A stretch of 64,000 nucleotides of DNA from Alkalidesulfovibrio alkalitolerans DSM 16529 (lineage in GTDB: Bacteria > Desulfobacterota > Desulfovibrionia > Desulfovibrionales > Desulfovibrionaceae): NCBI RefSeq assembly GCF_000422245.1, contig NZ_ATHI01000027.1, positions 124,001 to 188,000 of the forward strand, given 5' to 3'. Under the pieces are notes generated by a model, which saw only the letters and a program-made list of their open reading frames with translations, was not told where the DNA came from and made no database searches. Of this stretch, positions 1-64,000 are shown piece by piece. The translations under genes and the position numbers were made by a program. Position 1 is the stretch's first letter; every line of letters begins with the position of its first letter.

Positions 1-122
1 TGCTCATGCGCCGCCATGGGCTTATATGCTGGGGGAAAAGCATCGAGGACGCCCTGGCCCTGACCGAGGAGATCGAGGGGCTGGCACGCGTCCGCTGGCT
101 GATGCTCGCCGGAGAACGATGA
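1..122 (+). CDS. class II aldolase/adducin family protein, C-terminal fragment
   Basis: The gene enters from the left edge; codons are in frame from base 3 and end at the TGA at 120-122. The 39 visible residues contain RHGLICWG followed by an acidic helix (EDALALTEEIEGLAR). This resembles the C-terminal HG..xWG region of L-fuculose-phosphate-aldolase/class II aldolase proteins, where a zinc-ligand His sits. Only the tail is visible, so the substrate cannot be told. Its stop overlaps the start of the next gene (ATGA), so the two are probably co-transcribed. Confidence 0.6.
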   Translation, partial: LMRRHGLICWGKSIEDALALTEEIEGLARVRWLMLAGER

Positions 123-1171
123 AAAACGCACCACCCCCGAAAGCCGCGCCCGGCGGCGCTGCACGCAAAATTGCCCACCCCGGCGCGGTGGGCGGCGAGG
201 TCACATCCGAGGACGGAACCAGATTCTTCGCGGTCTCGCCGCTCATGCTCTTTCCCGAGACCACGCCCGAATTCCGCGTCTACCTGAACCAGGGCGGACG
301 CTTCGTGCTCTACACGCGCGAGAGCGAGAGCTTCGACGAGACCACGCGGCGCGCGCTCTTCAATCTGGGTATCGACAAGGTCTTCGTGCTCGCCGAGCAG
401 AAGGACCGCTACAACGACTACCTGGAAGTGAACCTCGCCCGCATCCTCGACGACTCCTCGATCCCCGTGGAGGAGCGCGCCCAGACCTTCTACGGCGCGG
501 CCGAGGCCATTCTGGAAGAGATATACTCCACGCGCCTGCCCGAGGGCCTCTCGAAGAAGCTGCACGACCGGGTGCTGAGCTTCGTGGAGGAGACCGTGCG
601 TTTCCTCTCCCGCGACGACTCGCTGAAGAATCTGGCCAAGCTCATCTCGCACGACTTCTCGATCTTCTCCCACTCCGTGCACGTCTACGCCTTTGCCGTG
701 GCCCTCATGAGCGCCTACGGCCTCTCGGACGAGGAGTGCGTGCGCGCGGGCCTGGGCGCGATCCTGCACGACATCGGCAAGGCTAAGATTCCGCGCTCCA
801 TCCTCGAAAAGGCCCCGGCCGAACTAAGCGAGGAAGAGCAGGGCAAGCTCAGGCTGCATCCCATCCACGGCGTGTCCATGTGCTCCATGCTGCCCCTCAC
901 CCAGGACAGCGTGAACGTCATCCTCTTCCACCACGAGCGGTACGACGGCAAGGGCTACCCCACGGGTACGGCCGGGACGAACATCCCCCTGGCCGTGCGC
1001 ATCGTCTCGGTCTGCGACGTCTACGACAACCTGACCACGGCCAAGCCGCGCCAAAAAGCGCTCACGCCCTTCGAGGCGCTCAAGCGCATGCGCGAGGACC
1101 GGGCCGGAGCCTTCGACCTCGACGTCTTCAAGCGTTTCGTGCTCGTTCTCTCCGGCGCGGAGATCGTCTAG
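119..1171 (+). CDS. HD-GYP domain protein, probable cyclic-di-GMP phosphodiesterase
   Basis: About 350 residues. The C-terminal half is an HD-GYP domain: an upstream His-rich helix (SHDFSIFSHSVHVYA), the HD pair in HDIGK near residues 217-221, and HHERYDGKGYP around residues 270-280. HD-GYP proteins hydrolyse cyclic di-GMP at a di- or tri-iron centre. The N-terminal ~160 residues carry no domain I recognise and no signal peptide. I place the start at the ATG that overlaps the upstream stop (ATGA); the frame stays open further upstream but that part lies inside the aldolase gene. Cytoplasmic signalling role is inferred from the family. Confidence 0.85.
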   Translation: MKNAPPPKAAPGGAARKIAHPGAVGGEVTSEDGTRFFAVSPLMLFPETTPEFRVYLNQGGRFVLYTRESESFDETTRRALFNLGIDKVFVLAEQKDRYNDYLEVNLARILDDSSIPVEERAQTFYGAAEAILEEIYSTRLPEGLSKKLHDRVLSFVEETVRFLSRDDSLKNLAKLISHDFSIFSHSVHVYAFAVALMSAYGLSDEECVRAGLGAILHDIGKAKIPRSILEKAPAELSEEEQGKLRLHPIHGVSMCSMLPLTQDSVNVILFHHERYDGKGYPTGTAGTNIPLAVRIVSVCDVYDNLTTAKPRQKALTPFEALKRMREDRAGAFDLDVFKRFVLVLSGAEIV

Positions 1172-1193
1172 CAGGCCGGTCCTGTAGCTCTTC

Positions 1194-2360
1194 TCAGACC
1201 CAGAGCGTGCGCAGCGTATTCCAAGGCAGGCGGCGTTTGAGGAAGGCCGTGAAGGCCGCATAGGTTTCGCGGCCTGAAAGGATGTCCACGTAGCGGGCCA
1301 GCGCCTTTTCGTCGGTCATGATGGCCTTTATCAGGCGACGGGGGGCGCGCTCCAGGGCGCGAACGAGCCTGAGCGCATGGCGCATCTCCTCGTCCAGGGG
1401 CCGCGTCAGGCGCTCGAAAATCGGCCCGGCGCGACCCGGATCGCCCGCGTCCAGGGCCTGATGCGCGGCCTGCGCGGCCCACTGCCCGGTCCGGATGGCG
1501 TGGGCGATGCCCTCGCCAAGCAGCGGGTCGGCGAAACCGCCCGCATCCCCGGCCAAGAGCACGCGGTCGCGGTGTATGGGGCGCGGCACCCCGCCCATGG
1601 GAATCTTGTGGCCCATGAGCGCGGGCGGGGCCAAAAGCCCCCAGTCGGCCAGAAAACGCCGCAGATCGGCCACGGCCTTGCGCCGGTTCACGCCCAACTC
1701 GCCCATGCCCACGGAGACGTCCTCGCGGCGGGGAAATATCCAGCCGTAGCTGACCTGACTGATGCCGAATTGCAGCACCAGCGGGTGGTCCGGCCGCGTG
1801 GGGTCCGGGAGGTCGCGCCCCGAGACTTTACGCGCGGCCTCGGCCGGGACGTCGGCACAGACGCAGTAGTTGTAGTCCTCGGGCCTGTCCGGCGGCCGCA
1901 CGGCCCGCTTGAGCCTGCCGCTCGCCCCCTCGCAGACCAAGGCCAGCCGCGCCCGGTACGTGGCCCGCCGCGTGTGCAGGCTCACGCCGTCGGCCTGCCG
2001 CGAAAGACCGAGCACCTCCTCGCCTTCGCGCACCACGGCTCCGGCCCTGCGGGCCATGTCCACGAGCAGGGCGTCGAAGTCGCGCCGCGTGACCAGCACT
2101 CCGGCGCGCCAGGGCCGTTGCACCTGCAGTCGCGAAGACTCCATGCACAGGATGCCGCCGTGGTATTCGCGCTCCGCTATATACGCGGGCAGGGGAAAGC
2201 CCAGAGCCGCGAGGGCCTGCTCGGAGAGAGCGCCGCCGCAGGGCTTGTGGCGGGGAAAGACGTCTTTGTCCAAAAGCACGACGGACAATCCGGCCCCGGC
2301 CGCTGCCCGGGCCGCGCTGGCCCCGGCCGGGCCCGCTCCTGCGACCGCGATGTCGTGCAT
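1194..2360 (-). CDS. FAD-dependent oxidoreductase, geranylgeranyl reductase family
   Basis: 388 residues. The N-terminus MHDIAVAGAGPAGASAA is an FAD-binding GxGxxG Rossmann motif placed at residues 7-12, followed by DKDVFPRHKPCGGALS, a Cys/Gly motif typical of the geranylgeranyl-reductase/digeranylglycerophospholipid-reductase flavoproteins. LAGDAGGFADPLLGEG around residue 270 is the second FAD motif. Members reduce isoprenoid double bonds or hydroxylate rings; here the substrate is unknown, with a menaquinone or isoprenoid-lipid role possible. The frame is open 65 codons upstream, but the ATG at 2360 gives the normal N-terminus and leaves room for a promoter shared with the divergent HAD gene. 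Confidence 0.8.
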   Translation of the reverse strand: MHDIAVAGAGPAGASAARAAAGAGLSVVLLDKDVFPRHKPCGGALSEQALAALGFPLPAYIAEREYHGGILCMESSRLQVQRPWRAGVLVTRRDFDALLVDMARRAGAVVREGEEVLGLSRQADGVSLHTRRATYRARLALVCEGASGRLKRAVRPPDRPEDYNYCVCADVPAEAARKVSGRDLPDPTRPDHPLVLQFGISQVSYGWIFPRREDVSVGMGELGVNRRKAVADLRRFLADWGLLAPPALMGHKIPMGGVPRPIHRDRVLLAGDAGGFADPLLGEGIAHAIRTGQWAAQAAHQALDAGDPGRAGPIFERLTRPLDEEMRHALRLVRALERAPRRLIKAIMTDEKALARYVDILSGRETYAAFTAFLKRRLPWNTLRTLWV

Positions 2361-2415
2361 GCCGCTTGATACCCCCATCCGGCATGAATTTGAAGCCCCT
2401 TGACGAAATCCGCCG

Positions 2416-3126
2416 ATGCCTCCATTCACGAGTGATATGCTGCCCGTTACTCCCTTGTACCGCCTCTCGGCCATGATCCTCGATTTCGACGGCACCCTGG
2501 CCGAGTTGACCATCGACTTCACGGCCATGAAGCGCCGTCTGGCCGCGCTGGCCACGGCCTATCTCGAGGACGAGCCGCCCGAACAGGAAATGCCGGTGCT
2601 CGAATGGCTGGACCACCTGACCTGCGCCATCCAGGCCGTGGAAGGCCGCGATCTGGCCGTGGAGTTCAACACACGCGCCCGCTTCCTGGTCATGGACATG
2701 GAGTTGGCCGCCGCGCGGGCCGGACGCCTCTTCCCCTTCGCCCGGCCCTCCCTGGACAGGCTCAGGACAAGCGGGTTGCGGCTCGCGGTCATCACCCGCA
2801 ACTGCGCCCCGGCCGTGCGCATCGTCTTTCCCGACATCGCGGACCACGTAGACGTGGTGCTCACGCGCGAGGACGTGACGCGGCCAAAGCCCGATCCGGC
2901 CCACGCGGGCGCTGCGCTTGCGGCCCTTCGCGCCCGCCCGGGCGAGACGCTGATGGTCGGCGACCACCCCCTGGACATGGCGGCCGGGGCAGGCGTGGGG
3001 CTGATCAGCGCGGGCGTGGCCACAGGCCGCGTGAGCGAGGATGTCCTGGCCGAGGCCGGGGCTTGGCTGACCGCGCCCGACCTGCCCGCCCTGCTCGACA
3101 TGCTCGCCGCGCGCGGCCTGCTGTAG
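2416..3126 (+). CDS. HAD family hydrolase (phosphoglycolate-phosphatase-like)
   Basis: Up to 236 residues. Shows the HAD motifs in order: DFDGTLAEL (nucleophile Asp and acid/base Asp, about residues 23-27), VITRN as motif II, KPDP as motif III Lys, and MVGDHPLDM as motif IV. A helical cap lies between motifs I and II. The family removes phosphate from small metabolites; the substrate is not evident. ATG codons at 2416, 2437 and 2473 are all possible starts and none has a strong ribosome-binding site, so the N-terminus is uncertain. It diverges from the flavoprotein gene across 55 bases. Confidence 0.8.
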   Translation: MPPFTSDMLPVTPLYRLSAMILDFDGTLAELTIDFTAMKRRLAALATAYLEDEPPEQEMPVLEWLDHLTCAIQAVEGRDLAVEFNTRARFLVMDMELAAARAGRLFPFARPSLDRLRTSGLRLAVITRNCAPAVRIVFPDIADHVDVVLTREDVTRPKPDPAHAGAALAALRARPGETLMVGDHPLDMAAGAGVGLISAGVATGRVSEDVLAEAGAWLTAPDLPALLDMLAARGLL

Positions 3127-3154
3127 CCGCCCGCGAAGAGAGCCGTCTCCCGGC

Positions 3155-3182
3155 TTGCAAACTTCTCAAAAATTGATATATT
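3155..3182 (+). promoter_or_regulatory. candidate sigma70 promoter of the toxin-antitoxin pair
   Basis: TTGCAA (3155-3160), a 16-base spacer and TATATT (3177-3182) stand out in locally AT-rich DNA. The toxin ATG at 3189 is only 6 bases past the -10 box, so transcription would begin about at the start codon, giving a leaderless or nearly leaderless mRNA. Inferred from pattern only. Confidence 0.4.
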
Positions 3183-3188
3183 CCGTCC

Positions 3189-3467
3189 ATGCCTTGGTCG
3201 GTCAACATCACCGAAAAAGCGCGCAAGGGCGCGCGCCGGCTGCCCACGGCAGTGCTCGCCGCGCTGAAGCTCCTCATGGCGGAAATCGAACTGAAGGGGC
3301 CGGTGCGCGGCAACTGGGCGAATTACGGCAAGCTCGGAGAGGGACGGCACCACTGCCACCTCAAGAAAGGCAGACCGACCTACGTGGCGGTCTGGGAAGA
3401 GACCGACCGCACGATCAGGATCATCGAGGTGACGTATGTTGGCAGCCACGAAAAAGCACCCTACTGA
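3189..3467 (+). CDS. RelE/HigB-like toxin of a type II toxin-antitoxin system
   Basis: 92 residues, basic. The pattern of a helical N-terminus (KARKGARRLPTAVLAALKLLMAEIE) followed by strands GEGRHHCHLKKGRPTYVAVW and IRIIEVTYVGSHEKAPY fits the small RelE/ParE-superfamily fold. Relatives cleave mRNA at the ribosome or poison gyrase; which one cannot be read here. The toxin gene precedes the antitoxin, the HigBA order, and the two reading frames overlap by 32 bases, so they are translationally coupled. The stand-alone pair may be a stability module. Confidence 0.75.
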   Translation: MPWSVNITEKARKGARRLPTAVLAALKLLMAEIELKGPVRGNWANYGKLGEGRHHCHLKKGRPTYVAVWEETDRTIRIIEVTYVGSHEKAPY

Positions 3468-3771
3468 CGTCGTGGAGATCAGGTTCCGCGTGCCCGCCGC
3501 CAGGGCGGACGAGGCCCGCCGCGTCCTGCACGCCCTTGGCGGCCAGGAGGCGCCCTCCTCCTGGCGCGAGGCGCTGTCCGGCTTCTCGCCGGGCGAGGCG
3601 CTGCGCGGAGCCCGCGCCAAGGAAGGGCTGACGCAAAAGGCCCTGGCCGCCAAGCTCGGCGTGAGCCAGGCCAACCTCTCCCAGATGGAGCACGACGCCC
3701 GGCCCATCGGCAAGGCCATGGCCAAGCGGCTGGCCGGGATTCTCGACGTGGACTACCGCCTCTTCCTCTAG
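3436..3771 (+). CDS. XRE-family antitoxin (HTH) of the toxin-antitoxin pair
   Basis: 111 residues. The C-terminal half is a Cro/C1-type helix-turn-helix: GLTQKALAAKLGVSQANLSQMEHDARPIGKAMAKRLAGILDVD, about residues 63-107. The N-terminal half, an ~55-residue segment, would be the toxin-binding part by analogy with HigA-type antitoxins. It starts inside the end of the toxin gene in another frame. Autoregulation of the pair is expected from the family, but no clear operator palindrome is seen upstream of the toxin. Confidence 0.78.
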   Translation: MLAATKKHPTDVVEIRFRVPAARADEARRVLHALGGQEAPSSWREALSGFSPGEALRGARAKEGLTQKALAAKLGVSQANLSQMEHDARPIGKAMAKRLAGILDVDYRLFL

Positions 3772-3805
3772 CTCCCTCCCCCCTTCCCCTCCCTTCCCCC
3801 TCCCC
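3772..3805. other. 34-base pure pyrimidine tract
   Basis: Directly after the antitoxin stop the plus strand is only C and T for 34 bases, with six runs of three or more C. The minus strand therefore has six closely spaced G-runs, matching the G3+N1-7 pattern for a potential G-quadruplex. Nothing else is seen before the next gene at 3888. Confidence 0.7.
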
Positions 3806-3887
3806 GGCGCGCAGCGTCTTTCCCCTTGCGGCCGGGTCGTGCTAGAGAGGAGCGAAACACCGTTCGCCCAAACGCCCGGAGACCGCC

Positions 3888-6800
3888 ATGTCCGACGAGC
3901 CGCGCCCGCTGCCCTGGAAAAACATCCTCATAGCCGTGCTCCTGGCCGTGATCGTGGTCCAGGCTTGGCAGAGCCGCGCGCCCAAGCCCGCGCCGGACGA
4001 GCGGCCCGCCGAGACGGCGCGCGCGACGCCCGGCGGCCAGGTGCGCGAGTTCACGGCCGACATGGGCCAAAACGCCCTGCTGCTGGTCTTCGACACCCCC
4101 TACGGCACGGTCGAGGGGCCGGTGGAGGAAGGCCGCCTGCCCCTGACGCTCGCGCCTGAAATACCCGGCCAGTGGGCCTGGATATCGGCCTACGCGCTGC
4201 GTTTCTCGCCCGAGCAGGGATTGCCCGCCGGGACCGCCTTCGAGGTTCGTCTGGACCCGGCCGCGCTGCCCCGCGAGCAGCCGCCCCTGGCCGAGCCGCA
4301 CCGCCTCACGGCCGCAACGCCGCCCTTCGTGGTCACCGACATGCGCCTCGCCGAGACCGACGTGACCACCGACGCCGTGGTGCGCGCCCGCCTCGCGGGC
4401 CGGGTGCGTTTCTCGCACGAGGTCAGGCCCCAGGACTTCCTGGAGCACGTGCGTTTGATCGACCCGGCCAAGCCGGGCGAGCCCGTGCCGCTCTCCCTGA
4501 CCACGGGCTACGTCAGCAACGAGATATCCTTCGTCACAGAGCGGCTGCGCAAGACCACCGAGCCGCGCGACCTTGTCCTGACCGTGGGCAAGGAACTTTC
4601 GCCCGTAAACGGCGGCGCGCTCGGCCAGGACATGACGCTTACGCGGCCCTTCGGCATCGATCCGGTGTTGCGGCTCATGGGCGCGGCCCCGGTGGAGCGC
4701 GGGGCCACGGCCTTCTCCCTGCGCCTGGACTTCTCCGCGCCGGTCTCTCCGGATCAGGCGCGCAGCCTGATCAGCGTCTCCCCGGCCGTGGCCTTCACGC
4801 TGCGCGGCCGCGCGGACGAGAGCCTGACCCTGGAAGGCCCCTTCGCGCCCGGCGCGCGCTACACGGTGAGCGTCTCGCCCGGCCTTTCGGCCCTGGACGG
4901 CGCGCGCGCCGAGTCCCCGCTGAGCGTGGAGGTGGCCGTGCCGGACCTGACCGCGCGCGCGGCCTTTGCCGATCCAGGCCTGTACCTCACGGCCAGGGGC
5001 GCGGAAACGCTGCGCATCGAGGCCGTGAACGCCGATCAGGCGCAACTGTCCATCGACCGCATCCACGCCAACAACCTCTTCTACGCCCTGGCCACGCAAG
5101 GCTACGACCTCTTGCGCGACGAGGGCTGGAGCGGGGCCATCGCCCGCGTCCTGGGCGATCGCATCGTGGAGGAATGGATCACTCTGCCCAAGACCCGCAA
5201 TACGTTGCACCACGTGCCCCTGGCCTTGGGCGAGCGCATCGGCAAGGAGCGGCCGGGGCTGTACCGCGTGCAGGTCAACCTGCCGGGCCAGTGGCGCGTG
5301 AGCCAGCGCTACGTGTGCATCACGGACATCGGCCTCACGGCCAAGCGCGCGGGCGACGACATCCTCGTCTGGACGGCCCGCTTCTCGAACCTCGCGCCAG
5401 CGGCCGGAACGCGGCTGACCGTGCTCTCGGACCAGAACCAGGTCCTGGCCGAAGGCGCGGCCGGGCCGGACGGCCTGTGGCGGGCCACCCTGCCGGACAA
5501 CGCCGACGGCCGCGCAACGCCCTTCGTGGTCCTGGCCCGCGCGCCGCAGGGCGACGACTTCTCCTTCCTGCTCTTCGACGCCACGCGGGCCGACACCCAA
5601 GGACTGGACACGGGCGGCGCGCTTTTGCCGCCCTCCGGGCTTCGGGCCTTCGTCTTTGGCGAGCGCGACATCTACCGCCCCGGCGAGACCGCGCGCACGG
5701 CCCTCATCCTGCGCGGCCGCGACCTGAGCCCGCCGCCGCCCGTGCCGCTGGCCGTCAGCGTGGCCGATCCGCGCGGCCGCGAGGCGTATGCGCGCACCGT
5801 GACCACGGACGAGGCGGGCTGGGCCTTCCTGGACCTCGCCCTGCCCGGCTCGGCCGCCACCGGCCCCTTCACCATGGCTGTGCGCGCGGGCGAGGACGTG
5901 GTGGGCGAGTACCGCTTCCAGGTCGAGGAGTTCGTGCCCGACCGCATCCGCGTGGAGGTGGACGCGCCCGGCGAACCCGCTCCCGGCGCGGAGATACCGC
6001 TTGCGGTGCGCGCGGCCTGGCTCTTCGGCCCGCCCGCCGCGAACCTGCCCGTGGAAGTGCGCGCCCGGATCGAGGCCAGGCCCTTCGCGCCCAAGGGGTT
6101 CGAGGGGTTCGCCTTCGGCCGTCTGGAGGGCGAGTTCGAGCCGCGCGAAATTTTCGCCGAGGAAGGCTCCCTGGACGAGGACGGCGCGTTCACGGCGCGC
6201 CTGCGCCTGCCGGGCGGCCTGACTCCTCCGGCCGCCCTGACGCTGACCGTGGCCGGACGCGTGCGCGAGCAGGGAGGCCGAGGCGTGACCGCCGCGCGGG
6301 CCGTGGCCGTGCACGCCTATCCGGCCTATCCGGGCCTGGGCGTCCCCGGCCGCGAGGGCTTTGCGCCCGGAGCCGAGGTGGCCCTGCCCTTCGTCTGGAT
6401 CACGCCCGACGGCGGGACCGCGCCCGACGCCGAACTCACGGCCCAACTCGTGGAGGAGCGCTGGCAGACCGTGCTGCGCCGCGCGGCCGACGGCTCCTTG
6501 CGCTACGTCTCGGTGAGCGATCCGCGCGTCGTGCAGACGCGGCAGGTGCGGGCCGTGGACGGCAAGGGATCGCTCTCCTTCGTCCCGCCGGGTCTTGGGG
6601 GCTATCGCATCGCCCTTGGCGATCCCGCGAGCGGGGCCGCGGCCGAGACGCGTTTTTGGGTCTCCGGCGCTGGGTTCGGGGCCTGGGCCACCAGCGACGG
6701 CGCGCGCGTGGAGATCATGGCCGACAAGAAGGACTACCGGCCCGGCGAGACGGCCGTGTTCCAACTCCGCTCGCCCTTCCCGGGCAAGGCCCTGGTGACG

Positions 6801-9347
6801 CTCGAACGCGACGCCGTCTTGCGCCACCAGGTGGTGGACATGCCCGGCAACACGGCCGAGGTCCGCTTTGTCCTGGACGAAGAGCACGCGCCCAACGTCT
6901 ATGTCACGGCCGTGGTCGTGCGTAAGGTGGGCGACATCGCGCCGGGCGAGCCGGGCCGGGCCTTCGGCTCGACGCCCGTGAACGTCTCGCGCGAGGCCCG
7001 CAGGCTGGCCGTCTCGACCGAAGCGCCCGAGCTCTCGCGGCCCGGCACGCGCCTTGAGGCCACGGCCAAAACCGCGCCCGGCGCGCGCCTGACCCTGGCC
7101 GTGGTGGACGAAGGCGTGCTGCGTCTCATCTCGCAGAAAACGCCCGATCCCTTCGCCTATTTCCTGGCCAAGCGCGGCCTGGACGTGGAGAGTTTCGACA
7201 TCTTCTCGCTGCTCTTCCCCGAGCCGCGCGGCAACCGCGCCCGGCCCGGCGGCGGCATCTCGGACGACGAGTCGCGCTACACGGGCAGCGCGCCCATCCG
7301 GCGCAGCCGCCCCGTGACCTTCTTCTCCGGGCCGCTGACCGCCGACGCCTCGGGGCTGGCGCGCTTCGCCGTGGACCTGCCCGAGGACTTCCAAGGAGCG
7401 CTTCGCATCATGGCCGTGGCCGCCCACGAGGGCCGCTTCGGCTCAAGCGAGACGGCCGCGCGGGTCAAGAGCCCGCTCGTGCTCCTGCCCTCGTTCCCGC
7501 GCTTTCTGGCCACGGGCGACACTGCCCTTACAGCCGTGACGCTTCGCAACGACACGGGCCGCGCGGGCGAATTCAGCGTGCGCCTCGCGGCCGAGGGCGC
7601 GGGCGAGGTCGAGAACCCCGCGTTCACGCTTTCGCTTCCCGAGGGCGGCGAAGGCCTGGCCCTGTTCACGCTCAGGGCGGACGACGAGGAAGGCGAGATC
7701 GACCTGAGAGTGACGGCCGAGGGCAACGGAGAGACATCGAGGACGTCCGAGACCCTGGCCGTGCGCGCCAAAAGCCCGCCCGTCACGTCCGTGTCGGGCC
7801 GTGCGCTCGAAGCGGCCGAAACCGAGCTGATCGCGCCCGACATGAGCCCCGACGTGGGCCCGATCACGCCGGGCAGCCTCAGGCGCGAACTGACCATCGG
7901 CAACCAGCCGCTGCTGCGCTTCGGCGGCCAGCTCGAACGGCTCCTGCGCTATCCCTACGGCTGCGCCGAGCAGACCGTCTCGGCCGCCTTCCCGCTGCTG
8001 CGCTTCGAGGATCTGGCCCAAACACTCGCGCCCCATCTCTTCGCGGACGCCTCGCCCAAGGCCATGGTCCAGCAGGCCATCGCCCGGCTGGGCACCATGC
8101 AGGCCGACGACGGCGGCTTCGCCATGTGGCCCGCCTTCGGCTCGGGCTGGTCCGACGCGCCGAGTTCAGAGCCCTACGTCTCGGTCTATGCGGCCCACTT
8201 CCTGGTCGCGGCCGACCGCCTTGGCTTCGCGGTCCAGCCCGGCCTGCTCGGTCCGGCCCTGGACTACGTCGGCAGGCAGGCGCGCGGCAGCGGCACGGGC
8301 GCGTCCGCGCTGCGCGTGCGGGCCTACGCCTGCTTCGTCCTGGCCCAGGCCGGACGGCCCGAGCGCGGCGTCATGGACGCCTTGCGCGAGCGCCATCTCG
8401 CGGCCATGCCGCCCGACGCCAGGGCGCTCCTGGCGGCTTCCTACGCCCTGGTGGGCGAGGCGGAGCAGGCGCGCGGCGCGGCCGCCTTCGGCGATCCCGT
8501 CTTCACGGCCGCGCGCGAAAGCGGCGGCGACCTCGACTCGCCCGTGCGCGCCCGAGCCCTGACCCTGCTCGGCCTGTCCTATTCCGTGCCCGACGACCCA
8601 CGCCTCGCGCCCCTGGCCACGGACCTCTCGGCGCGGCTTTCGGCCGACGCCTGGTTCACCACCCAGGAGACGGCGCTTGGCTTCATGGCGCTCGGCCACT
8701 ACCTCGGCCAGCGCCGCGAGGCCGGGAGCTTCGCGGGCGAGGTGATCCTGCCCGACGGCTCGCGCCACGCCGTGTCGAGCGACAAGACCGTGACGCTGCG
8801 CGACATCCGGGGCGACGGCCCGATCAAGGTGCGCCTTAACGAGGGCTTTTCGCCCGGCGCGGCGCTGATCAGCCTGCGGGCCACGGCCGCGCCGACAGGG
8901 CCGCTGCCGCCCGAGAGCCAGGGACTCAGCGTGGCGCGCGCCTTCCTCGACCGCGAGGGGAATCCCGTGGACCTTGCGGCCGTGCGCCAGGGCGATCTGG
9001 TGGTCGTGCGCACCGAGGTCGCCTCGCAGTCCGGCCGCGTGGACAACGTGGCCCTGCTCTCGCTTCTGCCCGCCGGATTCGAGGTGGAGAACCCGCGCCT
9101 GACCTCCACGGAGCGGCTGCCCTGGATGGAGACCCTGTCCGATCCACTCTGGCAGGACCTGCGCGACGACCGCACGGCCGTCTTCGCCTCAATCACGGCC
9201 GAAAAACCCCTGACCGTGTACACGCTTTTGCGCGCGGTCACGGCCGGGGAGTTCGCCGTGCCCGCGCCGCTGGCCGAGGCCATGTACGACCCCGGCGTGT
9301 ACGCGCGCGGCGAGGCCGGGCGGCTGAGCGTGACGCGCGGGCAATAG
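3888..9347 (+). CDS. bacterial alpha-2-macroglobulin family protein
   Basis: 1819 residues, a usual size for long bacterial alpha-2-macroglobulins (YfhM type). An N-terminal hydrophobic segment (residues ~13-27, ILIAVLLAVIVV) with no lipobox Cys suggests a signal anchor in the inner membrane facing the periplasm. Then follow many beta-rich macroglobulin-like domains and the thioester motif YGCAEQ, with Cys1359 and Gln1362 able to form the internal thioester that traps attacking proteases. After it come helical repeats of the thioester domain and a C-terminal receptor-like domain. It lies 8 bases ahead of pbpC, the classic partner: the pair is thought to protect and repair the envelope after protease attack. 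Confidence 0.92.
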   Translation: MSDEPRPLPWKNILIAVLLAVIVVQAWQSRAPKPAPDERPAETARATPGGQVREFTADMGQNALLLVFDTPYGTVEGPVEEGRLPLTLAPEIPGQWAWISAYALRFSPEQGLPAGTAFEVRLDPAALPREQPPLAEPHRLTAATPPFVVTDMRLAETDVTTDAVVRARLAGRVRFSHEVRPQDFLEHVRLIDPAKPGEPVPLSLTTGYVSNEISFVTERLRKTTEPRDLVLTVGKELSPVNGGALGQDMTLTRPFGIDPVLRLMGAAPVERGATAFSLRLDFSAPVSPDQARSLISVSPAVAFTLRGRADESLTLEGPFAPGARYTVSVSPGLSALDGARAESPLSVEVAVPDLTARAAFADPGLYLTARGAETLRIEAVNADQAQLSIDRIHANNLFYALATQGYDLLRDEGWSGAIARVLGDRIVEEWITLPKTRNTLHHVPLALGERIGKERPGLYRVQVNLPGQWRVSQRYVCITDIGLTAKRAGDDILVWTARFSNLAPAAGTRLTVLSDQNQVLAEGAAGPDGLWRATLPDNADGRATPFVVLARAPQGDDFSFLLFDATRADTQGLDTGGALLPPSGLRAFVFGERDIYRPGETARTALILRGRDLSPPPPVPLAVSVADPRGREAYARTVTTDEAGWAFLDLALPGSAATGPFTMAVRAGEDVVGEYRFQVEEFVPDRIRVEVDAPGEPAPGAEIPLAVRAAWLFGPPAANLPVEVRARIEARPFAPKGFEGFAFGRLEGEFEPREIFAEEGSLDEDGAFTARLRLPGGLTPPAALTLTVAGRVREQGGRGVTAARAVAVHAYPAYPGLGVPGREGFAPGAEVALPFVWITPDGGTAPDAELTAQLVEERWQTVLRRAADGSLRYVSVSDPRVVQTRQVRAVDGKGSLSFVPPGLGGYRIALGDPASGAAAETRFWVSGAGFGAWATSDGARVEIMADKKDYRPGETAVFQLRSPFPGKALVTLERDAVLRHQVVDMPGNTAEVRFVLDEEHAPNVYVTAVVVRKVGDIAPGEPGRAFGSTPVNVSREARRLAVSTEAPELSRPGTRLEATAKTAPGARLTLAVVDEGVLRLISQKTPDPFAYFLAKRGLDVESFDIFSLLFPEPRGNRARPGGGISDDESRYTGSAPIRRSRPVTFFSGPLTADASGLARFAVDLPEDFQGALRIMAVAAHEGRFGSSETAARVKSPLVLLPSFPRFLATGDTALTAVTLRNDTGRAGEFSVRLAAEGAGEVENPAFTLSLPEGGEGLALFTLRADDEEGEIDLRVTAEGNGETSRTSETLAVRAKSPPVTSVSGRALEAAETELIAPDMSPDVGPITPGSLRRELTIGNQPLLRFGGQLERLLRYPYGCAEQTVSAAFPLLRFEDLAQTLAPHLFADASPKAMVQQAIARLGTMQADDGGFAMWPAFGSGWSDAPSSEPYVSVYAAHFLVAADRLGFAVQPGLLGPALDYVGRQARGSGTGASALRVRAYACFVLAQAGRPERGVMDALRERHLAAMPPDARALLAASYALVGEAEQARGAAAFGDPVFTAARESGGDLDSPVRARALTLLGLSYSVPDDPRLAPLATDLSARLSADAWFTTQETALGFMALGHYLGQRREAGSFAGEVILPDGSRHAVSSDKTVTLRDIRGDGPIKVRLNEGFSPGAALISLRATAAPTGPLPPESQGLSVARAFLDREGNPVDLAAVRQGDLVVVRTEVASQSGRVDNVALLSLLPAGFEVENPRLTSTERLPWMETLSDPLWQDLRDDRTAVFASITAEKPLTVYTLLRAVTAGEFAVPAPLAEAMYDPGVYARGEAGRLSVTRGQ

Positions 9348-9355
9348 GAAGGGAC

Positions 9356-11773
9356 ATGAGGGAGCGGGAAGACGCGAGGGACGCTTCGGGGGATCGCGGC
9401 GACGCGCCGCCAAAGGCGCCCGGAGACCGGTTCGCGCGCGCGAGAAAGAAGCTCCTTCTGGGCGCGGCGCTGGTCCTTGGTCTCGCGGCCGGAGGGGTCG
9501 CGCTGCTCGACGCCCTCTTTCCCTTCCCCATGGACAGGCTGGCCCCGCCCGGCGCGCTGATCGTCAGCGACCGAAACGGCGTGGAACTCCGCTGGTTCAT
9601 GGCCCCGGACGGGACGTGGCGGCTGCCCGTAACGGACGAGGAGATTCCGGAGCTTCTGCGCCTGGCCGTGATCGCGGCCGAGGACCGCCGTTTCCGCCTG
9701 CATCCGGGCGTGGACCCGCTGGCCGTGGTCCGCGCGGCCTGGCAGAACCTCGCATCCGGCCGCGTGGTCTCGGGCGGCTCCACGCTGACCATGCAGCTTG
9801 CGCGCATGGCCGAGCCACGGCCCCGCACTTTCGCGGCCAAGTGCGTCGAGGCCTTCAGGGCCGTGCAGATCACCCTTCGTCTCTCCAAGGACGAACAGCT
9901 CGCGCTGTGGCTCTCTCGCGCGCCCATGGGCGGCAACCTCGAAGGCGTGGGCGCGGCCGCGCGGCTGCTCTTCGGCAAGCGCCCGGCCGAGCTTTCGGCG
10001 GGCGAGATTGCCCTTTTGGCCGTGCTGCCGCGCGCGCCGACGCGGCTCAATCCGGCCAGGAACCCAGAGGCCGCGCGGGCCGCGCGCGACGCCACGCTGC
10101 GCATGCTGGCCGAGCAGGGCGTGCTCACGCCCGAGACGGCGCGCGAGGCCATGCGAAAACCGCTGCCCGCGCGCGCCTATCCCCCGCCCTTCCTCGCTCC
10201 CCACGCGGCCGAGGCCGCGCTGCGCGAGGCCCGTGCGCTCGGCCCCGCAGCCCTGGCCCAGGGCCGCATCCAAACGACCTTGGAGGCCGGGATGCAGCGC
10301 CGCGTGCAGGCCGCGCTCGTGGCGCGGGCCTCCTGGCTGCGCGCCCAAAGCCTGGAGAACGCGGCGGCCGTGGTCATGGACGCGCGAAGCGGCGAAATCC
10401 TGGCCTACGCGGGCTCCATCGACTACCTGGACCTGGCCCGTCACGGCCCCATCGACGCGGTGCGCATCCTGCGCTCGCCCGGCTCCGCGCTCAAGCCCTT
10501 CCTCTACGCCCTGGCCATGGACGACGGGCTCATCGCGCCGGAATCAAGGCTTTTGGACGTGCCCACGGACTACGCGGGCTACGTGGCCCGCAACTTCGAC
10601 GGCCGCCACGCCGGGCCGGTCACGGCGCGCGAGGCCCTGGCCCGCTCCCTGAACGTCCCGGCCGTGCGCCTTCTGGCCGATGTGGGCGTGTCCCGGTTCC
10701 TCGACCTTTTGCGCGCCGGGGGCCTTTCGACCCTGGACAAGCCGCCCGGACACTACGGCCTGCCCCTGGCGCTCGGGGCCTGCGAGGTGCGGCTCCTCGA
10801 CCTCACGGCGCTTTACGCCTCGCTGGAGCAAGGCGGCGAGTGGCGCGCCCCGCGCCTTGTGCAGGGCGGCGAGCAAGCGTCCGCCACGCGCCTCTTCTCG
10901 CCCGAGGCGGCCTGGCTCACGCACGAGATCCTGGCCACGGTGGCCAGGCCCGACCTGCCCGAGGCTTGGCGCTTGACGCGCGACGCCCCGGCCATGTCCT
11001 ACAAGACCGGCACCTCGTTCGGCCACCGCGACGCCTGGGCCGTGGGCCTTTCCGGCGGACTGGCCGTGGGCGTGTGGGCGGGCAACCTGGACGGCTCGCC
11101 GATCAGGGATTTGAGCGGCGCGAGCGTGGCCGCGCCCATTCTCTTCGATGTGCTGCGCGCCGTGGCTCCGGCTGGCGGCCGCCCCGCGCCGCCCGAGGGG
11201 CTTCGCCTGGCCAGGGCCATGGTCTGCGAGGAGAGCAGGCAACTGCCCACCGAACTTTGCGAGCGCAGCGTGGAGATCACCGTGATTTCGGGCCGCACCA
11301 GGCTTGTGCCCGACACCATGCGCCGCCGCGTCTTCGTGGACGCGCGAAGCGGGCTGGCCGTGTCCGGCGAGTGTCTGGCCGGGCGCGAGGTCAAGGCCGT
11401 GGCCTACACGGCCTGGCCGCCCGAACTGCTGGCCTTCTGGCGTTCACGCGGCATCGCGCCCGAAAGCCCCGCGCCCGCGCCCGATCCGGCCTGCGGCGGC
11501 GCGGCTTTGGGCCACGCGCCGCGCATCGTCTCGCCAAGCCCGGCCACGCCCTACCTCATCCGGCCCTCGACGCCGCTCGAACACCAGCGCATCGCCCTCA
11601 CGGCCCAGGCGGAGAGCGGCGTGGCGCGGCTCTCCTGGTTCATGGACGGCGACCTCGCGGCCTTCGGCCCGCCCCACGCGCCGCTCTTCGTGGACCTGCG
11701 GCCCGGCCGCCACCGCATCGCCGTGGTGGACGACCACGGCCGCATGGACGCCGTGACCTTCGAGGTCAGGTAA
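9356..11773 (+). CDS. pbpC: penicillin-binding protein 1C (bifunctional glycosyltransferase/transpeptidase-like)
   Basis: 805 residues. One membrane anchor (~33-55) is followed by a GT51 glycosyltransferase domain (EDRRF, GGSTLTMQLAR near residue 140) that polymerises lipid II. The penicillin-binding domain has SALK with nucleophile Ser377, SLN, and KTGTS with Lys550. The last ~100 residues match the BiPBP_C beta domain peculiar to PBP1C. A GGAAGGGA ribosome-binding site precedes the ATG. It is coupled to the alpha-2-macroglobulin gene, as in many proteobacteria. Confidence 0.93.
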   Translation: MREREDARDASGDRGDAPPKAPGDRFARARKKLLLGAALVLGLAAGGVALLDALFPFPMDRLAPPGALIVSDRNGVELRWFMAPDGTWRLPVTDEEIPELLRLAVIAAEDRRFRLHPGVDPLAVVRAAWQNLASGRVVSGGSTLTMQLARMAEPRPRTFAAKCVEAFRAVQITLRLSKDEQLALWLSRAPMGGNLEGVGAAARLLFGKRPAELSAGEIALLAVLPRAPTRLNPARNPEAARAARDATLRMLAEQGVLTPETAREAMRKPLPARAYPPPFLAPHAAEAALREARALGPAALAQGRIQTTLEAGMQRRVQAALVARASWLRAQSLENAAAVVMDARSGEILAYAGSIDYLDLARHGPIDAVRILRSPGSALKPFLYALAMDDGLIAPESRLLDVPTDYAGYVARNFDGRHAGPVTAREALARSLNVPAVRLLADVGVSRFLDLLRAGGLSTLDKPPGHYGLPLALGACEVRLLDLTALYASLEQGGEWRAPRLVQGGEQASATRLFSPEAAWLTHEILATVARPDLPEAWRLTRDAPAMSYKTGTSFGHRDAWAVGLSGGLAVGVWAGNLDGSPIRDLSGASVAAPILFDVLRAVAPAGGRPAPPEGLRLARAMVCEESRQLPTELCERSVEITVISGRTRLVPDTMRRRVFVDARSGLAVSGECLAGREVKAVAYTAWPPELLAFWRSRGIAPESPAPAPDPACGGAALGHAPRIVSPSPATPYLIRPSTPLEHQRIALTAQAESGVARLSWFMDGDLAAFGPPHAPLFVDLRPGRHRIAVVDDHGRMDAVTFEVR

Positions 11774-11781
11774 GGCGACAC

Positions 11782-11806
11782 GCGCGGCGTTGCCGCTCAG
11801 CCGCGC
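11782..11806. terminator. GC hairpin at convergent gene ends
   Basis: GCGCGGC (11782-11788) pairs perfectly with GCCGCGC (11800-11806) around an 11-base loop, between the pbpC stop and the end of phnE. No T-run follows on either strand, so it may protect 3' ends or slow polymerase instead of being a classical intrinsic terminator. A similar hairpin accompanies the phnE scrap at 15.5 kb. Confidence 0.4.
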
Positions 11807-12600
11807 AGGATGCGCTTGCGGATGAACGTGACCAGGATTTCCGTCAGGATCACGACCGTGAAGATGGTCGCCAGAACGAGCGCGACGCGGTCCCAGTAGA
11901 AGAGGTTCATGGCCGTGTCCAGGGCCATGCCGATGCCGCCCGCGCCCACCAGGCCGAGCACGGCCGACTCGCGCACGTTGATGTCCCAGCGGAAGAGGAT
12001 GATCGACCAGAACGCGGGCTTGACCTGCGGCCAGTGCGCCTTGAGCAGCACGCTCGGATACGGCGCGCCCGAGGCGGCCAGGGCCTCCACCGGGCCGGGG
12101 TCGCCCTCGTCCAGGGCCTCGGCCAGGAGCTTGCCCACGAAGCCCACGGAGCGAAACGCGATGGCCATGGTCCCGGCCAGCGCGCCCGGCCCGAACACGG
12201 CCACGAAGAGGAGCGCCCAGACCAGGGTGTTGACCGAGCGCGAGGAGACGAGGACCAGCCGCCCGAGCGTGTTGAGCGTTCGCGAGGGGGTCACGGCCCG
12301 CGAGGTGAGAAGCCCCACCGGCACGGCCAGAAAGACCGTGAGGATGGTGCCCAGCGTGGCCACGTGCAGCGTCTCCACGAGCGCCCTGTGCACCCCCTGC
12401 GCGTAATGGGCCGTGTCCATGGGCCACATGCGCGAGAGCATGTCGGCCATCTGGCTCGGCGCGTCGTAAAGGAACTCCGGGATCACCTCCACCGTGCGCA
12501 ACGACCAGACGAAGGCCGCCACGGCGGCCAGCCAGACGAAGGTGCGCGCGAACCGTTCGCGCGGGGTGAAGCGCACCCACTCGCGCTGCGAGGCAATCAT
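11797..12600 (-). CDS. phnE: phosphonate-type ABC transporter permease (second PhnE)
   Basis: 267 residues with about six membrane spans. The EALDEGDPGPVEALAASGAP segment is the EAA loop that contacts the ATPase, and AVLGLVGAGGIGMALD is typical of PhnE/PtxC permeases. Its ATG overlaps the stop of the upstream permease gene (ATGA), so the two permease subunits are co-translated and probably form a heterodimeric channel. The last ~27 codons are duplicated at 15525-15605. Substrate could be phosphonate, phosphite or a related anion; the window has no C-P lyase or phosphite dehydrogenase genes to decide. Confidence 0.88.
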   Translation of the reverse strand: MIASQREWVRFTPRERFARTFVWLAAVAAFVWSLRTVEVIPEFLYDAPSQMADMLSRMWPMDTAHYAQGVHRALVETLHVATLGTILTVFLAVPVGLLTSRAVTPSRTLNTLGRLVLVSSRSVNTLVWALLFVAVFGPGALAGTMAIAFRSVGFVGKLLAEALDEGDPGPVEALAASGAPYPSVLLKAHWPQVKPAFWSIILFRWDINVRESAVLGLVGAGGIGMALDTAMNLFYWDRVALVLATIFTVVILTEILVTFIRKRILRG

Positions 12601-13373
12601 TTGAACACCGCCCGCACGCGGTCGGTCAGGGCTTCGCCGACCATGATCAAGACGATGATCGAAATCAGGATGGTGGCCACGAAATCATAGTCGAAGCGCT
12701 GGAAGGCCGCGAAGAGCGTGCCGCCGATGCCGCCCGCGCCCACGATGCCGACCATGGTCGAATTGCGCAGGTTGACCTCCACCTGATAGGTGCTGAAGTT
12801 GAGGAAGCGCGAGGTGACCTGCGGCATGACCCCGAAGAGGACCACCGCCGGAAAACCAGCGCCCGTGGCCCGCACGGCCTCCACCTGCTTGAGCGATATC
12901 TCCTCGATGGCCTCGGCGAAGAGTTTGGCGATGAAGCCGACGGAAAAGACGATCAGGGCCAGGATGCCCGCCAGCGCCCCGAAGCCCACGGCCTTGACGA
13001 AAAGGATGGCCACGATCACCGGGTGAAACGACCGGCACAGGGCGATGACGCCGCGCGCGGGCCAGGTCACGAGCGGCGGCATGAGGTTTCGCGCGGCCAG
13101 AAATCCCACGGGCAGCGAGAGCGCCACGCCGAAGGCCGAGGCCAGCACCGCGATCTGCATGCTCTCGGCTAGGTCTTCCAGGAGGATGTTCCACCTGCCC
13201 AGTTCCGGCGGGAACATGCGGCCCAGGAACCGCGCGCCGTTGCCCAGGCCGAAGAGGAAGCGGTCCAGGCTGAAGTCCAGAAGGGACGCGGCATAGGCCG
13301 TGTAGAGCGCGAGCGCGAGCCAGCCGAACAGGACCAGGGGCTTGGGGCGGAAGGGATTTCGCCTAGACGCCAT
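12597..13373 (-). CDS. phnE: phosphonate-type ABC transporter permease (first PhnE)
   Basis: 258 residues from the ATG at 13373, a normal length for PhnE. About six hydrophobic segments; the EAA-like loop reads [20 protein letters not shown], and [19 protein letters not shown] matches the conserved permease core. The start overlaps the end of the ATPase gene by 11 bases. An upstream extension in the same frame is open but lies inside phnC and has no membrane character, so I rejected it. Confidence 0.88.
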
Positions 13374-14358
13374 CGACGGGCTCCGCGTCGAGGGGCCTTG
13401 GACCGCGCGGACCGCGCGCCCCGGCCTGGCCGCGCGTCTCGTCGCACAGCCAGTCCTCGCCGCCGTAGATGTCGGCCAGGATGGCGTCGTCAAGGCCCTC
13501 GGGCGGGCCGTCGTAGACCACCATGCCCCGCGACATGCCAACCACGCGCCCGGCGAAGCGCCGCGCGAGCCCCACGTTGTGGATGTTGACGATCACGGGG
13601 ATTTCCCGCTCGCGGGCCATGCGGGCCATGAGCTCCATGATCTCCACCGAGGTCTTGGGATCCAGCGAGGAGGTGGGCTCGTCGGCCAGGATGAGGCTCG
13701 GCCGCTGCATCAGCGCCCGGGCGATGCCCACGCGCTGGCGCTGGCCGCCGGAAAGGGCGTCGGCGCGCGCCATGGCGAACTCGGAGAGCCCCACCATGTC
13801 CAGCAGGCCGAAGGCCGCGTCCAGGTCGTCGGCCGCGAAGCGTCTGAGCCAGGCTCGCCAGACGGGCGTGCGGCCGAGCGCCCCACAGAGCACGTTCTCG
13901 ATGACGCTCAGGCGCTCCACGAGGTTGTACTCCTGAAAGACCATACCAATGCGGCAGCGCGCCCGGCGAAGCGCCCGGCCCGAGAGCCGGGCCAAGTCCT
14001 CGCCCGCGAAGAGGATACGGCCGGACGTGGGTTCCGTCAGGCGGTTGATGCAGCGGATCAGGGTGCTCTTGCCCGTGCCCGAGGGGCCGATCACGGCCGT
14101 CATGCCCTGGCCCGCGAAGGTCAGGTCGATGCCCTTGAGAACCGGCTTGCCGGGCGCGTATTCCTTGACCAGCCCCTGGACGGCCAGGGATGGAGATTCA
14201 CCGGAAGGAGCCCGCGAGGCCTTGTCCGGCGCGGCGTCGCCCGCCGCGTCCGAAGCCCTGGCCGGAGCCGTCCAGGAGACGGCCGGGGAGCGGCCCGAAT
14301 CCGAGCCGCTCCCCGTGGTGTCGTGGCGCACGAGCGCGCCTGCGGTCGCGTCGCGCAT
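13363..14358 (-). CDS. phnC: phosphonate-type ABC transporter ATP-binding protein
   Basis: 331 residues. Walker [11 protein letters not shown]-loop VFQEYN, signature LSGGQRQRV, Walker B LILADEP and the switch His in VNIHN are all intact. It energises the two permeases for import. Unusual is an N-terminal extension of ~57 residues rich in Ser, Ala, Gly and Asp before the ATPase begins at [11 protein letters not shown]. No ATG or GTG lies closer to the domain, and the ATG at 14358 overlaps the phnD stop (TAATG), so the extension seems to be translated. Confidence 0.87.
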
Positions 14359-15368
14359 TACTGCTTCTGCAGTTCCTTGGCGAATTCCTTCTCGAAGCCG
14401 CCGCGGCTGTAGGAGGTGCCCGTGCCCTCGGCGATCATGCGCACCACATCCCAGTCCACCTTGTAGGTGATGGGGTAGAAGCGGTCGGCGTCGCCGAAGG
14501 CCTTCTTCATCTCCGGGGTGAAGCGGTAGGTGTGGAACGCGCCGACGATCTTGCGCACCAGGTCGGGGTGCAGGTCGTGAGCGTAGGCGAAGGACGAGGT
14601 GGGGAAGGTGGCGCTGCGGTAGAGGATGCGGAAGTCCTCGCCCTTGACCGTGCCGCGCGCCACCATGCGGTCGAAGACGTCCGAGGCCACGGGCGCGCCA
14701 TCGTAGTCGCCGGAGGCCACGCCGAGCACGGACTGGTCGTGCTTGCCGGAGAACAGAACCTCGTAGTCCTGCTCGGGGGTCAGGCCTTCCTTGGGCAGGA
14801 GCACGCGCGGGGCGAGGTTGCCGGAGTTGGACGAGGCCGAGGTGTGGGCGACCTTCTTGCCCTTGAGGTCGGCCAGGGTCTGGTAGGGGCTGTCGCTGCG
14901 CACGATGAAGACGAGCTGGTAGCCCTGGAAGCCGTCCGGGCCGCCCTTGACCGCGATGGGCACCGCGCCCGCGAGGTTCACGGCGAAGCCCGTGGGACCG
15001 GTGGAAAAGCCCGCCACGTGCAGGCGGCCGGAGCGCATGGCCTCGATCTGGGCCGCGTTGGAGTGCACCGTGTAGTAGACGACCTTCTTGCCCGTGGCCT
15101 CGGCCAGGTAGTCCATGAAGGGTTTGAACACGTCGCGGTACACGGCCGGGTCCTCGACCGGGGTGTAGGTGAAGATGAGCGTGTCCGGGTTCTTGAACTT
15201 GGCGGGGTCCTTGGGCGGGTCGGCGACCAAGTCCAGGTCCTCGTCGCAGAACATGGGATCGAGGCTGCCGCGATTGGCGCACTCCTGGGCGGCGAGCCCC
15301 AGGGGCGCGGCAAGCACGGCCGCCAGGATCAGGAGCATGAACAGGGGGGAAAGAATCTTGGCTCTCAT
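14358..15368 (-). CDS. phnD: phosphate/phosphite/phosphonate ABC transporter substrate-binding protein
   Basis: 336 residues with a signal peptide ([20 protein letters not shown], cleavage near LAAQE). The body fits PhnD-type periplasmic proteins: [33 protein letters not shown] near residues 95-130 and [16 protein letters not shown] around 180-195, the segment that binds the oxyanion in this family. First gene of the minus-strand operon phnD-phnC-phnE-phnE, all overlapping. A GGAG-like site precedes the ATG. No pho-box was identified in the 270 bases upstream. Confidence 0.88.
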
Positions 15369-15524
15369 GACGGTTGCACTCCTCGGCGTCGTTTCGAACA
15401 GGCGGCCTTGCGCCGTCCATTCTCGGCCTTTTTAGGCACGCTGTTTGCCATCCCGGTGACGAATCCGAGCCGGGTCTGTCACAATCGCGCCGCACGCCGT
15501 AATGAGCGGCAATGCCGCGCGGCC

Positions 15525-15605
15525 CTCAGCCGCGCAGGATGCGCTTGCGGATGAACGTGACCAGGATTTCCGTCAGGATTACGGCCGTGAGGATGGCCGC
15601 CAGAA
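15525..15605 (-). pseudogene. duplicated 3' scrap of phnE
   Basis: 81 bases match 11796-11876 with only four differences. In the minus frame they encode LTEILVTFIRKRILRG and a TGA stop, exactly the end of the second phnE. Upstream in frame the sequence diverges (PGVKPLSES...) and there is no rest of a permease. The scrap sits upstream of phnD and directly beside the end of the DUF4857 gene, so it is a leftover of a lost second phn operon or of a recombination event. Confidence 0.85.
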
Positions 15606-15635
15606 GGCTTTCCGAGAGCGGCTTGACGCCTGGAG

Positions 15636-16877
15636 CTAGTCGTTTCCGATGAAGGCGAGGGTGATCAGGCCGTAGAATCCTGTCAGGAGAACGAGCGTCG
15701 CGTCGCGCCGGGTGAGCGAGAACCGGCGGGTGATCTTTGCCAGGAAAACGAAAGCGGCCACGGCAACGAGGATTCCGGCCAGGGAAACCGGGCCGCCGAA
15801 GAGCAGGCGAACATCCGCCTGGTCGCGGACCTGACTGTCGAGCCGCACTTGGTAGGGAAAAATGAAGTCGCGTGCGATCCGGACAAAGGGCGGGGTCGGA
15901 TCGATCTTTGGAAGGACATGGGAGCGCAGCGGCTGGTATTCCTCGTCCATGGCCACGGCACGCACGTATTTTCCGTCGCTGACGCTGGCGGTCCGGTAGA
16001 GGGGGTCGATGAGCAGCTTGAGGTCCATGGTCGTTGGATCGTATCCGGCCAGCGGAAGCTGGATGAGACGGTAGCCGTCGGTGGAGATCAGGAAGACGCC
16101 GCCCTGCCGGGTGATGGCCAGCCCATGGAACTCGCGACGCCTGTTCTCGGAAATGACGAGATCGAGGATGTCGAGGGAGGGGGGGATGCCGGTCCTGATG
16201 ATTTCCGGTCGCCCCTGGACCCGCCGGATGTGGAAGACGTGGCCCGTGCTGTCGCGGATGAAATATCCGTCGTCGAAGGGTTTGAGGTTGGTCGGCCTGC
16301 CGCCGACGACCGTGGCCGGGAAGGCGAAGCCGAGGTCATCGAGGACAGCCGTGAATGCCTCGGTAAGGTCGCGGTCTATCCGGTTGTGGTCGGCGTTGAT
16401 GAATTCCATGGCCGGACCGGTGGCCCGGAAGACGTCTTCGGGGAAAGGCATCATGGCCACATGCGGGTCATTGTCGAACAGCGGATACAGTTCCATTCTC
16501 GTGGAGTGGCCTCGCAGGTGGCGAGCCTTAATCTCCAGACCCTGCCGGTTTTGCTGGATGGCCTGCGCGTCGAAGAGACGTCCCTCGATCTCGATGGGCA
16601 AGGCGTTCTGAAGCTCCAGATTCCTGTGGTAGTGAAACGGCAGGTTCGCCTCGAACTCCTGGCGGCTGTAGCCGTTGCCGGACTCGTCCCTGTAGCTGAA
16701 GCGGTGCTCGCCCAAGGACTCCTGGTAGATGAACTGTTTCAGGACGGGACTGTAGAAGATCAGCGGGTCGTCCACGTCGTGGACGAAGATTTTGTCGAAA
16801 CCAGCAGGCAGGAACACGGCAAGGGCCAGGACGGCGAGAATCAGGCTCCCGGTGCGTGAAACGGAGTGCAGGGTCAT
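15636..16877 (-). CDS. DUF4857-type membrane protein of an ABC cassette
   Basis: 413 residues from the ATG at 16877, which overlaps the stop of the preceding gene (ATGA). One hydrophobic segment at the N-terminus (SLILAVLALAVFLPAGF) and two or three near the C-terminus enclose a large soluble region of ~330 residues that is probably periplasmic (IFVHDVDDPLIFYSPVLKQFIYQ early on). Resembles the DUF4857 family found next to ABC-2-type ATPase/permease genes. Function not established; last gene of a four-gene unit. Confidence 0.6.
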   Translation of the reverse strand: MTLHSVSRTGSLILAVLALAVFLPAGFDKIFVHDVDDPLIFYSPVLKQFIYQESLGEHRFSYRDESGNGYSRQEFEANLPFHYHRNLELQNALPIEIEGRLFDAQAIQQNRQGLEIKARHLRGHSTRMELYPLFDNDPHVAMMPFPEDVFRATGPAMEFINADHNRIDRDLTEAFTAVLDDLGFAFPATVVGGRPTNLKPFDDGYFIRDSTGHVFHIRRVQGRPEIIRTGIPPSLDILDLVISENRRREFHGLAITRQGGVFLISTDGYRLIQLPLAGYDPTTMDLKLLIDPLYRTASVSDGKYVRAVAMDEEYQPLRSHVLPKIDPTPPFVRIARDFIFPYQVRLDSQVRDQADVRLLFGGPVSLAGILVAVAAFVFLAKITRRFSLTRRDATLVLLTGFYGLITLAFIGND

Positions 16878-17542
16878 GCGCTTTTCTCCTGGAACCTGCG
16901 AACGGAGGCGAAGACGCCGAGTAGGGCGAGCGGGACAAACCAGAAGAGCCAGGGCAGGGTGGGAGTGAGCCAGCCGTACCCAGCGCCGGAGAGGAACAGC
17001 GAGATCAATCCGGCGAACACGAGCGCGAGAAAGGCGCGCCTGAGCCAAAACCCTTCCAGCAGGACGGTCACGCATCCCAGGTGGGCAAGCAATCCGGCCA
17101 GAAACCAGGGAATCATGGTCAAGAGCGTGGCCTGGGCGACCTCGACGGGAAAGAAATGCAGCATCGTCATCGAGACGAGCGCCGCTCCAAGTGCGGCGGT
17201 GGACGTGAGCAGGAGCATCCCGGCCAGCAGGCAGAAGAGCGTCATGCGGTCTCGGTCAACGGGCAGGTGCAGCGAGATGCGCAGTCGGCGGCCAATTATC
17301 TCGGGAATGAATTGTGCGGCCGCCAAGGCAAGCCCGGTCAGCAGGGGAAGAAGCCTCAGGTCGCGGCAAAAGACCGTTTGCAGATGAATGGCCTGATACC
17401 AGACCATTTCGGCGTGCTCCGTCAGGAGTTGCTGGCGGACGTCGAGGAAGATTTTCAGGCAGATGCCCAGGTGCAGCAGCACGGCGGCGGCAAAGGTTTT
17501 TCTGGTCTTCAGCCATTCCTTGAGCAGGATGGAGCGCCACAT
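16874..17542 (-). CDS. ABC-2-like membrane permease subunit
   Basis: 222 residues, strongly hydrophobic with about six predicted membrane spans (for example LLPLLTGLALAAAQFI, LLAGMLLLTSTAALGAALV, TLPWLFWFVPLALLGVFA). MWRSILLKEWLKTRKTF at the N-terminus is like ABC-2 permeases, which start with a short cytoplasmic helix (LLKEWLK). It follows the ATPase gene by one base and overlaps the DUF4857 gene, so it is the likely channel of this exporter-like system. The substrate is unknown. Confidence 0.7.
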   Translation of the reverse strand: MWRSILLKEWLKTRKTFAAAVLLHLGICLKIFLDVRQQLLTEHAEMVWYQAIHLQTVFCRDLRLLPLLTGLALAAAQFIPEIIGRRLRISLHLPVDRDRMTLFCLLAGMLLLTSTAALGAALVSMTMLHFFPVEVAQATLLTMIPWFLAGLLAHLGCVTVLLEGFWLRRAFLALVFAGLISLFLSGAGYGWLTPTLPWLFWFVPLALLGVFASVRRFQEKSA

Positions 17543-17543
17543 G

Positions 17544-18422
17544 TCAGTACTTTCCCATCAGCCCGATGAAGCCGTCTTCGAGGGTCATCGGAACGCGCCG
17601 CAGGTCGTATGCCCGGACGCCTAGTTCGGCAAGGCGCGCCTGGACCGTTGGGCCGTCGGAGTAGGAATAGACGCAGACCGTTTCGCCGCGTCGTTCGTGG
17701 CCGCGGATGACGTCGTCCTGCGCAAGACTCGGGATGTGGTCGCAACGAAAGGCGTATTTGCAAAAGGAATCCATGAAATCATCGAGCGCAAAGCTGGTGA
17801 TTTCGCCCTTGTCGATGAAAATGATGGTATCGACCAGTTGCTCCAAATCCTGGACGATGTGGCTGGTGACGAAGATCGTCTTGTCGCCGAGCGAGGCGAA
17901 TTCGTGCAGCACGTCGAGAAACAGCCGCCGATACCCGGCGTCGAGACCCATGGAATAGTCGTCGAGAATCAGCAGGTCGGGATTTTGGGCCATGATCACG
18001 CCAAGCACCACCTGGGAACGCTGCCCGCAGGACATGTTGCCGACCTTGTGCGTGGCGGGCAGCCCCATCCTGTTGACGAGATCGTAGAACACGTCTGGGT
18101 TCCAGTCGGGATAGCAGCCCCGGAAAAAGCGTTCGGTCTGCGCGATGGTCATGAATTCGTAGGCGAGGTGCCCCTCGTGCAGCAGGCCGATGCGGTTCCT
18201 GATCACCGGGGGCAGGTCGTGCGAATCCTCGCCGAGCACGAGGCAGCGCCCGCCAGTGGGTTTCAGGAAGCCCATCAGGATGTTGACCAGGGTGGTCTTG
18301 CCCTGTCCGTTCTTGCCCAGCAGGCCGCACACGCTTCCCTGGGGAACCGCGAAGTTGAGGTCGCGGTAGATCGTCCGGGCTCCGTAAGTCTGGCAGAGGT
18401 TGTGGACCTCGATGGCGTTCAT
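17544..18422 (-). CDS. ABC transporter ATP-binding protein (exporter type)
   Basis: 292 residues. Walker A GKNGQGKTTL near residues 36-45 and Walker B LLILDDYS near 155-160. The signature is MSCGQRSQV instead of LSGGQ, a weakened but recognisable C-loop. FVTSHIVQDLEQL supplies the H-loop. The order N-terminal ATPase plus a C-terminal ~75-residue regulatory tail is the CcmA/NatA/NosF exporter style. Start overlaps the upstream stop (TGATG). Confidence 0.85.
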   Translation of the reverse strand: MNAIEVHNLCQTYGARTIYRDLNFAVPQGSVCGLLGKNGQGKTTLVNILMGFLKPTGGRCLVLGEDSHDLPPVIRNRIGLLHEGHLAYEFMTIAQTERFFRGCYPDWNPDVFYDLVNRMGLPATHKVGNMSCGQRSQVVLGVIMAQNPDLLILDDYSMGLDAGYRRLFLDVLHEFASLGDKTIFVTSHIVQDLEQLVDTIIFIDKGEITSFALDDFMDSFCKYAFRCDHIPSLAQDDVIRGHERRGETVCVYSYSDGPTVQARLAELGVRAYDLRRVPMTLEDGFIGLMGKY

Positions 18423-18736
18423 CAGTCCGCGATCTGCCTTCCCGGCACCCTGAGTTGGTGCTCCGGACCGGCGTCGAAGAGCACCACGAAGTCGTTTCGC
18501 GGCTTCTGGAAGGTGAACTCGGCCTCTTCGTCCATTCGTCCTTCCATCAGCAGGCGGCCGTCAGTGGCGAGAATGCGCATGGTCACGCCTGCGGCCGACG
18601 AGCCGTCGGAAAAGCCGCCCTGGCAGGTGATGGTGTTGTCGCCGTTGTCCGTGCACATGCACAGAGGCATGTGGGCGTGAGCTGCGGCCGCCGTTTGCAG
18701 AAAAGCGAAAAGGGCCGCACTGAGTGCAAATCGCAT
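18422..18736 (-). CDS. small secreted protein of the ABC/DUF4857 cassette
   Basis: 104 residues. A clear signal peptide (MRFALSAALFAFLQTAAAAHA) is followed by HMPLCMCTDNGDNTITCQGGFSDGSS, with three Cys and two Met close together, then a beta-rich domain (VTMRILATDGRLLMEGRM...AEFTFQKP). The HMxxCMC cluster could bind a metal, which is only a guess. First gene of the unit; GAGGTAAC lies just before the ATG. I do not recognise the family. Confidence 0.65.
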   Translation of the reverse strand: MRFALSAALFAFLQTAAAAHAHMPLCMCTDNGDNTITCQGGFSDGSSAAGVTMRILATDGRLLMEGRMDEEAEFTFQKPRNDFVVLFDAGPEHQLRVPGRQIAD

Positions 18737-19038
18737 GCGTTACCTCGTGGGCGTTTTTTTGGGGGACAGGGAGCATCCGTCCCGGCCCGATTTTCCCGTG
18801 GGGCGTTCCGGCAAGCGTCACTGCCTGGCGGGAGACGGCGGGCCTGAGCGCGTACGGGCTCGTTGCCGCTTTGGCCTAGCCAACGGGCACGCAGACAATT
18901 CCAAAATTGATAATTAAAGTCAATATCAATATTGGAGGCGGACTCGAGATCCCGTCCCCCTCGGGCCGCGATCGCGGCTTGATTTGCCCGCGCCGTCATG
19001 TATTCTTGTCCATCACACGCCAATCTCCCGGAGGACAC
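18737..19038. other. 302-base divergent intergenic region
   Basis: Separates the minus-strand ABC cassette from the plus-strand M16 peptidase gene. It is GC-rich except for an AT-rich island at about 18895-18935 that contains the dyad listed separately. A T7 run at 18754 lies upstream of the cassette start and has no hairpin in front of it, so it is not a terminator. Confidence 0.6.
18907..18929. promoter_or_regulatory. AT-rich dyad, possible Fur-family operator
   Basis: TTGATA (18907-18912) and TATCAA (18924-18929) are perfect inverted hexamers, and 8 of the 11 pairs in the 23-base site are complementary. TGATAAT at one side is a half-site of the Fur consensus (TGATAAT-N-ATTATCA). It lies 171 bases before the cassette start and 110 before the peptidase start, so it could serve either. 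Based on resemblance only. Confidence 0.35.
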
Positions 19039-21933
19039 ATGCCCCACGGTTTCACATTGCTGCGCGAGGAAGACATCCCCGAAATCCAGGCCAAGGCCCT
19101 GATCTACAGGCACGACGCCACGGGCGCGCGGCTGCTCTCGGTCGCGGCCCCGGACGAGAACAAGGTCTTCGGCATCGCCTTTCGCACGCCGCCCAGGGAC
19201 TCCACCGGCGTGGCCCACATCCTGGAGCACTCCGTGCTCTGCGGCTCGGAGAAGTACCCCGTCAAGGAGCCCTTCGTGGAACTGCTCAAGGGCTCCTTGC
19301 AGACCTTTCTCAACGCCTTCACCTACCCCGACAAGACCTGCTATCCCGTGGCCTCCACCAACGGCCAGGACCTCACAAACCTGATCGACGTCTATCTCGA
19401 CGCGGTCTTCGCGCCGCGCATCACCGAGAACATCTTCAAGCAGGAAGGCTGGCACTACGAACTCGACGACGAGAGCGGCCCCATGACCTACAAGGGCGTG
19501 GTTTTCAACGAGATGAAGGGCGCCTACTCCTCGCCCGACGCCGTGCTCTCCGAACTCTCGCAACAGTCCGTGTTCCCGGACGTGACCTACGGCCTGGATT
19601 CCGGCGGCGATCCCGAGCGCATCCCGGACCTGACCTACGAGGACTTCAAGGAGTTCCACCGTACCTACTACCATCCCTCCAACTCCTGGATATATTTCTA
19701 CGGCGACGACGACCCGGACGAGCGGTTGCGGCTGCTGGCCGAACGGCTCAAGGGCTACGAGGCCCTGGCCGTGGATTCGGCCGTGCCGCCCCAGCCGCGC
19801 CTGGGCGAGCCCAGACGCGTCGAACGCGGCTACGCCGCGGCCGAGGACGGCGGCCGGGCCATGGCCACGATGAACTGGCTTTTGCCCGAGACGACGGACG
19901 CGCAAACCAACCTGGCCCTGCGCGTGCTCGACGAAATCCTCATGGGCCTGCCCTCCTCGCCGCTCAAGAAGGCCCTGCTCGACTCGGGCCTGGGCGAGGA
20001 CGTGACCGGCGGCCTGGAGACCGAGCTTCGCCACATGTACTTCTCCGTGGGGCTGAAGGGCATGGACCCGGATGAGGCCGCGCACTCGCGCGACGCCATG
20101 GAGCGCATCGCCTTCGAGGTTCTGCAGTCGCTTGAGCGCGAGGGCATCCCCGAGGATCTGCTCGACGCGGCCATGAACTCCGTGGAGTTCGCCTTCCGCG
20201 AGAACAACACCGGCCGCTTCCCGCGCGGCCTGCTGCTCTGGCTCAGGAGCCTCTCCACCTGGCTGTACGAGGGCGATCCCCTGGCCCTGGTGGCCTTCGA
20301 AAAGCCCCTGGCCGCGCTCAAGGCGCGCCTGGCCGCGCGCGAGCCGGTTTTCGAGACGCTCATCCGCGAACATTTCCTGAACAATGCCCACCGCGCGGGC
20401 GTGCTCCTGACCCCGGACCCGCAGCTTCTGCAAAAGCGCGAAAAGGCCGAGGCCGAACGCCTGAACGCCGCCTTCGCGGCCATGGACAAGGAGACCCGCG
20501 CGCAGGTCATGGCCCAGACCGTCGAACTGCGCGAGGAGCAGGCCCGGCCGGACGCGCCCGAGGCCCTGGCCTCGATCCCGGCCCTGACCCGGGCCGACCT
20601 GCCGCGCGAAAACCGGCGCATCCCCAGCGACTTCAGCGAAGTCCACGGCGCGCCGGTCATGGGCCACGACCTGCCCACGGCGGGCATCGCCTACCTCGAC
20701 GCGGGCTTTTCCCTGGATCCGCTGCCGCGCGACCTGCTGCCCTTGGTGCCGCTCTTTGGCCGCGCGCTGCTCGAAATGGGCACCGAGCGCGACGACTTCA
20801 CGGCCCTCACGCGGCGCATCGCCCGCGTCACCGGCGGCATGGACGCCCAGTCCTTCGCGGCCCCGGCCGTGGGCTCGGACCGCCCGGCCTCGTGGCTCTT
20901 CCTGCGCGGCAAGGCCACGGCCGAAAAGGCCCCGCAGATGGCCGAGCTGTTCAACGACGTGCTGCTCACGGCCCGCTTCGACGACAAGGCCCGTTTCAAA
21001 CAGATGCTCATGGAGGAAAAGGCGCGCCTGGAGCAGCGGCTGGTTCCGGCCGGGCACTCCTTCGTGCTCTCGCGGCTTGCTGCCCGCTTCTCCGTGGCTG
21101 GCATGGCCTCGGAGATCATGGGCGGCGTGGAGCAGCTCTTCTTCCTACGCCGTCTGGCCGAGAACTTCGACGCCTCCTGGCCCGAAACCCTGGCCGCGCT
21201 GGAGGAGATCAGGCGCGCGCTCTTGAACGAGGCCGCGCGGCAGGTCAACCTGACGGCCGACGAAACCGCTCGAAAGACCATCGAACCCGGCCTGGCCGAC
21301 CTTCTGCGAGCGCTGCCCACGGCCTCGCCCAAGGCCGCAACCTGGCAGCCCCTGCCCTTTGCCGCAAACGAGGGGCTGGCCATCCCGGCCCAGGTCAACT
21401 ACGTGGGCAAGGGCGTGAACCTCCTGGCCGAGGGCATCGTTCCAGGCCAGGCCGCACCGGCCGTGGCCCGCTGGCTGCGCACGGCCTACCTGTGGGACCG
21501 TGTGCGCGTGCAAGGTGGGGCCTACGGCGCGTTCTGCATCTTCGACGAGGTCTCGGGCAATCTGTTCATGGCCTCCTACCGCGACCCGAATCTGGCCAAG
21601 ACGCTCTCCGTGTACGACGCCACGGCCGACTACCTGCGCTCCCTGAGCCTGGACGCGGCCGAGATGGACAAGGCCGTGGTCGGGGCCATCGGCGACATGG
21701 ACGCCTACCAGCTTCCCGACGCCAAGGGCTTCACGGCGCTCATGCGCCGTCTGACCGGCAGGACCGAGGAGGAGCGCGATGCACGACGCGAGGCCATCCT
21801 TTCGCTTGGCATCGAGGACTTCAACGTCTTTGCCGACGCGGCGGCAACGCTGCGCGACAAGGGGCGCGTGGTGGCTCTGGGGGTGGAAGGGAAGCTTGCG
21901 GCCCAGGGATTGGACGTCGTGCGGGTGCTGTAG
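19039..21933 (+). CDS. M16 family (PreP/insulinase-like) zinc metallopeptidase
   Basis: 964 residues, the length of M16C presequence-protease-type enzymes. The inverted zinc motif HILEH is at residues 60-64, with VFNEMKGAYSSPDAVL around 155-170 supplying the distal Glu. The second half is the inactive homologous domain that closes the clam-shell chamber. Such enzymes degrade unstructured peptides. No signal peptide, so cytoplasmic. The frame is open 44 codons upstream, but GGAGG immediately before the ATG at 19039 and the normal N-terminus decide the start. Repeat A begins at its stop codon. Confidence 0.88.
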   Translation: MPHGFTLLREEDIPEIQAKALIYRHDATGARLLSVAAPDENKVFGIAFRTPPRDSTGVAHILEHSVLCGSEKYPVKEPFVELLKGSLQTFLNAFTYPDKTCYPVASTNGQDLTNLIDVYLDAVFAPRITENIFKQEGWHYELDDESGPMTYKGVVFNEMKGAYSSPDAVLSELSQQSVFPDVTYGLDSGGDPERIPDLTYEDFKEFHRTYYHPSNSWIYFYGDDDPDERLRLLAERLKGYEALAVDSAVPPQPRLGEPRRVERGYAAAEDGGRAMATMNWLLPETTDAQTNLALRVLDEILMGLPSSPLKKALLDSGLGEDVTGGLETELRHMYFSVGLKGMDPDEAAHSRDAMERIAFEVLQSLEREGIPEDLLDAAMNSVEFAFRENNTGRFPRGLLLWLRSLSTWLYEGDPLALVAFEKPLAALKARLAAREPVFETLIREHFLNNAHRAGVLLTPDPQLLQKREKAEAERLNAAFAAMDKETRAQVMAQTVELREEQARPDAPEALASIPALTRADLPRENRRIPSDFSEVHGAPVMGHDLPTAGIAYLDAGFSLDPLPRDLLPLVPLFGRALLEMGTERDDFTALTRRIARVTGGMDAQSFAAPAVGSDRPASWLFLRGKATAEKAPQMAELFNDVLLTARFDDKARFKQMLMEEKARLEQRLVPAGHSFVLSRLAARFSVAGMASEIMGGVEQLFFLRRLAENFDASWPETLAALEEIRRALLNEAARQVNLTADETARKTIEPGLADLLRALPTASPKAATWQPLPFAANEGLAIPAQVNYVGKGVNLLAEGIVPGQAAPAVARWLRTAYLWDRVRVQGGAYGAFCIFDEVSGNLFMASYRDPNLAKTLSVYDATADYLRSLSLDAAEMDKAVVGAIGDMDAYQLPDAKGFTALMRRLTGRTEEERDARREAILSLGIEDFNVFADAAATLRDKGRVVALGVEGKLAAQGLDVVRVL

Positions 21934-21989
21934 CAGACCGTTCCAAAAGCACCATCTGCTGCGTTGTACCAAAAGCGCTGGTCTCGCAA
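21933..21989 (-). repeat. repeat A copy 1 (partial)
   Basis: GCAGACCGTTCCAAAAGCAC followed by ATCTGCTGCGTTG matches one arm of the palindromic repeat A. It starts at the last base of the M16 stop codon and is cut off before the central hairpin. Confidence 0.6.
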
Positions 21990-22027
21990 GGATTACAGCG
22001 TCATACGAGTGCCGGAGTTCGGTCAAC

Positions 22028-22057
22028 CCAAGCAGGTATCGGCGATACTTCGCTTGG
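22028..22057. other. stem-loop in the spacer
   Basis: CCAAGC (22028-22033) pairs with GCTTGG (22052-22057), enclosing GTATC-GGC-GATAC. It lies between repeat A copies 1 and 2. No T-run follows. Confidence 0.5.
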
Positions 22058-22103
22058 CAGCTTGGCTTGCACAACTTAATAGGTATCGACGAACTTCGCC
22101 CAG

Positions 22104-22227
22104 CAGGCTGCTCAAAAAGGCTCAGATGCAAGGCGCAAGGAAAATTCAAGGCCTACGCGTATTGGAAATACGCGAGGGTTTGAGCTTTTCGCGGCAACGC
22201 AGCAGATGGGACTTTTTCAGCAGCCTG
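22104..22227 (+). repeat. repeat A copy 2 (complete)
   Basis: 124 bases. Ends CAGGCTGCT and AGCAGCCTG are inverted; the centre is CGCGTATT-GGA-AATACGCG. Its right end overlaps the 3' end of the GGDEF-EAL gene and supplies that gene's stop codon. Confidence 0.85.
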
Positions 22228-24547
22228 CCAGAGGTCCGCGCCTATCACGGGCAATGGAATTGCCCGGCAGGGACTTGGCGTACTTCTTCATCTCGGCCGC
22301 GCGGGCCGAGATGGCGGACAGGGTGCAGTCCCCGGCGCAGTCCACCACGGCCAGGGAGACCGAGACCAGCGGGAACTCAAGCTGCGCGCCGGAGCGGTCC
22401 TTGGCCGTGATGTAGCCGCGCGCGCGATCCTCTTCGCAGTAACAGTTGCGAACCAGCCGTCCGAAGCAGCGGACGATGCTCTTGCAGATACGTTCGGCGC
22501 GCTCCGGACTGGCCAGGAGCACGAAGTCGTCGCCGCCCACGTGACCCACGAACTCCTCGCCGGACCTGCCGTGGCGTCTGGCCGCGAAGGAGAGTATCTT
22601 GGACAGGAGCAGGATGATGCCGTCGCCGTCGCGAAAACCGTAGGTGTCGTTGAAGACCTTGAAATTGTCCAGGTCGGCGTAGACGATGCTGAAGGGGTCG
22701 CCCGACGCGCAGCGCCGCTCCAACTCCGTCTCGATGGCCACGTTGCCGGGCAGGCCGGTGAGCGGGCTCGCGCCCTTGGCCATCTGCACCTGCACGGCCG
22801 CCAGGGTGTCCAGGATGCGCTGCACCGAGACGATCCCCGAGAGCCTGCCGGTCTCGGTGACGATGATGTGGTCGTAAATCTTGTACTTGTCGCGGTTCAT
22901 GGCCGCCTTGGCCACCTTCTCCACAGGCGTGGAGCCCTCCACGATCAGGGGCGCGGCGTCCATGATGCGCGTCGCGTCGCGGTGGAAATACAATGACATG
23001 CCGTAGCGCGTGGACAGGGCGCGGTCCAGATGGTGGCTCATGACCAGGCCCACGGGCCTGCCCTCGTCGGCCACGACCACGGCGCTCAGGGGCTCCTTGC
23101 CCTGGAAGAGATCCTTGACCTCGCTGACCTGGGTGTTCGAGGACACATCATAGGCCTTCTCGGCCAGCTCGCGCACCGGAATCGAACACTTGAGCTCGCG
23201 CTTGGCCATCAGGCCGAGCGAATTCTGGCTCGCGGGTAGAGGTTTTTCGGGCACGGGCTTGGGAAAGGCGGGCAGGTGCAGGTAGTAGCCCTGGCCGTAG
23301 TGCACGCCCAGGCCGCGCAAGGCGCCGAGCTCCTGCTCGGTCTCGATGCCCTCGGCGATCAGGCGGCAGCCGATCTTCTCGGAGAAGGCCACGAAGGTCT
23401 CGATGAGCGCGCGTTTGACCGGATTCTTGTCGATGTCGCGGATCAGCGACATGTCCACCTTGATGTAGTCGGGGCGAAGCTCAGCGATGGTCCAAAGGCC
23501 CGAGTAGCCCGTGCCCACGTCGTCCACGGCCACCTGGAAGCCCTGGCTGCGGTAGTGTTCCAGGGTGCGGTGAAAGAGCGTGAAGTCGCGGATGGAATGG
23601 CGCTCCGTGATCTCGAAGACCACGTTGGACGGCCCAAGCCCGCAACGGTCGAGGAGCTTCAGGGTTTCGCCGGGCGAGAAACTCGGGTCCACCAGCGTAC
23701 GGGGGTGGATGTTCAAAAAGAGCTTTTGCCCTGGCCCGACGTCGCCGAGCTTGGTGATGGCGGCCTCGCGGCAGACCTTCTCCAGGGTAAAGAGCTGACC
23801 CACCTCCTCGGCGAAGTCGAAGAGCACCGAAGGGCTCTGGAAGTAGGAGTCGGCCGGGCCTCGCGTCAGGGCCTCCCAGGCCAGGACCGTCTCGGCCTGG
23901 AAGTCGATGATCGGCTGATAGACCACACGCAGGCGTGGCGCGGCCATGATCTCGCGAAACTCCGCGAGCATGGACAGAGTCGAGGTGTCCAACTCGCCCT
24001 TGGCCACGTGCTGGGCCTCACACAGGGCGTTGTACAGCGCGTGTTCGAGCGTGCCCGCGCCGGTCTGGGTGATGGCCGCGTGGCCCGCCGCGATGTCCAG
24101 GGTCTGGCCGGTCAGCTTCAGCGAATGCGCCTTGAGGCTGGCCTTGAGTTTCAGGCGCATGCCTGCCGCCATGTCCATGAGATCGGGTGCCTGGCCGGCC
24201 TTGTGCAGGCAAAGCAGCATGACCTTGCCCTCGGCGAGCCGCTCCACGTAGCAGCCCACGCCCGGGTGCTCCTCCCTGGCCAGGGCCTGCACCTCGCGAG
24301 CCGAGGCTTCAAGGATCAGGGCCGTGATGTCCGCGCCGAAGAGGTTTGCGAAGACGAGAAAATTCTTGATCTCGAAGAGCACGAGCGACAAGGAGCCGCC
24401 CGAGGCGAGATGGTCGTCGATGCGGTTGCGCTCGGAGAGGCTCAGAAAGGCGAAGTTCGCGGGCAGCATCCCTCGACGCTGCGCCGCCTCGGCATGCCGG
24501 GCCGCCGTGGTGAATCCCCTGAAGACGTCGAGGACCATGGACTGCAT
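22217..24547 (-). CDS. GGDEF-EAL-CBS-GGDEF signalling protein
   Basis: 776 residues, soluble. In order: a degenerate GGDEF-like domain (~40-200), an EAL domain (~205-445) with AWEALTRG, FEITERHS, VAVDDVGTGYS, YIKVD and AEGIET all present, a CBS pair (~460-600), and a C-terminal GGDEF domain (~610-760) with HVGGDDF at the active loop. It could both make and break cyclic di-GMP, with the CBS pair sensing a nucleotide. AAAGGTGAC precedes the ATG. The last codons and the TGA stop come from repeat A copy 2, so the native C-terminus may have been slightly altered by that element. Confidence 0.88.
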   Translation of the reverse strand: MQSMVLDVFRGFTTAARHAEAAQRRGMLPANFAFLSLSERNRIDDHLASGGSLSLVLFEIKNFLVFANLFGADITALILEASAREVQALAREEHPGVGCYVERLAEGKVMLLCLHKAGQAPDLMDMAAGMRLKLKASLKAHSLKLTGQTLDIAAGHAAITQTGAGTLEHALYNALCEAQHVAKGELDTSTLSMLAEFREIMAAPRLRVVYQPIIDFQAETVLAWEALTRGPADSYFQSPSVLFDFAEEVGQLFTLEKVCREAAITKLGDVGPGQKLFLNIHPRTLVDPSFSPGETLKLLDRCGLGPSNVVFEITERHSIRDFTLFHRTLEHYRSQGFQVAVDDVGTGYSGLWTIAELRPDYIKVDMSLIRDIDKNPVKRALIETFVAFSEKIGCRLIAEGIETEQELGALRGLGVHYGQGYYLHLPAFPKPVPEKPLPASQNSLGLMAKRELKCSIPVRELAEKAYDVSSNTQVSEVKDLFQGKEPLSAVVVADEGRPVGLVMSHHLDRALSTRYGMSLYFHRDATRIMDAAPLIVEGSTPVEKVAKAAMNRDKYKIYDHIIVTETGRLSGIVSVQRILDTLAAVQVQMAKGASPLTGLPGNVAIETELERRCASGDPFSIVYADLDNFKVFNDTYGFRDGDGIILLLSKILSFAARRHGRSGEEFVGHVGGDDFVLLASPERAERICKSIVRCFGRLVRNCYCEEDRARGYITAKDRSGAQLEFPLVSVSLAVVDCAGDCTLSAISARAAEMKKYAKSLPGNSIARDRRGPLAGC

Positions 24548-24573
24548 GTCACCTTTCCCGAAAGGCGGGGTCG

Positions 24574-24603
24574 AAAAAAGGCCGTCCGGCCGTCCGGACC
24601 GCC
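24574..24603 (-). terminator. intrinsic terminator on the minus strand
   Basis: Read on the minus strand: GGC, one mismatch, GTCCGG, loop ACGG, CCGGAC, one mismatch, GCC, then TTTTTT. It lies 110 bases beyond the end of the DUF1566 gene and just before the GGDEF-EAL start, so it separates these two same-strand genes. Confidence 0.75.
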
Positions 24604-24713
24604 CTTGGCAGAGCTAGCCTCCGCATGTGGCGTGTTGGCGAGGAATGCGTGACGTTTTGGCGGCGGGAACGACGATCTTCAAAGTTTCCCGTGACATCGC
24701 GCGCGCCGAATCG

Positions 24714-25781
24714 TTACGGAACGTCGCGGCCGTGACCGGTCGCCCACTCTTCGACCGGACCGCGCACGGCCCAGGCGAAAAACTCCGGGCGCGACTTGTG
24801 ACCAACTCCCACCGCCCCCTTGTCGATATAGAGGCAGAATGCCCAGGAGGGATCGAAACCGCTGCCAGTTGATGACCAGTAGGCATCGCGCACATCCGTG
24901 AAGGGATGCCCAAGGGTCAGGGCCGGAGAATGCCTGGAACAGTCGGTGAGGGAGTCGAGCTCCGTTATCGAAGGCAGCCGCCACATTTGTCCGGTCCGCT
25001 CGTGCAGGCGTGCGGCGGCTGCAAGCGCTCCGGCGAAATCCACCGGGCCGCCCGACGTGTCAGCCGAGCGCCTCCATACAAGTCCGGTAAGACGGTCGAG
25101 CACCCCGTCCGGGATTTCCGCGAAGCGCGGTGTGGGCCAGGAGGCGCCGCATTGCGACTCGCCGTCCTGCCCGGTCCCTAAGCAGGATATCTCGCGTCCG
25201 GCAGAATCGAAACACAATGCTTGCCCTGTGCGCGGCAGCACGAGTCCTTGCCCGGCCACGGGCCAGACGATCGCCTCGTCGCTCTTGCGGCCGTAAAATG
25301 TTCGCCCTCCCTCCAAATGCACGCGCCAGGCATGCCCAGGAGCGATGGCCGCCGTGGTTGAAGTCCAGACCCAACCCTGGAAGACTTCCGCGAACGGGTG
25401 CCCGGGCGGCAGCGCGGGTCTGCGCGAACCGTGGCAGACAAGACTCCTGAGTTCCGCCCGGTTCGGCAACCGCCAGTCGTTACGGCCCAGGTGCGCGCGT
25501 CGATTCCACCGCGCCACGGCGGCCAAGGCCTCGTCCCAGGGCAAAGGAAAGCCCAGGGGATTGGCTGAGCGTGTCCAGACGAGGCTGGTCAACCGATCTA
25601 TGACCATGCCCTCTCCACCCATGTCGAAACGCGGCGACGGCCATGGCAGCCCCGGCCTGAGCTCGCCGTCCTGCCCCGAGCCAAAACAGCCCATGGGCTC
25701 TCCCGAGACGCCATGACACGCGGTCTGCCCGCTCCACAGAGGGTGGATGTATCTTTCTTCACTCATCGTTTTTTTTACCAT
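24714..25781 (-). CDS. protein with two DUF1566 (Lcl C-terminal-like) domains
   Basis: About 355 residues made of two homologous halves. Each half has GSGQDGE or GTGQDGE, a PxPRF stretch, DRLT(S/G)LVW.RSA, WRLP(N/S)xxEL, GHPF(A/T)xV and a final W(P/A)V. This is the DUF1566 pattern (DRxTGLxWxR...WRLPTxxEL...YWSST). The role of the domain is unknown; it is often extracellular or fused to signalling domains, and the kinase at 34.9 kb carries one copy too. No signal peptide seen. ATG at 25781 or 25766 and a TTG at 25793 are possible starts; none has a well-spaced ribosome-binding site. Confidence 0.7.
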   Translation of the reverse strand: MVKKTMSEERYIHPLWSGQTACHGVSGEPMGCFGSGQDGELRPGLPWPSPRFDMGGEGMVIDRLTSLVWTRSANPLGFPLPWDEALAAVARWNRRAHLGRNDWRLPNRAELRSLVCHGSRRPALPPGHPFAEVFQGWVWTSTTAAIAPGHAWRVHLEGGRTFYGRKSDEAIVWPVAGQGLVLPRTGQALCFDSAGREISCLGTGQDGESQCGASWPTPRFAEIPDGVLDRLTGLVWRRSADTSGGPVDFAGALAAAARLHERTGQMWRLPSITELDSLTDCSRHSPALTLGHPFTDVRDAYWSSTGSGFDPSWAFCLYIDKGAVGVGHKSRPEFFAWAVRGPVEEWATGHGRDVP

Positions 25782-25982
25782 GCTCCTGCCCAAGCGTCAT
25801 CCGACGCCCGTTTCGCCAAGAATTCCAAACCTGTTGACAACTCCGAATTATTGCGGAATGCCTTGACCTTACGGCCGCGAAGGGAAACGCGAGGGGCGCG
25901 GCCGTGCATTCTCCCGGCCCGTGCGGAAACAACCGCGCACGAGACGGAGCGACCAAGCCGCGCATAAAGCCATGAGGACCCC

Positions 25983-26339
25983 ATGAATCTCGACGATCTT
26001 CCGGTGGTCGAACAGACGCGCAGTCTGGCCCGCGTGGGCGGCGACATGGAACTACTCCAGGAATTGTACGGAGTGTTCGCCTCGGTGGCTCCGGAGCGGA
26101 TCATGGAGTTGCGCGAGGCCCTCGCTGCAGGGGAGACAAACGCCATCTGGCGCGCCGCCCATTCGCTCAAAGGCGAGTGCGGCGCGGTGGGCGCGGAACG
26201 CTGCCGCGAAGCCGCGGCACGCCTGGAAGACGCCGCGCGGGTCGGAGACCTGGTCTCGGCCAGATCGCTCCTGCCGCTCGTGGAACGAGGATTGGCCGAA
26301 GTTCTGGGCAGCCTCGCCCTGGGCCGCGTCGATATCTAG
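25983..26339 (+). CDS. HPt (histidine phosphotransfer) domain protein
   Basis: 118 residues, all helical. AAHSLKGECGAVGAE around residues 58-72 is the HPt motif with phospho-accepting His in HSLKG. A single HPt domain would relay phosphate between a hybrid kinase and a response regulator that are not next to it. It converges on the Fe-S selenoprotein gene, and their TAG stops overlap in CTAG at 26336-26339. The 200 bases upstream are AT-richer with a TTGACA at 25834 but lack a matching -10 box. Confidence 0.85.
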   Translation: MNLDDLPVVEQTRSLARVGGDMELLQELYGVFASVAPERIMELREALAAGETNAIWRAAHSLKGECGAVGAERCREAAARLEDAARVGDLVSARSLLPLVERGLAEVLGSLALGRVDI

Positions 26340-27577
26340 TCGTCCAGATCGACTGCCTCGGCCAGGTAGGCGCTCAAAAGCTCCACCTTGGCGTCGACCT
26401 CGTAGGTCTTGACCGCCTCCAGGATGCCGTCCTCGCAGTTGTGGCAGCCCACGACCACCATCCGCGCGCCCGTGGCCCGGATGCACTCGGCCTTGGCCTT
26501 GAGCGCCGCGAGCTTGGCCTGCTTGTACTCGGGCATCAAGGCCTGGCCGCCGCCGTTGCCGCAGCAGTAGGTGGCGTTGCCGTGCGGGTTCATCTCGCGG
26601 TAGTTGGCCGCGACCACGGCGAGGAGGTTTCTCGATTCCCTGAACAGCCCGGCGTTGCGGATGAAGTTGCACGAATCCTGGAAGGTCGAGGGTTCGGTGT
26701 GGAACCCCGGCTTGAGCTTGAGCGTACCCTTGGCCAGGCAGTCCGCCCAGACTTTCATGGGCGGCGTGGCCGTGAACGGGAGCTTCCTTCCCAACCAGTG
26801 TGGCGCCTCGAACCCGAGGGCCTTCATGGAGTGCCCTCACTCGGCCGTTATCAGCGCCTTGACGCGCAGGGCCTCGGCCGCCTCCACGACGTTCCTGGCG
26901 AGCGCCGTGGCCTTGGGCACGTCGCCCGCGAAGAGCCCGAGGTTCGTCGAGTCCCAGCCCTTGCTGGAAAGCGTGAAGTCGATGCCCGACGCGTTGTAGA
27001 GCTTGAGGTAGTTGTAGAGATTTTGCGGATAAAACTTGATGTCGCGGGGGTGGAAGGTCAGCAGGTACTCGGCCCCGGCCTTGTCCATGGGCGCCTCGGC
27101 CGAGGGCATCTCCTCGCGCAGTTCTTCAAGCTGCCATTCCACGGTCTCCAGGTACTCGTCCTCGGTCATGCCCAGGTTGTTGCCGAACTCAAGGGCGTTC
27201 TCCAGGCCCTTGGCCAGGCCCGGAGGCGTGAGCCCCATGGCCACGGCCACGCCGCGCGCGGCATGCACCAGCGGGGCGATGCCGATGCCATGCGGGCAGT
27301 ACATGGTGCAGCGCTGGCACATGGTGCAGGTGCCGTACCAGATGTCCCGAAACTCGGTCAGCAGTTCGGCATCCACCTTGCCGCGCTTGCGGTACAGGTC
27401 GAGCAGCGGCTGGATGCGGTAGGCCGGGACGTGCTCGGTCCTGGGGTTGGAGGCGTAGTAGTGGCAACCCTCGGCGCACAGCCCGCAACGCGAGCAGATG
27501 GAGAGCCACATTTCGAGCCTCGCGCTGGCCTTGGAGGCCAAGGCGCGGGAAAGCTTCGTCTTGTCGATGGTCGTCAT
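26336..27577 (-). CDS. HdrD/TmcB-like Fe-S protein with in-frame TGA, probable selenoprotein
   Basis: Read through one TGA (26837-26839, codon 247), this is a single 413-residue protein. N-terminal part: two 4Fe-4S motifs, C28xxCxxCxxxC38 and C84xxCxxCxxxCP. C-terminal part: a CCG domain, C303-X34-C338C339G-X38-C378xxC381. The TGA sits in ALITAE-TGA-GHSMKAL, where cysteine relatives have a conserved CGH after a short hydrophobic strand and TAE. Frame and spacing are undisturbed, and a SECIS-like hairpin follows, so Sec insertion is more likely than two genes or a mutation. Without Sec the products would be a 246-residue ferredoxin and a 163-residue CCG fragment starting at 26827. Role: takes electrons to or from the membrane cytochrome b next to it and probably acts on thiols/disulfides or DsrC-like partners, as inferred from the family. 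Confidence 0.82.
26802..26822 (-). promoter_or_regulatory. candidate bacterial SECIS element
   Basis: On the minus strand, bases 15-35 after the TGA form GGC-CCUCG-loop GGUU-CGAGG-(C bulge)-GCC. The stem has 8 pairs and the four-base loop begins with GG, then UU, as in the GGUCU-type loop of E. coli fdhF. The loop begins 22 bases after UGA, inside the usual window of about 16-37. The hairpin lies within the coding region, as bacterial SECIS elements must. Confidence 0.75.
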
Positions 27578-27599
27578 CTCGTCTCCTTGACGCGCGGCA

Positions 27600-28262
27600 T
27601 CACCACGGCCCCACCTGCCGCTTGCCGAAATCGCTGCCCGTCGCCGCCCGCGAGACGAAGAACAGCGCCATGTGCGAAAGCTTGGTGAAGGGAATGGCGA
27701 TCAGCAGTGCGCAGGCGCTGGTCACGTGCAGGGTCAGCATGGTCGGGTAGTCGCCCCACTGCCGGTGCGCCGCAAGGCCCGTGACCAAAGGCAGGGCCAC
27801 GAGCGCGAGCACGATCAGGTCGCTTGGCCTGCTCAGCCCCTTGACCGGCGGATGAAAAAGCCGCCTGGCCGCGAGAAAGGCCACGGCCGCAATGGCCGTC
27901 ACGGTCAGGACGTCGGCCAGGGAATCGGAAATGGTCGGCCAGGAGAGGCCCCACCACTGCTCCACGAGCACCACGTGGCCGGAAAGGAAGAACGCGGTCA
28001 GAAGCAGCGGAACGTGCAGGGCGAACCCCGCCGCCGTGGTCCAGGGGCTGGTCCTGGCCGTGCGGTTCAGCGGCAGCAGGAAGCGCGCGATGGAGGCCAG
28101 GGCCCAGCCGGTGCGAAAATCAGGCGGCAGGTTCCGGGCGGCGAGCCTGGCCTTCTTGCGGTAGCGCCACAGGCGCAGCGCGAGGCCGATGATCAGGACG
28201 CCGAAGGCGGCGCGGGCCAGCGGCCCCACGGCGAATTCATAGAACTCGTGCATGGTGGTCAT
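27600..28262 (-). CDS. NarI/DsrM/TmcC-like cytochrome b membrane subunit
   Basis: 220 residues from the ATG at 28262, which overlaps the stop of the cytochrome gene (ATGA). Five or six hydrophobic segments: AAFGVLIIGLALRLW, GFALHVPLLLTAFFLSGHVVLV, LTVTAIAAVAFLAA, LIVLALVALPLVTGLA, TLHVTSACALLIAIPFTKLSHM. His residues near segment ends (LHVP, SGHVV, LHVT, KLSHM) could ligate two b hemes, as in NarI and DsrM. It should link periplasmic cytochrome c to the cytoplasmic Fe-S protein encoded next, moving electrons across the membrane or through menaquinone. Confidence 0.8.
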   Translation of the reverse strand: MTTMHEFYEFAVGPLARAAFGVLIIGLALRLWRYRKKARLAARNLPPDFRTGWALASIARFLLPLNRTARTSPWTTAAGFALHVPLLLTAFFLSGHVVLVEQWWGLSWPTISDSLADVLTVTAIAAVAFLAARRLFHPPVKGLSRPSDLIVLALVALPLVTGLAAHRQWGDYPTMLTLHVTSACALLIAIPFTKLSHMALFFVSRAATGSDFGKRQVGPW

Positions 28263-28690
28263 GGCTTGGCCTCCCCGCTGTCGCGCACGTGGCACTCGCC
28301 GCACATCACGGGCGCGGCGGGCGAGGCCACGCCCTTAGCCTCGTGGCAGCCCATGCACTGGCCGTGCATGGCGCGGCGCAGCCCGAGCCTGCCGCCGTCG
28401 GCCGCATCGTGGCAGGCCGAACAGGAGGTCTCCATGCCGAGTTCCCAGACGTTGGTCCCGTTCTCGTAGAAATGGTGGCAGTCGGTGCACTCGGCCCGAT
28501 CCATATGCTTCTCGTGCATGAAGAACACGCCGGGCCGCTGGCGCGGGGCAAAGGCCGGGTCGGCCAGGTACATGGTCTCGTCCTGGGCCGAGGCCAAAAG
28601 CGCGCCGCCCAGAAGGCAGGCCAGCGCCGCCAGGACGGCGGCCACGGTCCGTCCATACTGAAAACGTGCGCGGGGATATGTGCGTCTCAT
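28259..28690 (-). CDS. tetraheme cytochrome c3-type protein
   Basis: 143 residues from the ATG at 28690. An export signal ([24 protein letters not shown]) is followed by four heme-binding motifs: CTDCH, CSACH, CMGCH and CGECH, with extra His (FFMHEKH) for distal ligation. This is the size and heme number of class III cytochromes such as TmcA of sulfate reducers, which accept electrons from periplasmic hydrogenase or formate dehydrogenase. First gene of a three-gene operon with the membrane b subunit and the Fe-S selenoprotein. Gene order differs from the tmcABCD order I know and no tmcD-like gene follows. A longer upstream frame is rejected because it has no signal peptide at its start. Confidence 0.87.
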
Positions 28691-28889
28691 CTCGAAAGCG
28701 ACCTTGCAGGTTATGGTAAAGCCCCGGAGCAGCCTGTCCAGGGGGCAGCGGTCCACATACCCTACTCGCGTATGGCCCGCAATGGTCTCGACGGCGCAGC
28801 GCGGGAACATCCAAAAGCCAAGCATCGGGATTTCGCCCTGTACAGCGCCGCCCGCTCCGGGTAGAAAAGCCACCGCGAGGACACCGGCA

Positions 28890-29699
28890 ATGCTGTTTCA
28901 GCCCAACATAGACCCCGTGGCCGTGCAACTCGGCCCGCTAGCCATCCGCTGGTACGGCCTGATGTATCTGGTCGGCATCGGCGGCGGCTGGCTCCTTGGC
29001 CGCATGCGCGCCAAAAAGCCCGGCTCGCCCGTCACGCCCGCGCAGGTGGACGACCTGATCTGGTATCTGGCGCTTGGCGTGCTGCTCGGCGCGCGCGTGG
29101 GCTACATGCTCTTCTACGACTTCGCGGCCCTGTGGCAGGACCCCTTGCGGCTCTTCGCGGTCTGGCGGGGCGGCATGTCCTTCCACGGCGGCCTTCTGGG
29201 CACGGTGCTCGGCATGTGGTGGTTCGCCCGCAAGCACCGCGTCCCCTTCTTCGCGGTCACGGACTTCGTCTGCCCGCTCGCGCCCATCGGCATATTCTTC
29301 GGCCGCATCGGCAACTTCATCAACGGCGAACTCTGGGGACGGCCCACGGACCTGCCCTGGGGCGTGATCTTCCGCGACCCCCTGGCCGGGCTCATGCCGC
29401 GCCATCCCTCGCAGCTCTACGAGGCGGCGCTCGAAGGGCTGTTGCTCTTCGTGGTGCTGTGGTGGTGGTCGGCCAAGCCCAGGCCCATGAAGAGCGCCTC
29501 GGGCCTCTTCCTGATGATCTACGGCGCGTCGCGCTTCGCCGTGGAGTTCGTGCGCGAACCCGACGCGCACCTGGGCTATCTGGCTTTCGGCTGGCTGACC
29601 ATGGGCCAGGCTCTCTCCCTGCCCATGATCCTCTTCGGCCTGTGGCTGTGGCGCACGGCCCTGCCGCCCGCGTCCGCCCCGGCCGGCCGCAGGGGCTGA
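28890..29699 (+). CDS. lgt: prolipoprotein diacylglyceryl transferase
   Basis: 269 residues with about seven membrane spans. The Lgt signature [20 protein letters not shown] lies around residues 140-160 and is followed by RHPSQLYEA; an early IRWYGLMY and [11 protein letters not shown] are also family hallmarks. It transfers diacylglycerol from phosphatidylglycerol to the lipobox Cys of lipoprotein precursors in the inner membrane. Start is the ATG at 28890 (MLFQPNIDP...). It diverges from the cytochrome operon across about 200 bases. Confidence 0.95.
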
Positions 29700-29830
29700 G
29701 CACGACACGAATACGAGGCTTTCTGGACGGCCTCGAAGCAAGTCCTTTTTTTCTCAAGCAGCTTCTGCTATACGAAAGCCAGGCGGGGGAGCACGACTTC
29801 CCGACGCACGCCAGTCAAGGAGACACGAGC

Positions 29831-31150
29831 ATGACGCAGCCCTTCAAGGATGCCGTCGCCATCTGCAAAACCATACTGCGCAACGGGTACGACGCCTACG
29901 TCATCAACGCCCGCTTTCAGCAGGAGCTGGAGCGACTGGACGGCGAACGCGAGGTGGACATCGCCACGGACATGCCCTGGGAGGAGTTGGTCAAGATATT
30001 CCCCAACGCAGGCACCTCGGACCTGCCGGGCGAGATCGCGGTCATCAAGGAGGGCGGAACCAAGTTTCTCTTCCATGAAGTGAACCAGCTCGAAACCGCG
30101 CACCCCGAAGCCCTGCTTGTGCGCACCACCGCCCGGCTCGAATCGCGCATGGCCCTGCGCCGCAAGGACAAGACGAGCTTGGCCTGCCCCTACATCCCCA
30201 AGGCCGCCGACCTTTACGAAGGCTTCGCGGACATGAGCGAGGGCCGCATCCGGCTCACGGGCGAACCCACCCTGACGCTCAAGCGCAACCTGCTCTACGG
30301 CGTGCGCGCCCTGCGCTTTGCGGCCAACTATGACCTGCCCGTCGAGGAGAACACCTGGGTGGCCATCGTGCGTTCGGCCCAGCGCATCCTGGACTACGTG
30401 CCGCCCTCGGACATCATGGACGAATGGCGCAAGGTCGAGGCCGAAAACCTGTGGAAGTTCGTGCAGTTGCTCTTCGATTCCATGCTCCTGCACGGCCTGA
30501 TCCCGCAGATGGCCGCGCTCACGCGTGTGCGCCACATCAAGAACGCCGCCGGCGCGGAGGAATCCGTCTTCGAACACACCATCGAGGTCATGCGCCGCTA
30601 CCCCGAGGAGTTGCCCTACGACTGGTACGGGGTCATGGCCTGCCTGTTCCATGACCTGGGCAAACTCTTCACGGCCGAATACTTCGACGGCAAGTGGCAT
30701 TTCCACCAGCACCACCGCGTGGGTGCACAGGTCACGCGCAAGGTGCTGACCGGCCTGCGCCTGCCCAACGAGGACGTGGACCTCATCTGCCATCTGGTGC
30801 GCCACCACATGCGCTTCCAGTACATGCTCACCGAGCGCGGCGCGCGGCGCTTCATGGCGCTGGAGGAATATCCCAGGCTGGTCGAGATGAGCCGCGCGGA
30901 CATCAAGGCGCGCGAGGGCAACTACACCAACTTCAATCATAACCTGAAGATGCTGGAAAAGGCCAAGACGCCCGAGGAGATGTCCGAACCGCTGCTCAAC
31001 GGCAACGAGATCATGGACTTCACGGGCCTGCCGCCCAGCCCGGCCATCGGCATGATCCGCGACGCGCTGCTCAAGGCCCAGATCGAGGGCAAGGTTTCGA
31101 GCGTGCCCGAAGCCGTGGAGTTCGTGCTCAACTACAAGAAGTCGCTCTGA
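29831..31150 (+). CDS. CCA-adding-enzyme/poly(A)-polymerase-like protein with HD domain
   Basis: 439 residues. The N-terminus resembles a class II nucleotidyltransferase head (GYDAYVINARF...REVDIATDMPWEEL), but the usual GG and DxD pair are weak: G-Y-D replaces GG-x-VRD, while DIATD is kept. RRKDKTSLACPYIP and LKRNLLYGVRALRFAANY correspond to the motifs after the head. The C-terminal half is an HD domain, MACLFHDLGK, with paired His HQHHRVG and RHHMRF. It may be a divergent tRNA nucleotidyltransferase or a phosphohydrolase that has lost transferase activity. A TGCTATACG extended -10-like element lies at 29766-29774. Confidence 0.78.
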   Translation: MTQPFKDAVAICKTILRNGYDAYVINARFQQELERLDGEREVDIATDMPWEELVKIFPNAGTSDLPGEIAVIKEGGTKFLFHEVNQLETAHPEALLVRTTARLESRMALRRKDKTSLACPYIPKAADLYEGFADMSEGRIRLTGEPTLTLKRNLLYGVRALRFAANYDLPVEENTWVAIVRSAQRILDYVPPSDIMDEWRKVEAENLWKFVQLLFDSMLLHGLIPQMAALTRVRHIKNAAGAEESVFEHTIEVMRRYPEELPYDWYGVMACLFHDLGKLFTAEYFDGKWHFHQHHRVGAQVTRKVLTGLRLPNEDVDLICHLVRHHMRFQYMLTERGARRFMALEEYPRLVEMSRADIKAREGNYTNFNHNLKMLEKAKTPEEMSEPLLNGNEIMDFTGLPPSPAIGMIRDALLKAQIEGKVSSVPEAVEFVLNYKKSL

Positions 31151-31164
31151 CCTTCGGGCCTCGT

Positions 31165-31290
31165 GCAGGCCGCCCCAAAGGCACCGTCTGCCGCGTTGCC
31201 GCGAAAGCGCCGATCCCTCGCGTATTGGTAATACGCGTCGGGCCCGGCGCTTTCTTGCGCCTTGCATCCGGCACATTTGGAGCGGCCTGC
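31165..31290 (-). repeat. repeat A copy 3 (complete)
   Basis: 126 bases with ends GCAGGCCGC and GCGGCCTGC. The centre is CGCGTATT-GGT-AATACGCG and the middle arms are GCGCCG and CGGCGC. It begins 14 bases after the preceding stop and is nearly identical to copy 4. Confidence 0.88.
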
Positions 31291-31312
31291 GAAACGAGGC
31301 TTGTCACCAGCT

Positions 31313-31428
31313 TGCCTGGAGGAGGCGCTGCCTCCTCCAGACCACAACCGCCAGGGAACGATGTTCCCTGGACCCTGGATTCGCATCGAAACCATCGTCG
31401 GTAGAGCCGACGACGGTGCGGCGGCGGG
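31313..31428 (+). repeat. repeat B copy 1 (complete)
   Basis: Contains TGGAGGAGGC-GCT-GCCTCCTCCA, a perfect 10-bp hairpin, then CCAGGGAAC-GAT-GTTCCCTGG, a second perfect hairpin, then a conserved tail ending GGTGCGGCGGCG. The same order occurs at 47290-47402 and, split, at 31676-31942. Confidence 0.8.
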
Positions 31429-31504
31429 GTCGAAGGGGCTTCGGCTTGACACCGAGCCCGGCCTGCCGCATTTGCCATGGGACGAGCTTCCCAAGGAGGA
31501 CAAC

Positions 31505-31675
31505 ATGGAAGAGAAAGTTCTGAAAGCCATGCAGGACGCCGGAAAGCCGGTGCGCCCCGGAGACATCGCCAAGGCCCTGGGCGTGGATTCCAAGGAGGTC
31601 TCCAAGGCCATCGACGCCCTGAAGAAACAAGGCAAGGTCATCTCGCCCAAGCGCTGCTTTTATTCCCCTGCCTAG
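31505..31675 (+). CDS. small winged-helix DNA-binding protein
   Basis: 56 residues. KVLKAMQDAGKPVRPGDIAKALGVDSKEVSKAIDALKKQGKVISPKRCFYSPA is read as one complete winged helix: helix 1, the turn PGDIAKALG, recognition helix SKEVSKAIDALKKQG and the wing KVISPKRCF. AAGGAGG sits at ideal distance before the ATG, so this start is firm although the frame is open further up. A TTGACA at 31446 is a possible -35 box with a poor -10. The gene is framed by direct copies of repeats A and B. Target unknown; the single Cys in the wing could be redox-sensitive, which is a guess. Confidence 0.8.
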   Translation: MEEKVLKAMQDAGKPVRPGDIAKALGVDSKEVSKAIDALKKQGKVISPKRCFYSPA

Positions 31676-31721
31676 CCTGCCTGGAGGAGGCGCTGCCTCC
31701 TCCAGACCTCCTCCGCCAGGG
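31676..31721 (+). repeat. repeat B copy 2, left part
   Basis: Begins at the stop of the small winged-helix gene and has the perfect TGGAGGAGGC/GCCTCCTCCA hairpin and CCGCCAGGG. Here the repeat is broken off by repeat A copy 4; its right part resumes at 31880. Confidence 0.8.
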
Positions 31722-31723
31722 TC

Positions 31724-31849
31724 GCAGGCCGCCCCAATAGCACCGTCTGCCGCGTTGCCGCGAAAGCGCCGATCCCTCGCGTATTGGTAATACGCGTCGG
31801 GCCCGGCGCTTTTTTGCGCCTTGCATCCGGCACCTTTGGAACGGCCTGC
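31724..31849 (-). repeat. repeat A copy 4 (complete), also terminator-like
   Basis: 126 bases, ends GCAGGCCGC and inverted ACGGCCTGC. AAAGCGCCG (31763-31771) pairs with CGGCGCTTT (31804-31812) around the central hairpin CGCGTATT-GGT-AATACGCG, and six T follow the stem on the plus strand. It can thus end transcription of the small winged-helix gene. It is inserted inside repeat B copy 2. Confidence 0.88.
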
Positions 31850-31879
31850 GCACCGGACTCTCGAATGCTTGACCCAAAG

Positions 31880-31942
31880 TTCCCTGGACCCTGGATTCGC
31901 AGCGAAACCATCACTGGCAGAGCCGACGCCGGTGCGGCGGTG
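31880..31942 (+). repeat. repeat B copy 2, right part
   Basis: TTCCCTGGACCCTGGATTCG through GGTGCGGCGG matches the right half of repeat B copy 1 almost base for base. Its left half lies on the other side of repeat A copy 4. Confidence 0.78.
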
Positions 31943-32003
31943 AAACGCCCCAGACCCGGCTTTCCCGAAGCCGTCGCAGACGGCTTCGGGAACCGCAGGG
32001 GGG

Positions 32004-32052
32004 CCGGGGGGATGATCCCCCCGGCGGGCGCGGGGCAGAGCCCCGCCCGCGC
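32004..32052. repeat. two adjacent strong GC hairpins
   Basis: CCGGGGGGA-TGA-TCCCCCCGG (32004-32024) is a perfect 9-bp hairpin. It is followed at once by a second hairpin with inner stem CGGGGC-AGA-GCCCCG (32031-32045). No T-run follows. The remaining ~120 bases up to the Rrf2 gene hold another hairpin, CCGTCCAG-AAAGG-CTGGACGG, at about 32116-32136 and the operator listed next. Confidence 0.75.
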
Positions 32053-32170
32053 AACAATCACGGGATTTTCACGCCCCGCCTGAGCCTGCCAGAGCCCGCG
32101 CAAACACGTCGTTTTTCCGTCCAGAAAGGCTGGACGGCCATTCACAAACCTCGGCTTCTCGTTTAGGAAG

Positions 32171-32196
32171 AAGTCATTGCCGGATCAAAATGACTT
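32171..32196. promoter_or_regulatory. candidate operator of the Rrf2 regulator
   Basis: AAGTCATT-N10-AATGACTT is a perfect 8+8 inverted repeat with a 10-base spacer, ending 21 bases before the rrf2-family ATG. Rrf2-family proteins commonly bind dyads in their own promoter region, so autoregulation is likely. Confidence 0.6.
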
Positions 32197-32217
32197 GCCC
32201 GGAACCAGGAGCCAAAG

Positions 32218-32652
32218 ATGAAGTTATCCACCCGTAGCCGATACGGCACGCGCATGCTGCTCGACATCGCCCTGCACGGCGACAACGGCCCGGTCACGGT
32301 CATGGACATCTCGGGCCGCCTCGACCTGCCCGTTAAGTACCTGGAAAAGCTCGTCAGGCTCCTCAAGAAGGGCAAGTACATCAAGAGCAAGCGCGGCCCC
32401 AAGGGCGGCCACGTGCTGGCCAAGAGCCCGGACGAGATCACCATCGGCGCCATCGTGCGTGATCTGGAGGGCGGTCTGGACCTGACCGACTGCCTGAGCG
32501 GCAAGAACCCCTGTCCCAAGCTCGACGCATGCAGCACCCGCAAGGTCTGGGCGGCAGCCACCAAGGGCATGCTGCGCGAGCTCGACGCCCTGACCCTGCG
32601 CGACCTGATAAACGACGCCACGGCCGAGGCCGAATCGAACTGCCGTATCTAG
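32218..32652 (+). CDS. Rrf2 family transcriptional regulator
   Basis: 144 residues. MKLSTRSRYGTRMLLDIALH and the winged helix DLPVKYLEKLVRLLKKGKYIKSKRGPKGGH are diagnostic of the Rrf2 family. Cys92, Cys99 and Cys105 have spacing C-X6-C-X5-C, close to the C-X5-C-X5-C that holds a [2Fe-2S] cluster in IscR, so a cluster or other redox sensing is plausible. The next gene is the HtrA protease, same strand, 82 bases on. Not linked here to isc or suf genes. Confidence 0.88.
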   Translation: MKLSTRSRYGTRMLLDIALHGDNGPVTVMDISGRLDLPVKYLEKLVRLLKKGKYIKSKRGPKGGHVLAKSPDEITIGAIVRDLEGGLDLTDCLSGKNPCPKLDACSTRKVWAAATKGMLRELDALTLRDLINDATAEAESNCRI

Positions 32653-32734
32653 CCTCGCCCTTGTGCATCGCAGGCCGGGTCCGTCCTTCTCACGCCCATT
32701 TGCCTTGCGACTGCAAAGGCGATATGCAGCGGGC

Positions 32735-34117
<1,383 letters not shown>

Positions 34118-34121
34118 AACC

Positions 34122-34853
34122 ATGCGCCGGGCAGTACTCTCCGACATCCACGGCAATCTCGGGGCCCTGCGCTCCGTGCTGCGCGACGTCGAACGCGCGG
34201 GCGCGGACGAGATCATCACCCTGGGCGACAACGTGGGCTACGGCCCCGATCCCGACGAGGTCGTGCAGGAACTCGCCGCGCGCGGCGCGACCTCCTGCCT
34301 TGGCAACCACGAGCAGGCGCTCCTTTTCACGGACGAGGCCATGAGCCTCAACCCCCATGCCCTGCACGCCCTGGAGCGCACGCGCGAGTTGCTCTCGCCC
34401 CAAAGCCTGGAGGAAATTTCGCGCATGCCGCGCGTGGTCATCCGGGGCGGGGCGCGTTTCGTGCATGGCGCGCCGCCCGACCTGGTCACGACCTATCTCT
34501 TCCAGTTCAGCCGCGAGGGCCGCCTGGAGGAACTGTTCGGCCGTTTTCCCGAGGAATTGTGCTTTTGCGGCCACACGCACGAGTTGCGCATCTTCACCTT
34601 CGACGGCGGCGAGGTGCGGCGCTACCGGCCCGAGCCGGGAGTCTTTCACCTTGCGCCGGACGTGCGCCACATAATCAACTGCGGCTCCGTGGGCCAACCG
34701 CGCGACGGCGACCGGCGCGCCAAGTGGGTGCTGTGGGACCACCAGGCGCGCACCGTGGACTTCCGGTTCGTGGAATACGACATCGACCCGGTGGCCCGTC
34801 GCATCCTGGCGCGCGGCTTGCCGCGCATGTACGCCGACAGGCTTTACGGCTGA
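34122..34853 (+). CDS. calcineurin-like metallophosphoesterase
   Basis: 243 residues. Metal-binding motifs in order: SDIHGNLGAL, LGDNVGYGPDP, CLGNHE, VHGAPPD and CGHTH, the two-metal site of the MPE superfamily (YfcE/MJ0936-like). It would hydrolyse a phosphomonoester or diester in the cytoplasm. Next to a Ser/Thr kinase, but MPE sequences of this type are not clearly protein phosphatases, so opposing roles are only a possibility. Gap to htrA is 4 bases. Confidence 0.88.
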   Translation: MRRAVLSDIHGNLGALRSVLRDVERAGADEIITLGDNVGYGPDPDEVVQELAARGATSCLGNHEQALLFTDEAMSLNPHALHALERTRELLSPQSLEEISRMPRVVIRGGARFVHGAPPDLVTTYLFQFSREGRLEELFGRFPEELCFCGHTHELRIFTFDGGEVRRYRPEPGVFHLAPDVRHIINCGSVGQPRDGDRRAKWVLWDHQARTVDFRFVEYDIDPVARRILARGLPRMYADRLYG

Positions 34854-34868
34854 CCAGGGAAAGTTTCC

Positions 34869-36242
34869 ATGCGCAGGATCGGGAAATACGAGATTCTGGG
34901 CCTTCTGGGCCGGGGCGGCATGGGCCGCGTCTACAAGGTGCGCCTGCCCGTGGCCGGACGCATGCTGGCGCTCAAGCTCCTGGCCCCGGACGAGACCCTG
35001 ACCGCGATTCTGGGCGAGACCGAGGTACGGCGGATGTTCACCGAGGAAGCCGCGCTCATCGGCGGACTGCGCCATCCGCGCGTGGCCGCGGTCACGGACT
35101 TCGACCACGACGCGCGCGGCCGGCCCTTCTACTGCATGGAGTTTTTCTGCCGCAACCTGGGCGTGATCCTGGGCGAGTCCTACCGCGCCGAGGAGCCCGC
35201 GCGGGCCCTGCCCGTGGAGACGGCCGCGCGCTTGGCCCTGGAGACGCTCGACGGCGTGGCGCTTTTGCACGCCAAGGGGCTTTTGCACCGCGACCTCAAG
35301 CCCTTCAATGTCATGCTCGACGACGAGGAGCACGCCAAACTCATCGACTTCGGCCTCTCGGCCAGGCGCGGCGAAAGGCGCGCCACGCCCGGCGGCCTGG
35401 CCATCGGCACGCCCTTTTACACGGCCCCCGAGCAGGAAACCGACCCGGACAGCGCCACCGAACGCTCGGACCTCTTCTCCGTGGGCGTGATCTGCTGGCG
35501 GATGCTCACGGGCCGCCTGCCCGGCGAGCGGGCCGACGAGCGCCGCAAGCCCTCGTCCCTGGCCCCGGAGCTTTTCCATGCCTTTGACGAATTCCTGCCG
35601 CGCGCGGTCCATCCCGAGCCGGAACGGCGCTTTTCGAGCGCCGAGGACATGCAGATGGCCCTTTCCGACGCCCTGGACGACTGGCGTGCGGCCATGCGCG
35701 GCGCGTGCTCCCTGGCCGAGGAGGAGCCGCTTCGAGCCGACGCGGCGAACGTGCGCCCGCGCGAGACCCCGCGCAAGGTCGCGGCCTCCGAGGCCAGCCA
35801 GGCCTTTCCCCTGGACAGCCTGTGGCGGCCCCTGCCCGGACCAATACCCGAACTGAAGCTTTTGCGCCGCGACGGCGCGCGGCTGGTCGTTGACGCGGCC
35901 AACGGCCTGTGCTGGCAGCAGGGCGGCAGCCCGCAGCTTCTCACGCGCTTTGAGGCCGAAGAGTACTGCGCCAAACTAAACGAGACGCGCTTCGCGGGCC
36001 GTTCGGGCTGGCGGCTGCCCACAGTGGAGGAGCTTTGCCTCATCATCCGGCGCGGCGACGGGGCCGACGCCTACTGCGCCGATCCGCTCTTCGACCACCG
36101 CCAGAAGCGGCTGTGGAGCGCGGACGCCAAATCGGGCCGCGCCTCATGGTGCGCCGACGCTGTGCTCGGCCACGTGACCCACATGGACAACGACTGCCTG
36201 GCGCACGTCAGGGCCGTATGCCGCACGGACGGCCCCGCGTGA
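34869..36242 (+). CDS. Ser/Thr protein kinase with C-terminal DUF1566 domain
   Basis: 457 residues. Kinase domain (~1-275): glycine loop GRGGMGRVY at 14-22, Lys36 in LALKLL, HRDLKPFN, DFG and APEQ all present, so it should be active. After a linker of ~50 residues, the last ~130 residues are DUF1566: LVVDAANGLCWQQGG, GWRLPTVEELCLI, LWSADAK and HVRAVCR. No membrane segment, unlike PknB. The DUF1566 tail may recognise a target or ligand. Its stop overlaps the GTG of the next gene. Confidence 0.87.
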   Translation: MRRIGKYEILGLLGRGGMGRVYKVRLPVAGRMLALKLLAPDETLTAILGETEVRRMFTEEAALIGGLRHPRVAAVTDFDHDARGRPFYCMEFFCRNLGVILGESYRAEEPARALPVETAARLALETLDGVALLHAKGLLHRDLKPFNVMLDDEEHAKLIDFGLSARRGERRATPGGLAIGTPFYTAPEQETDPDSATERSDLFSVGVICWRMLTGRLPGERADERRKPSSLAPELFHAFDEFLPRAVHPEPERRFSSAEDMQMALSDALDDWRAAMRGACSLAEEEPLRADAANVRPRETPRKVAASEASQAFPLDSLWRPLPGPIPELKLLRRDGARLVVDAANGLCWQQGGSPQLLTRFEAEEYCAKLNETRFAGRSGWRLPTVEELCLIIRRGDGADAYCADPLFDHRQKRLWSADAKSGRASWCADAVLGHVTHMDNDCLAHVRAVCRTDGPA

Positions 36243-36850
36243 CCTGTCGCCGCTGCGCCGCCTGCTGCCGTGCGGCAGGCCCGGCCCTGCACGAGCAGGA
36301 TCTGGACCTCGTTGGAACGGCCTTCGCCCTGGCCGATCTCATGACCCTGCGCGCAGGCGAGCCCGCCTTCGACCAGCCCGCTCAGGCCGTGCGGCCCCTT
36401 GCGGCCGAAATCGTCAAGCTCGCGAGCCTTAATCCCGAGGCCGGGCGCTGGGACTGCATCTTTCTCACGGAACAAGGCTGCGGCATCTACGCCTCGCGGC
36501 CGCTCGAATGCCGACTGCTCGACTGCCGCGACACCTCGGCCCTGGAAAACGCCTACGCCTCGGGCCGTCTGACGCGGCTGGACATTCTGCCACCCGAAAG
36601 CGCCCTGGCCGAAATAGTGCGCCTGCACGAGGAACGCTGCCCCATGGCCGAGGCCCTGGCTCTTTCGCGCGAGCACGGCATGGCGCATGCCCTCCTCGAC
36701 GAGATGCTGGCCTTCGACCGCTCGCTGCGCGCGACCCTGGCCGAACGCGACCTCTCCCCGCCGCTCCTGCGCTTCCTGCTCGGCCGACCGCTCGACGCCG
36801 TGCTGCGCGCGGCCCAAACCGCCCCCGGCGCATTCGCGGCAAGGCCGTAG
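36239..36850 (+). CDS. YkgJ-family cysteine-cluster protein
   Basis: 203 residues from the GTG at 36239, which overlaps the kinase stop as GTGA. CRRCAACC near the N-terminus and CGIYASRPLECRLLDC around residues 80-95 are the Cys clusters of the YkgJ/UPF0153 family, believed to bind Fe-S or zinc. The C-terminal ~80 residues are helical and unassigned. An in-frame ATG at 36218 is possible, but lies further inside the kinase gene. Function unknown. Confidence 0.8.
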   Translation: MTCRRCAACCRAAGPALHEQDLDLVGTAFALADLMTLRAGEPAFDQPAQAVRPLAAEIVKLASLNPEAGRWDCIFLTEQGCGIYASRPLECRLLDCRDTSALENAYASGRLTRLDILPPESALAEIVRLHEERCPMAEALALSREHGMAHALLDEMLAFDRSLRATLAERDLSPPLLRFLLGRPLDAVLRAAQTAPGAFAARP

Positions 36851-36861
36851 TCACATATTTT

Positions 36862-38247
36862 TCACGCCTCGCCGGGGAGGGGGCATTCGGAAAGGTCAGG
36901 CCCCAGGTGCTGCTGGCCCGTGGATTCCAGCACCGCGCGCCAGTAGTCGGAGCGGATGTTGAGCCGTTTCTGGGCCGAGGTCACGAGGTGGAAGGGCAGA
37001 TGCACGTAGCGGTCCTGCACCCTGGCCACGACCATGCCCGTCTTGCCCGCCATGCCCGCGTGCACCGCGTTCTGTCCCAGAAAGCCGCAATAGACGCGGT
37101 CGTTGGCGTTGGCCGGAACCGAGCGGATGATGTAGCTTGGGTCGATGAACTTGAGGGTGTAGGGGACATTGGCCGTGTTCAGGTGCTCGTCGATGGCCGA
37201 GCGCAACAGGCCGCAGATGTCGGGCAGCCTGAGGTTGCCCGAGGCGTCGCGCTCGCCCGAGGCCCGCACCAGGTGCTGGCCCGCGCCCTCGGCGACCACG
37301 ATGACCGCGTGATGGCGGGAGGTGAGGCGCTGCGTCAGGGCGCTGAGAAGGCCTTTCTCGCCGTGCAGTTCGAAGGGGTATTCGGGGATCAGGACGAAGT
37401 TCACTTCCTTGAGGGCCAGTACGCTCTGGGCGGCGATGAAGCCGGAGTGCCGCCCCATGAGCTTGACCATGCCGATGCCGTTCAGCGCGCCCAGGGCCTC
37501 GGTGTGGGCCGAGCGGATGGCGCGCGTGGCCTGCTCCACGGCGGTGTCGAAGCCGAAGGAACGGGTGATGAAGTTGACGTCGTTGTCGATGGTCTTGGGC
37601 ACGCCGACGACCGAGACCAAGAGGCCCCGCCGCGCGACCTCGGCCTGGATGGCCGCGGCCGCCTTCATGGAGCCGTCGCCGCCGATGACGAAGAGGATGC
37701 CGATGTTCATACGCTCCAGCGCGTCCACGATTTCCTCGGGCGGTTGCGGCCCGCGCGACGAGCCGAGCAGGGTGCCGCCGAACTCGTGGATGTCGGTCAC
37801 GCTGTCCGGGGTGAGCTCCATGATGTCGTGGTGGTAGCGGGGGATGAAGCCTTGCAGACCGAAGCGGATGCCGAAGCACGCGGCCACGTCGTAGGCGTGG
37901 TAGGCCTCCATGACGATGGCGCGGATGACGTCGTTGATGCCGGGGCACAGCCCGCCGCAGGTGACGATGGCACATTTGGTCTTCTTGGGGTTGAAGAAGA
38001 CCTTCGCGCGCGGCCCGGCCAGTTCGAAGGAAAGCGCCAGGTCCTCGTTGCCCGAAAGCCCGGAGACCTCCTCGTCGGTCAGTTCGATGCGCACCCGCGC
38101 CGCGTCGTCCATGAAGCGGCAGTAGCCGAGCGGGTTGTCGAACGCGCCCGCGCCCAGGCGGGGGATGGTCGTGTCGTGATCGACCGGGGCCGACGAGGCC
38201 GCCGGAGAAGTCGTGGCCTTGGTGGTGGATTTGCCGCGCGCGGCCAT
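36862..38247 (-). CDS. 6-phosphofructokinase, long PfkA/PFP-like type
   Basis: 461 residues. GGLCPGINDVIR (~98-109) and IGGDGSMKAA (GGDGS at 189-193) form the nucleotide site; PKTIDND at 217-223 is the fructose-6-phosphate/catalytic loop. Gly after GGD favours ATP over pyrophosphate, whereas the Lys in PKTIDND is typical of PPi-type and long group enzymes. I therefore call it ATP-dependent with reservation. It is the committed step of glycolysis. The first ~30 residues are a low-complexity Thr/Ala/Ser tail. AAGGAG precedes the ATG. Confidence 0.87.
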   Translation of the reverse strand: MAARGKSTTKATTSPAASSAPVDHDTTIPRLGAGAFDNPLGYCRFMDDAARVRIELTDEEVSGLSGNEDLALSFELAGPRAKVFFNPKKTKCAIVTCGGLCPGINDVIRAIVMEAYHAYDVAACFGIRFGLQGFIPRYHHDIMELTPDSVTDIHEFGGTLLGSSRGPQPPEEIVDALERMNIGILFVIGGDGSMKAAAAIQAEVARRGLLVSVVGVPKTIDNDVNFITRSFGFDTAVEQATRAIRSAHTEALGALNGIGMVKLMGRHSGFIAAQSVLALKEVNFVLIPEYPFELHGEKGLLSALTQRLTSRHHAVIVVAEGAGQHLVRASGERDASGNLRLPDICGLLRSAIDEHLNTANVPYTLKFIDPSYIIRSVPANANDRVYCGFLGQNAVHAGMAGKTGMVVARVQDRYVHLPFHLVTSAQKRLNIRSDYWRAVLESTGQQHLGPDLSECPLPGEA

Positions 38248-38379
38248 GCGGTGCTCCTTGCGCCGTTGAGGTCGTTTCAGCGAAGGGCATTGTGACCCGT
38301 GGCGGCGGCAATGGCAAGTCCGGCGCGGGAGTCACGCGCGGCGGGCGGGGTACAAGGGGCGGTTCGCCGGGCGCGGCGA

Positions 38380-39669
38380 CTACTTGGAGCGGGACTCGCC
38401 CGCGTTGTCCATGTAGTAGCCGACCTTGGCCCTGGGGTTCAGGTAGGTGAATATCTCCTTGGGCAAGTGCGTGGGGTGGATGGACTTGACGACCGAGAGG
38501 TCGGGGTCCTCCTCCATGTCGAAGATGATGGCCTCGTCGCGCGGCACCTCGGGATCGTAGATCAGAAGCGACGGCTTGAGCGGGTTTCGCTGGTTGACCG
38601 CGATGACGAGCCCGATGATCTCGTTGGAAAGCTGGACGATGGTTCCCGGCGGGTAGATGCCCAGGCAGCGGATGAAGCTCGCGAAGACCTGCATGTCGAG
38701 CTTGGTCTTCATCTTGCCGAACATGGCGGCCATGGCCTGGTACGGCGTAACGGCCTTGGTCTGATCCGGGTGGTTGACCAAGTTGTCGTAGATGTCGCAG
38801 ATGGCCGCGATGCGGGCCGTTACCGCTATCTTCGCCCCCTTCAGGTGCATGGGGTAGCCCGAGCCGTCCATACGCTCGTGGTGCTGGTAGATGACCCGCA
38901 GCGCGGGGTCCGTGAAGCCGCCCGCCTTGACCGCAATCTCCACGCCGTATTTGGGGTGCATCTGGATGAGTTGGATCTCGGCCTTGGTGTGCGTGGGTTT
39001 GCGCAGGATCTTCTTCTCGATCTTGTTCTTGCCGATGTCGTGAAACATGGCCCCAAGGCCGAGCGCCTTGAGGTCCTCGGGGGACAGGCCGAACTCGCGG
39101 CCAAGCATCATGCCCAGCACGGCCACGTTCAAAGAGTGGTAGAACAGCCCCTCGTCCGTGGCCTTGGAGTCCATAAGATGAACCACGGCGTCACGCTCGT
39201 CCAAAAAGACGTCCGCCATGTCCGAGACGAGCGCCTGGGCATTCTGCACGGCCTCGCCCGAGCCGGCCATGATCCCGGTCATCATCCCGGGCACGGCGGC
39301 CAGCGACTTGCGGTAGTTCTCCTCGCAGCGTCTGATCTCCTCACGCTTCTGCTTCAACCGTTCGATGCGCTCCTTCTTGATGGCCCACATCTTCTCCAGG
39401 GCCGGATCGGGCTGCTTCTTGACCTTGGGTCCCTGTTCGGACGGCTTGGCGGCCTTGGGCGCGTCGGGCAGGCGGTCGGATTTGGCCGGGACGCAGATGA
39501 CCTCCTCCACACCGCTCTCCTTGAGGGTACGGATCTGTTCCTCGGACTTGATCTTGAACTTGTTGAAGAGGAACGGGTGGTTGAACCAAGCCCCGTCGAG
39601 CTTGATGAAGACGCCCGGCTGGAGCTGGTCCACATGGACCCGGTACTCCGGTATGCTGAATTTGCCCAT
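38380..39669 (-). CDS. HD-GYP protein with DUF3391-like N-terminus
   Basis: 429 residues. N-terminal ~65 residues (VHVDQLQPGVFIKLDGAWFNHPFL...SGVEEVICVP) fit the DUF3391 module that often precedes HD-GYP. A charged coiled segment (~85-125) follows. The HD-GYP domain has MFHDIGKNKI around residue 210, HHERMDGSGYP around 265-275 and ICDIYDNL. Expected to degrade cyclic di-GMP. No membrane segment. It lies downstream of the sugar-epimerase gene on the same strand, with 132 bases between them. Confidence 0.87.
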   Translation of the reverse strand: MGKFSIPEYRVHVDQLQPGVFIKLDGAWFNHPFLFNKFKIKSEEQIRTLKESGVEEVICVPAKSDRLPDAPKAAKPSEQGPKVKKQPDPALEKMWAIKKERIERLKQKREEIRRCEENYRKSLAAVPGMMTGIMAGSGEAVQNAQALVSDMADVFLDERDAVVHLMDSKATDEGLFYHSLNVAVLGMMLGREFGLSPEDLKALGLGAMFHDIGKNKIEKKILRKPTHTKAEIQLIQMHPKYGVEIAVKAGGFTDPALRVIYQHHERMDGSGYPMHLKGAKIAVTARIAAICDIYDNLVNHPDQTKAVTPYQAMAAMFGKMKTKLDMQVFASFIRCLGIYPPGTIVQLSNEIIGLVIAVNQRNPLKPSLLIYDPEVPRDEAIIFDMEEDPDLSVVKSIHPTHLPKEIFTYLNPRAKVGYYMDNAGESRSK

Positions 39670-39698
39670 TGCGGTATGTATATCCTTTTTTCGTGCTT

Positions 39699-39723
39699 GA
39701 GGCAGGAGGATAGGCCCTGCCTC
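39699..39723. other. perfect 8-bp hairpin between two minus-strand genes
   Basis: GAGGCAGG (39699-39706) pairs with CCTGCCTC (39716-39723) around 9 bases. On the minus strand it lies beyond the epimerase gene, but purines follow, not a T-run, so termination is doubtful. Confidence 0.5.
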
Positions 39724-39801
39724 GCGTCATGGCAAGACCATGGAACGGCAGGAAAAAACGTCATGGTCTGCACGCGCGCCCCAAAAGGGCGAATCGCGCT
39801 T

Positions 39802-40722
39802 TCAGGAGCCTTGGTCGTCCCTGACCAGCACCCCATCGCGGTTTTGCAACTCGGGATGGATGTCGCGGTGCATCTCCTCCACGACCCGCAAGACGCCCTG
39901 GCCCAGGTCCATGTGCAACGGCGGCGCGTATTTTCGGCCCATGCGCGGACTGAAAGAGTAGGGCGTGATCTCGTAATGGGCGGAACTTTTCTCGGAGAAG
40001 AACTCGAAGCGCACCTCGCCGCCGAGGATCTCGCCGATCATCTTCATCACGTCGCCCACACGCATGGCCTGATGCCCCGTGAGCACCACACGAGCGTTGG
40101 CGAACTCGGGCTTCAGGATGTCCACGCTGGCCAGGGCCGCGTCCTCCACGTGGATATACTCGCGCAAAGCGTCTGGACTGCCGTAGTAGCGGATCACGCC
40201 CTCGGTCATGGCCTGGTGCACGAAGCGATGGATGGCGTTTCGCAGGTCGGCGCGCGGCCCGTAGAGCGAACCGTAGCGCAAGATAGTGTATTCCAGGCCG
40301 AAATTCTCGTTGTAGGTCTCGATGTACAGCTCGCTGGCCTGCTTGGAACAGCGGTAGAAGCCGCCCGAGGCGCTGTAGACATAGACCGTGGAGGCGTAGA
40401 CGAAACGCTTCACGCCTTCCAGGCGGCAGGCTTCGAGCAGCACGACGTTGCCCAGGATATTGGCCTTGACCGTCTCCACGGGCAGTTCGTTGGCTTCGCC
40501 GATGTCCGCGATACCCGCGAAATTGAAGACCGCTTCCGCTCCCCTGACGGCCTCGCGCACCGCCGCCTCGTCCAGGATGTCGCCCAGGATCATGCGCTGG
40601 CCGGGCTTAAGCCAGCGCGAGGTCGCGCGGTCGAAGATCGTGACCTCGTGGCCCGCGTCCGACAGCTTGTCGCAGACGTGCGAGCCCAGAAATCCCGACC
40701 CGCCGAAAACCGTGACCCTCAT
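39802..40722 (-). CDS. NAD-dependent sugar epimerase/dehydratase
   Basis: 306 residues, extended SDR family. GGSGFLGSH at 8-16 is the NAD-binding glycine motif; STVYVYSASGGFYRCSKQASE holds the active-site Ser/Thr and the Tyr-X3-Lys pair (YRCSK). YGSLYGPRADLRNAIHRF is typical of UDP- or dTDP-sugar epimerases. The precise sugar is unknown. The ATG overlaps the stop of the upstream dehydratase gene (ATGA); together they likely make a nucleotide sugar for surface polysaccharide or flagellin glycosylation. Confidence 0.85.
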   Translation of the reverse strand: MRVTVFGGSGFLGSHVCDKLSDAGHEVTIFDRATSRWLKPGQRMILGDILDEAAVREAVRGAEAVFNFAGIADIGEANELPVETVKANILGNVVLLEACRLEGVKRFVYASTVYVYSASGGFYRCSKQASELYIETYNENFGLEYTILRYGSLYGPRADLRNAIHRFVHQAMTEGVIRYYGSPDALREYIHVEDAALASVDILKPEFANARVVLTGHQAMRVGDVMKMIGEILGGEVRFEFFSEKSSAHYEITPYSFSPRMGRKYAPPLHMDLGQGVLRVVEEMHRDIHPELQNRDGVLVRDDQGS

Positions 40723-42665
40723 GCCGCATCCTCCGTGTTCCCGCCGTTTCCGATGACGCAGGCGGCGTCCTGCATGGCGTACTCAGGCACGACCTCGGCC
40801 AGCACACGCTTGATGGCGCAGGCGTCGAAGCGGGCCGCGTGCAGGAGAAGCTCGTCCAGCCGCTGCCACAGCCAGGTCCGGTAGGCCTCGCGCGTGCCGT
40901 ATCCGTGCCAATTGTTGTCGTTGCGAAGGAGCATGATCTTGTCGTGTTCGGTATGGACCACGTCCTCGCCTTCGGTAATGAGTTCCTCGTAGAGCTTCTC
41001 GCCCTCGCGAAGCCCGGTGAAGGATATCTCGACGTCCACCCCCGGCTCCTTGCCCGCGAGGCGGATCAGGTCGCGCGCCATGTCCGCGATGCGCACGGGC
41101 GTACCCATCTTGAGCAGAAAGAGGTCGCCCTGCGCGCCCATGGCGCCGGCCTGCAAAATGAGTTGCGCGGCCTCGGCGATGGTCATGAAATAGCGTGTGA
41201 CATCGGGGTGAGTCACTGTCACGGGGCCGCCGCGCTTGATCTGCTCCATGAACAACGGGATGACCGAGCCCGAGGAGCCGATGACGTTGCCGAAGCGCAC
41301 GGCCATAAATTTCGTCCCGCTGCCGGTCAGAGCCTGCATGATGAGTTCCGTGACCCGCTTGGAGGCTCCCATGACGTTGGTGGGGCGCACGGCCTTGTCC
41401 GTGGAGACGAGCACGAAACGTTCGGCCCTGTGGGCGACGGCGGTCTCGATGAGCGCCCTGGTGGCCACGATATTGTTGTCCACCGCCTGCCAGGGATTCT
41501 TCTCGACCAGCGGCACGTGTTTGTAGGCCGCGGCGTGGAAAACGGCGTCGGGCCTGTGCTCCGAAAAGACGCGGGTGAGTAGCTCCCTGTCCTGCACCCG
41601 GCCGAGTACGGCGACATAGTTCGTGAATCCGAAGACGTGCCGAAGCTCCATCTCGATGGAGTAGAGGTTGTATTCGCCCGCGTCCATGAGCACGAGCCGG
41701 CCCGGATTGAAGCGCGCGATTTGGCGCGTCAGCTCCGAGCCGATGGAACCGCCGCAGCCAGTCACAAGCACGGTCTTGCCCGTGAGATAGCCACTGATGC
41801 GCTCGACCTGGAGGTCCGCGGGTTCACGGCCGAGGAGGTCCGCGAAATCGACCTCCCGCAGATCCGCGATGCGCACGTTCCCGCCGATGAGCGACGCCAT
41901 GCCGGGCACGGTCTTGAAGGGAACCCCGGCCCGTTCGCAGGTTTCGACCACGCGGCGCATCTGCGCGCCCGTGGCCGAAGGCATGGCGATGACCACCTCG
42001 TCGGCCCGCCGTGCGGCCGCCAGTTCCCCCAGATCGTCCACCGGGCCGAGCACGGGCACGCCATGCACCTGTCGGCCCAGCTTGGCCGGATCGTCGTCAA
42101 GAAACCCCACGGGCACGAGCCCAAGTGCCGTGTTCCGGACCATTTCCCTGAATATCTGCTCACCGGCCGAGCCCGCGCCGAGAATCATCACCCTTTTACG
42201 CCCCTTGCCCCGTTTAGAAAAGCTCATGACGCTTTGCAACGCCTGAGTCAGGGATTCGGAACCATGCTCGAAGGAGCGGCGGATGGCGAGGCGCAGCCCC
42301 GCGGTGAGGGCCACGGTCAGCATGCAGTCGAGCAGAAACACGGCCCGTGAAAAGCCGGTGAAGCCCTTCCAGAAAAGCACCAGAACAGTGAGCAGGACGA
42401 GCGAGATGATTGCGGCCTGCACCAGTCGTCCGATCTCATAGAAGCTCGTGAAGCGCCACATGCCCCGATAGAGGCCGAAAAACCAATAGCAGGTGATTTT
42501 GACGGGCACGAAGACCGGCAGCAGGATTTTGAACTGCGCCTCGTAATAGGGCGGCAGGCCGAACTCGAAGCGGACCAGGAAGGCCAGCCACAAGGACAGG
42601 GCGAACAGGGCGGCGTCGGCGGCCAGCATGAGCCAGAAATTTCTGTTGGTCAGTTGGGCCTTCAT
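40719..42665 (-). CDS. membrane-bound nucleoside-diphosphate-sugar dehydratase (CapD/WbpM type)
   Basis: 648 residues. Four membrane segments occupy the first ~140 residues. They are followed by a CoA-binding-like Rossmann domain (ILGAGSAGEQIFREM) and the catalytic SDR domain with VTGCGGSIGSELTRQI and STDKAVRPTNVMGASKR. In that motif the Asp-Lys and Met-X3-Lys replace the usual Tyr-X3-Lys, as in WbpM and CapD. Such enzymes convert UDP-GlcNAc to the 4-keto-6-deoxy sugar. I start at the ATG at 42665; the upstream frame is GC-rich non-membrane sequence. Confidence 0.9.
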   Translation of the reverse strand: MKAQLTNRNFWLMLAADAALFALSLWLAFLVRFEFGLPPYYEAQFKILLPVFVPVKITCYWFFGLYRGMWRFTSFYEIGRLVQAAIISLVLLTVLVLFWKGFTGFSRAVFLLDCMLTVALTAGLRLAIRRSFEHGSESLTQALQSVMSFSKRGKGRKRVMILGAGSAGEQIFREMVRNTALGLVPVGFLDDDPAKLGRQVHGVPVLGPVDDLGELAAARRADEVVIAMPSATGAQMRRVVETCERAGVPFKTVPGMASLIGGNVRIADLREVDFADLLGREPADLQVERISGYLTGKTVLVTGCGGSIGSELTRQIARFNPGRLVLMDAGEYNLYSIEMELRHVFGFTNYVAVLGRVQDRELLTRVFSEHRPDAVFHAAAYKHVPLVEKNPWQAVDNNIVATRALIETAVAHRAERFVLVSTDKAVRPTNVMGASKRVTELIMQALTGSGTKFMAVRFGNVIGSSGSVIPLFMEQIKRGGPVTVTHPDVTRYFMTIAEAAQLILQAGAMGAQGDLFLLKMGTPVRIADMARDLIRLAGKEPGVDVEISFTGLREGEKLYEELITEGEDVVHTEHDKIMLLRNDNNWHGYGTREAYRTWLWQRLDELLLHAARFDACAIKRVLAEVVPEYAMQDAACVIGNGGNTEDAA

Positions 42666-43063
42666 CCGTTTTCCCGGCAATCGCGATGGGGCGGAAAGTA
42701 GCCCCAGGCGGGGCAAATTGCAAACGCCGGGGCAGCAAAAAAAGGTCGCCTGGGCGCATTCCCGGGGGGTGACACTGAACGAACGTGCCCCTTTGCGCGC
42801 CAAACCCCTGGGACCCATGGGTATTTACAACGGGAACGACATTTGGGCTGACGGAACGCTCTATTCCCGGGCCGTTCAAAAAATCTCAAGCGAGGCCGCA
42901 CAAAAACGCCAGGTCCGACGCGTAGTAAAGAATAGGCGAGGGGTCGGCGCTTTCGCACAACGCCGAAGATGGGGCTTTTTCAGCGGCCTGGGGCAGGCCG
43001 TCTTGTGGTTTGCCCGCCCCGGATGTACAAGCCCCGGCATCCGGCCCGCCCAAGGAGCAGCGC
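42666..43063. other. 398-base divergent intergenic region
   Basis: Lies between the dehydratase (minus) and the aminotransferase (plus). No gene is seen. A poly-A7 at 42739, the near-palindrome GACCCATGGGT at 42813 and repeat A copy 5 are its notable contents. The two divergent sugar units may be co-regulated from here. Confidence 0.6.
42869..42991 (+). repeat. repeat A copy 5 (degenerate)
   Basis: Ends GGGCCGTTCAAAAAA and CTTTTTCAGCGGCCTG match repeat A, and the middle arms AAACGCC and GGCGCTTT are still recognisable. The central hairpin has decayed to CGCGTAGTAAAGAATAGGCG. Confidence 0.7.
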
Positions 43064-44218
43064 ATGAGCATTCCCTTCATCGACCTCAAATCCCAGTTCG
43101 CCCGCCTCGAACCAGAGATCCGCCGCCGCATGGACGCCGTGCTGGCCCATGGCCAGTACATCATGGGGCCGGAGATACGGGAATTGGAAGAGAAGCTGGC
43201 GGCATTCGCGGGCACGCGCTTTTGCCTCTCCTGCTCTTCGGGCACGGACGCCCTGTTGCTGCCGCTCATGGCCCTGGGCGTGGGCCCCGGCGACGCGGTC
43301 CTGACCTCGGCCTACTCCTTCTACGCCACGGCCGAGGTCATCGCCCTGCTCGGGGCCACCCCCGTGTTCGTGGACATCGACCCCGCGACCTACAACATGG
43401 ACCCGGCCGCGCTTGAGCGGGCCGTCCACGCCCTCTTGCAAAACGACCCCGCTCTGCACCCGCTGCCCAAGGGCTACGAGTCCCTGACCCCACGCGCAGT
43501 CATTCCCGTGGACCTTTTCGGCCTGCCCGCCGACTACGCGGCCATCGAGGCCGTGGCCTCCGCCCACGGCCTGCCCATCATCGAGGACGCGGCCCAGGGC
43601 TTCGGTGGGGCCGTCAACGGCAAGCGCGCGGGCTCCTTCGGCCTGTGCGCGGCCACAAGCTTTTTCCCGGCCAAACCGCTTGGCTGTTACGGCGACGGCG
43701 GCGCGATCTTCACCGACGACGAGGCGCTGCACGAAAAGCTCATCTCGCTGCGCGTCCATGGCCAGGGTTCGGACAAGTACGAGAACGTGGCCGTGGGGCT
43801 CAATGCCAGGCTGGACACCCTGCAGGCAGCCATCCTGCTGCCCAAGCTCGAAATCTTCCCCGAGGAACTGGAGCTTCGCCAAGTCGCGGCCGCGCGCTAC
43901 ACCGAGCGCCTCTCCGGTCTCGTGGAGACGCCCGTGATTCCGGATGGCTACTTCAGCGCCTACGCGCAATACACCGTACGCACCGACCGCCGCGAGCAAC
44001 TCATGAGCGGCCTTTCGGCCTCGGGCGTGCCGACCATGGTCTACTACCGCATTCCCCTACACCAGCAGCCGGTCTTCGCCCACCTGGGCTACCGGGAAGG
44101 CGACATGCCACACAGCGAAAAGGCCTCGCGCGAGGTGGTCAGCCTGCCCATGCATCCATGGCTCACGGAGGCCGACGCCGAGACCATCGGCAACGCGGTG
44201 CGCGCGGTTCTGTGGTAG
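43064..44218 (+). CDS. DegT/DnrJ/EryC1/StrS-type PLP aminotransferase
   Basis: 384 residues. MSIPFIDLKSQFARLEPEI and HGQYIMGPEIRELEEKL form the typical N-terminus; SSGTDALLLPLMALGVGPGD binds the cofactor phosphate. IIEDAAQGFGG contains the PLP-pyridine Asp and SFFPAKPLGCYGDGG contains Lys204, the Schiff-base lysine. These enzymes aminate 3- or 4-keto nucleotide sugars, which fits the dehydratase and epimerase genes just to the left. CAAGGAG precedes the ATG at 43064. The next gene starts 4 bases after the stop. Confidence 0.92.
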   Translation: MSIPFIDLKSQFARLEPEIRRRMDAVLAHGQYIMGPEIRELEEKLAAFAGTRFCLSCSSGTDALLLPLMALGVGPGDAVLTSAYSFYATAEVIALLGATPVFVDIDPATYNMDPAALERAVHALLQNDPALHPLPKGYESLTPRAVIPVDLFGLPADYAAIEAVASAHGLPIIEDAAQGFGGAVNGKRAGSFGLCAATSFFPAKPLGCYGDGGAIFTDDEALHEKLISLRVHGQGSDKYENVAVGLNARLDTLQAAILLPKLEIFPEELELRQVAAARYTERLSGLVETPVIPDGYFSAYAQYTVRTDRREQLMSGLSASGVPTMVYYRIPLHQQPVFAHLGYREGDMPHSEKASREVVSLPMHPWLTEADAETIGNAVRAVLW

Positions 44219-44222
44219 ACTG

Positions 44223-45719
44223 ATGGGAAAGAATCCGCGCCAGAGCCCGTTCGCGCCCCGCCCCAAAAACCAGGGAGCGGAAACAAAGGGCGTTCGCCTT
44301 GGCCCGGACTCCCGAGCGGACGCAAAGGGCCGCGCATCCGCCGAAACGGCTGCGGCCGGAGGGCGCGTCCTGGACGTGGGACAGCGCATCGAGTGCGAGG
44401 CGCAGTCCCTGGCCGACGGCGGCCGGGGCGTGGCCCGCGTCGAAGGCATGGCGGTCTTTTTGGATCACGCCCTGCCCGGACAACGGGTCGAGGCCGTCAT
44501 CGAACGGCTGCACCGCCGTCACGCCGAGGCCCGCGTGGTGAACGTCCTTTCACGCGCGCCGGGTCAGGTCGAACCCTTCTGCCCCCATTTCGGCGTCTGC
44601 GGCGGCTGCGATTTCCAGGATCTGGAATACGGGCGCCAGCTCGCCTGGAAGCGGACCCAGGTGACCCAGGCCTTGGAACGGCTGGGCGGCATCGCCGACG
44701 CGCCAGTCGAAGAGACCGTCCCTTCACCGCTGACGCGGGGATTCCGCAACAAGATGGAGTTCGCCTTCTTCGGCGCACGCGGCGCGCTCCGGCTCGGGCT
44801 TCGGCCGCGCGGCCAGGGCGACGAAGTGGTGGACATCCTCCAATGCGGCCTGATGGCGGGCGACGCGGGCGCGCTGCTTGCAACCGCCCGCGAGGCGGCC
44901 GCCTCGTCCGGCCTGCCCGCCTACGATCCCGCAACGGGCCGGGGTTTTTGGCGCTTCCTGGTGCTGAGACGCAATCTTGCGGGGCAGGTGGTGGCTATCG
45001 TCATCACAGCGGCGAATCCCAAAAGCGAGCAGGCCGTGCGCCGCCTGACCGACGCCTTGGGCGGCGTCTGTGAGACGCTCGGCGGCGTGGTATGGGGCAT
45101 TCGGACCAAGCGGCCGCAGGTTGCCCTTTCCGAAAGCCTGCGTACGATCTGGGGCGGATCACGTTTCATCGAGAACTGCGCCGGGCTCACCTGGGAGCTT
45201 TCCGCCGAATCCTTCTTCCAAACCAACACCCTGGCCGCGGAAAAGCTGGTTGAAATCGTGCGCCGCGAGGCCGCGCTCACCGGCGCGGAGACACTCTACG
45301 ACTGTTGCTGCGGCGCGGGGCTCCTGGGCCTTTCCCTGGCGCGGGAGGCCGAGGAGGTGGTCGGCTTCGAGGTCTACGGCCCGGCCGTGGCCGACGCGAG
45401 GGCCAATGCAAAGCGCCTTGGCCTTCAAAATGTCCGCTTCGTGGCCGGAGATCTGGCCAAGACGCTGGCCGGTCCGGGGTTGCCCCGGCCCGGCGCGGTC
45501 CTGGCCGATCCGCCCCGCGCAGGTCTCGACGAGGCCGTGGTCGCGCGACTCATGGCCCTTTCGCCCGAGCGTATCGTAGCCGTGTCCTGCAATCCGGCCA
45601 CCCTGGCCCGCGACGTCGGCCGCCTGTCCCTGGCCTACAGACTCGCCCGCGTCACACCTGTGGATCTCTTTCCTCACTCCCACCACGTGGAAAGCGTGGC
45701 GCTTTTGCTCCGAAAATAG
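44223..45719 (+). CDS. rlmD: 23S rRNA m5U methyltransferase family protein (RlmD/RumA-like)
   Basis: 498 residues. After an ~45-residue charged tail comes a TRAM domain (IECEAQSLADGGRGVARVEGMAVFLDHALPGQRVEAVIE). CPHFGVCGGCDFQ supplies three of the four Cys of the 4Fe-4S cluster. The SAM-binding domain has YDCCCGAGLLGLSLA and DPPRAGLD, and the catalytic Cys is in VSCNPATLARD. It methylates a uridine in 23S rRNA; whether it is RlmD or RlmC specific cannot be decided. Co-transcribed with the aminotransferase, apparently by chance. Confidence 0.88.
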   Translation: MGKNPRQSPFAPRPKNQGAETKGVRLGPDSRADAKGRASAETAAAGGRVLDVGQRIECEAQSLADGGRGVARVEGMAVFLDHALPGQRVEAVIERLHRRHAEARVVNVLSRAPGQVEPFCPHFGVCGGCDFQDLEYGRQLAWKRTQVTQALERLGGIADAPVEETVPSPLTRGFRNKMEFAFFGARGALRLGLRPRGQGDEVVDILQCGLMAGDAGALLATAREAAASSGLPAYDPATGRGFWRFLVLRRNLAGQVVAIVITAANPKSEQAVRRLTDALGGVCETLGGVVWGIRTKRPQVALSESLRTIWGGSRFIENCAGLTWELSAESFFQTNTLAAEKLVEIVRREAALTGAETLYDCCCGAGLLGLSLAREAEEVVGFEVYGPAVADARANAKRLGLQNVRFVAGDLAKTLAGPGLPRPGAVLADPPRAGLDEAVVARLMALSPERIVAVSCNPATLARDVGRLSLAYRLARVTPVDLFPHSHHVESVALLLRK

Positions 45720-45730
45720 TTCTTAATTTC

Positions 45731-45759
45731 TTGAAGACGCACCCTGCCTGCGCTATTCG
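45731..45759 (+). promoter_or_regulatory. candidate sigma70 promoter
   Basis: TTGAAG (45731-45736), a 17-base spacer and TATTCG (45754-45759) lie in the 66-base gap before the HDOD/DHp gene; the ATG is 27 bases downstream, behind CCGGAGG. Confidence 0.4.
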
Positions 45760-45785
45760 GTAGTAAACCGGAGGCAGTATCGCGC

Positions 45786-46838
45786 ATGGCGCAGCCCATC
45801 TCGGCCCCCCCTATACCCTCGCTCTCGCCCCATGAGACGCGACTGGTGATCTTGTGCTTCGACCCTTCGGCCACGGCCCGGGAGCTGGTCGAAACGCTGG
45901 CCAGGGACGAGCAGGCTGTTTCGCTTTTCCTCAAGGCCGCGCGCGGCAATGCCTTCGGCTTCGGCGGAGCACCGGCCACGCTGCCGCAGGCCGTGGTGCG
46001 CACCGGCTTCGCCTTCGCACGCAAATGGGCCGCCGTCCATGCGCTGAGCCGACGCATGCACGAGATCACGGGCAGGCCCCCCGGGGTCAACGAGTATTGG
46101 CGGCGAGCGTTGTGCCGCAGCGTCGTGGCCGACGCCCTGGAGGACTATTTCGCTCCCTGCGCCTGTGGTCAGGCTGCCTTGCTCGGATTTCTCCTGGAAG
46201 CAGGAGGGCTGCTTGCGCCAAGCGAGCCCTCTCCAGAGAAACGCTACGCCCTGAGCGCGCGAATGCTGCGCGCATGGGGGCTGCCCGGCCACGCGATCCA
46301 GGTGCTGGAGGAGGCGGCAAAAGGGCCTGCAACCCCTTTAAGCTCGCCCACCCGCCGTTTTCTGCACGTCGCAGATCTCTTCTCCGACCTGTGCTTCGGC
46401 GAACGCGAGGACATCCACGCCTTCCTGCTCACGGCCCAGGAACTGCTCGACGCCGACGAAGCCTTGGTGGAAGATCTGGTCATCGCCTCGTTGCAAACCT
46501 TGCGTGGCGTGGCCGAGCACATCCTTATGGACGCCGATGCGCGCCAGGGATTGAACGAACTCCTGGGCAAGGCCACGCGCGTCTTCCGCGACATGCTGCG
46601 CGAGGCCGCGCCCGCGCCGCTGCCCTCGCGCGAAACCCTTGACGTGGCGGTCGCGCGCGACACGCTTGAGGCCATGGCGCACGAGCTGCGCAACCCGCTG
46701 ATGGCCGTGGGCGGCTTTGCCCGCAAACTCGTGGGGGCGCTCGACGCCACCTCGCCGGAACACGAATACGCGTCTATCATCTTGGAGGAAGGACGCCGCA
46801 TCGAAGAGCTGTTCCGTGGCATGGAGGAGAATCCGTGA
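45786..46838 (+). CDS. HDOD-like domain protein ending in a histidine-kinase DHp domain, no ATPase domain
   Basis: 350 residues. The first ~250 are an HDOD-like helical domain (SLFLKAARGNAFGFGGAPATLPQAVVRTG, then EYWRRALCRSVVADAL). From about 285 to 345 comes a HisKA helix pair: LEAMAHELRNPLMAVGGF with His299, then the second helix EYASIILEEGRRIEELFRGME. The protein stops there; the HATPase_c domain is absent, and the following 58 bases hold no continuation. It may be a phospho-acceptor or dimerisation partner for another kinase. A response regulator gene follows directly. Confidence 0.72.
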   Translation: MAQPISAPPIPSLSPHETRLVILCFDPSATARELVETLARDEQAVSLFLKAARGNAFGFGGAPATLPQAVVRTGFAFARKWAAVHALSRRMHEITGRPPGVNEYWRRALCRSVVADALEDYFAPCACGQAALLGFLLEAGGLLAPSEPSPEKRYALSARMLRAWGLPGHAIQVLEEAAKGPATPLSSPTRRFLHVADLFSDLCFGEREDIHAFLLTAQELLDADEALVEDLVIASLQTLRGVAEHILMDADARQGLNELLGKATRVFRDMLREAAPAPLPSRETLDVAVARDTLEAMAHELRNPLMAVGGFARKLVGALDATSPEHEYASIILEEGRRIEELFRGMEENP

Positions 46839-46896
46839 GGCTCCCCCGACACCCCGCACGAAATACGAAACCATGCTGATAACCCGCGGAGGACGC

Positions 46897-47286
46897 ATGC
46901 ACCGCATTCTGGTTGTCGATGACGACGCGATCATGCGCGACATGATCCGGAGCTACCTGGAAGCCGAAGGGCACGACGTGATCGAGGCGAGCAACGGCCG
47001 CGATGCCCTCGCCAAGCACCGACTGAGCCCCGCGGACATCGCCATCGTGGACATATTCATGCCCACCAAGGACGGCATTGAAACCATTCTCGAACTGCGC
47101 CGCATGACCCCGTGTCCGCGCATCCTGGCCATCTCCGGGGGCGGCGAAATCGGCGGTCTGGAATACCTCTCCTACGCCAAGGTGCTCGGCGCGGACGGCG
47201 CTCTGGCAAAGCCCTTCGGCCGCGAGGACCTGCTGCGGGCCATCGCGTCGATCTCGTTCGGCGACAAGCCCGCGCCGCCCCTGTAG
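46897..47286 (+). CDS. single-domain response regulator (CheY-like)
   Basis: 129 residues, receiver domain only: acidic pair Asp8-Asp9 in VVDDDAI, phospho-acceptor Asp52 in IVDIFMPTKDG, and the Lys in ALAKPFGRE. CGGAGGACGC in front of the ATG at 46897 fixes the start; an ATG 24 bases up (46873) is less likely. With the neighbouring DHp-only protein it may form a phosphorelay, perhaps with the HPt protein at 26 kb. Confidence 0.88.
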   Translation: MHRILVVDDDAIMRDMIRSYLEAEGHDVIEASNGRDALAKHRLSPADIAIVDIFMPTKDGIETILELRRMTPCPRILAISGGGEIGGLEYLSYAKVLGADGALAKPFGREDLLRAIASISFGDKPAPPL

Positions 47287-47289
47287 CGC

Positions 47290-47402
47290 GCAGGAGGAGG
47301 CGCTGTCTCCTTCTGCACCTCCTCAGCCAGGGGGCTGAGTCCCTGGATCCCGTGATTCGCGGTGAAGCCTTCGCTGGCAAAGCACGCGTCGGTGCGGCGG
47401 CG
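47290..47402 (+). repeat. repeat B copy 3
   Basis: Begins 4 bases after the response regulator stop with CAGGAGGAGGC-GCT-GTCTCC, then GCCAGGG...TCCCTGG and the tail ending GCGTCGGTGCGGCGG. A perfect 12-base palindrome, CGATACGTATCG, follows at 47401-47412. Confidence 0.75.
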
Positions 47403-47422
47403 ATACGTATCGATCTAAAATT

Positions 47423-47579
47423 GCTGTCTGTTCAACAAGTTGCGTTGCCTTTCAGGCGAGGCGTCAAAAACCGCGAGGGCAAGGCGCGAGAGCCGGGCAA
47501 GACCGACGCGTATCAAAGAATACGCGAGGGTCTGGGTTCTTTGCGGCAACGCCGCAGATGGGGCTTTTTCAGCAGCCTG
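47423..47579 (+). repeat. repeat A copy 6 (longer variant)
   Basis: About 157 bases. Left end GCTGTCTGTTCAACAAGTTG, right end CTTTTTCAGCAGCCTG. The centre is CGCGTAT-CAAAG-AATACGCG with AGACC/GGGTCT as middle arm. It ends one base before the sppA stop codon, so it marks the end of the rpsA-sppA unit and of the convergent response regulator. Confidence 0.78.
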
Positions 47580-47580
47580 A

Positions 47581-48465
47581 TCAGCGAAGGACGAGCCGCC
47601 CCATGGCCTCGACCATGAGTTCGGAGAGAAGTTGGCGCAAAAGGCCGACGCGCTTTTCGGGCGGCCCCTCGATGATCGGCACTTCGCCGGTCAGGCCGGT
47701 CTGCTCCTTGAGCAGTTCGAAGGCCGTGTCCAGGCCGCCCAGGCGGTCGACGAGGCCGTTATCGCGCGCCTGAAGGCCGGTGAAGGCCTGCCCGCGCGCG
47801 AGCGCGGCCATTTTTTCGCGCGGCATGGAGCGTGCCGCGGCCATGTCGTCCACGAATTGCTGGTGGATGTTCTCCACCAAGGCGCGCAGGTAGTCGCGCT
47901 GCTCCTCGGTGAGGTCGGAAAAAGGCGAGCCCGCTCCCTTGAAGGGACCGCTGACGATTTGCTCGTGGCTCACGCCGAGCTTTTCCATCAGACCCTTAAG
48001 GTTCGCTGTTTCGAGGATGACGCCGATGCTGCCCGTGAGGGTGCCCGGATTGGCCACGACGACCGGCGCGGCGGCGGCCACGTAATAGCCGCCGCTGGCC
48101 GCGACCGACGCCATGGAGGCCACTACGGGCTTCTCTTTAGCCAATTCCTGGACCGCGCGGAATATCTCCTGGCTTGGCGCAACCACTCCGCCGGGGGAAT
48201 TGATGCGCACGACCACGCCCTTGACCGTGGGGTCGCGCCGGATGCGGCCGATGTAGTCGGTGATTTCGCGGGAGTCGGCGATCAGCCCTTCAACCCGCAC
48301 CAGGGCGAAGCGCTCCTTGGGCGGGAAGAGGTCCTGGCCGCCCACCAGGACGCGAAAGGCGGCCATGGTCCCCAACATGAGGACCATGGCCGCCAGAATG
48401 AGCGTGAAGCCGAAGAGGAACGGGTGCCTCTGGCTGAAGGGTTGTCTAGGCTTTGTCTCCGTCAT
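47581..48465 (-). CDS. sppA: signal peptide peptidase SppA, short (36K) type
   Basis: 294 residues. One N-terminal membrane anchor (~17-40). VVVRINSPGGVV and SVAASGGYYVA give the ClpP-like fold with Ser124 as nucleophile, and GPFKGAGSPF gives Lys176 as general base, 52 residues away as in the Bacillus enzyme. It cleaves remnant signal peptides in the membrane. Its start overlaps the 3' end of rpsA by 20 bases, so it is translated from the ribosomal-protein transcript. Confidence 0.9.
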   Translation of the reverse strand: MTETKPRQPFSQRHPFLFGFTLILAAMVLMLGTMAAFRVLVGGQDLFPPKERFALVRVEGLIADSREITDYIGRIRRDPTVKGVVVRINSPGGVVAPSQEIFRAVQELAKEKPVVASMASVAASGGYYVAAAAPVVVANPGTLTGSIGVILETANLKGLMEKLGVSHEQIVSGPFKGAGSPFSDLTEEQRDYLRALVENIHQQFVDDMAAARSMPREKMAALARGQAFTGLQARDNGLVDRLGGLDTAFELLKEQTGLTGEVPIIEGPPEKRVGLLRQLLSELMVEAMGRLVLR

Positions 48466-50197
48466 CGCCGTTCGTCGCGGCCTCCATCTGCTGCTGCATC
48501 ACGTCGCCCAGGGTGAAGCCGGACTCGGAGGTGCGGAATTCCTTCATCCGCTTGCGCTCCTCCTCTTCCTTGAGCTGCTTGATGGACAGACCCAGACGAC
48601 GCTCGTCGGCGCTGACATGGATGACCTTGGCCTGGATGGGCACGCCTTCCTTGAACAGCTCGGCGGGGTCCTTGACCTTCTTGGTGCTGATCTCGGAGAC
48701 GTGGACCAGACCCTCGATACCCTCCTCGACTTCGACGAAGAGGCCGAAGTCGGTGATGTTGGTCACGGTGCCGGTGATGACCTCGCCGACCGGGTACTTG
48801 GAGGGCACGTGGTTCCAGGGGTCGTCGGCGAGTTGCTTGACGCCGAGGGTGAACTTCTCGTTCTCCTTGTCCACGGTCAGCACCTTGGCCTGCACCGGGT
48901 CGCCCACCTTGTACATCTCGCCGGGGTGGCGGACCTTTTTGGTCCAGGAGATGTCGGAGACGTGGATCAGGCCGTCGATGCCGTCTTCGATGCCGATGAA
49001 CAGGCCGAACTCGGTGATGTTCTTGATGACGCCCTCAAGGATGGTACCCTCGGGGTACTTCTCGGCCACGATGTCCCAGGGGTTGGGCTTGACCTGTTTC
49101 ATGCCGAGCGAGATGCGCTTCTTGTCGGGGTCCACGCCCAGGATAACGACCTCGACCTCCTCGCCCGCGGAGACCATCTGGGAAGGATGGCGCAGCTTGC
49201 GGGTCCAGGACATCTCGGAGATGTGCACCAAGCCTTCGACGCCGGGCTCAAGCTCCACGAACGCGCCGTAGTCCACCAGATTGGTGACCTTGCCGTTGAA
49301 ACGCTGACCCTCGGGGAACTTGGCCGCGATGTTTTCCCAGGGATCAGGCACGAGCTGCTTCAGGCCCAGGGAGACCTTGTTGGTCTCGCGGTCGAAGGAA
49401 AGTACCTTGAGTTCGAGCTCCTGGCCGAGCTGGACCATTTCCTTGGGATGACGGATGCGCTTCCAGGACATGTCCGTGATGTGCAACAGGCCGTCCAGGC
49501 CGCCCAGGTCCACGAACACGCCGTACTCGGTGACGTTCTTGACCTTGCCGGAGACCACCTGGCCCTCGGCCAGGGTGGAGAGCAGCTCCTTGCGCAGCCC
49601 CTCGCGCTGCTCTTCGAGCAGGACGCGGCGGGAGACGATGACGTTGGAGCGGCGGCGGTTGATTTTCAGGACGCGGAACTCGAAGTCCTGGCCCACCAGG
49701 GCGTCCATGTCGGGCACGGGGCGGAGGTCCACATGGGAGCCGGGCAAGAAGGCCTCGATACCCTCCAGGTCCACCGTGTAGCCACCCTTGACGCGGCGCA
49801 CGATGCGGCCCGTGATGGTCTTCTCGCCTTCCATGACGTCTTCGAGCTTATCGAAAAGCTTCATCCGCTTGGCGCGTTCGCGCGAGAGGATGATCGTTCC
49901 TTCGGATTCGTTCTTGTTGACCACGAAGACGTCGATCCGATCACCGACCTTGACGTTCAGATTGCCTTCAAGGTCCATGAATTCGGCGATGGGCAACTGG
50001 CCCTCGGACTTGAAGTTGACGTCCACGAGGACGAACTCCTTGCCGATGCGCACGACTTCGCCGGGGACGATGGTTCCCTCGTCAAGCTCGCCGAAGTCCG
50101 CGTTGAGATAATCTTCGAGGGCTGATTCGAAATTGACGTCGTCCATGTCCATCGGGGTTTTCGCCTTCGCGTGGTCGTTTTGTGCGGATACGTTCAT
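48446..50197 (-). CDS. rpsA: 30S ribosomal protein S1
   Basis: 583 residues from the ATG at 50197, preceded by GGAGGAAGG at good spacing. Six S1 (OB-fold) repeats can be followed: VPGEVVRIGKEFVLVDV, ITGRIVRRVKGGYTVDL, VSGKVKNVTEYGVFVDLGG, FNGKVTNLVDYGAFVEL, LEGVIKNITEFGLFIGI and ITGTVTNITDFGLFVEV. It helps mRNA bind the 30S subunit. Normal size for the family. Followed by sppA with a 20-base overlap. Confidence 0.96.
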   Translation of the reverse strand: MNVSAQNDHAKAKTPMDMDDVNFESALEDYLNADFGELDEGTIVPGEVVRIGKEFVLVDVNFKSEGQLPIAEFMDLEGNLNVKVGDRIDVFVVNKNESEGTIILSRERAKRMKLFDKLEDVMEGEKTITGRIVRRVKGGYTVDLEGIEAFLPGSHVDLRPVPDMDALVGQDFEFRVLKINRRRSNVIVSRRVLLEEQREGLRKELLSTLAEGQVVSGKVKNVTEYGVFVDLGGLDGLLHITDMSWKRIRHPKEMVQLGQELELKVLSFDRETNKVSLGLKQLVPDPWENIAAKFPEGQRFNGKVTNLVDYGAFVELEPGVEGLVHISEMSWTRKLRHPSQMVSAGEEVEVVILGVDPDKKRISLGMKQVKPNPWDIVAEKYPEGTILEGVIKNITEFGLFIGIEDGIDGLIHVSDISWTKKVRHPGEMYKVGDPVQAKVLTVDKENEKFTLGVKQLADDPWNHVPSKYPVGEVITGTVTNITDFGLFVEVEEGIEGLVHVSEISTKKVKDPAELFKEGVPIQAKVIHVSADERRLGLSIKQLKEEEERKRMKEFRTSESGFTLGDVMQQQMEAATNGDDGDKA

Positions 50198-50318
50198 AGG
50201 TATTCCTTCCTCCAGGCTCCTCAGCCGAAAAATTTTCCTGCCCCCTAGCACACGGCACCGGGGTTGGCAACCGCGAAATGCCCGGAAAAAGCCGCTTCCG
50301 CCCGCATTGTGCCGATTT

Positions 50319-51647
50319 TCACTCAATCAAGGCGGATAGGTCATAATCTTGTGAATCCTGGATCAAGGCCCGCGCCACAAGGCTTTCCGCGGCTCCGGGC
50401 CCGCTTACATAGGTCACGCCGTCCACCTCCGGAGCCTGGAACCAGGTCCGACCGACAAAAAGCCCCGGCCACTCGGGCGAGGGTTCGTCGATGACCACGT
50501 CCAGTTCCTGGCCGACATACCCGGCAAGAATCCCGGCGCTGATTTCGCGCTGCAGTTCCATGACCCGATCGCGCCGTTCCTCGCGCTCGGCGGGGTTCAC
50601 CTGGCCCTCCATAAGCGCGGCCGCCGTGCCTTCCTCGGCCTGGTAGGCGAAGACGCCCAGCGAATGGAAGCGGACCTCGGCCACGAAGTCCAAAAGCGCC
50701 TTCAGGTGTTCCTCGCGTTCGCCCGGAAAGCCCACGATCAGGCTCGTGCGCAGCGCGGCGTCGGGGAAACGGGCGCGCACGCGCTCGATGGCCCGGCGCG
50801 GGTCCGTGGCGAAGGGCCTTCCCATGGCCCGGAGGATGTCGGGATGGGCGTGCTGCAGCGGAATGTCGAAATACGGAACCAGCGGCGGGCCGACGTCCGC
50901 CAGCCTGGCAAGGAAATCGTCCGTGAGCCCGGCCGGGTAGAGGTACATCAGGCGCAGGCGCGAAAGTCCCTCGATGCGGGCGAGTTGCGCGGCCAGATCG
51001 GCCAGCCGCTCGGGGCCGTCGAGGTCGCGGCCCCAGGCCGTCAGATCCTGGGCCACCAGGACAAGCTCCGGCACGCCCTGGTCCACGAGGGCCCTGGCCT
51101 CGTCGAGAAGCGCCTGCATGGGCGCGCTGGCCAGCCTGCCCCGGATGGAGGGTATGGTGCAGAAGGTGCAGGCGTTGCCGCAGCCTTCGGCGATCTTGAG
51201 ATAGGCGTATCCGGCCGGGGTGGTGGCGCGGCGCGGCACGGCCACGGGCGCGCGGGCCTCGTCGCCGCGTTCGGCCAGGGCCGAAAGCACCAGTTCAGGC
51301 CACTGCGCCATGCCATCCAGGGCAAGCCAGAGGTCCACCTCGGGCAGCTCGGCGGCCAGAGTCTCCTGGCCATAACGCGAAACCAGGCACCCTGCCGCGA
51401 CGACCAACGGGCGTTTGCCGCGCGCCCGCTTGGAAGCCTGGGCCGCGGCCTGGGCCGCGTCGAGCAGCGTCTCGGCCGATTCCTGCACGGCGGGCGCGAT
51501 GAAACCGCAGGTATTGACGAAGATCAGGCGGGCCTTGGAGGGGTCGTCCACGGCCTTGACCGGGCCGAGGGCGGCCAGAAAGCGCTCGGTGTCCACCCTG
51601 GTCTTGGGGCAGCCGAGCGAAACCACGTAGGCGGGAATGGGTCGCAT
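50319..51647 (-). CDS. rimO: ribosomal protein S12 methylthiotransferase RimO
   Basis: 442 residues. The N-terminal UPF0004 domain has Cys in SLGCPKTRVDTE, VNTCGF and AAGCLVS for one 4Fe-4S cluster. The radical-SAM motif is EGCGNACTFCTIP (CxxxCxxC), and a C-terminal TRAM domain follows. It adds a methylthio group to an Asp of S12. Upstream of rpsA on the same strand with 121 bases between. GCPK instead of GCxxN is the RimO rather than MiaB pattern. Confidence 0.9.
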   Translation of the reverse strand: MRPIPAYVVSLGCPKTRVDTERFLAALGPVKAVDDPSKARLIFVNTCGFIAPAVQESAETLLDAAQAAAQASKRARGKRPLVVAAGCLVSRYGQETLAAELPEVDLWLALDGMAQWPELVLSALAERGDEARAPVAVPRRATTPAGYAYLKIAEGCGNACTFCTIPSIRGRLASAPMQALLDEARALVDQGVPELVLVAQDLTAWGRDLDGPERLADLAAQLARIEGLSRLRLMYLYPAGLTDDFLARLADVGPPLVPYFDIPLQHAHPDILRAMGRPFATDPRRAIERVRARFPDAALRTSLIVGFPGEREEHLKALLDFVAEVRFHSLGVFAYQAEEGTAAALMEGQVNPAEREERRDRVMELQREISAGILAGYVGQELDVVIDEPSPEWPGLFVGRTWFQAPEVDGVTYVSGPGAAESLVARALIQDSQDYDLSALIE

Positions 51648-51818
51648 GGCCGTGGTTTAGTCCATTTCCGCGCGCCTGGCTAGCTGGGCGCCTTCCTTCA
51701 TTTTTGTCCGCCGAATCTTGCCCCTCCTTGCCAGGAAATCGTCGCCGGGGTAGTAATAGGTCATTGCGCGAGGTCCGCTAATATTTTCGGACGCCCGCGC
51801 CCTGGGGGAACCACGGAT

Positions 51819-53357
51819 ATGGCCGAGCAAACCGACAGCGCCGCCCCGTGCGTGCAGAAGATCGCCGTGGCCGGGCGCGGCCCTGAGTTCGAGAAGCTCG
51901 TCGAACTGCTGCGGGACGGCGTCAAGGTAGAGGTCGCCGCCGAACTCAGGCTCGTGGCCGCCGCCTGCGAAGGCGGCCCGCTGCCTGAGATCGCCTCGCG
52001 CCACCCGGACCTGCCCCTGTACGCCGACGTGGGCGAGCTCCTGGGCTCGCACCGCGACACGGACGTGCTCTTCGTCTCCGGCTCGCGCGCCCTCGTGGAG
52101 CGGGCACGCGCTCTGGCCCCGGCCAGCACCCTGGTCTTCGGCCCGGCCGAATCCGTGTTCTTCCTGACCCTCTTCGACCCCGAACGGCTGTGTCTTTCCT
52201 GCCGCCTGGACCTCTCGCGCACGCGCTCACTCTTCGAGGCGGTCATGGACGAAGTGCGCGAGGACATGATCCTCATGGACCGCGACGGCTACATCGTGGA
52301 CGTCAACCGGAACGTCTGGGAGCGGCGCGGCAAGACGCGCGAGGAGTTCCTGGGCAAACCCGTGTGGGAGGCCTTCGAGGGCCGCGACCAGCTCTGCCGC
52401 GAGCGCGAGGACGACTGCCCGGCGTTGCGTACCCTCTCCTCCGGCCAGAAGGCCGAGGGCATGCACACTTTCGTGGACCAGGAAGGCAGGCTGCACTACT
52501 ACCGCGTGGCCACCTACCCCATCCTGGACGCGAGCGGCCGCATGACCCACGTGGCCGAACTGCGCCGCGACGTGACCCAGCGCACCCGTATGGAGCAACG
52601 CTTGCAGCAGTCCGAGCGGCTGGCCAGCATCGGCGAATTGTCCACCTACCTGGCGCACGAAATCAGGAACCCCTTGTTCGCCATCTCCGGTTTCGCCAAT
52701 TCCCTGGCTCGCAACGAGAACCTCGACGAGCAGGCCCGCGAGAAGGCCAACATCATTCTCCAGGAATCCAAACGGCTGGACGTGATCCTGAAGAGCATCC
52801 TCAACTTCGCCCGGCCCACCGAGGGCGCGGCGGGCCGCGTGGACGTGAACGAGGTGGTGCGCGAAACCATGGGCGTGATGACCCTGGACTGCGAGAAGCT
52901 ATGCATCGTTCCGGAGATGGAGCTCGACGAGGGCATTCCCCTGGCCAAGGGCGACCCGGAATTGCTCAAGCAGTCGCTCATCAACCTGGTCAAGAACGCC
53001 AAGGAGGCCATGCCGCGCGGCGGCAGGCTCGTCATCCGCACGGGGCTCAAAAAGAACCGCGTCTTCTTGCAGGTCGAGGACACGGGCACGGGCATCCCCA
53101 AGGAGAACCTGCCCAAGATATTCAACCCCTTCTTCTCCACCAAGGACAAAGGCGCGGGCCTTGGCCTGGCCATGATCAAGAAGATCCTCGATGACATCGG
53201 CGGCGATGTGACCATCGACAGCGTGGAGGGCAAGGGCACCAAGGTCACCCTGGCCATGCCGCCGGTGCTCGGCGGCGAGGAGGCGGGCAAGCGCAGGGCC
53301 AGGGACGACGAGCCGCAGGCCGCCGAACCGCTCGGTCCGCCCAAGGTCGGCCCGTAG
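51819..53357 (+). CDS. PAS-domain sensor histidine kinase
   Basis: 512 residues, no membrane segments. The first ~125 residues look like a small Rossmann fold (KIAVAGRGPEFEKLVELLRD, DVLFVSGSRALVERARALAP) of unknown ligand. A PAS domain (~138-255) follows, then HisKA with His280 in YLAHEIRNPL, and an HATPase domain with NLVKNAKEAM (N box), DTGTGIP (G1), FFSTKDKGAGLGLAM (G2). The layout is NtrB-like, and its partner, not in this neighbourhood, is probably an NtrC-type regulator. Followed by rdgB on the same strand. Confidence 0.88.
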   Translation: MAEQTDSAAPCVQKIAVAGRGPEFEKLVELLRDGVKVEVAAELRLVAAACEGGPLPEIASRHPDLPLYADVGELLGSHRDTDVLFVSGSRALVERARALAPASTLVFGPAESVFFLTLFDPERLCLSCRLDLSRTRSLFEAVMDEVREDMILMDRDGYIVDVNRNVWERRGKTREEFLGKPVWEAFEGRDQLCREREDDCPALRTLSSGQKAEGMHTFVDQEGRLHYYRVATYPILDASGRMTHVAELRRDVTQRTRMEQRLQQSERLASIGELSTYLAHEIRNPLFAISGFANSLARNENLDEQAREKANIILQESKRLDVILKSILNFARPTEGAAGRVDVNEVVRETMGVMTLDCEKLCIVPEMELDEGIPLAKGDPELLKQSLINLVKNAKEAMPRGGRLVIRTGLKKNRVFLQVEDTGTGIPKENLPKIFNPFFSTKDKGAGLGLAMIKKILDDIGGDVTIDSVEGKGTKVTLAMPPVLGGEEAGKRRARDDEPQAAEPLGPPKVGP

Positions 53358-53486
53358 GCGTTCGGTCAGGCGTCCTTTTGCGGCGCGTGGCTTCACTTCT
53401 TTCCCGGTTCCCTGTACGAAGGCCCCTGGCGGCTTTGACATTGCGGGAGCGTGCGACCTTCTTCTTGCGCTCGTGATCCGCACGAA

Positions 53487-53533
53487 TTTGAATTTTTCGC
53501 GGCAACGCGACGGAGAGCGCTTTTTCAGCGGCT
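53487..53533 (+). repeat. repeat A copy 7 (right half only)
   Basis: TTTGAATTTTTCGCGGCAAC and GCGCTTTTTCAGCGGCT match the right arm of repeat A. The left arm and centre are missing. It lies just ahead of rdgB. Confidence 0.6.
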
Positions 53534-53549
53534 CATAAGGATTTTTCCC

Positions 53550-54164
53550 GTGTCGAACGAAATCGTCCTCGCGACCAGAAACCAAGGCAAAATCACCGAA
53601 CTCGCCGAACTCCTGAAGGGCACGGGCCTTGCGGTCCTCGGCCTGGACGCCTTCCCCGGCGCGCCGGAGGTGGAGGAAACGGGCGAGACCTTCGAGGACA
53701 ACGCGCTTTTGAAGGCCAGGGCCATCGCCGCCTTCACGGGCATTACCGCCGTGGCCGACGACTCCGGACTGGCCGTGGACGCCCTTTCGGGCGCGCCGGG
53801 TGTGCGCTCGGCCCGCTACGCGGGCGAGGACGCCACGGACGCCACGAACAACGCCAGGCTGTTGCGCGAACTCTCGGGCGTGCCCCTTGAAAAGCGCACC
53901 GCCCGCTTCGTCTGCGTCATGGCCGCCGTGTCCCCCAGCGGCGATGAGGTCGTGGTGCGCGGCGAATGGGAAGGGCGCGTGGCCGACCAGGCCAGGGGCG
54001 AGGGCGGCTTCGGCTACGACCCGCTCTTCGTGGATCCCGTGGACGGCCGCCACGCGGCCGAACTGCCGCGCGACGAGAAGAACCGGCGCAGCCATCGCGG
54101 CGCGGCCATGCGCGCCCTCCTGAGCTGCTGGCCCGACTTCTGGAAATCCGCCAAGCGGGATTGA
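53550..54164 (+). CDS. rdgB: XTP/dITP pyrophosphatase
   Basis: 204 residues from a GTG at 53550 (VSNEIVLATRNQGKITEL). TRNQGK binds the triphosphate; TGETFEDNALLKARA and AVADDSGLAVDALSGAPGVRSARYAG hold the catalytic acids; GFGYDPLF and SHRGAAMRAL complete the Ham1/RdgB pattern. It removes deaminated purine nucleotides from the pool. The frame is open upstream but runs into repeat A copy 7, so the GTG with AAGG before it is preferred. Confidence 0.93.
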   Translation: MSNEIVLATRNQGKITELAELLKGTGLAVLGLDAFPGAPEVEETGETFEDNALLKARAIAAFTGITAVADDSGLAVDALSGAPGVRSARYAGEDATDATNNARLLRELSGVPLEKRTARFVCVMAAVSPSGDEVVVRGEWEGRVADQARGEGGFGYDPLFVDPVDGRHAAELPRDEKNRRSHRGAAMRALLSCWPDFWKSAKRD

Positions 54165-54218
54165 GCCCGAAACGGCGCATCCGCGAAACGACATCACCAA
54201 ACTCCGGAGAGTAGGCAT

Positions 54219-56045
54219 ATGTGCGGCATTATCGGCTACTGCGGCCATCGTCCGGCCGTTCCCGTGTGCATGGAAGGCCTGAAGCGCCTCGAATACCGTG
54301 GCTACGACTCGGCTGGCGTGGCCTTTGTGCGTCAGGGCGAGATCGCCGTGATCAAGGCTCCGGGCAAGCTCTCGGCCCTGGAAGAGGCGCTTGAGCACGC
54401 GGGCAACGTGATGAACGCCACCACGGCCCTGGCCCACACCCGCTGGGCCACGCACGGCGCGCCCACGACCGGCAACGCCCACCCGCATCTGGACGCTGGG
54501 CGCTCCATCGCCATGGTCCACAACGGGATCATCGAGAACTTCGCCGAGCTCAAGCAGGAGCTTCTGGCCGAGGGGCTGACGTTCGAGTCGGACACCGACA
54601 CCGAAGTCCTGACCAAGCTCGTGGGCTGGTGCCGGGCCAGGACCGGCTCCATGCGCGAGGCCCTGTCCATGGCCCTTTCGCGCGCCGAAGGAGCCTACGC
54701 CGTGGTGCTGCTCTGCAAGGACCGGCCCGGCAGGCTCTGGGCCGCGCGCAAGCAAAGCCCGCTCGTGCTCGGGCTTGGCGTGGGCGAGAACTTCCTGGCC
54801 TCGGACGTGCCCGCGTTTTTGCCCTACACGCGCGAGGTGGTCTTCATCGACGACGGCGAGATGGTGATCATCGACGCCGACCGCCACGAGATCCTGGACG
54901 CCGCGACCCTCGCGCCCAGGGAGAAGACGCCTCAGACCATCACCTGGGACGTGCAGGCCGCGCAAAAGGGCGGCTACAAGCACTTCATGCTCAAGGAGAT
55001 TTTCGAGCAGCCAAAGGTCATCCGCGACTGCCTGGCGGGCCGCATCGACCATGCCTCCGGCGCGGTGCGCCTGCCCGAGATCGAGGCCCTGCCCGTGCCC
55101 GGCAGGCTGGTCATCGTGGCCTGCGGCACCTCGTCCTACGCGGGGCTTTGGGGCAAGCAGATCATCGAGAAGCTGGCCCGCGTGCCCGTGGACGTGTGCA
55201 TCGCCTCGGAGTTTCGCTACGCCGACCCGATCCTTGCGCCCGGCGACCAGGTGCTGGTCGTCTCGCAATCGGGCGAGACGGCCGACACCCTGGCCGGGCT
55301 GCGCCTGGCCAAGGAGCGCGGCGTGCCCGTGATCGGCCTGTGCAACGTGATCGGCTCGTCCGTGGACCGCGAGGCGGACTTCGTGCTGCACACCCAGGCG
55401 GGCCCGGAGATCAGCGTGGCCTCGACCAAGGCCATGTGCTCGCAGATGGTTATGCTGCTCCTGCTGGCCCTGCGCTACGCCGACGCCAAGGGCCTGCTCT
55501 CCAGGGAGGACCGCGCGGCCTGCATCGAAGGCATCCAGGCCATGCCAAAGCTCCTCGACGACCACCTGCCCTTCATGCGCGACACGGCGCAGCGGCTGTC
55601 GCGGACCTATTCCGAGGCCACGAGCTTTCTCTATCTGGGGCGCGGCCCGGCCTGGCCCTTAGCCCTGGAAGGCGCGCTCAAGCTGAAGGAAATCAGCTAC
55701 ATCCACGCCGAAGGCTACCCGGCCGGGGAGATGAAACACGGCCCCATCGCGCTCATCGACCCCAAGTTCCCGACCTTCGCCATCGCCCTGGCCGACGACC
55801 TCTTCGGCAAGGTCAAGAGCAACCTCATCGAGGTGCAGGCGCGCGGCGGCCGGATCATCGCCCTGACCAACCCCGGCCTGGACCTGGAGGTGGACCACCC
55901 GTGGGTGCTGCCGCAGGTCTTCTGGCCGCTCGCAGGCTTCACGGCGCTGCCCGCGCTGCAGCTCTTCGCCTACGAAATCGCCGACTATCTGGGCAAGGAC
56001 GTGGACCAGCCCAGAAACCTCGCCAAGAGCGTGACCGTGGAGTAG
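54219..56045 (+). CDS. glmS: glutamine-fructose-6-phosphate aminotransferase
   Basis: 608 residues, normal length. MCGIIGYCG begins with the Cys that becomes the N-terminal nucleophile; HTRWATHG and DTE belong to the glutaminase domain. Two SIS sugar-isomerase domains follow (CGTSSYAG..., SQSGETADTL, and the second with GRGPAWPLALEGALKLKE), ending in DQPRNLAKSVTVE. It makes glucosamine-6-phosphate for peptidoglycan and lipopolysaccharide. The 54-base gap after rdgB leaves no room for a glmS ribozyme. Confidence 0.97.
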   Translation: MCGIIGYCGHRPAVPVCMEGLKRLEYRGYDSAGVAFVRQGEIAVIKAPGKLSALEEALEHAGNVMNATTALAHTRWATHGAPTTGNAHPHLDAGRSIAMVHNGIIENFAELKQELLAEGLTFESDTDTEVLTKLVGWCRARTGSMREALSMALSRAEGAYAVVLLCKDRPGRLWAARKQSPLVLGLGVGENFLASDVPAFLPYTREVVFIDDGEMVIIDADRHEILDAATLAPREKTPQTITWDVQAAQKGGYKHFMLKEIFEQPKVIRDCLAGRIDHASGAVRLPEIEALPVPGRLVIVACGTSSYAGLWGKQIIEKLARVPVDVCIASEFRYADPILAPGDQVLVVSQSGETADTLAGLRLAKERGVPVIGLCNVIGSSVDREADFVLHTQAGPEISVASTKAMCSQMVMLLLLALRYADAKGLLSREDRAACIEGIQAMPKLLDDHLPFMRDTAQRLSRTYSEATSFLYLGRGPAWPLALEGALKLKEISYIHAEGYPAGEMKHGPIALIDPKFPTFAIALADDLFGKVKSNLIEVQARGGRIIALTNPGLDLEVDHPWVLPQVFWPLAGFTALPALQLFAYEIADYLGKDVDQPRNLAKSVTVE

Positions 56046-56340
56046 GGGCGGATATAGGCGTCCGGATTTTTCGGAATTTCGCGAAAAATGGGCTAAAAAT
56101 GACTATTTTTACGCGATTTCGCCCCGAATTGCGGTGCTTTCATCACGAGGCCGTTATCCGGGCGTCATCAACGCCACGCAATTGCTATCCTCGATCCGAA
56201 TCCGGCTTTTGCGACGCAAAACATCCATCGCCTCCCTTGTACACGCCCAGAAACTTCCTCGTTTCCAAACTCCGGCGATTGGTGTAGGCCATTCACGAAC
56301 CGTTTGAGCTTTTGGGCGCTCATCAAGGAACAGCGTTTTT
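56046..56340. other. intergenic region after glmS
   Basis: About 300 bases without a convincing gene before repeat A copy 8. TAAAAAT-GACT-ATTTTTA (56094-56111) is a perfect AT hairpin 48 bases after glmS, embedded in an AT-rich stretch. On the minus strand a short open stretch is possible but lacks any recognised motif. Confidence 0.55.
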
Positions 56341-56465
56341 CAGACTGCTCAAAAAGCGCCAGATGCAAGACGCACAAAAAGTTCAAGGCCGACGCGTATT
56401 TGTCAATACGCGGGGATTTGAACTTTTCGCGGCAACGCTGCAGATGGGGCGTTTGGGCCAGTCTG
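56341..56465 (+). repeat. repeat A copy 8 (complete)
   Basis: 125 bases. Ends CAGACTG and CAGTCTG differ from copy 2 at both sides yet still pair. AAAAGTTCAA (56377-56386) and TTGAACTTTT (56418-56427) are a perfect 10-bp middle stem; the centre is CGCGTATT-TGTC-AATACGCG. It lies just upstream of the binding-protein gene. Confidence 0.88.
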
Positions 56466-56491
56466 CGAACGGCAACCCCCGGAGTCGGGCC

Positions 56492-57526
56492 GTGGCATTT
56501 GGCGACCGCAACAACGCGACTCTGGCCGCGCCGTGGGCGCTGCTCCTGTGCGCGCTGCTCGCCTGGGCGGCCGTCTCTCCCGCCGCCCTGTACGCCTCCA
56601 CGCCCGGCGAAAACGCCCCTCGGCCGCTGACGCGCGTGACCTTCATCCCTCAATGGGAGCCCCAGGCACAGTTCGCGGGCTACTACGCCGCCCTGGCCAA
56701 GGGCTTCTATCGGGAGGCCGGGCTCGACGTGGTCGTCCTGCGCGGCGGGCCGTCGCGGCCGCCCTCCCGGATGCTCGCCGAACGCAAGGCCGACTTCGGG
56801 ACCATGTTCCTGGCCTCGGCGCTCATGGCGCGCGACGCGGGCCTGGATCTGGTGAACCTCGCCCAGCTCGTGTCCCACTCGACCCTGCTGCTCGTGGCCA
56901 AGAAATCCTCGGGCATCTTCTCCGCGCGCGACCTCAACGGCCGTGTCGTGAGCCTGTGGGGGCCGGAATTCCGGGTCCAGCCATACATGTTCTTCCGCCG
57001 CCACGGGCTGATGGTCGACGCCGTGCCCCAGGGCTTCACCATCGACCTCTTGCTGCGCGACGCCGTTTCCGCGGCATCGGCCATGCGCTACAACGAACTG
57101 CACGCCATCTTGAACGCGGGCTACGATTTGGACGAATTGACCATCTTCGATCTGGCCAAGGAAGGGCTGGACTTTCCCGAGGACGGCATCTACGCCCTGC
57201 GCGAGACAATCGAGCGCGACCCAGAAACGTGCCACGCCTTCGTCACGGCCTCGATCCGGGGTTGGCTTTGGGCCTTCGAGAACGAAAAGGAAGCCCTGGA
57301 CATCGTCATGAGCCACGTCAACGCCGCCAACCTGCCCACCAACCGCGTGCATCAGCAATGGATGCTGCGCGAAATCAAGCGGGTCATGCTCGGCGACGGC
57401 GCGGCCCAACTCGGACAGCTGGACCAAAAGGCCTTCGAAACCGTGGGGCGCGCCCTGGTCATGGAAGGCCTGGCCGCGACCTTCCCGCCCTTTGAGGAGT
57501 TCCATGTCCCGTCCGTCGGAAAATAA
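56492..57526 (+). CDS. periplasmic NMT1/THI5-like binding protein
   Basis: 344 residues. Starting at GTG 56492 (GGAG 7 bases upstream) gives a signal peptide APWALLLCALLAWAAVSPAALYA. Then VTFIPQWEPQAQFAGYYAALAKGFYREAGLDVVV is the classic THI5/NMT1 opening of proteins that bind pyrimidines, sulfonates or nitrate-like ligands. No ABC permease or ATPase is next to it. Instead its 3' end overlaps the next gene, a sensor phosphatase, by 23 bases, so it probably delivers a ligand signal instead of feeding a transporter. Longer frames that start inside repeat A copy 8 are rejected. Confidence 0.82.
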   Translation: MAFGDRNNATLAAPWALLLCALLAWAAVSPAALYASTPGENAPRPLTRVTFIPQWEPQAQFAGYYAALAKGFYREAGLDVVVLRGGPSRPPSRMLAERKADFGTMFLASALMARDAGLDLVNLAQLVSHSTLLLVAKKSSGIFSARDLNGRVVSLWGPEFRVQPYMFFRRHGLMVDAVPQGFTIDLLLRDAVSAASAMRYNELHAILNAGYDLDELTIFDLAKEGLDFPEDGIYALRETIERDPETCHAFVTASIRGWLWAFENEKEALDIVMSHVNAANLPTNRVHQQWMLREIKRVMLGDGAAQLGQLDQKAFETVGRALVMEGLAATFPPFEEFHVPSVGK

Positions 57527-59459
57527 TCGCTCAGGGCGCTGGCCGGGCCTGTCGTTCAAGCTGGCCGTGGCCGTGCTCACGGCCACGGGCCTGATCTTCG
57601 CCGCCGCCTTCGGCTACAACTACGAGCAGTCGCGCGAGCTTTTGCTGCACAACGTCTCGGCACGGGCGCGCGCCCTGACCCTGGCCACGGTGCACAAGCT
57701 CGAAGAGACCCTGAAGGGCCTTGAAGTGGTCCCGGACATGACCGCGCACGGCATGGGCCAGGGCCATGCAGGGCTGGACGCGACGCTGAACGCGCTGCGC
57801 GACTTCCTGGAGACCACGCCCGAGGCTTACGGCGGCGGCGTGTTCCTGGAGCCGCGCGCACTCTCGGACGCCCCGCGCACTGCCCTGTACTTCGCCAAGA
57901 AGGGCGGCGCCCTGGGCCTCTCCGAACTGGGCGAGGACTACGACTATTTCCACATGGACTGGTACATGCTGCCCAAGCTCCTGGGCCGGGGCGTGTGGAG
58001 CGAACCCTACTACGACGAGGCGGGCGGCGAGATTCTCATGGCCACCTACGCCGCGCCCGTGTACCGCGAACAGGGCAGGCGGCGCGTCTTTTTGGGCGTG
58101 ATCACGGCCGACGTCTCGCTTGAGTGGCTGCGCCGGGTGGTGGGCAGCCTTTCGATCTACGAATCGGGCTACGCCTTCCTCATCAGCAAGGGCGGCCTGT
58201 TCGTCTCGCATCCCGAGGGCCGCTACCTGATGCGCGAGAGCATCTTCAGCCTTGCCGAGGCGCGCGAAGACGAGAGTCTGCGCGAGATCGGCCGGGCCAT
58301 GACGCGCGGCAGACAGGGTTTCGCCAGGCTCGACGCGAACTACTTTGGCGAGCCGGTCTACGTTTCCTACGCGCCCATGCCCTCCACGGAGTGGAGCCTG
58401 GGCCTCGTTATCGAGGAGGACGAGCTTATGTCCGACCTCGTGACCCTGCACCGCGAGGTGCTCTTCATCGGCGCGAGCGGCTTTCTCGCGCTGCTGGTGC
58501 TGATCATCGCCATCTCCACGGCCATCACGCGGCCCATCACGCAGCTCGCGCGCAAGACCGCCGAGATCGCGCGCGGCAACCTGGACGTGGACCTGCCCGT
58601 GGTCAGACGCCGAGACGAGGTGGGCGAACTTTCGCGCTCCTTCCACGAGATGCGCTCCGCGCTCAAGGAATACATCGCCAACCTCACCGAGGCCACGCGG
58701 GCCAAGGAACGCCTGGAGTCGGAGCTGAAGATCGCCCGCACCATCCAGATGAGCTTTCTGCCCAAGCGTTTCCCGCCCTTCCCGCGCATCAAGGCTTTTT
58801 CGCTGCACGCGGCCCTGGTCCCGGCCTACGAGGTGGGCGGCGACCTTTACGACTTCTTCCTGCTCGACGATCGGCGGCTTTTCTTCTCCGTGGGCGACGT
58901 CTCGGGCAAGGGCGTTCCGGCCGCGCTCTTCATGGCCGTGACCAAGACGCTCATGAAAGGCATCGCGGAGCAGGATTTCGACCCGGCCGAGGTGCTGCGC
59001 AAGGTCAACAACGAGCTGGCCGCCGACAACGACGCCCTGCTCTTCGTGACCTTGTTCTGCGGCGTTCTCGATTTCGAGACGGGCGAGTTGGCCTACTCCA
59101 ACGCGGGCCACAACCCGCCCGCCATCCTGCGCCGGGACGGCCGCGTCGATCCCCTGTCCCTGCCGCCGGGCATGGCCATGGGCGTGATGCCCGACCTGGA
59201 GTACGAAACAATGCGCGTCCACCTTGCCCCAGGCGAGACGCTCATGGCTTACACCGACGGCGTGAACGAGGCCCAGGACGTTGACGGCGCGTTCTATGGC
59301 GACGCGCGGCTGCTCGCGCTCTTGCGCGACGCTCCCCGGCTCGATCCCGAGCATCTGACCGAGACGATCTTCGCTGACGTGCGGCGTTTCGCGGGCGAGG
59401 CGGACCAGGCCGACGACATCACGGTCCTGGCCCTGCGCTGGAACGGCCCCACGGGCTAG
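57504..59459 (+). CDS. membrane sensor with Cache, HAMP and SpoIIE-type PP2C phosphatase domains
   Basis: 651 residues from the ATG at 57504, with GAGGAG upstream. Two membrane spans (~19-38 and ~322-345) enclose a periplasmic Cache region (LFVSHPEGRYLM near residue 232). HAMP follows at ~345-398 (RPITQLARKTAEIARGNLDVDLP). The C-terminal ~240 residues are a PPM/SpoIIE phosphatase: VGGDLYDFF, VGDVSGKGVPAALFMA, NAGHNPP, YTDGVNEAQ and ADDITVLAL hold the metal-binding Asp residues. RsbU-like enzymes dephosphorylate an anti-sigma antagonist; none is in the window. Confidence 0.9.
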   Translation: MSRPSENNRSGRWPGLSFKLAVAVLTATGLIFAAAFGYNYEQSRELLLHNVSARARALTLATVHKLEETLKGLEVVPDMTAHGMGQGHAGLDATLNALRDFLETTPEAYGGGVFLEPRALSDAPRTALYFAKKGGALGLSELGEDYDYFHMDWYMLPKLLGRGVWSEPYYDEAGGEILMATYAAPVYREQGRRRVFLGVITADVSLEWLRRVVGSLSIYESGYAFLISKGGLFVSHPEGRYLMRESIFSLAEAREDESLREIGRAMTRGRQGFARLDANYFGEPVYVSYAPMPSTEWSLGLVIEEDELMSDLVTLHREVLFIGASGFLALLVLIIAISTAITRPITQLARKTAEIARGNLDVDLPVVRRRDEVGELSRSFHEMRSALKEYIANLTEATRAKERLESELKIARTIQMSFLPKRFPPFPRIKAFSLHAALVPAYEVGGDLYDFFLLDDRRLFFSVGDVSGKGVPAALFMAVTKTLMKGIAEQDFDPAEVLRKVNNELAADNDALLFVTLFCGVLDFETGELAYSNAGHNPPAILRRDGRVDPLSLPPGMAMGVMPDLEYETMRVHLAPGETLMAYTDGVNEAQDVDGAFYGDARLLALLRDAPRLDPEHLTETIFADVRRFAGEADQADDITVLALRWNGPTG

Positions 59460-59497
59460 CGGGCCGTCCCGAAAGCCCCATCCGCGGCGTCGCCCCG
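59460..59497 (-). repeat. repeat A copy 9 (partial)
   Basis: GCGGGCCGTCCCGAAAGCCC, then ATCCGCGGCGTCGCC, resembles one arm of repeat A. It starts directly after the phosphatase stop codon. Confidence 0.5.
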
Positions 59498-59508
59498 CCG
59501 CCTGGACG

Positions 59509-59564
59509 TGCAAGATATTGCACATCCGCGCCAGCCTTCCGACGGTTTTTTGCACATTCGTGCA
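59509..59564. promoter_or_regulatory. two TGCA-N6-TGCA dyads 42 bp apart
   Basis: TGCAAGATATTGCA (59509-59522) and TGCACATTCGTGCA (59551-59564) share TGCA-N6-TGCA, and both have perfect 5-base arms with a 4-base spacer. Their centres are 42 bp apart, four helical turns, so a dimeric activator could bind both on one face. They lie 79-134 bases before the -24 box of the candidate sigma54 promoter, a usual place for enhancer sites. Confidence 0.5.
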
Positions 59565-59642
59565 CTGTTCATTCTCCTCCCTCAGCACTGCGAAAACATT
59601 TATCTTCCCATTATTCCTCCGATTATGGTATGAAAACCATCC

Positions 59643-59658
59643 TGGCACGGTTCATGCT
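59643..59658 (+). promoter_or_regulatory. candidate sigma54 (RpoN) promoter of the metal-efflux operon
   Basis: TGGCACG-N4-ATGCT has one mismatch to TGGCACG-N4-TTGCT, with the invariant GG-N10-GC intact. The predicted start site is ~65 bases upstream of the ATG at 59722, and GAAAGGAG precedes that ATG. Confidence 0.6.
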
Positions 59659-59721
59659 CCGACGTCAGGCGAAAGATAGCCCGCATCCCAAGGGGCGCTC
59701 GCAAACGAAAGGAGCGAAATC

Positions 59722-60228
59722 ATGAAAACCAGACATCTCATCGCACCGGCAGCATTGCTGATTCTGGGTCTGACCGCCCTTCCGGGCCATTCGGGCGCCT
59801 TCTCGACCCCGCAGCAATCCTATGAGGGCGGCATCCAACTGGCCATGATGGGCGGCGGTGGCGGCGGCATGGGCGACGGCATGATGCAGGACATGATGGG
59901 CGGCGGCTCCTCCAAGGGCAACGGAGGCGGCACGATGGGCGGCTCCGGCTCGTCCTCGGGCGGGCACATGCACGACGACCATGACATGGGCCAGGACGGC
60001 ATGAACGGCCGGCAGACGCAGGACCAGCCCGCGCAGGGAGCCATCGACCGCTCCACGGCCGATCGGCTGGCCGACGAGCACATCGCCCTCATGCCCGGGC
60101 GCAGCCGCGGCAAGACCGTCGAGCGCGCCGACGACTTCGTGGTCGAGATTCTCGGCTCCTCGGGCGAAGTGGAGGACTTCCTGCGCATCGACAAGCGCAG
60201 CGGCAGTGTCCGCCATCTCGGACAATAA
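59722..60228 (+). CDS. periplasmic Gly/Met/His-rich protein with PepSY-like C-terminus
   Basis: 168 residues. A signal peptide (HLIAPAALLILGLTALPGHSGA) is followed by a low-complexity stretch (~42-100) of Gly, Met, Asp and His (MMGGGGGGMGDGMMQDMMGG, then HMHDDHDMGQD) that looks suited to bind Cu(I)/Ag(I). The last ~55 residues (DRLADEHIALMPGRSRGKTVERADDFVVEILGSSGEVEDFLRIDKRSG) resemble a PepSY unit. First gene of the operon, so it may be the abundant periplasmic metal buffer. Confidence 0.78.
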   Translation: MKTRHLIAPAALLILGLTALPGHSGAFSTPQQSYEGGIQLAMMGGGGGGMGDGMMQDMMGGGSSKGNGGGTMGGSGSSSGGHMHDDHDMGQDGMNGRQTQDQPAQGAIDRSTADRLADEHIALMPGRSRGKTVERADDFVVEILGSSGEVEDFLRIDKRSGSVRHLGQ

Positions 60229-60326
60229 CGCCTCTTCCGTATCTATCATTGTCACGGACGGATGATTTCTGGTATGCGACGAGACAGGTCCGAAAAACAC
60301 ACCCTGAAAACGAGTCTGGAGCGTCC

Positions 60327-61355
60327 ATGAAAGAGGCCCTGCACAACACTTTCTGGCGGTGGCTCGCGGTGGCCCTGGCGACAGCCCTGGTCTCGGTGCT
60401 GCACTTCGGCCACCCGGAAGGCGAACTGGGCCTGCACGCCGTGCACCGCGAACTGTATTTCGTGCCCATCATCCTGGCCGCCTTCTGGTTCGGGTTCAGG
60501 CGCGGGTTGCAGACGGCCCTGGCCATTTCCGCGCTCTACGTCGCGGGGCTGTTGCTCACGGGGTTCCATCACCAGACGCCGTTCACGGCCGCCGTCCAGG
60601 TTTTCGTCTTCCTGCTCGTGGCCGCGATCCTGGGCTGGCTGGCCGAGCGCCAGCGCCGCAGGCAGGCCGAGCAGAGCGAGGTCGAAAAGCTCGACGCCCT
60701 GGGGCAGGCCGCCGCCGTCCTCAGCCACGACATCAAGCTGCATGTGAGCGCCATGCAGGACATCCACGACCGCGCAGGAGGCTTCGCCAACCCGGGCCTG
60801 GAAGGAGAATTCGGCTCGGAACTGTCCAAGGCGCGGGTGCTCGCGGGCGTCATCGAGGGCTTCGTGCCGCCTCGTTTCCTCAAGCCGCTTTCCGGCGATC
60901 TCAACGCCGCCGTGCGCGATCTGGCCAAGGAGGCTGGCGCTACGGCCCTCGCCAAGGGAGTGACCCTGCGCCTGGAACTCGACCCCGCCGGATGCCAGGC
61001 CACGGCCGATCCCGAAGCGGTGGCCTGGGCCCTGGACAAGATCGTGAACAACGCCGTCGAGGCTTCGCCCTCGGGTGGCGAGGTCCTGATCGCGACCCGG
61101 CGCGCGGCCGACGCCTGCCGCATCGAGGTCCGCGACCAGGGGCCGGGCATCGCGCCGGAGCACATGGAAAAAATCTTCACGCCGTTCTTCACCACCAAGC
61201 CGGGCGGCCACGGTCTGGCCCTGGCCGGAAGCCGCAAATCGCTGCGCGACCTGGGCGGCGACATCCTCGTGGCGAGCGAGCCCGGCAAGGGAGCGGCATT
61301 CACCATCGTGGTGCCGCGAGAAGGCGCAAAGATCGCTCAAGGAGCCGCGTCATGA
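60327..61355 (+). CDS. membrane sensor histidine kinase of the metal-efflux operon
   Basis: 342 residues from the ATG at 60327. Four membrane spans (~12-27, 43-57, 61-79, 88-105) with very short loops, so sensing would occur in or near the membrane. The DHp helix has His134 in AVLSHDIKLHV. The HATPase domain has IVNNAVEASP (N box), DQGPGIAP (G1) and FFTTKPGGHGLALAGS (G2). No response regulator is in the window; the sigma54 promoter suggests an NtrC-type partner beyond base 64000. Its stop overlaps the next start (ATGA). Confidence 0.87.
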   Translation: MKEALHNTFWRWLAVALATALVSVLHFGHPEGELGLHAVHRELYFVPIILAAFWFGFRRGLQTALAISALYVAGLLLTGFHHQTPFTAAVQVFVFLLVAAILGWLAERQRRRQAEQSEVEKLDALGQAAAVLSHDIKLHVSAMQDIHDRAGGFANPGLEGEFGSELSKARVLAGVIEGFVPPRFLKPLSGDLNAAVRDLAKEAGATALAKGVTLRLELDPAGCQATADPEAVAWALDKIVNNAVEASPSGGEVLIATRRAADACRIEVRDQGPGIAPEHMEKIFTPFFTTKPGGHGLALAGSRKSLRDLGGDILVASEPGKGAAFTIVVPREGAKIAQGAAS

Positions 61356-62725
61356 CACGTTGCGCGACCATGAGGCCCTCAGGCCGCGTCATGCTCGCCG
61401 CGCTGGCGCTCTCGGCCGCGCTGCTCGTCCTTGCGGGAGCGGCGCGCGCGGAGCAGGCGGAAACCATCGCCGACGCCTCGCTGGCCCCGCTGAACGCCTA
61501 CGTGGAGGAGGCCCTGGCCAACAGCCCGAACCTCAAGGCCTCCGAGGCGGCCTGGAAGGCGGCCGCACAGCGCGCTCCCCAGGTCTCCGCGCCTCCCGAT
61601 CCGCGCTTCACCTACGGCTACTACATCCAGCCCGCAGAGACGCGCACCGGTCCGCAACGCATGCGCTACGCCATCTCTCAGACCATCCCTTGGTTCGGCC
61701 GCCTTTCGAACATGGAGAAGCAGGCCGTGCTCGAAGCCGATGCCGCCCTGGCCCGCCTTGAGTCCCAAAGACTCCTGACCGCCGCCCAGGTGAGGGACGC
61801 CTACTACGAATACGCCTACGTGGCCCAGGCCGTGCGCCTGACGCGCGAAAACGTGCTTTTGCTCGGTTACCTGGAGCGCGTGGCCGAGGACCGCTACCGG
61901 GCCGGACTTTCTCCCTACGCCGAACTCGTGCGCCTGCAGCTTGAGTCCGGCAGGCTCGAAGACACCTTGCGGTCCCTGAAGGATCTGGAACGGCCCGTGC
62001 GAGCCCGGTTGAACACGGCCATGAACCGCGCCCCAGACAGTCCCCTGCCCGAGCCCGAGACCATCCCCGTGATGGTCCTCGAACACGACGAGGCCGAACT
62101 GCTCGCCGGGCTGGCCGAGTGCAACCCCGAACTGCGCGCACTAAGCTCCCTGACCGAGGCCGCGCAGACAGGCATGGATCAGGCCAAGCTCGGCTACTTC
62201 CCGGACATCACCCTGGGTCTTGAGATGATCCAGCAGGACCGGGCCAGGGCGGGCGATCCCGTGAACAACGGCAAGTATCCCACCGTGGCCACGGTAGGCA
62301 TCAACCTGCCCATCTGGTTCGGCGCACGCAACGCGGCCGTGGAAGAGGCCGACCACAAACGCCAGTCCTCGCGCGAGCAGTGGTTCGCGACCCACAACCG
62401 CCTACAGGCGGCCATGGAACTCGCTTTGTACAGATACCGCGACGCGGGCCGCAAGATCGACCTTTACCAGGAAAGCCTGCTGCCCAAGGCCGAACAGGGG
62501 CTCGGAGCCACGCTCACGGCCTACACTGCGGGCCAGGGCTCGGCCCTGGACCTCGTGGACGCCCAGCGCACCCTGCTCGAATTTCAGCTTTCCGCCCTGC
62601 GCGCCCTGGCCGACCAGGGGCAGCGCATGGCCGAAATGGAGACCCTGCTCGGCCGGGAGATCCCCTGCCGGGTCCACGGCGTGCGCCTGGAGATGAACGG
62701 CGCGGCCCAAACCCCCACACAATAG
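61352..62725 (+). CDS. TolC/CusC-like outer membrane efflux protein
   Basis: 457 residues. A signal peptide (MLAALALSAALLVLAGAARA) is followed by two repeats of the outer-membrane-factor pattern: LNAYVEEALANSPNLKASEAAWKAAAQRAPQ..PDPRFTYGY and, in the second half, LAECNPELRALSSLTEAAQTGMDQAKLGYFPDITLG. Long amphipathic helices match the alpha-barrel. It would form the outer channel for the RND pump whose adaptor is encoded at 63193. The ATG at 61352 overlaps the kinase stop. Confidence 0.87.
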   Translation: MTRCATMRPSGRVMLAALALSAALLVLAGAARAEQAETIADASLAPLNAYVEEALANSPNLKASEAAWKAAAQRAPQVSAPPDPRFTYGYYIQPAETRTGPQRMRYAISQTIPWFGRLSNMEKQAVLEADAALARLESQRLLTAAQVRDAYYEYAYVAQAVRLTRENVLLLGYLERVAEDRYRAGLSPYAELVRLQLESGRLEDTLRSLKDLERPVRARLNTAMNRAPDSPLPEPETIPVMVLEHDEAELLAGLAECNPELRALSSLTEAAQTGMDQAKLGYFPDITLGLEMIQQDRARAGDPVNNGKYPTVATVGINLPIWFGARNAAVEEADHKRQSSREQWFATHNRLQAAMELALYRYRDAGRKIDLYQESLLPKAEQGLGATLTAYTAGQGSALDLVDAQRTLLEFQLSALRALADQGQRMAEMETLLGREIPCRVHGVRLEMNGAAQTPTQ

Positions 62726-62739
62726 AAAGGAGCGTACCC

Positions 62740-63084
62740 ATGCGCACCACGTCCAAAGCCCTTCTCCCGTCCGTTCTCGTCCTTGGCCTCGCCCTGGCCG
62801 CGCCCGCGCTCTCGCCCTCGCACGCAGCCGCCCAGGGCCACGCCGGGCACGGCAACGGGCACCAACATCACGAAGCTGCCAAGCCGGACGAGGCGCGTGA
62901 GCTCAAGCAGACCAAGTGCCCGGTCATGGGCCTCACTCCCTCGCCCGACATCTACACCGACTACCAGGGCAAGCGCATCTACTTCTGCTGCGACTACTGC
63001 CCCGCCGAGTTCGCCAAGGACCCCGAGAGGTACTTGCAGAAGCTGAAGGACGAAGGCGTCGAACTCGAAGACGCGCCCAACTAG
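62740..63084 (+). CDS. secreted YHS-domain metal-binding protein
   Basis: 114 residues. A signal peptide (LLPSVLVLGLALAAPALSPSHA) is followed by a His-rich linker (HAGHGNGHQHHE) and a YHS domain: KCPVMGLTPSPDIYTDYQGKRIYFCCDYC, with Cys60, Cys83, Cys84 and Cys87. YHS domains occur at the ends of Cu/Ag P-type ATPases and CusB-type proteins; CPVMG and CCxxC are the metal ligands. GAAAGGAG precedes the ATG. Likely a periplasmic metal carrier for the pump. Confidence 0.85.
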   Translation: MRTTSKALLPSVLVLGLALAAPALSPSHAAAQGHAGHGNGHQHHEAAKPDEARELKQTKCPVMGLTPSPDIYTDYQGKRIYFCCDYCPAEFAKDPERYLQKLKDEGVELEDAPN

Positions 63085-63094
63085 AGCGCTGCCT

Positions 63095-63110
63095 GGGGCG
63101 TTGTCGCCCC
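63095..63110. other. 6-bp hairpin in the operon spacer
   Basis: GGGGCG-TTGT-CGCCCC lies 10 bases after the YHS gene and 82 before the adaptor gene. No T-run follows; it could stabilise or process the upstream mRNA. Confidence 0.45.
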
Positions 63111-63192
63111 GTGACGGCGCAGGCGCGCTCACCGTTCAACGACAGACCGCGAAGCCCGGTACGTCCGGGCCCGCGGGCATGACAGGGTGCAT

Positions 63193-64000
63193 ATGAGCGA
63201 GAAGACGACCCCGGACGGCAGGAAGCGGCGCCTGGGCTGGTGGATTGCCGCCATCATCGGCGTGTTCGTCCTGGGATTCCTCCTGGGCGGGAAGGACCAT
63301 GACCACCCGGCCCCGGGCGAACGCATCGCCGCCGACGGCCACGAAGACCACGACCACGGCGGCGATGCGACCCTGTGGACCTGTTCCATGCACCCGCAGG
63401 TGCTCCTGCCCGAGCCGGGCCAGTGCCCCATCTGCTTCATGGACCTGATCCCGGTGGCGCGCGACGACGGCCAGGAGACCGTGAGTCTTCGCCAGATCAC
63501 GCTCTCGCCGCGCGCGCAAAAGCTCGCCCAGGTGCGCACCGCCAAGGTGGAGCGCCGCGACCCGTCCTTCGAGCGGCTCATGGTCGGCCAGGTGGCCTAC
63601 GACGAGACGCGCCTTGGAACCATCACCGCCTGGATGCCCGGCCGCATCGAGCGGCTGCGCGTGGACTTCACCGGGGCCTTCGTGCGGCGCGGCCAGCCCA
63701 TGGCCGACATCTACAGCCCGGACCTGTTCGCCGCGCAGGCCGAACTGATCCAGGCCGTGAAGAGCCTGCCCGAGCTTTCGGGCAGTACCCTGGCCGTGGT
63801 GCGCGAATCCGCGCGCCGCACCGAGGAGGCCGCGCGCGAAAAGTTGCGCCTTTTGGGCCTGACCCCGGCCCAGATCGAGGAGATCGTGGCCAGGGGACGG
63901 CCGAGCGACCGCGTGACCCTGCACGCGCCGCTCTCGGGCGTGGTCATCCGGCGCGAGGTGAACGAGGGCATGTACGTGCAGACCGGCTCACCGCTCTTCT
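63193..64000 (+). CDS. cusB: CusB-like RND efflux periplasmic adaptor, N-terminal part
   Basis: Runs off the right edge; 269 residues are visible and open. One membrane anchor (~15-32) is followed by a His-rich stretch (HDHPAP, HEDHDHGGD), then a heavy-metal-binding domain: WTCSMHPQVLLPEPGQCPICFMDLIPV, with Cys64, Met66, His67, Cys78 and Cys81. A usual relative has CGMDL where this has CFMDL. Then the membrane-fusion core begins: ITAWMPGRIERLRVDFTGAFVRRGQPMADIYSPDL, and the helical hairpin follows. It should link the TolC-like protein to an RND pump encoded further right. Start ATG 63193 lacks a strong ribosome-binding site. Confidence 0.87.
   Translation, partial: MSEKTTPDGRKRRLGWWIAAIIGVFVLGFLLGGKDHDHPAPGERIAADGHEDHDHGGDATLWTCSMHPQVLLPEPGQCPICFMDLIPVARDDGQETVSLRQITLSPRAQKLAQVRTAKVERRDPSFERLMVGQVAYDETRLGTITAWMPGRIERLRVDFTGAFVRRGQPMADIYSPDLFAAQAELIQAVKSLPELSGSTLAVVRESARRTEEAAREKLRLLGLTPAQIEEIVARGRPSDRVTLHAPLSGVVIRREVNEGMYVQTGSPLF

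Follow-up and report, generated by a model that had tools for sequence, protein, structure and literature searches.

The window, a stretch of 64,000 nucleotides from a sulfate-reducing bacterium, carries on its minus strand a gene that opens with ATG at 27577, contains a single in-frame TGA at 26839–26837 (TCA on the plus strand) and closes with TAG at 26338–26336 (Table 1). The open frames 27577–26837 and 26827–26336 are the halves of one gene of 413 codons, with the TGA at codon 247 between them. This confirmed the initial annotation, which had placed a ferredoxin part and a CCG part in one frame separated by a single TGA. When the TGA is taken as a residue, a protein of 413 amino acids results (here the Sec protein, Sec standing for selenocysteine, U), in which residue 247 has the context ITAE-U-GHSMKAL. 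Pfam placed 4Fe–4S dicluster domains at residues 25–98 and one CCG domain at residues 298–382, and homology to a single ferredoxin and CCG protein extended across both halves of the split frame. Around the probable operon, the ends of an Hpt-domain gene (25983–26339) and of the Sec gene meet, while lgt (28809–29699) starts divergently from the cytochrome gene.

Table 1. Features of the Sec gene and its upstream neighbours in the window.
Feature	Position	Strand	Basis
Selenoprotein gene (almost certain), 413 aa: two 4Fe–4S ferredoxin motifs (25–98), degenerate first CCG half with Sec247, complete CCG domain (298–382)	26336..27577	-	Frame and Pfam
In-frame TGA, codon 247, probably read as selenocysteine	26837..26839	-	Cys in 51/91 and TGA in 40/91 homologues; TGA in 18/18 orthologues
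Putative bacterial SECIS hairpin, bases 15–35 after the TGA; loop GGUU at 26811–26814	26802..26822	-	Stem counts, covariation
NarI/TmcC-like membrane cytochrome b subunit, 220 aa, immediately upstream of the Sec gene	27600..28262	-	Pfam Nitrate_red_gam 31.4 bits; NCBIfam TmcC 204.1 (cut-off 240)
Class III cytochrome c of TmcA-like type with four CxxCH; opens the probable operon	28259..28690	-	Pfam Cytochrom_CIII 52.7 bits; NCBIfam TmcA 96.2 (cut-off 114)

The window contains 63 same-frame pairs of open stretches (at least 120 codons each) split by one stop, 32 of them by TGA, so that the split pattern alone is no proof of recoding. When further TGA breaks among these 32 were inspected by eye (2401, 34851 and 54162 on the plus strand; 8166, 7443, 10544 and 27600 on the minus strand), none was selenoprotein-like. 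The split in the Sec gene is taken beyond chance by the single protein spanning both halves, the TGA kept in all orthologues, selection after the TGA and a covarying hairpin. In comparison with L002, one of 16 comparisons made, dN/dS was 0.116 downstream of the TGA and 0.103 upstream of it.

The conservation of the site was assessed at two depths. Of 348 genomes from the order that were searched with a profile of ten orthologues, 18 gave an orthologue of the Sec gene, and all 18 carry the TGA, which excludes the sequencing slip that the initial annotation had named as a way for its reading to fail. One of the 18 (G236) is a contig-end fragment with an additional in-frame TAG. Past the last complete orthologue the profile score falls from 738 to 406 bits. 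Among 395 genomes from across the phylum, 38 matches passed the cut, five with TGA (the window's own counted) and 33 without a stop. Both searches used a cut at E 1e-110, with at most five (348 genomes) and four (395 genomes) candidates scored per genome, so a distant Cys orthologue could have been missed. A search of genome contigs with the window protein gave six loci only.

The column of the site was then read in 91 aligned homologues, a non-random set made up of loci from the top of the search lists and 17 further stretches, and leaving out same-gene duplicates (L081–L087, L091 and L098), near copies (L102, L103 and L106) and matches without a locus. The codon was TGA in 40, TGC in 44 and TGT in 7, with no other codon, and the first 20 stop-free homologues fetched all had Cys in the context TE-C-GH. 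The earlier proposal that the TGA takes the place of a conserved Cys was thus borne out, with Cys in 51 of the 91 homologues and TGA in the other 40. A site that holds Cys or Sec only is probably a working part of the enzyme. One fragment with a second stop (L095) was counted among the 91 but dropped from the rows used for the tree (90), the hairpin (39 Sec) and the cluster ligands (90).

In the tree, the TGA genes were found in the window clade (17 complete rows, support 100/100), in a group of 12 with NTE-U-GH and in mixed Sec/Cys groups of eight and five. The 90-row tree requires five Sec/Cys changes, of which at least four are forced by well-supported branches. The window clade and L130, L134 and L135 are joined by long branches, and the sister group of the window clade is therefore unsure. 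The group of 12 Sec proteins (L048–L059; NTE-U-GHE) belongs to the same order, has stems of 7–9 pairs with the loop at base 24, and is probably the published GlpC type. In the mixed groups, Sec rows L060, L096, L097, L099, L100 and L128 stand beside Cys rows L114 and L118, and Sec rows L107, L109 and L112 beside Cys rows L110 and L111; these two small clades lend themselves well to asking which way Cys and Sec were exchanged. A further genome (G015) has two adjacent HdrD-like frames on contig C12 (480858–481934 and 482203–483279), one stop-free and one with a TGA.

Downstream of the TGA in the window, bases 15–22 pair with bases 27–31 and 33–35 around a GGUU loop (bases 23–26). The loop is separated from the TGA by 22 bases, the spacing and loop that had been reported before, and the hairpin is SECIS-like in lying shortly past the TGA with G at the start of its loop. 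Throughout the window clade bases 18–22 pair with 27–31, most rows adding pairs below, and a stem of at least five pairs was found at the same place in 17/17 complete orthologues; its lack in close relatives had been named beforehand as evidence against selenocysteine. Under a uniform rule applied to all rows (loop of 3–6 bases, starting at base 20–27, G in the first two positions), which was fixed only once the sequences were already known, stems of at least five pairs were present in 34 of 39 complete Sec genes compared to 5 of 51 Cys genes, and stems of at least four pairs in 39/39 compared to 8/51. The loop started at base 23 or 24 in all 39 complete Sec genes. The closing pair covaries with a synonymous Phe codon in all 17 orthologues, being G-C with TTC in eight and A-U with TTT in nine, six of these nine rows coming from one genus. 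At all their other Phe positions, the nine TTT genes use TTT in only 20 of 153 cases. Over 12 distinct rows, 91.7% of the cells were paired, compared to 87.0% in shuffles (0/500 reached 91.7%) and at most 51.0% when the pattern was slid. A second register of the hairpin fitted worse, with 77.4% of cells paired, and was rejected.

Some other measures speak against the hairpin. The lowest-energy fold of the 54-base stretch contained the hairpin in 10 of the 17 orthologues and a competing fold in seven (L007 and six rows from a single genus). On average, the stretch past the site folds with the same energy in Sec genes (−18.5) and Cys genes (−18.2), and the 8-codon windows with the least synonymous change lie outside the hairpin, in other parts of the gene. 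Rfam gave no match above threshold in the window or in 26700–26900. The Rfam model SECIS_1 matched neither the source genome nor any of 14 control genomes and was therefore uninformative here.

The genome encodes the selenocysteine machinery. The four genes whose presence had been proposed as a check were all found, each above its cut-off: selA (613.8 bits; cut-off 267.9), selB (389.7; 242.25), selC, the tRNA-Sec (88.8; 47), and selD (346.4; 125). The selD gene itself (L137) has one in-frame TGA, as does a formate-dehydrogenase-like frame of the same genome that scores below its family cut-off (L142), which makes more selenoproteins in this genome likely. From the computed frame, Sec site, hairpin and machinery, we infer the insertion of Sec: UGA codon 247 would be decoded by SelB and tRNA-Sec via the hairpin just downstream.

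Two explanations without selenocysteine were weighed against this reading. The locus might hold two separate genes, the first ending at the TGA and the second starting from an ATG four codons on. The ORF list does give the two frames as two ORFs, and the window as well as 7 of the 16 other complete orthologues have an ATG at codon +4. However, 9 of the 17 complete orthologues have no ATG, GTG or TTG at +4, and their first possible start lies 15–27 codons downstream, within the conserved domain. In the predicted structure the split would sever one continuous fold, and a site codon that is solely TGA or Cys across the 91 homologues also speaks against two genes, an arrangement that we regard as very improbable. 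A pseudogene or sequencing error, with a Cys codon mutated to or misread as TGA, would need a single base change from TGC or TGT at a site where Cys is found in 51 of 91 homologues, yet the 18 orthologues that share the TGA span different families of the order, dN/dS past the TGA is about as low as ahead of it and the hairpin is found in TGA genes while being mostly absent from Cys genes. This explanation is barely credible. Selenocysteine is the best reading of codon 247, as the initial annotation had held and as the tests set out there for its refutation favoured, and the 413-aa protein is almost certainly a selenoprotein.

The identity of the Sec protein was examined with NCBIfam models. 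It scored far below the cut-offs of HmcF (NF045711; 338.7 compared to 750), TmcB (NF045724; 283.5 compared to 735) and DsrK (NF045796; 179.9 compared to 400). A distinct TmcB (791.1 bits) and a distinct HmcF (866.5 bits) are also encoded in this genome; each exceeds its cut-off and carries Cys at the site. Assignment of the Sec protein to TmcB, HmcF or DsrK was ruled out on these grounds. The earlier label of HdrD/TmcB-like is consequently right in the wide sense, but the protein is not TmcB itself. With TmcB, HmcF and DsrK it shares full-length homology, two ferredoxin motifs, a degenerate first CCG half and a complete second CCG domain; at the aligned site, Cys is present in L063 and L062, whereas the window protein has Sec.

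The neighbouring genes resemble TmcA and TmcC, the partners in the Tmc complex, with scores close to, yet under, the family cut-offs (Table 1). All 17 complete orthologous loci, counting the window's own, have a NarI-like frame beside the Sec gene. Only five of them keep an intact cytochrome gene; it is split between frames in one, a remnant in one and not seen in the examined stretch in ten, so it is not a fixed part of the complex. The gene is split into two frames in L067 (G047), reduced to a one-motif remnant in L068 (G043) and complete with four heme motifs in the same-genus G077 (L080), which suggests that the gene is currently being lost. A second pair of NarI and HdrD-like genes, free of stops, faces the Sec operon tail to tail in three genomes from a single genus (L068, L069 and L070). 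Given the scores under the family cut-offs and the separate TmcB and HmcF in the genome, the Sec protein very likely belongs, as the soluble subunit, to a third complex resembling Tmc and Hmc.

To place the site in a fold, the protein was modeled by AlphaFold2 from 40 aligned rows (pLDDT 91.6, pTM 0.90). Of the solved folds, EtfD (9ojn) was nearest, with Z 28.4 over 376 aligned residues at 2.9 Å; the fold is also shared with HdrB, whose chains scored Z 20–21 (5odc_B, Z 20.3). Sequence alignment with EtfD (50 bits) placed U247, H249 and S250 on Cys581, His583 and Cys584. According to the available text on EtfD, cluster D1 is bound by Cys503, Cys538, Cys581 and Cys584, and the noncubane cluster D2 by Cys637, Cys672, Cys673, Cys709 and Cys712 together with His583 (PMC13083937). 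All six D2 ligands are kept in the Sec protein, as C303, C338, C339, C378, C381 and H249, each invariant in 90/90 rows, as are the eight ferredoxin cysteines. The GH of U247-G248-H249 is likewise present in 90/90 rows. In contrast, of the four D1 ligands only the Sec247 position is kept: the 17 rows of the window clade have P177, S210, U247 and, at the 250 column, S250 or its substitutes, so that only Sec remains. Over the 90 rows, the 210 column has Cys in nine, and the 177 and 250 columns have none among the residues listed. A full ligand set in both CCG halves, as for the two CCG-bound clusters of the HdrB type, was not found.

This alignment makes Sec247 the last among four ligand positions belonging to one HdrB/EtfD-type cluster. 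The initial annotation had put the Sec near the catalytic Fe–S site, a placement that rests on the alignment with EtfD. Most simply, the pattern can be read as the loss of one cluster, whose last ligand site has turned into a redox-active Cys or Sec beside the remaining noncubane cluster.

Taken as a whole, a selenoprotein in a Tmc/Hmc/Dsr-like complex, with Sec247 beside a noncubane cluster and acting on a thiol/disulfide partner, is in our judgment a highly probable explanation of the locus. Such a three-gene transmembrane redox complex would comprise the Sec protein as its cytoplasmic HdrD-like iron–sulfur subunit, a NarI/TmcC-like membrane cytochrome b and a periplasmic TmcA-like tetraheme cytochrome c. 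Electrons would most likely pass between the periplasmic cytochrome (or menaquinol where the cytochrome is lacking) and heme b, two cubane clusters and a single noncubane cluster, the last being the equivalent of EtfD D2 with Sec247 next to it. Sec247 would serve as a selenol acting on a thiol/disulfide partner, for which DsrC is the likeliest candidate. That suggestion draws by analogy on the Tmc and Dsr complexes, as covered in the available text of PMC10553843, and on dsrC, which was found in the genome together with dsrA. The gene neighbors and the cluster ligands are backed by computation; the direction of electron flow, the partner and the chemistry of Sec247 are inferred, and a role for this residue as the reactive one in disulfide chemistry has at best an even chance.

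Set against this is a selenoprotein in which Sec has a structural or electron-transfer role as a noncubane cluster ligand and is not a disulfide-reactive selenol, with perhaps an ETF-like flavoprotein or another carrier as the partner. In the closest solved relative, EtfD, the aligned region binds clusters, and the available text calls D2 non-catalytic owing to His583 and gives a flavoprotein as the partner of EtfD (PMC13083937). Because the aligned H249 is conserved, a purely electron-carrying or ligand role for Sec is a genuine, if somewhat doubtful, prospect. An ordinary D1 cluster is made unlikely by Sec being the last of the four aligned D1 positions, and the at least four to five Cys/Sec exchanges in the tree fit a redox-active residue. 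On the reading with a reactive selenol, sulfate reducers would have, besides Tmc and Hmc, a third transmembrane redox complex that depends on selenium. In it, a single Cys or Sec would have taken the place of one of the two noncubane clusters in the active site of heterodisulfide reductase and would carry out the disulfide chemistry. We advance this broader proposal only tentatively. If true, Sec/Cys exchange would mark the reactive residue that has long been sought for the TmcB/HmcF/DsrK family as a whole.

The reaction of TmcB, HmcF and DsrK at the catalytic cluster matters to sulfate respiration, and the exclusivity of Cys and Sec (91/91), together with at least four to five exchanges, singles out one testable residue in this family. 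Some Desulfovibrionales would have a selenium-dependent complex beside the Cys-type Tmc and Hmc, an enzyme that gene callers would overlook by breaking its gene in two.

Sec at UGH in Fe–S oxidoreductases is already in print. In the available text of their study, Zhang and Gladyshev describe a Sec-containing Fe–S oxidoreductase (GlpC) whose owners include Desulfovibrio vulgaris (PMC1794560), a 2026 review gives its motif as UGH in the portion available (PMC13188914), and a Desulfotalea case appears in the accessible part of PMC1914089. The Sec protein has this motif, in a CCG Fe–S oxidoreductase, as U247-G248-H249. A search of open-licence PMC papers returned no description of Sec in TmcB, HmcF, DsrK or a complex of the window type; the window protein adds a member to the known group, in a complex for which no report of Sec was found. 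Its likeness to the published protein, which is placed in Deltaproteobacteria including D. vulgaris and has WP_174406253.1 as its named example, is judged by the U-G-H motif. The published Sec Fe–S oxidoreductase also occurs, in the text available, in a glpC-hdrA-frhD-frhG-frhA operon, whereas the window gene lies with NarI-like and cytochrome c genes. Also comparable are the Sec-containing HdrD4 and HdrF2 named for Desulfobacterium autotrophicum in the accessible part of PMC2702500, which, compared by description, are HdrD-type selenoproteins with HdrC- and HdrB-like parts, as is the window protein. Unlike the window protein, HdrF2 is fused to a membrane part and adjoins glpAB.
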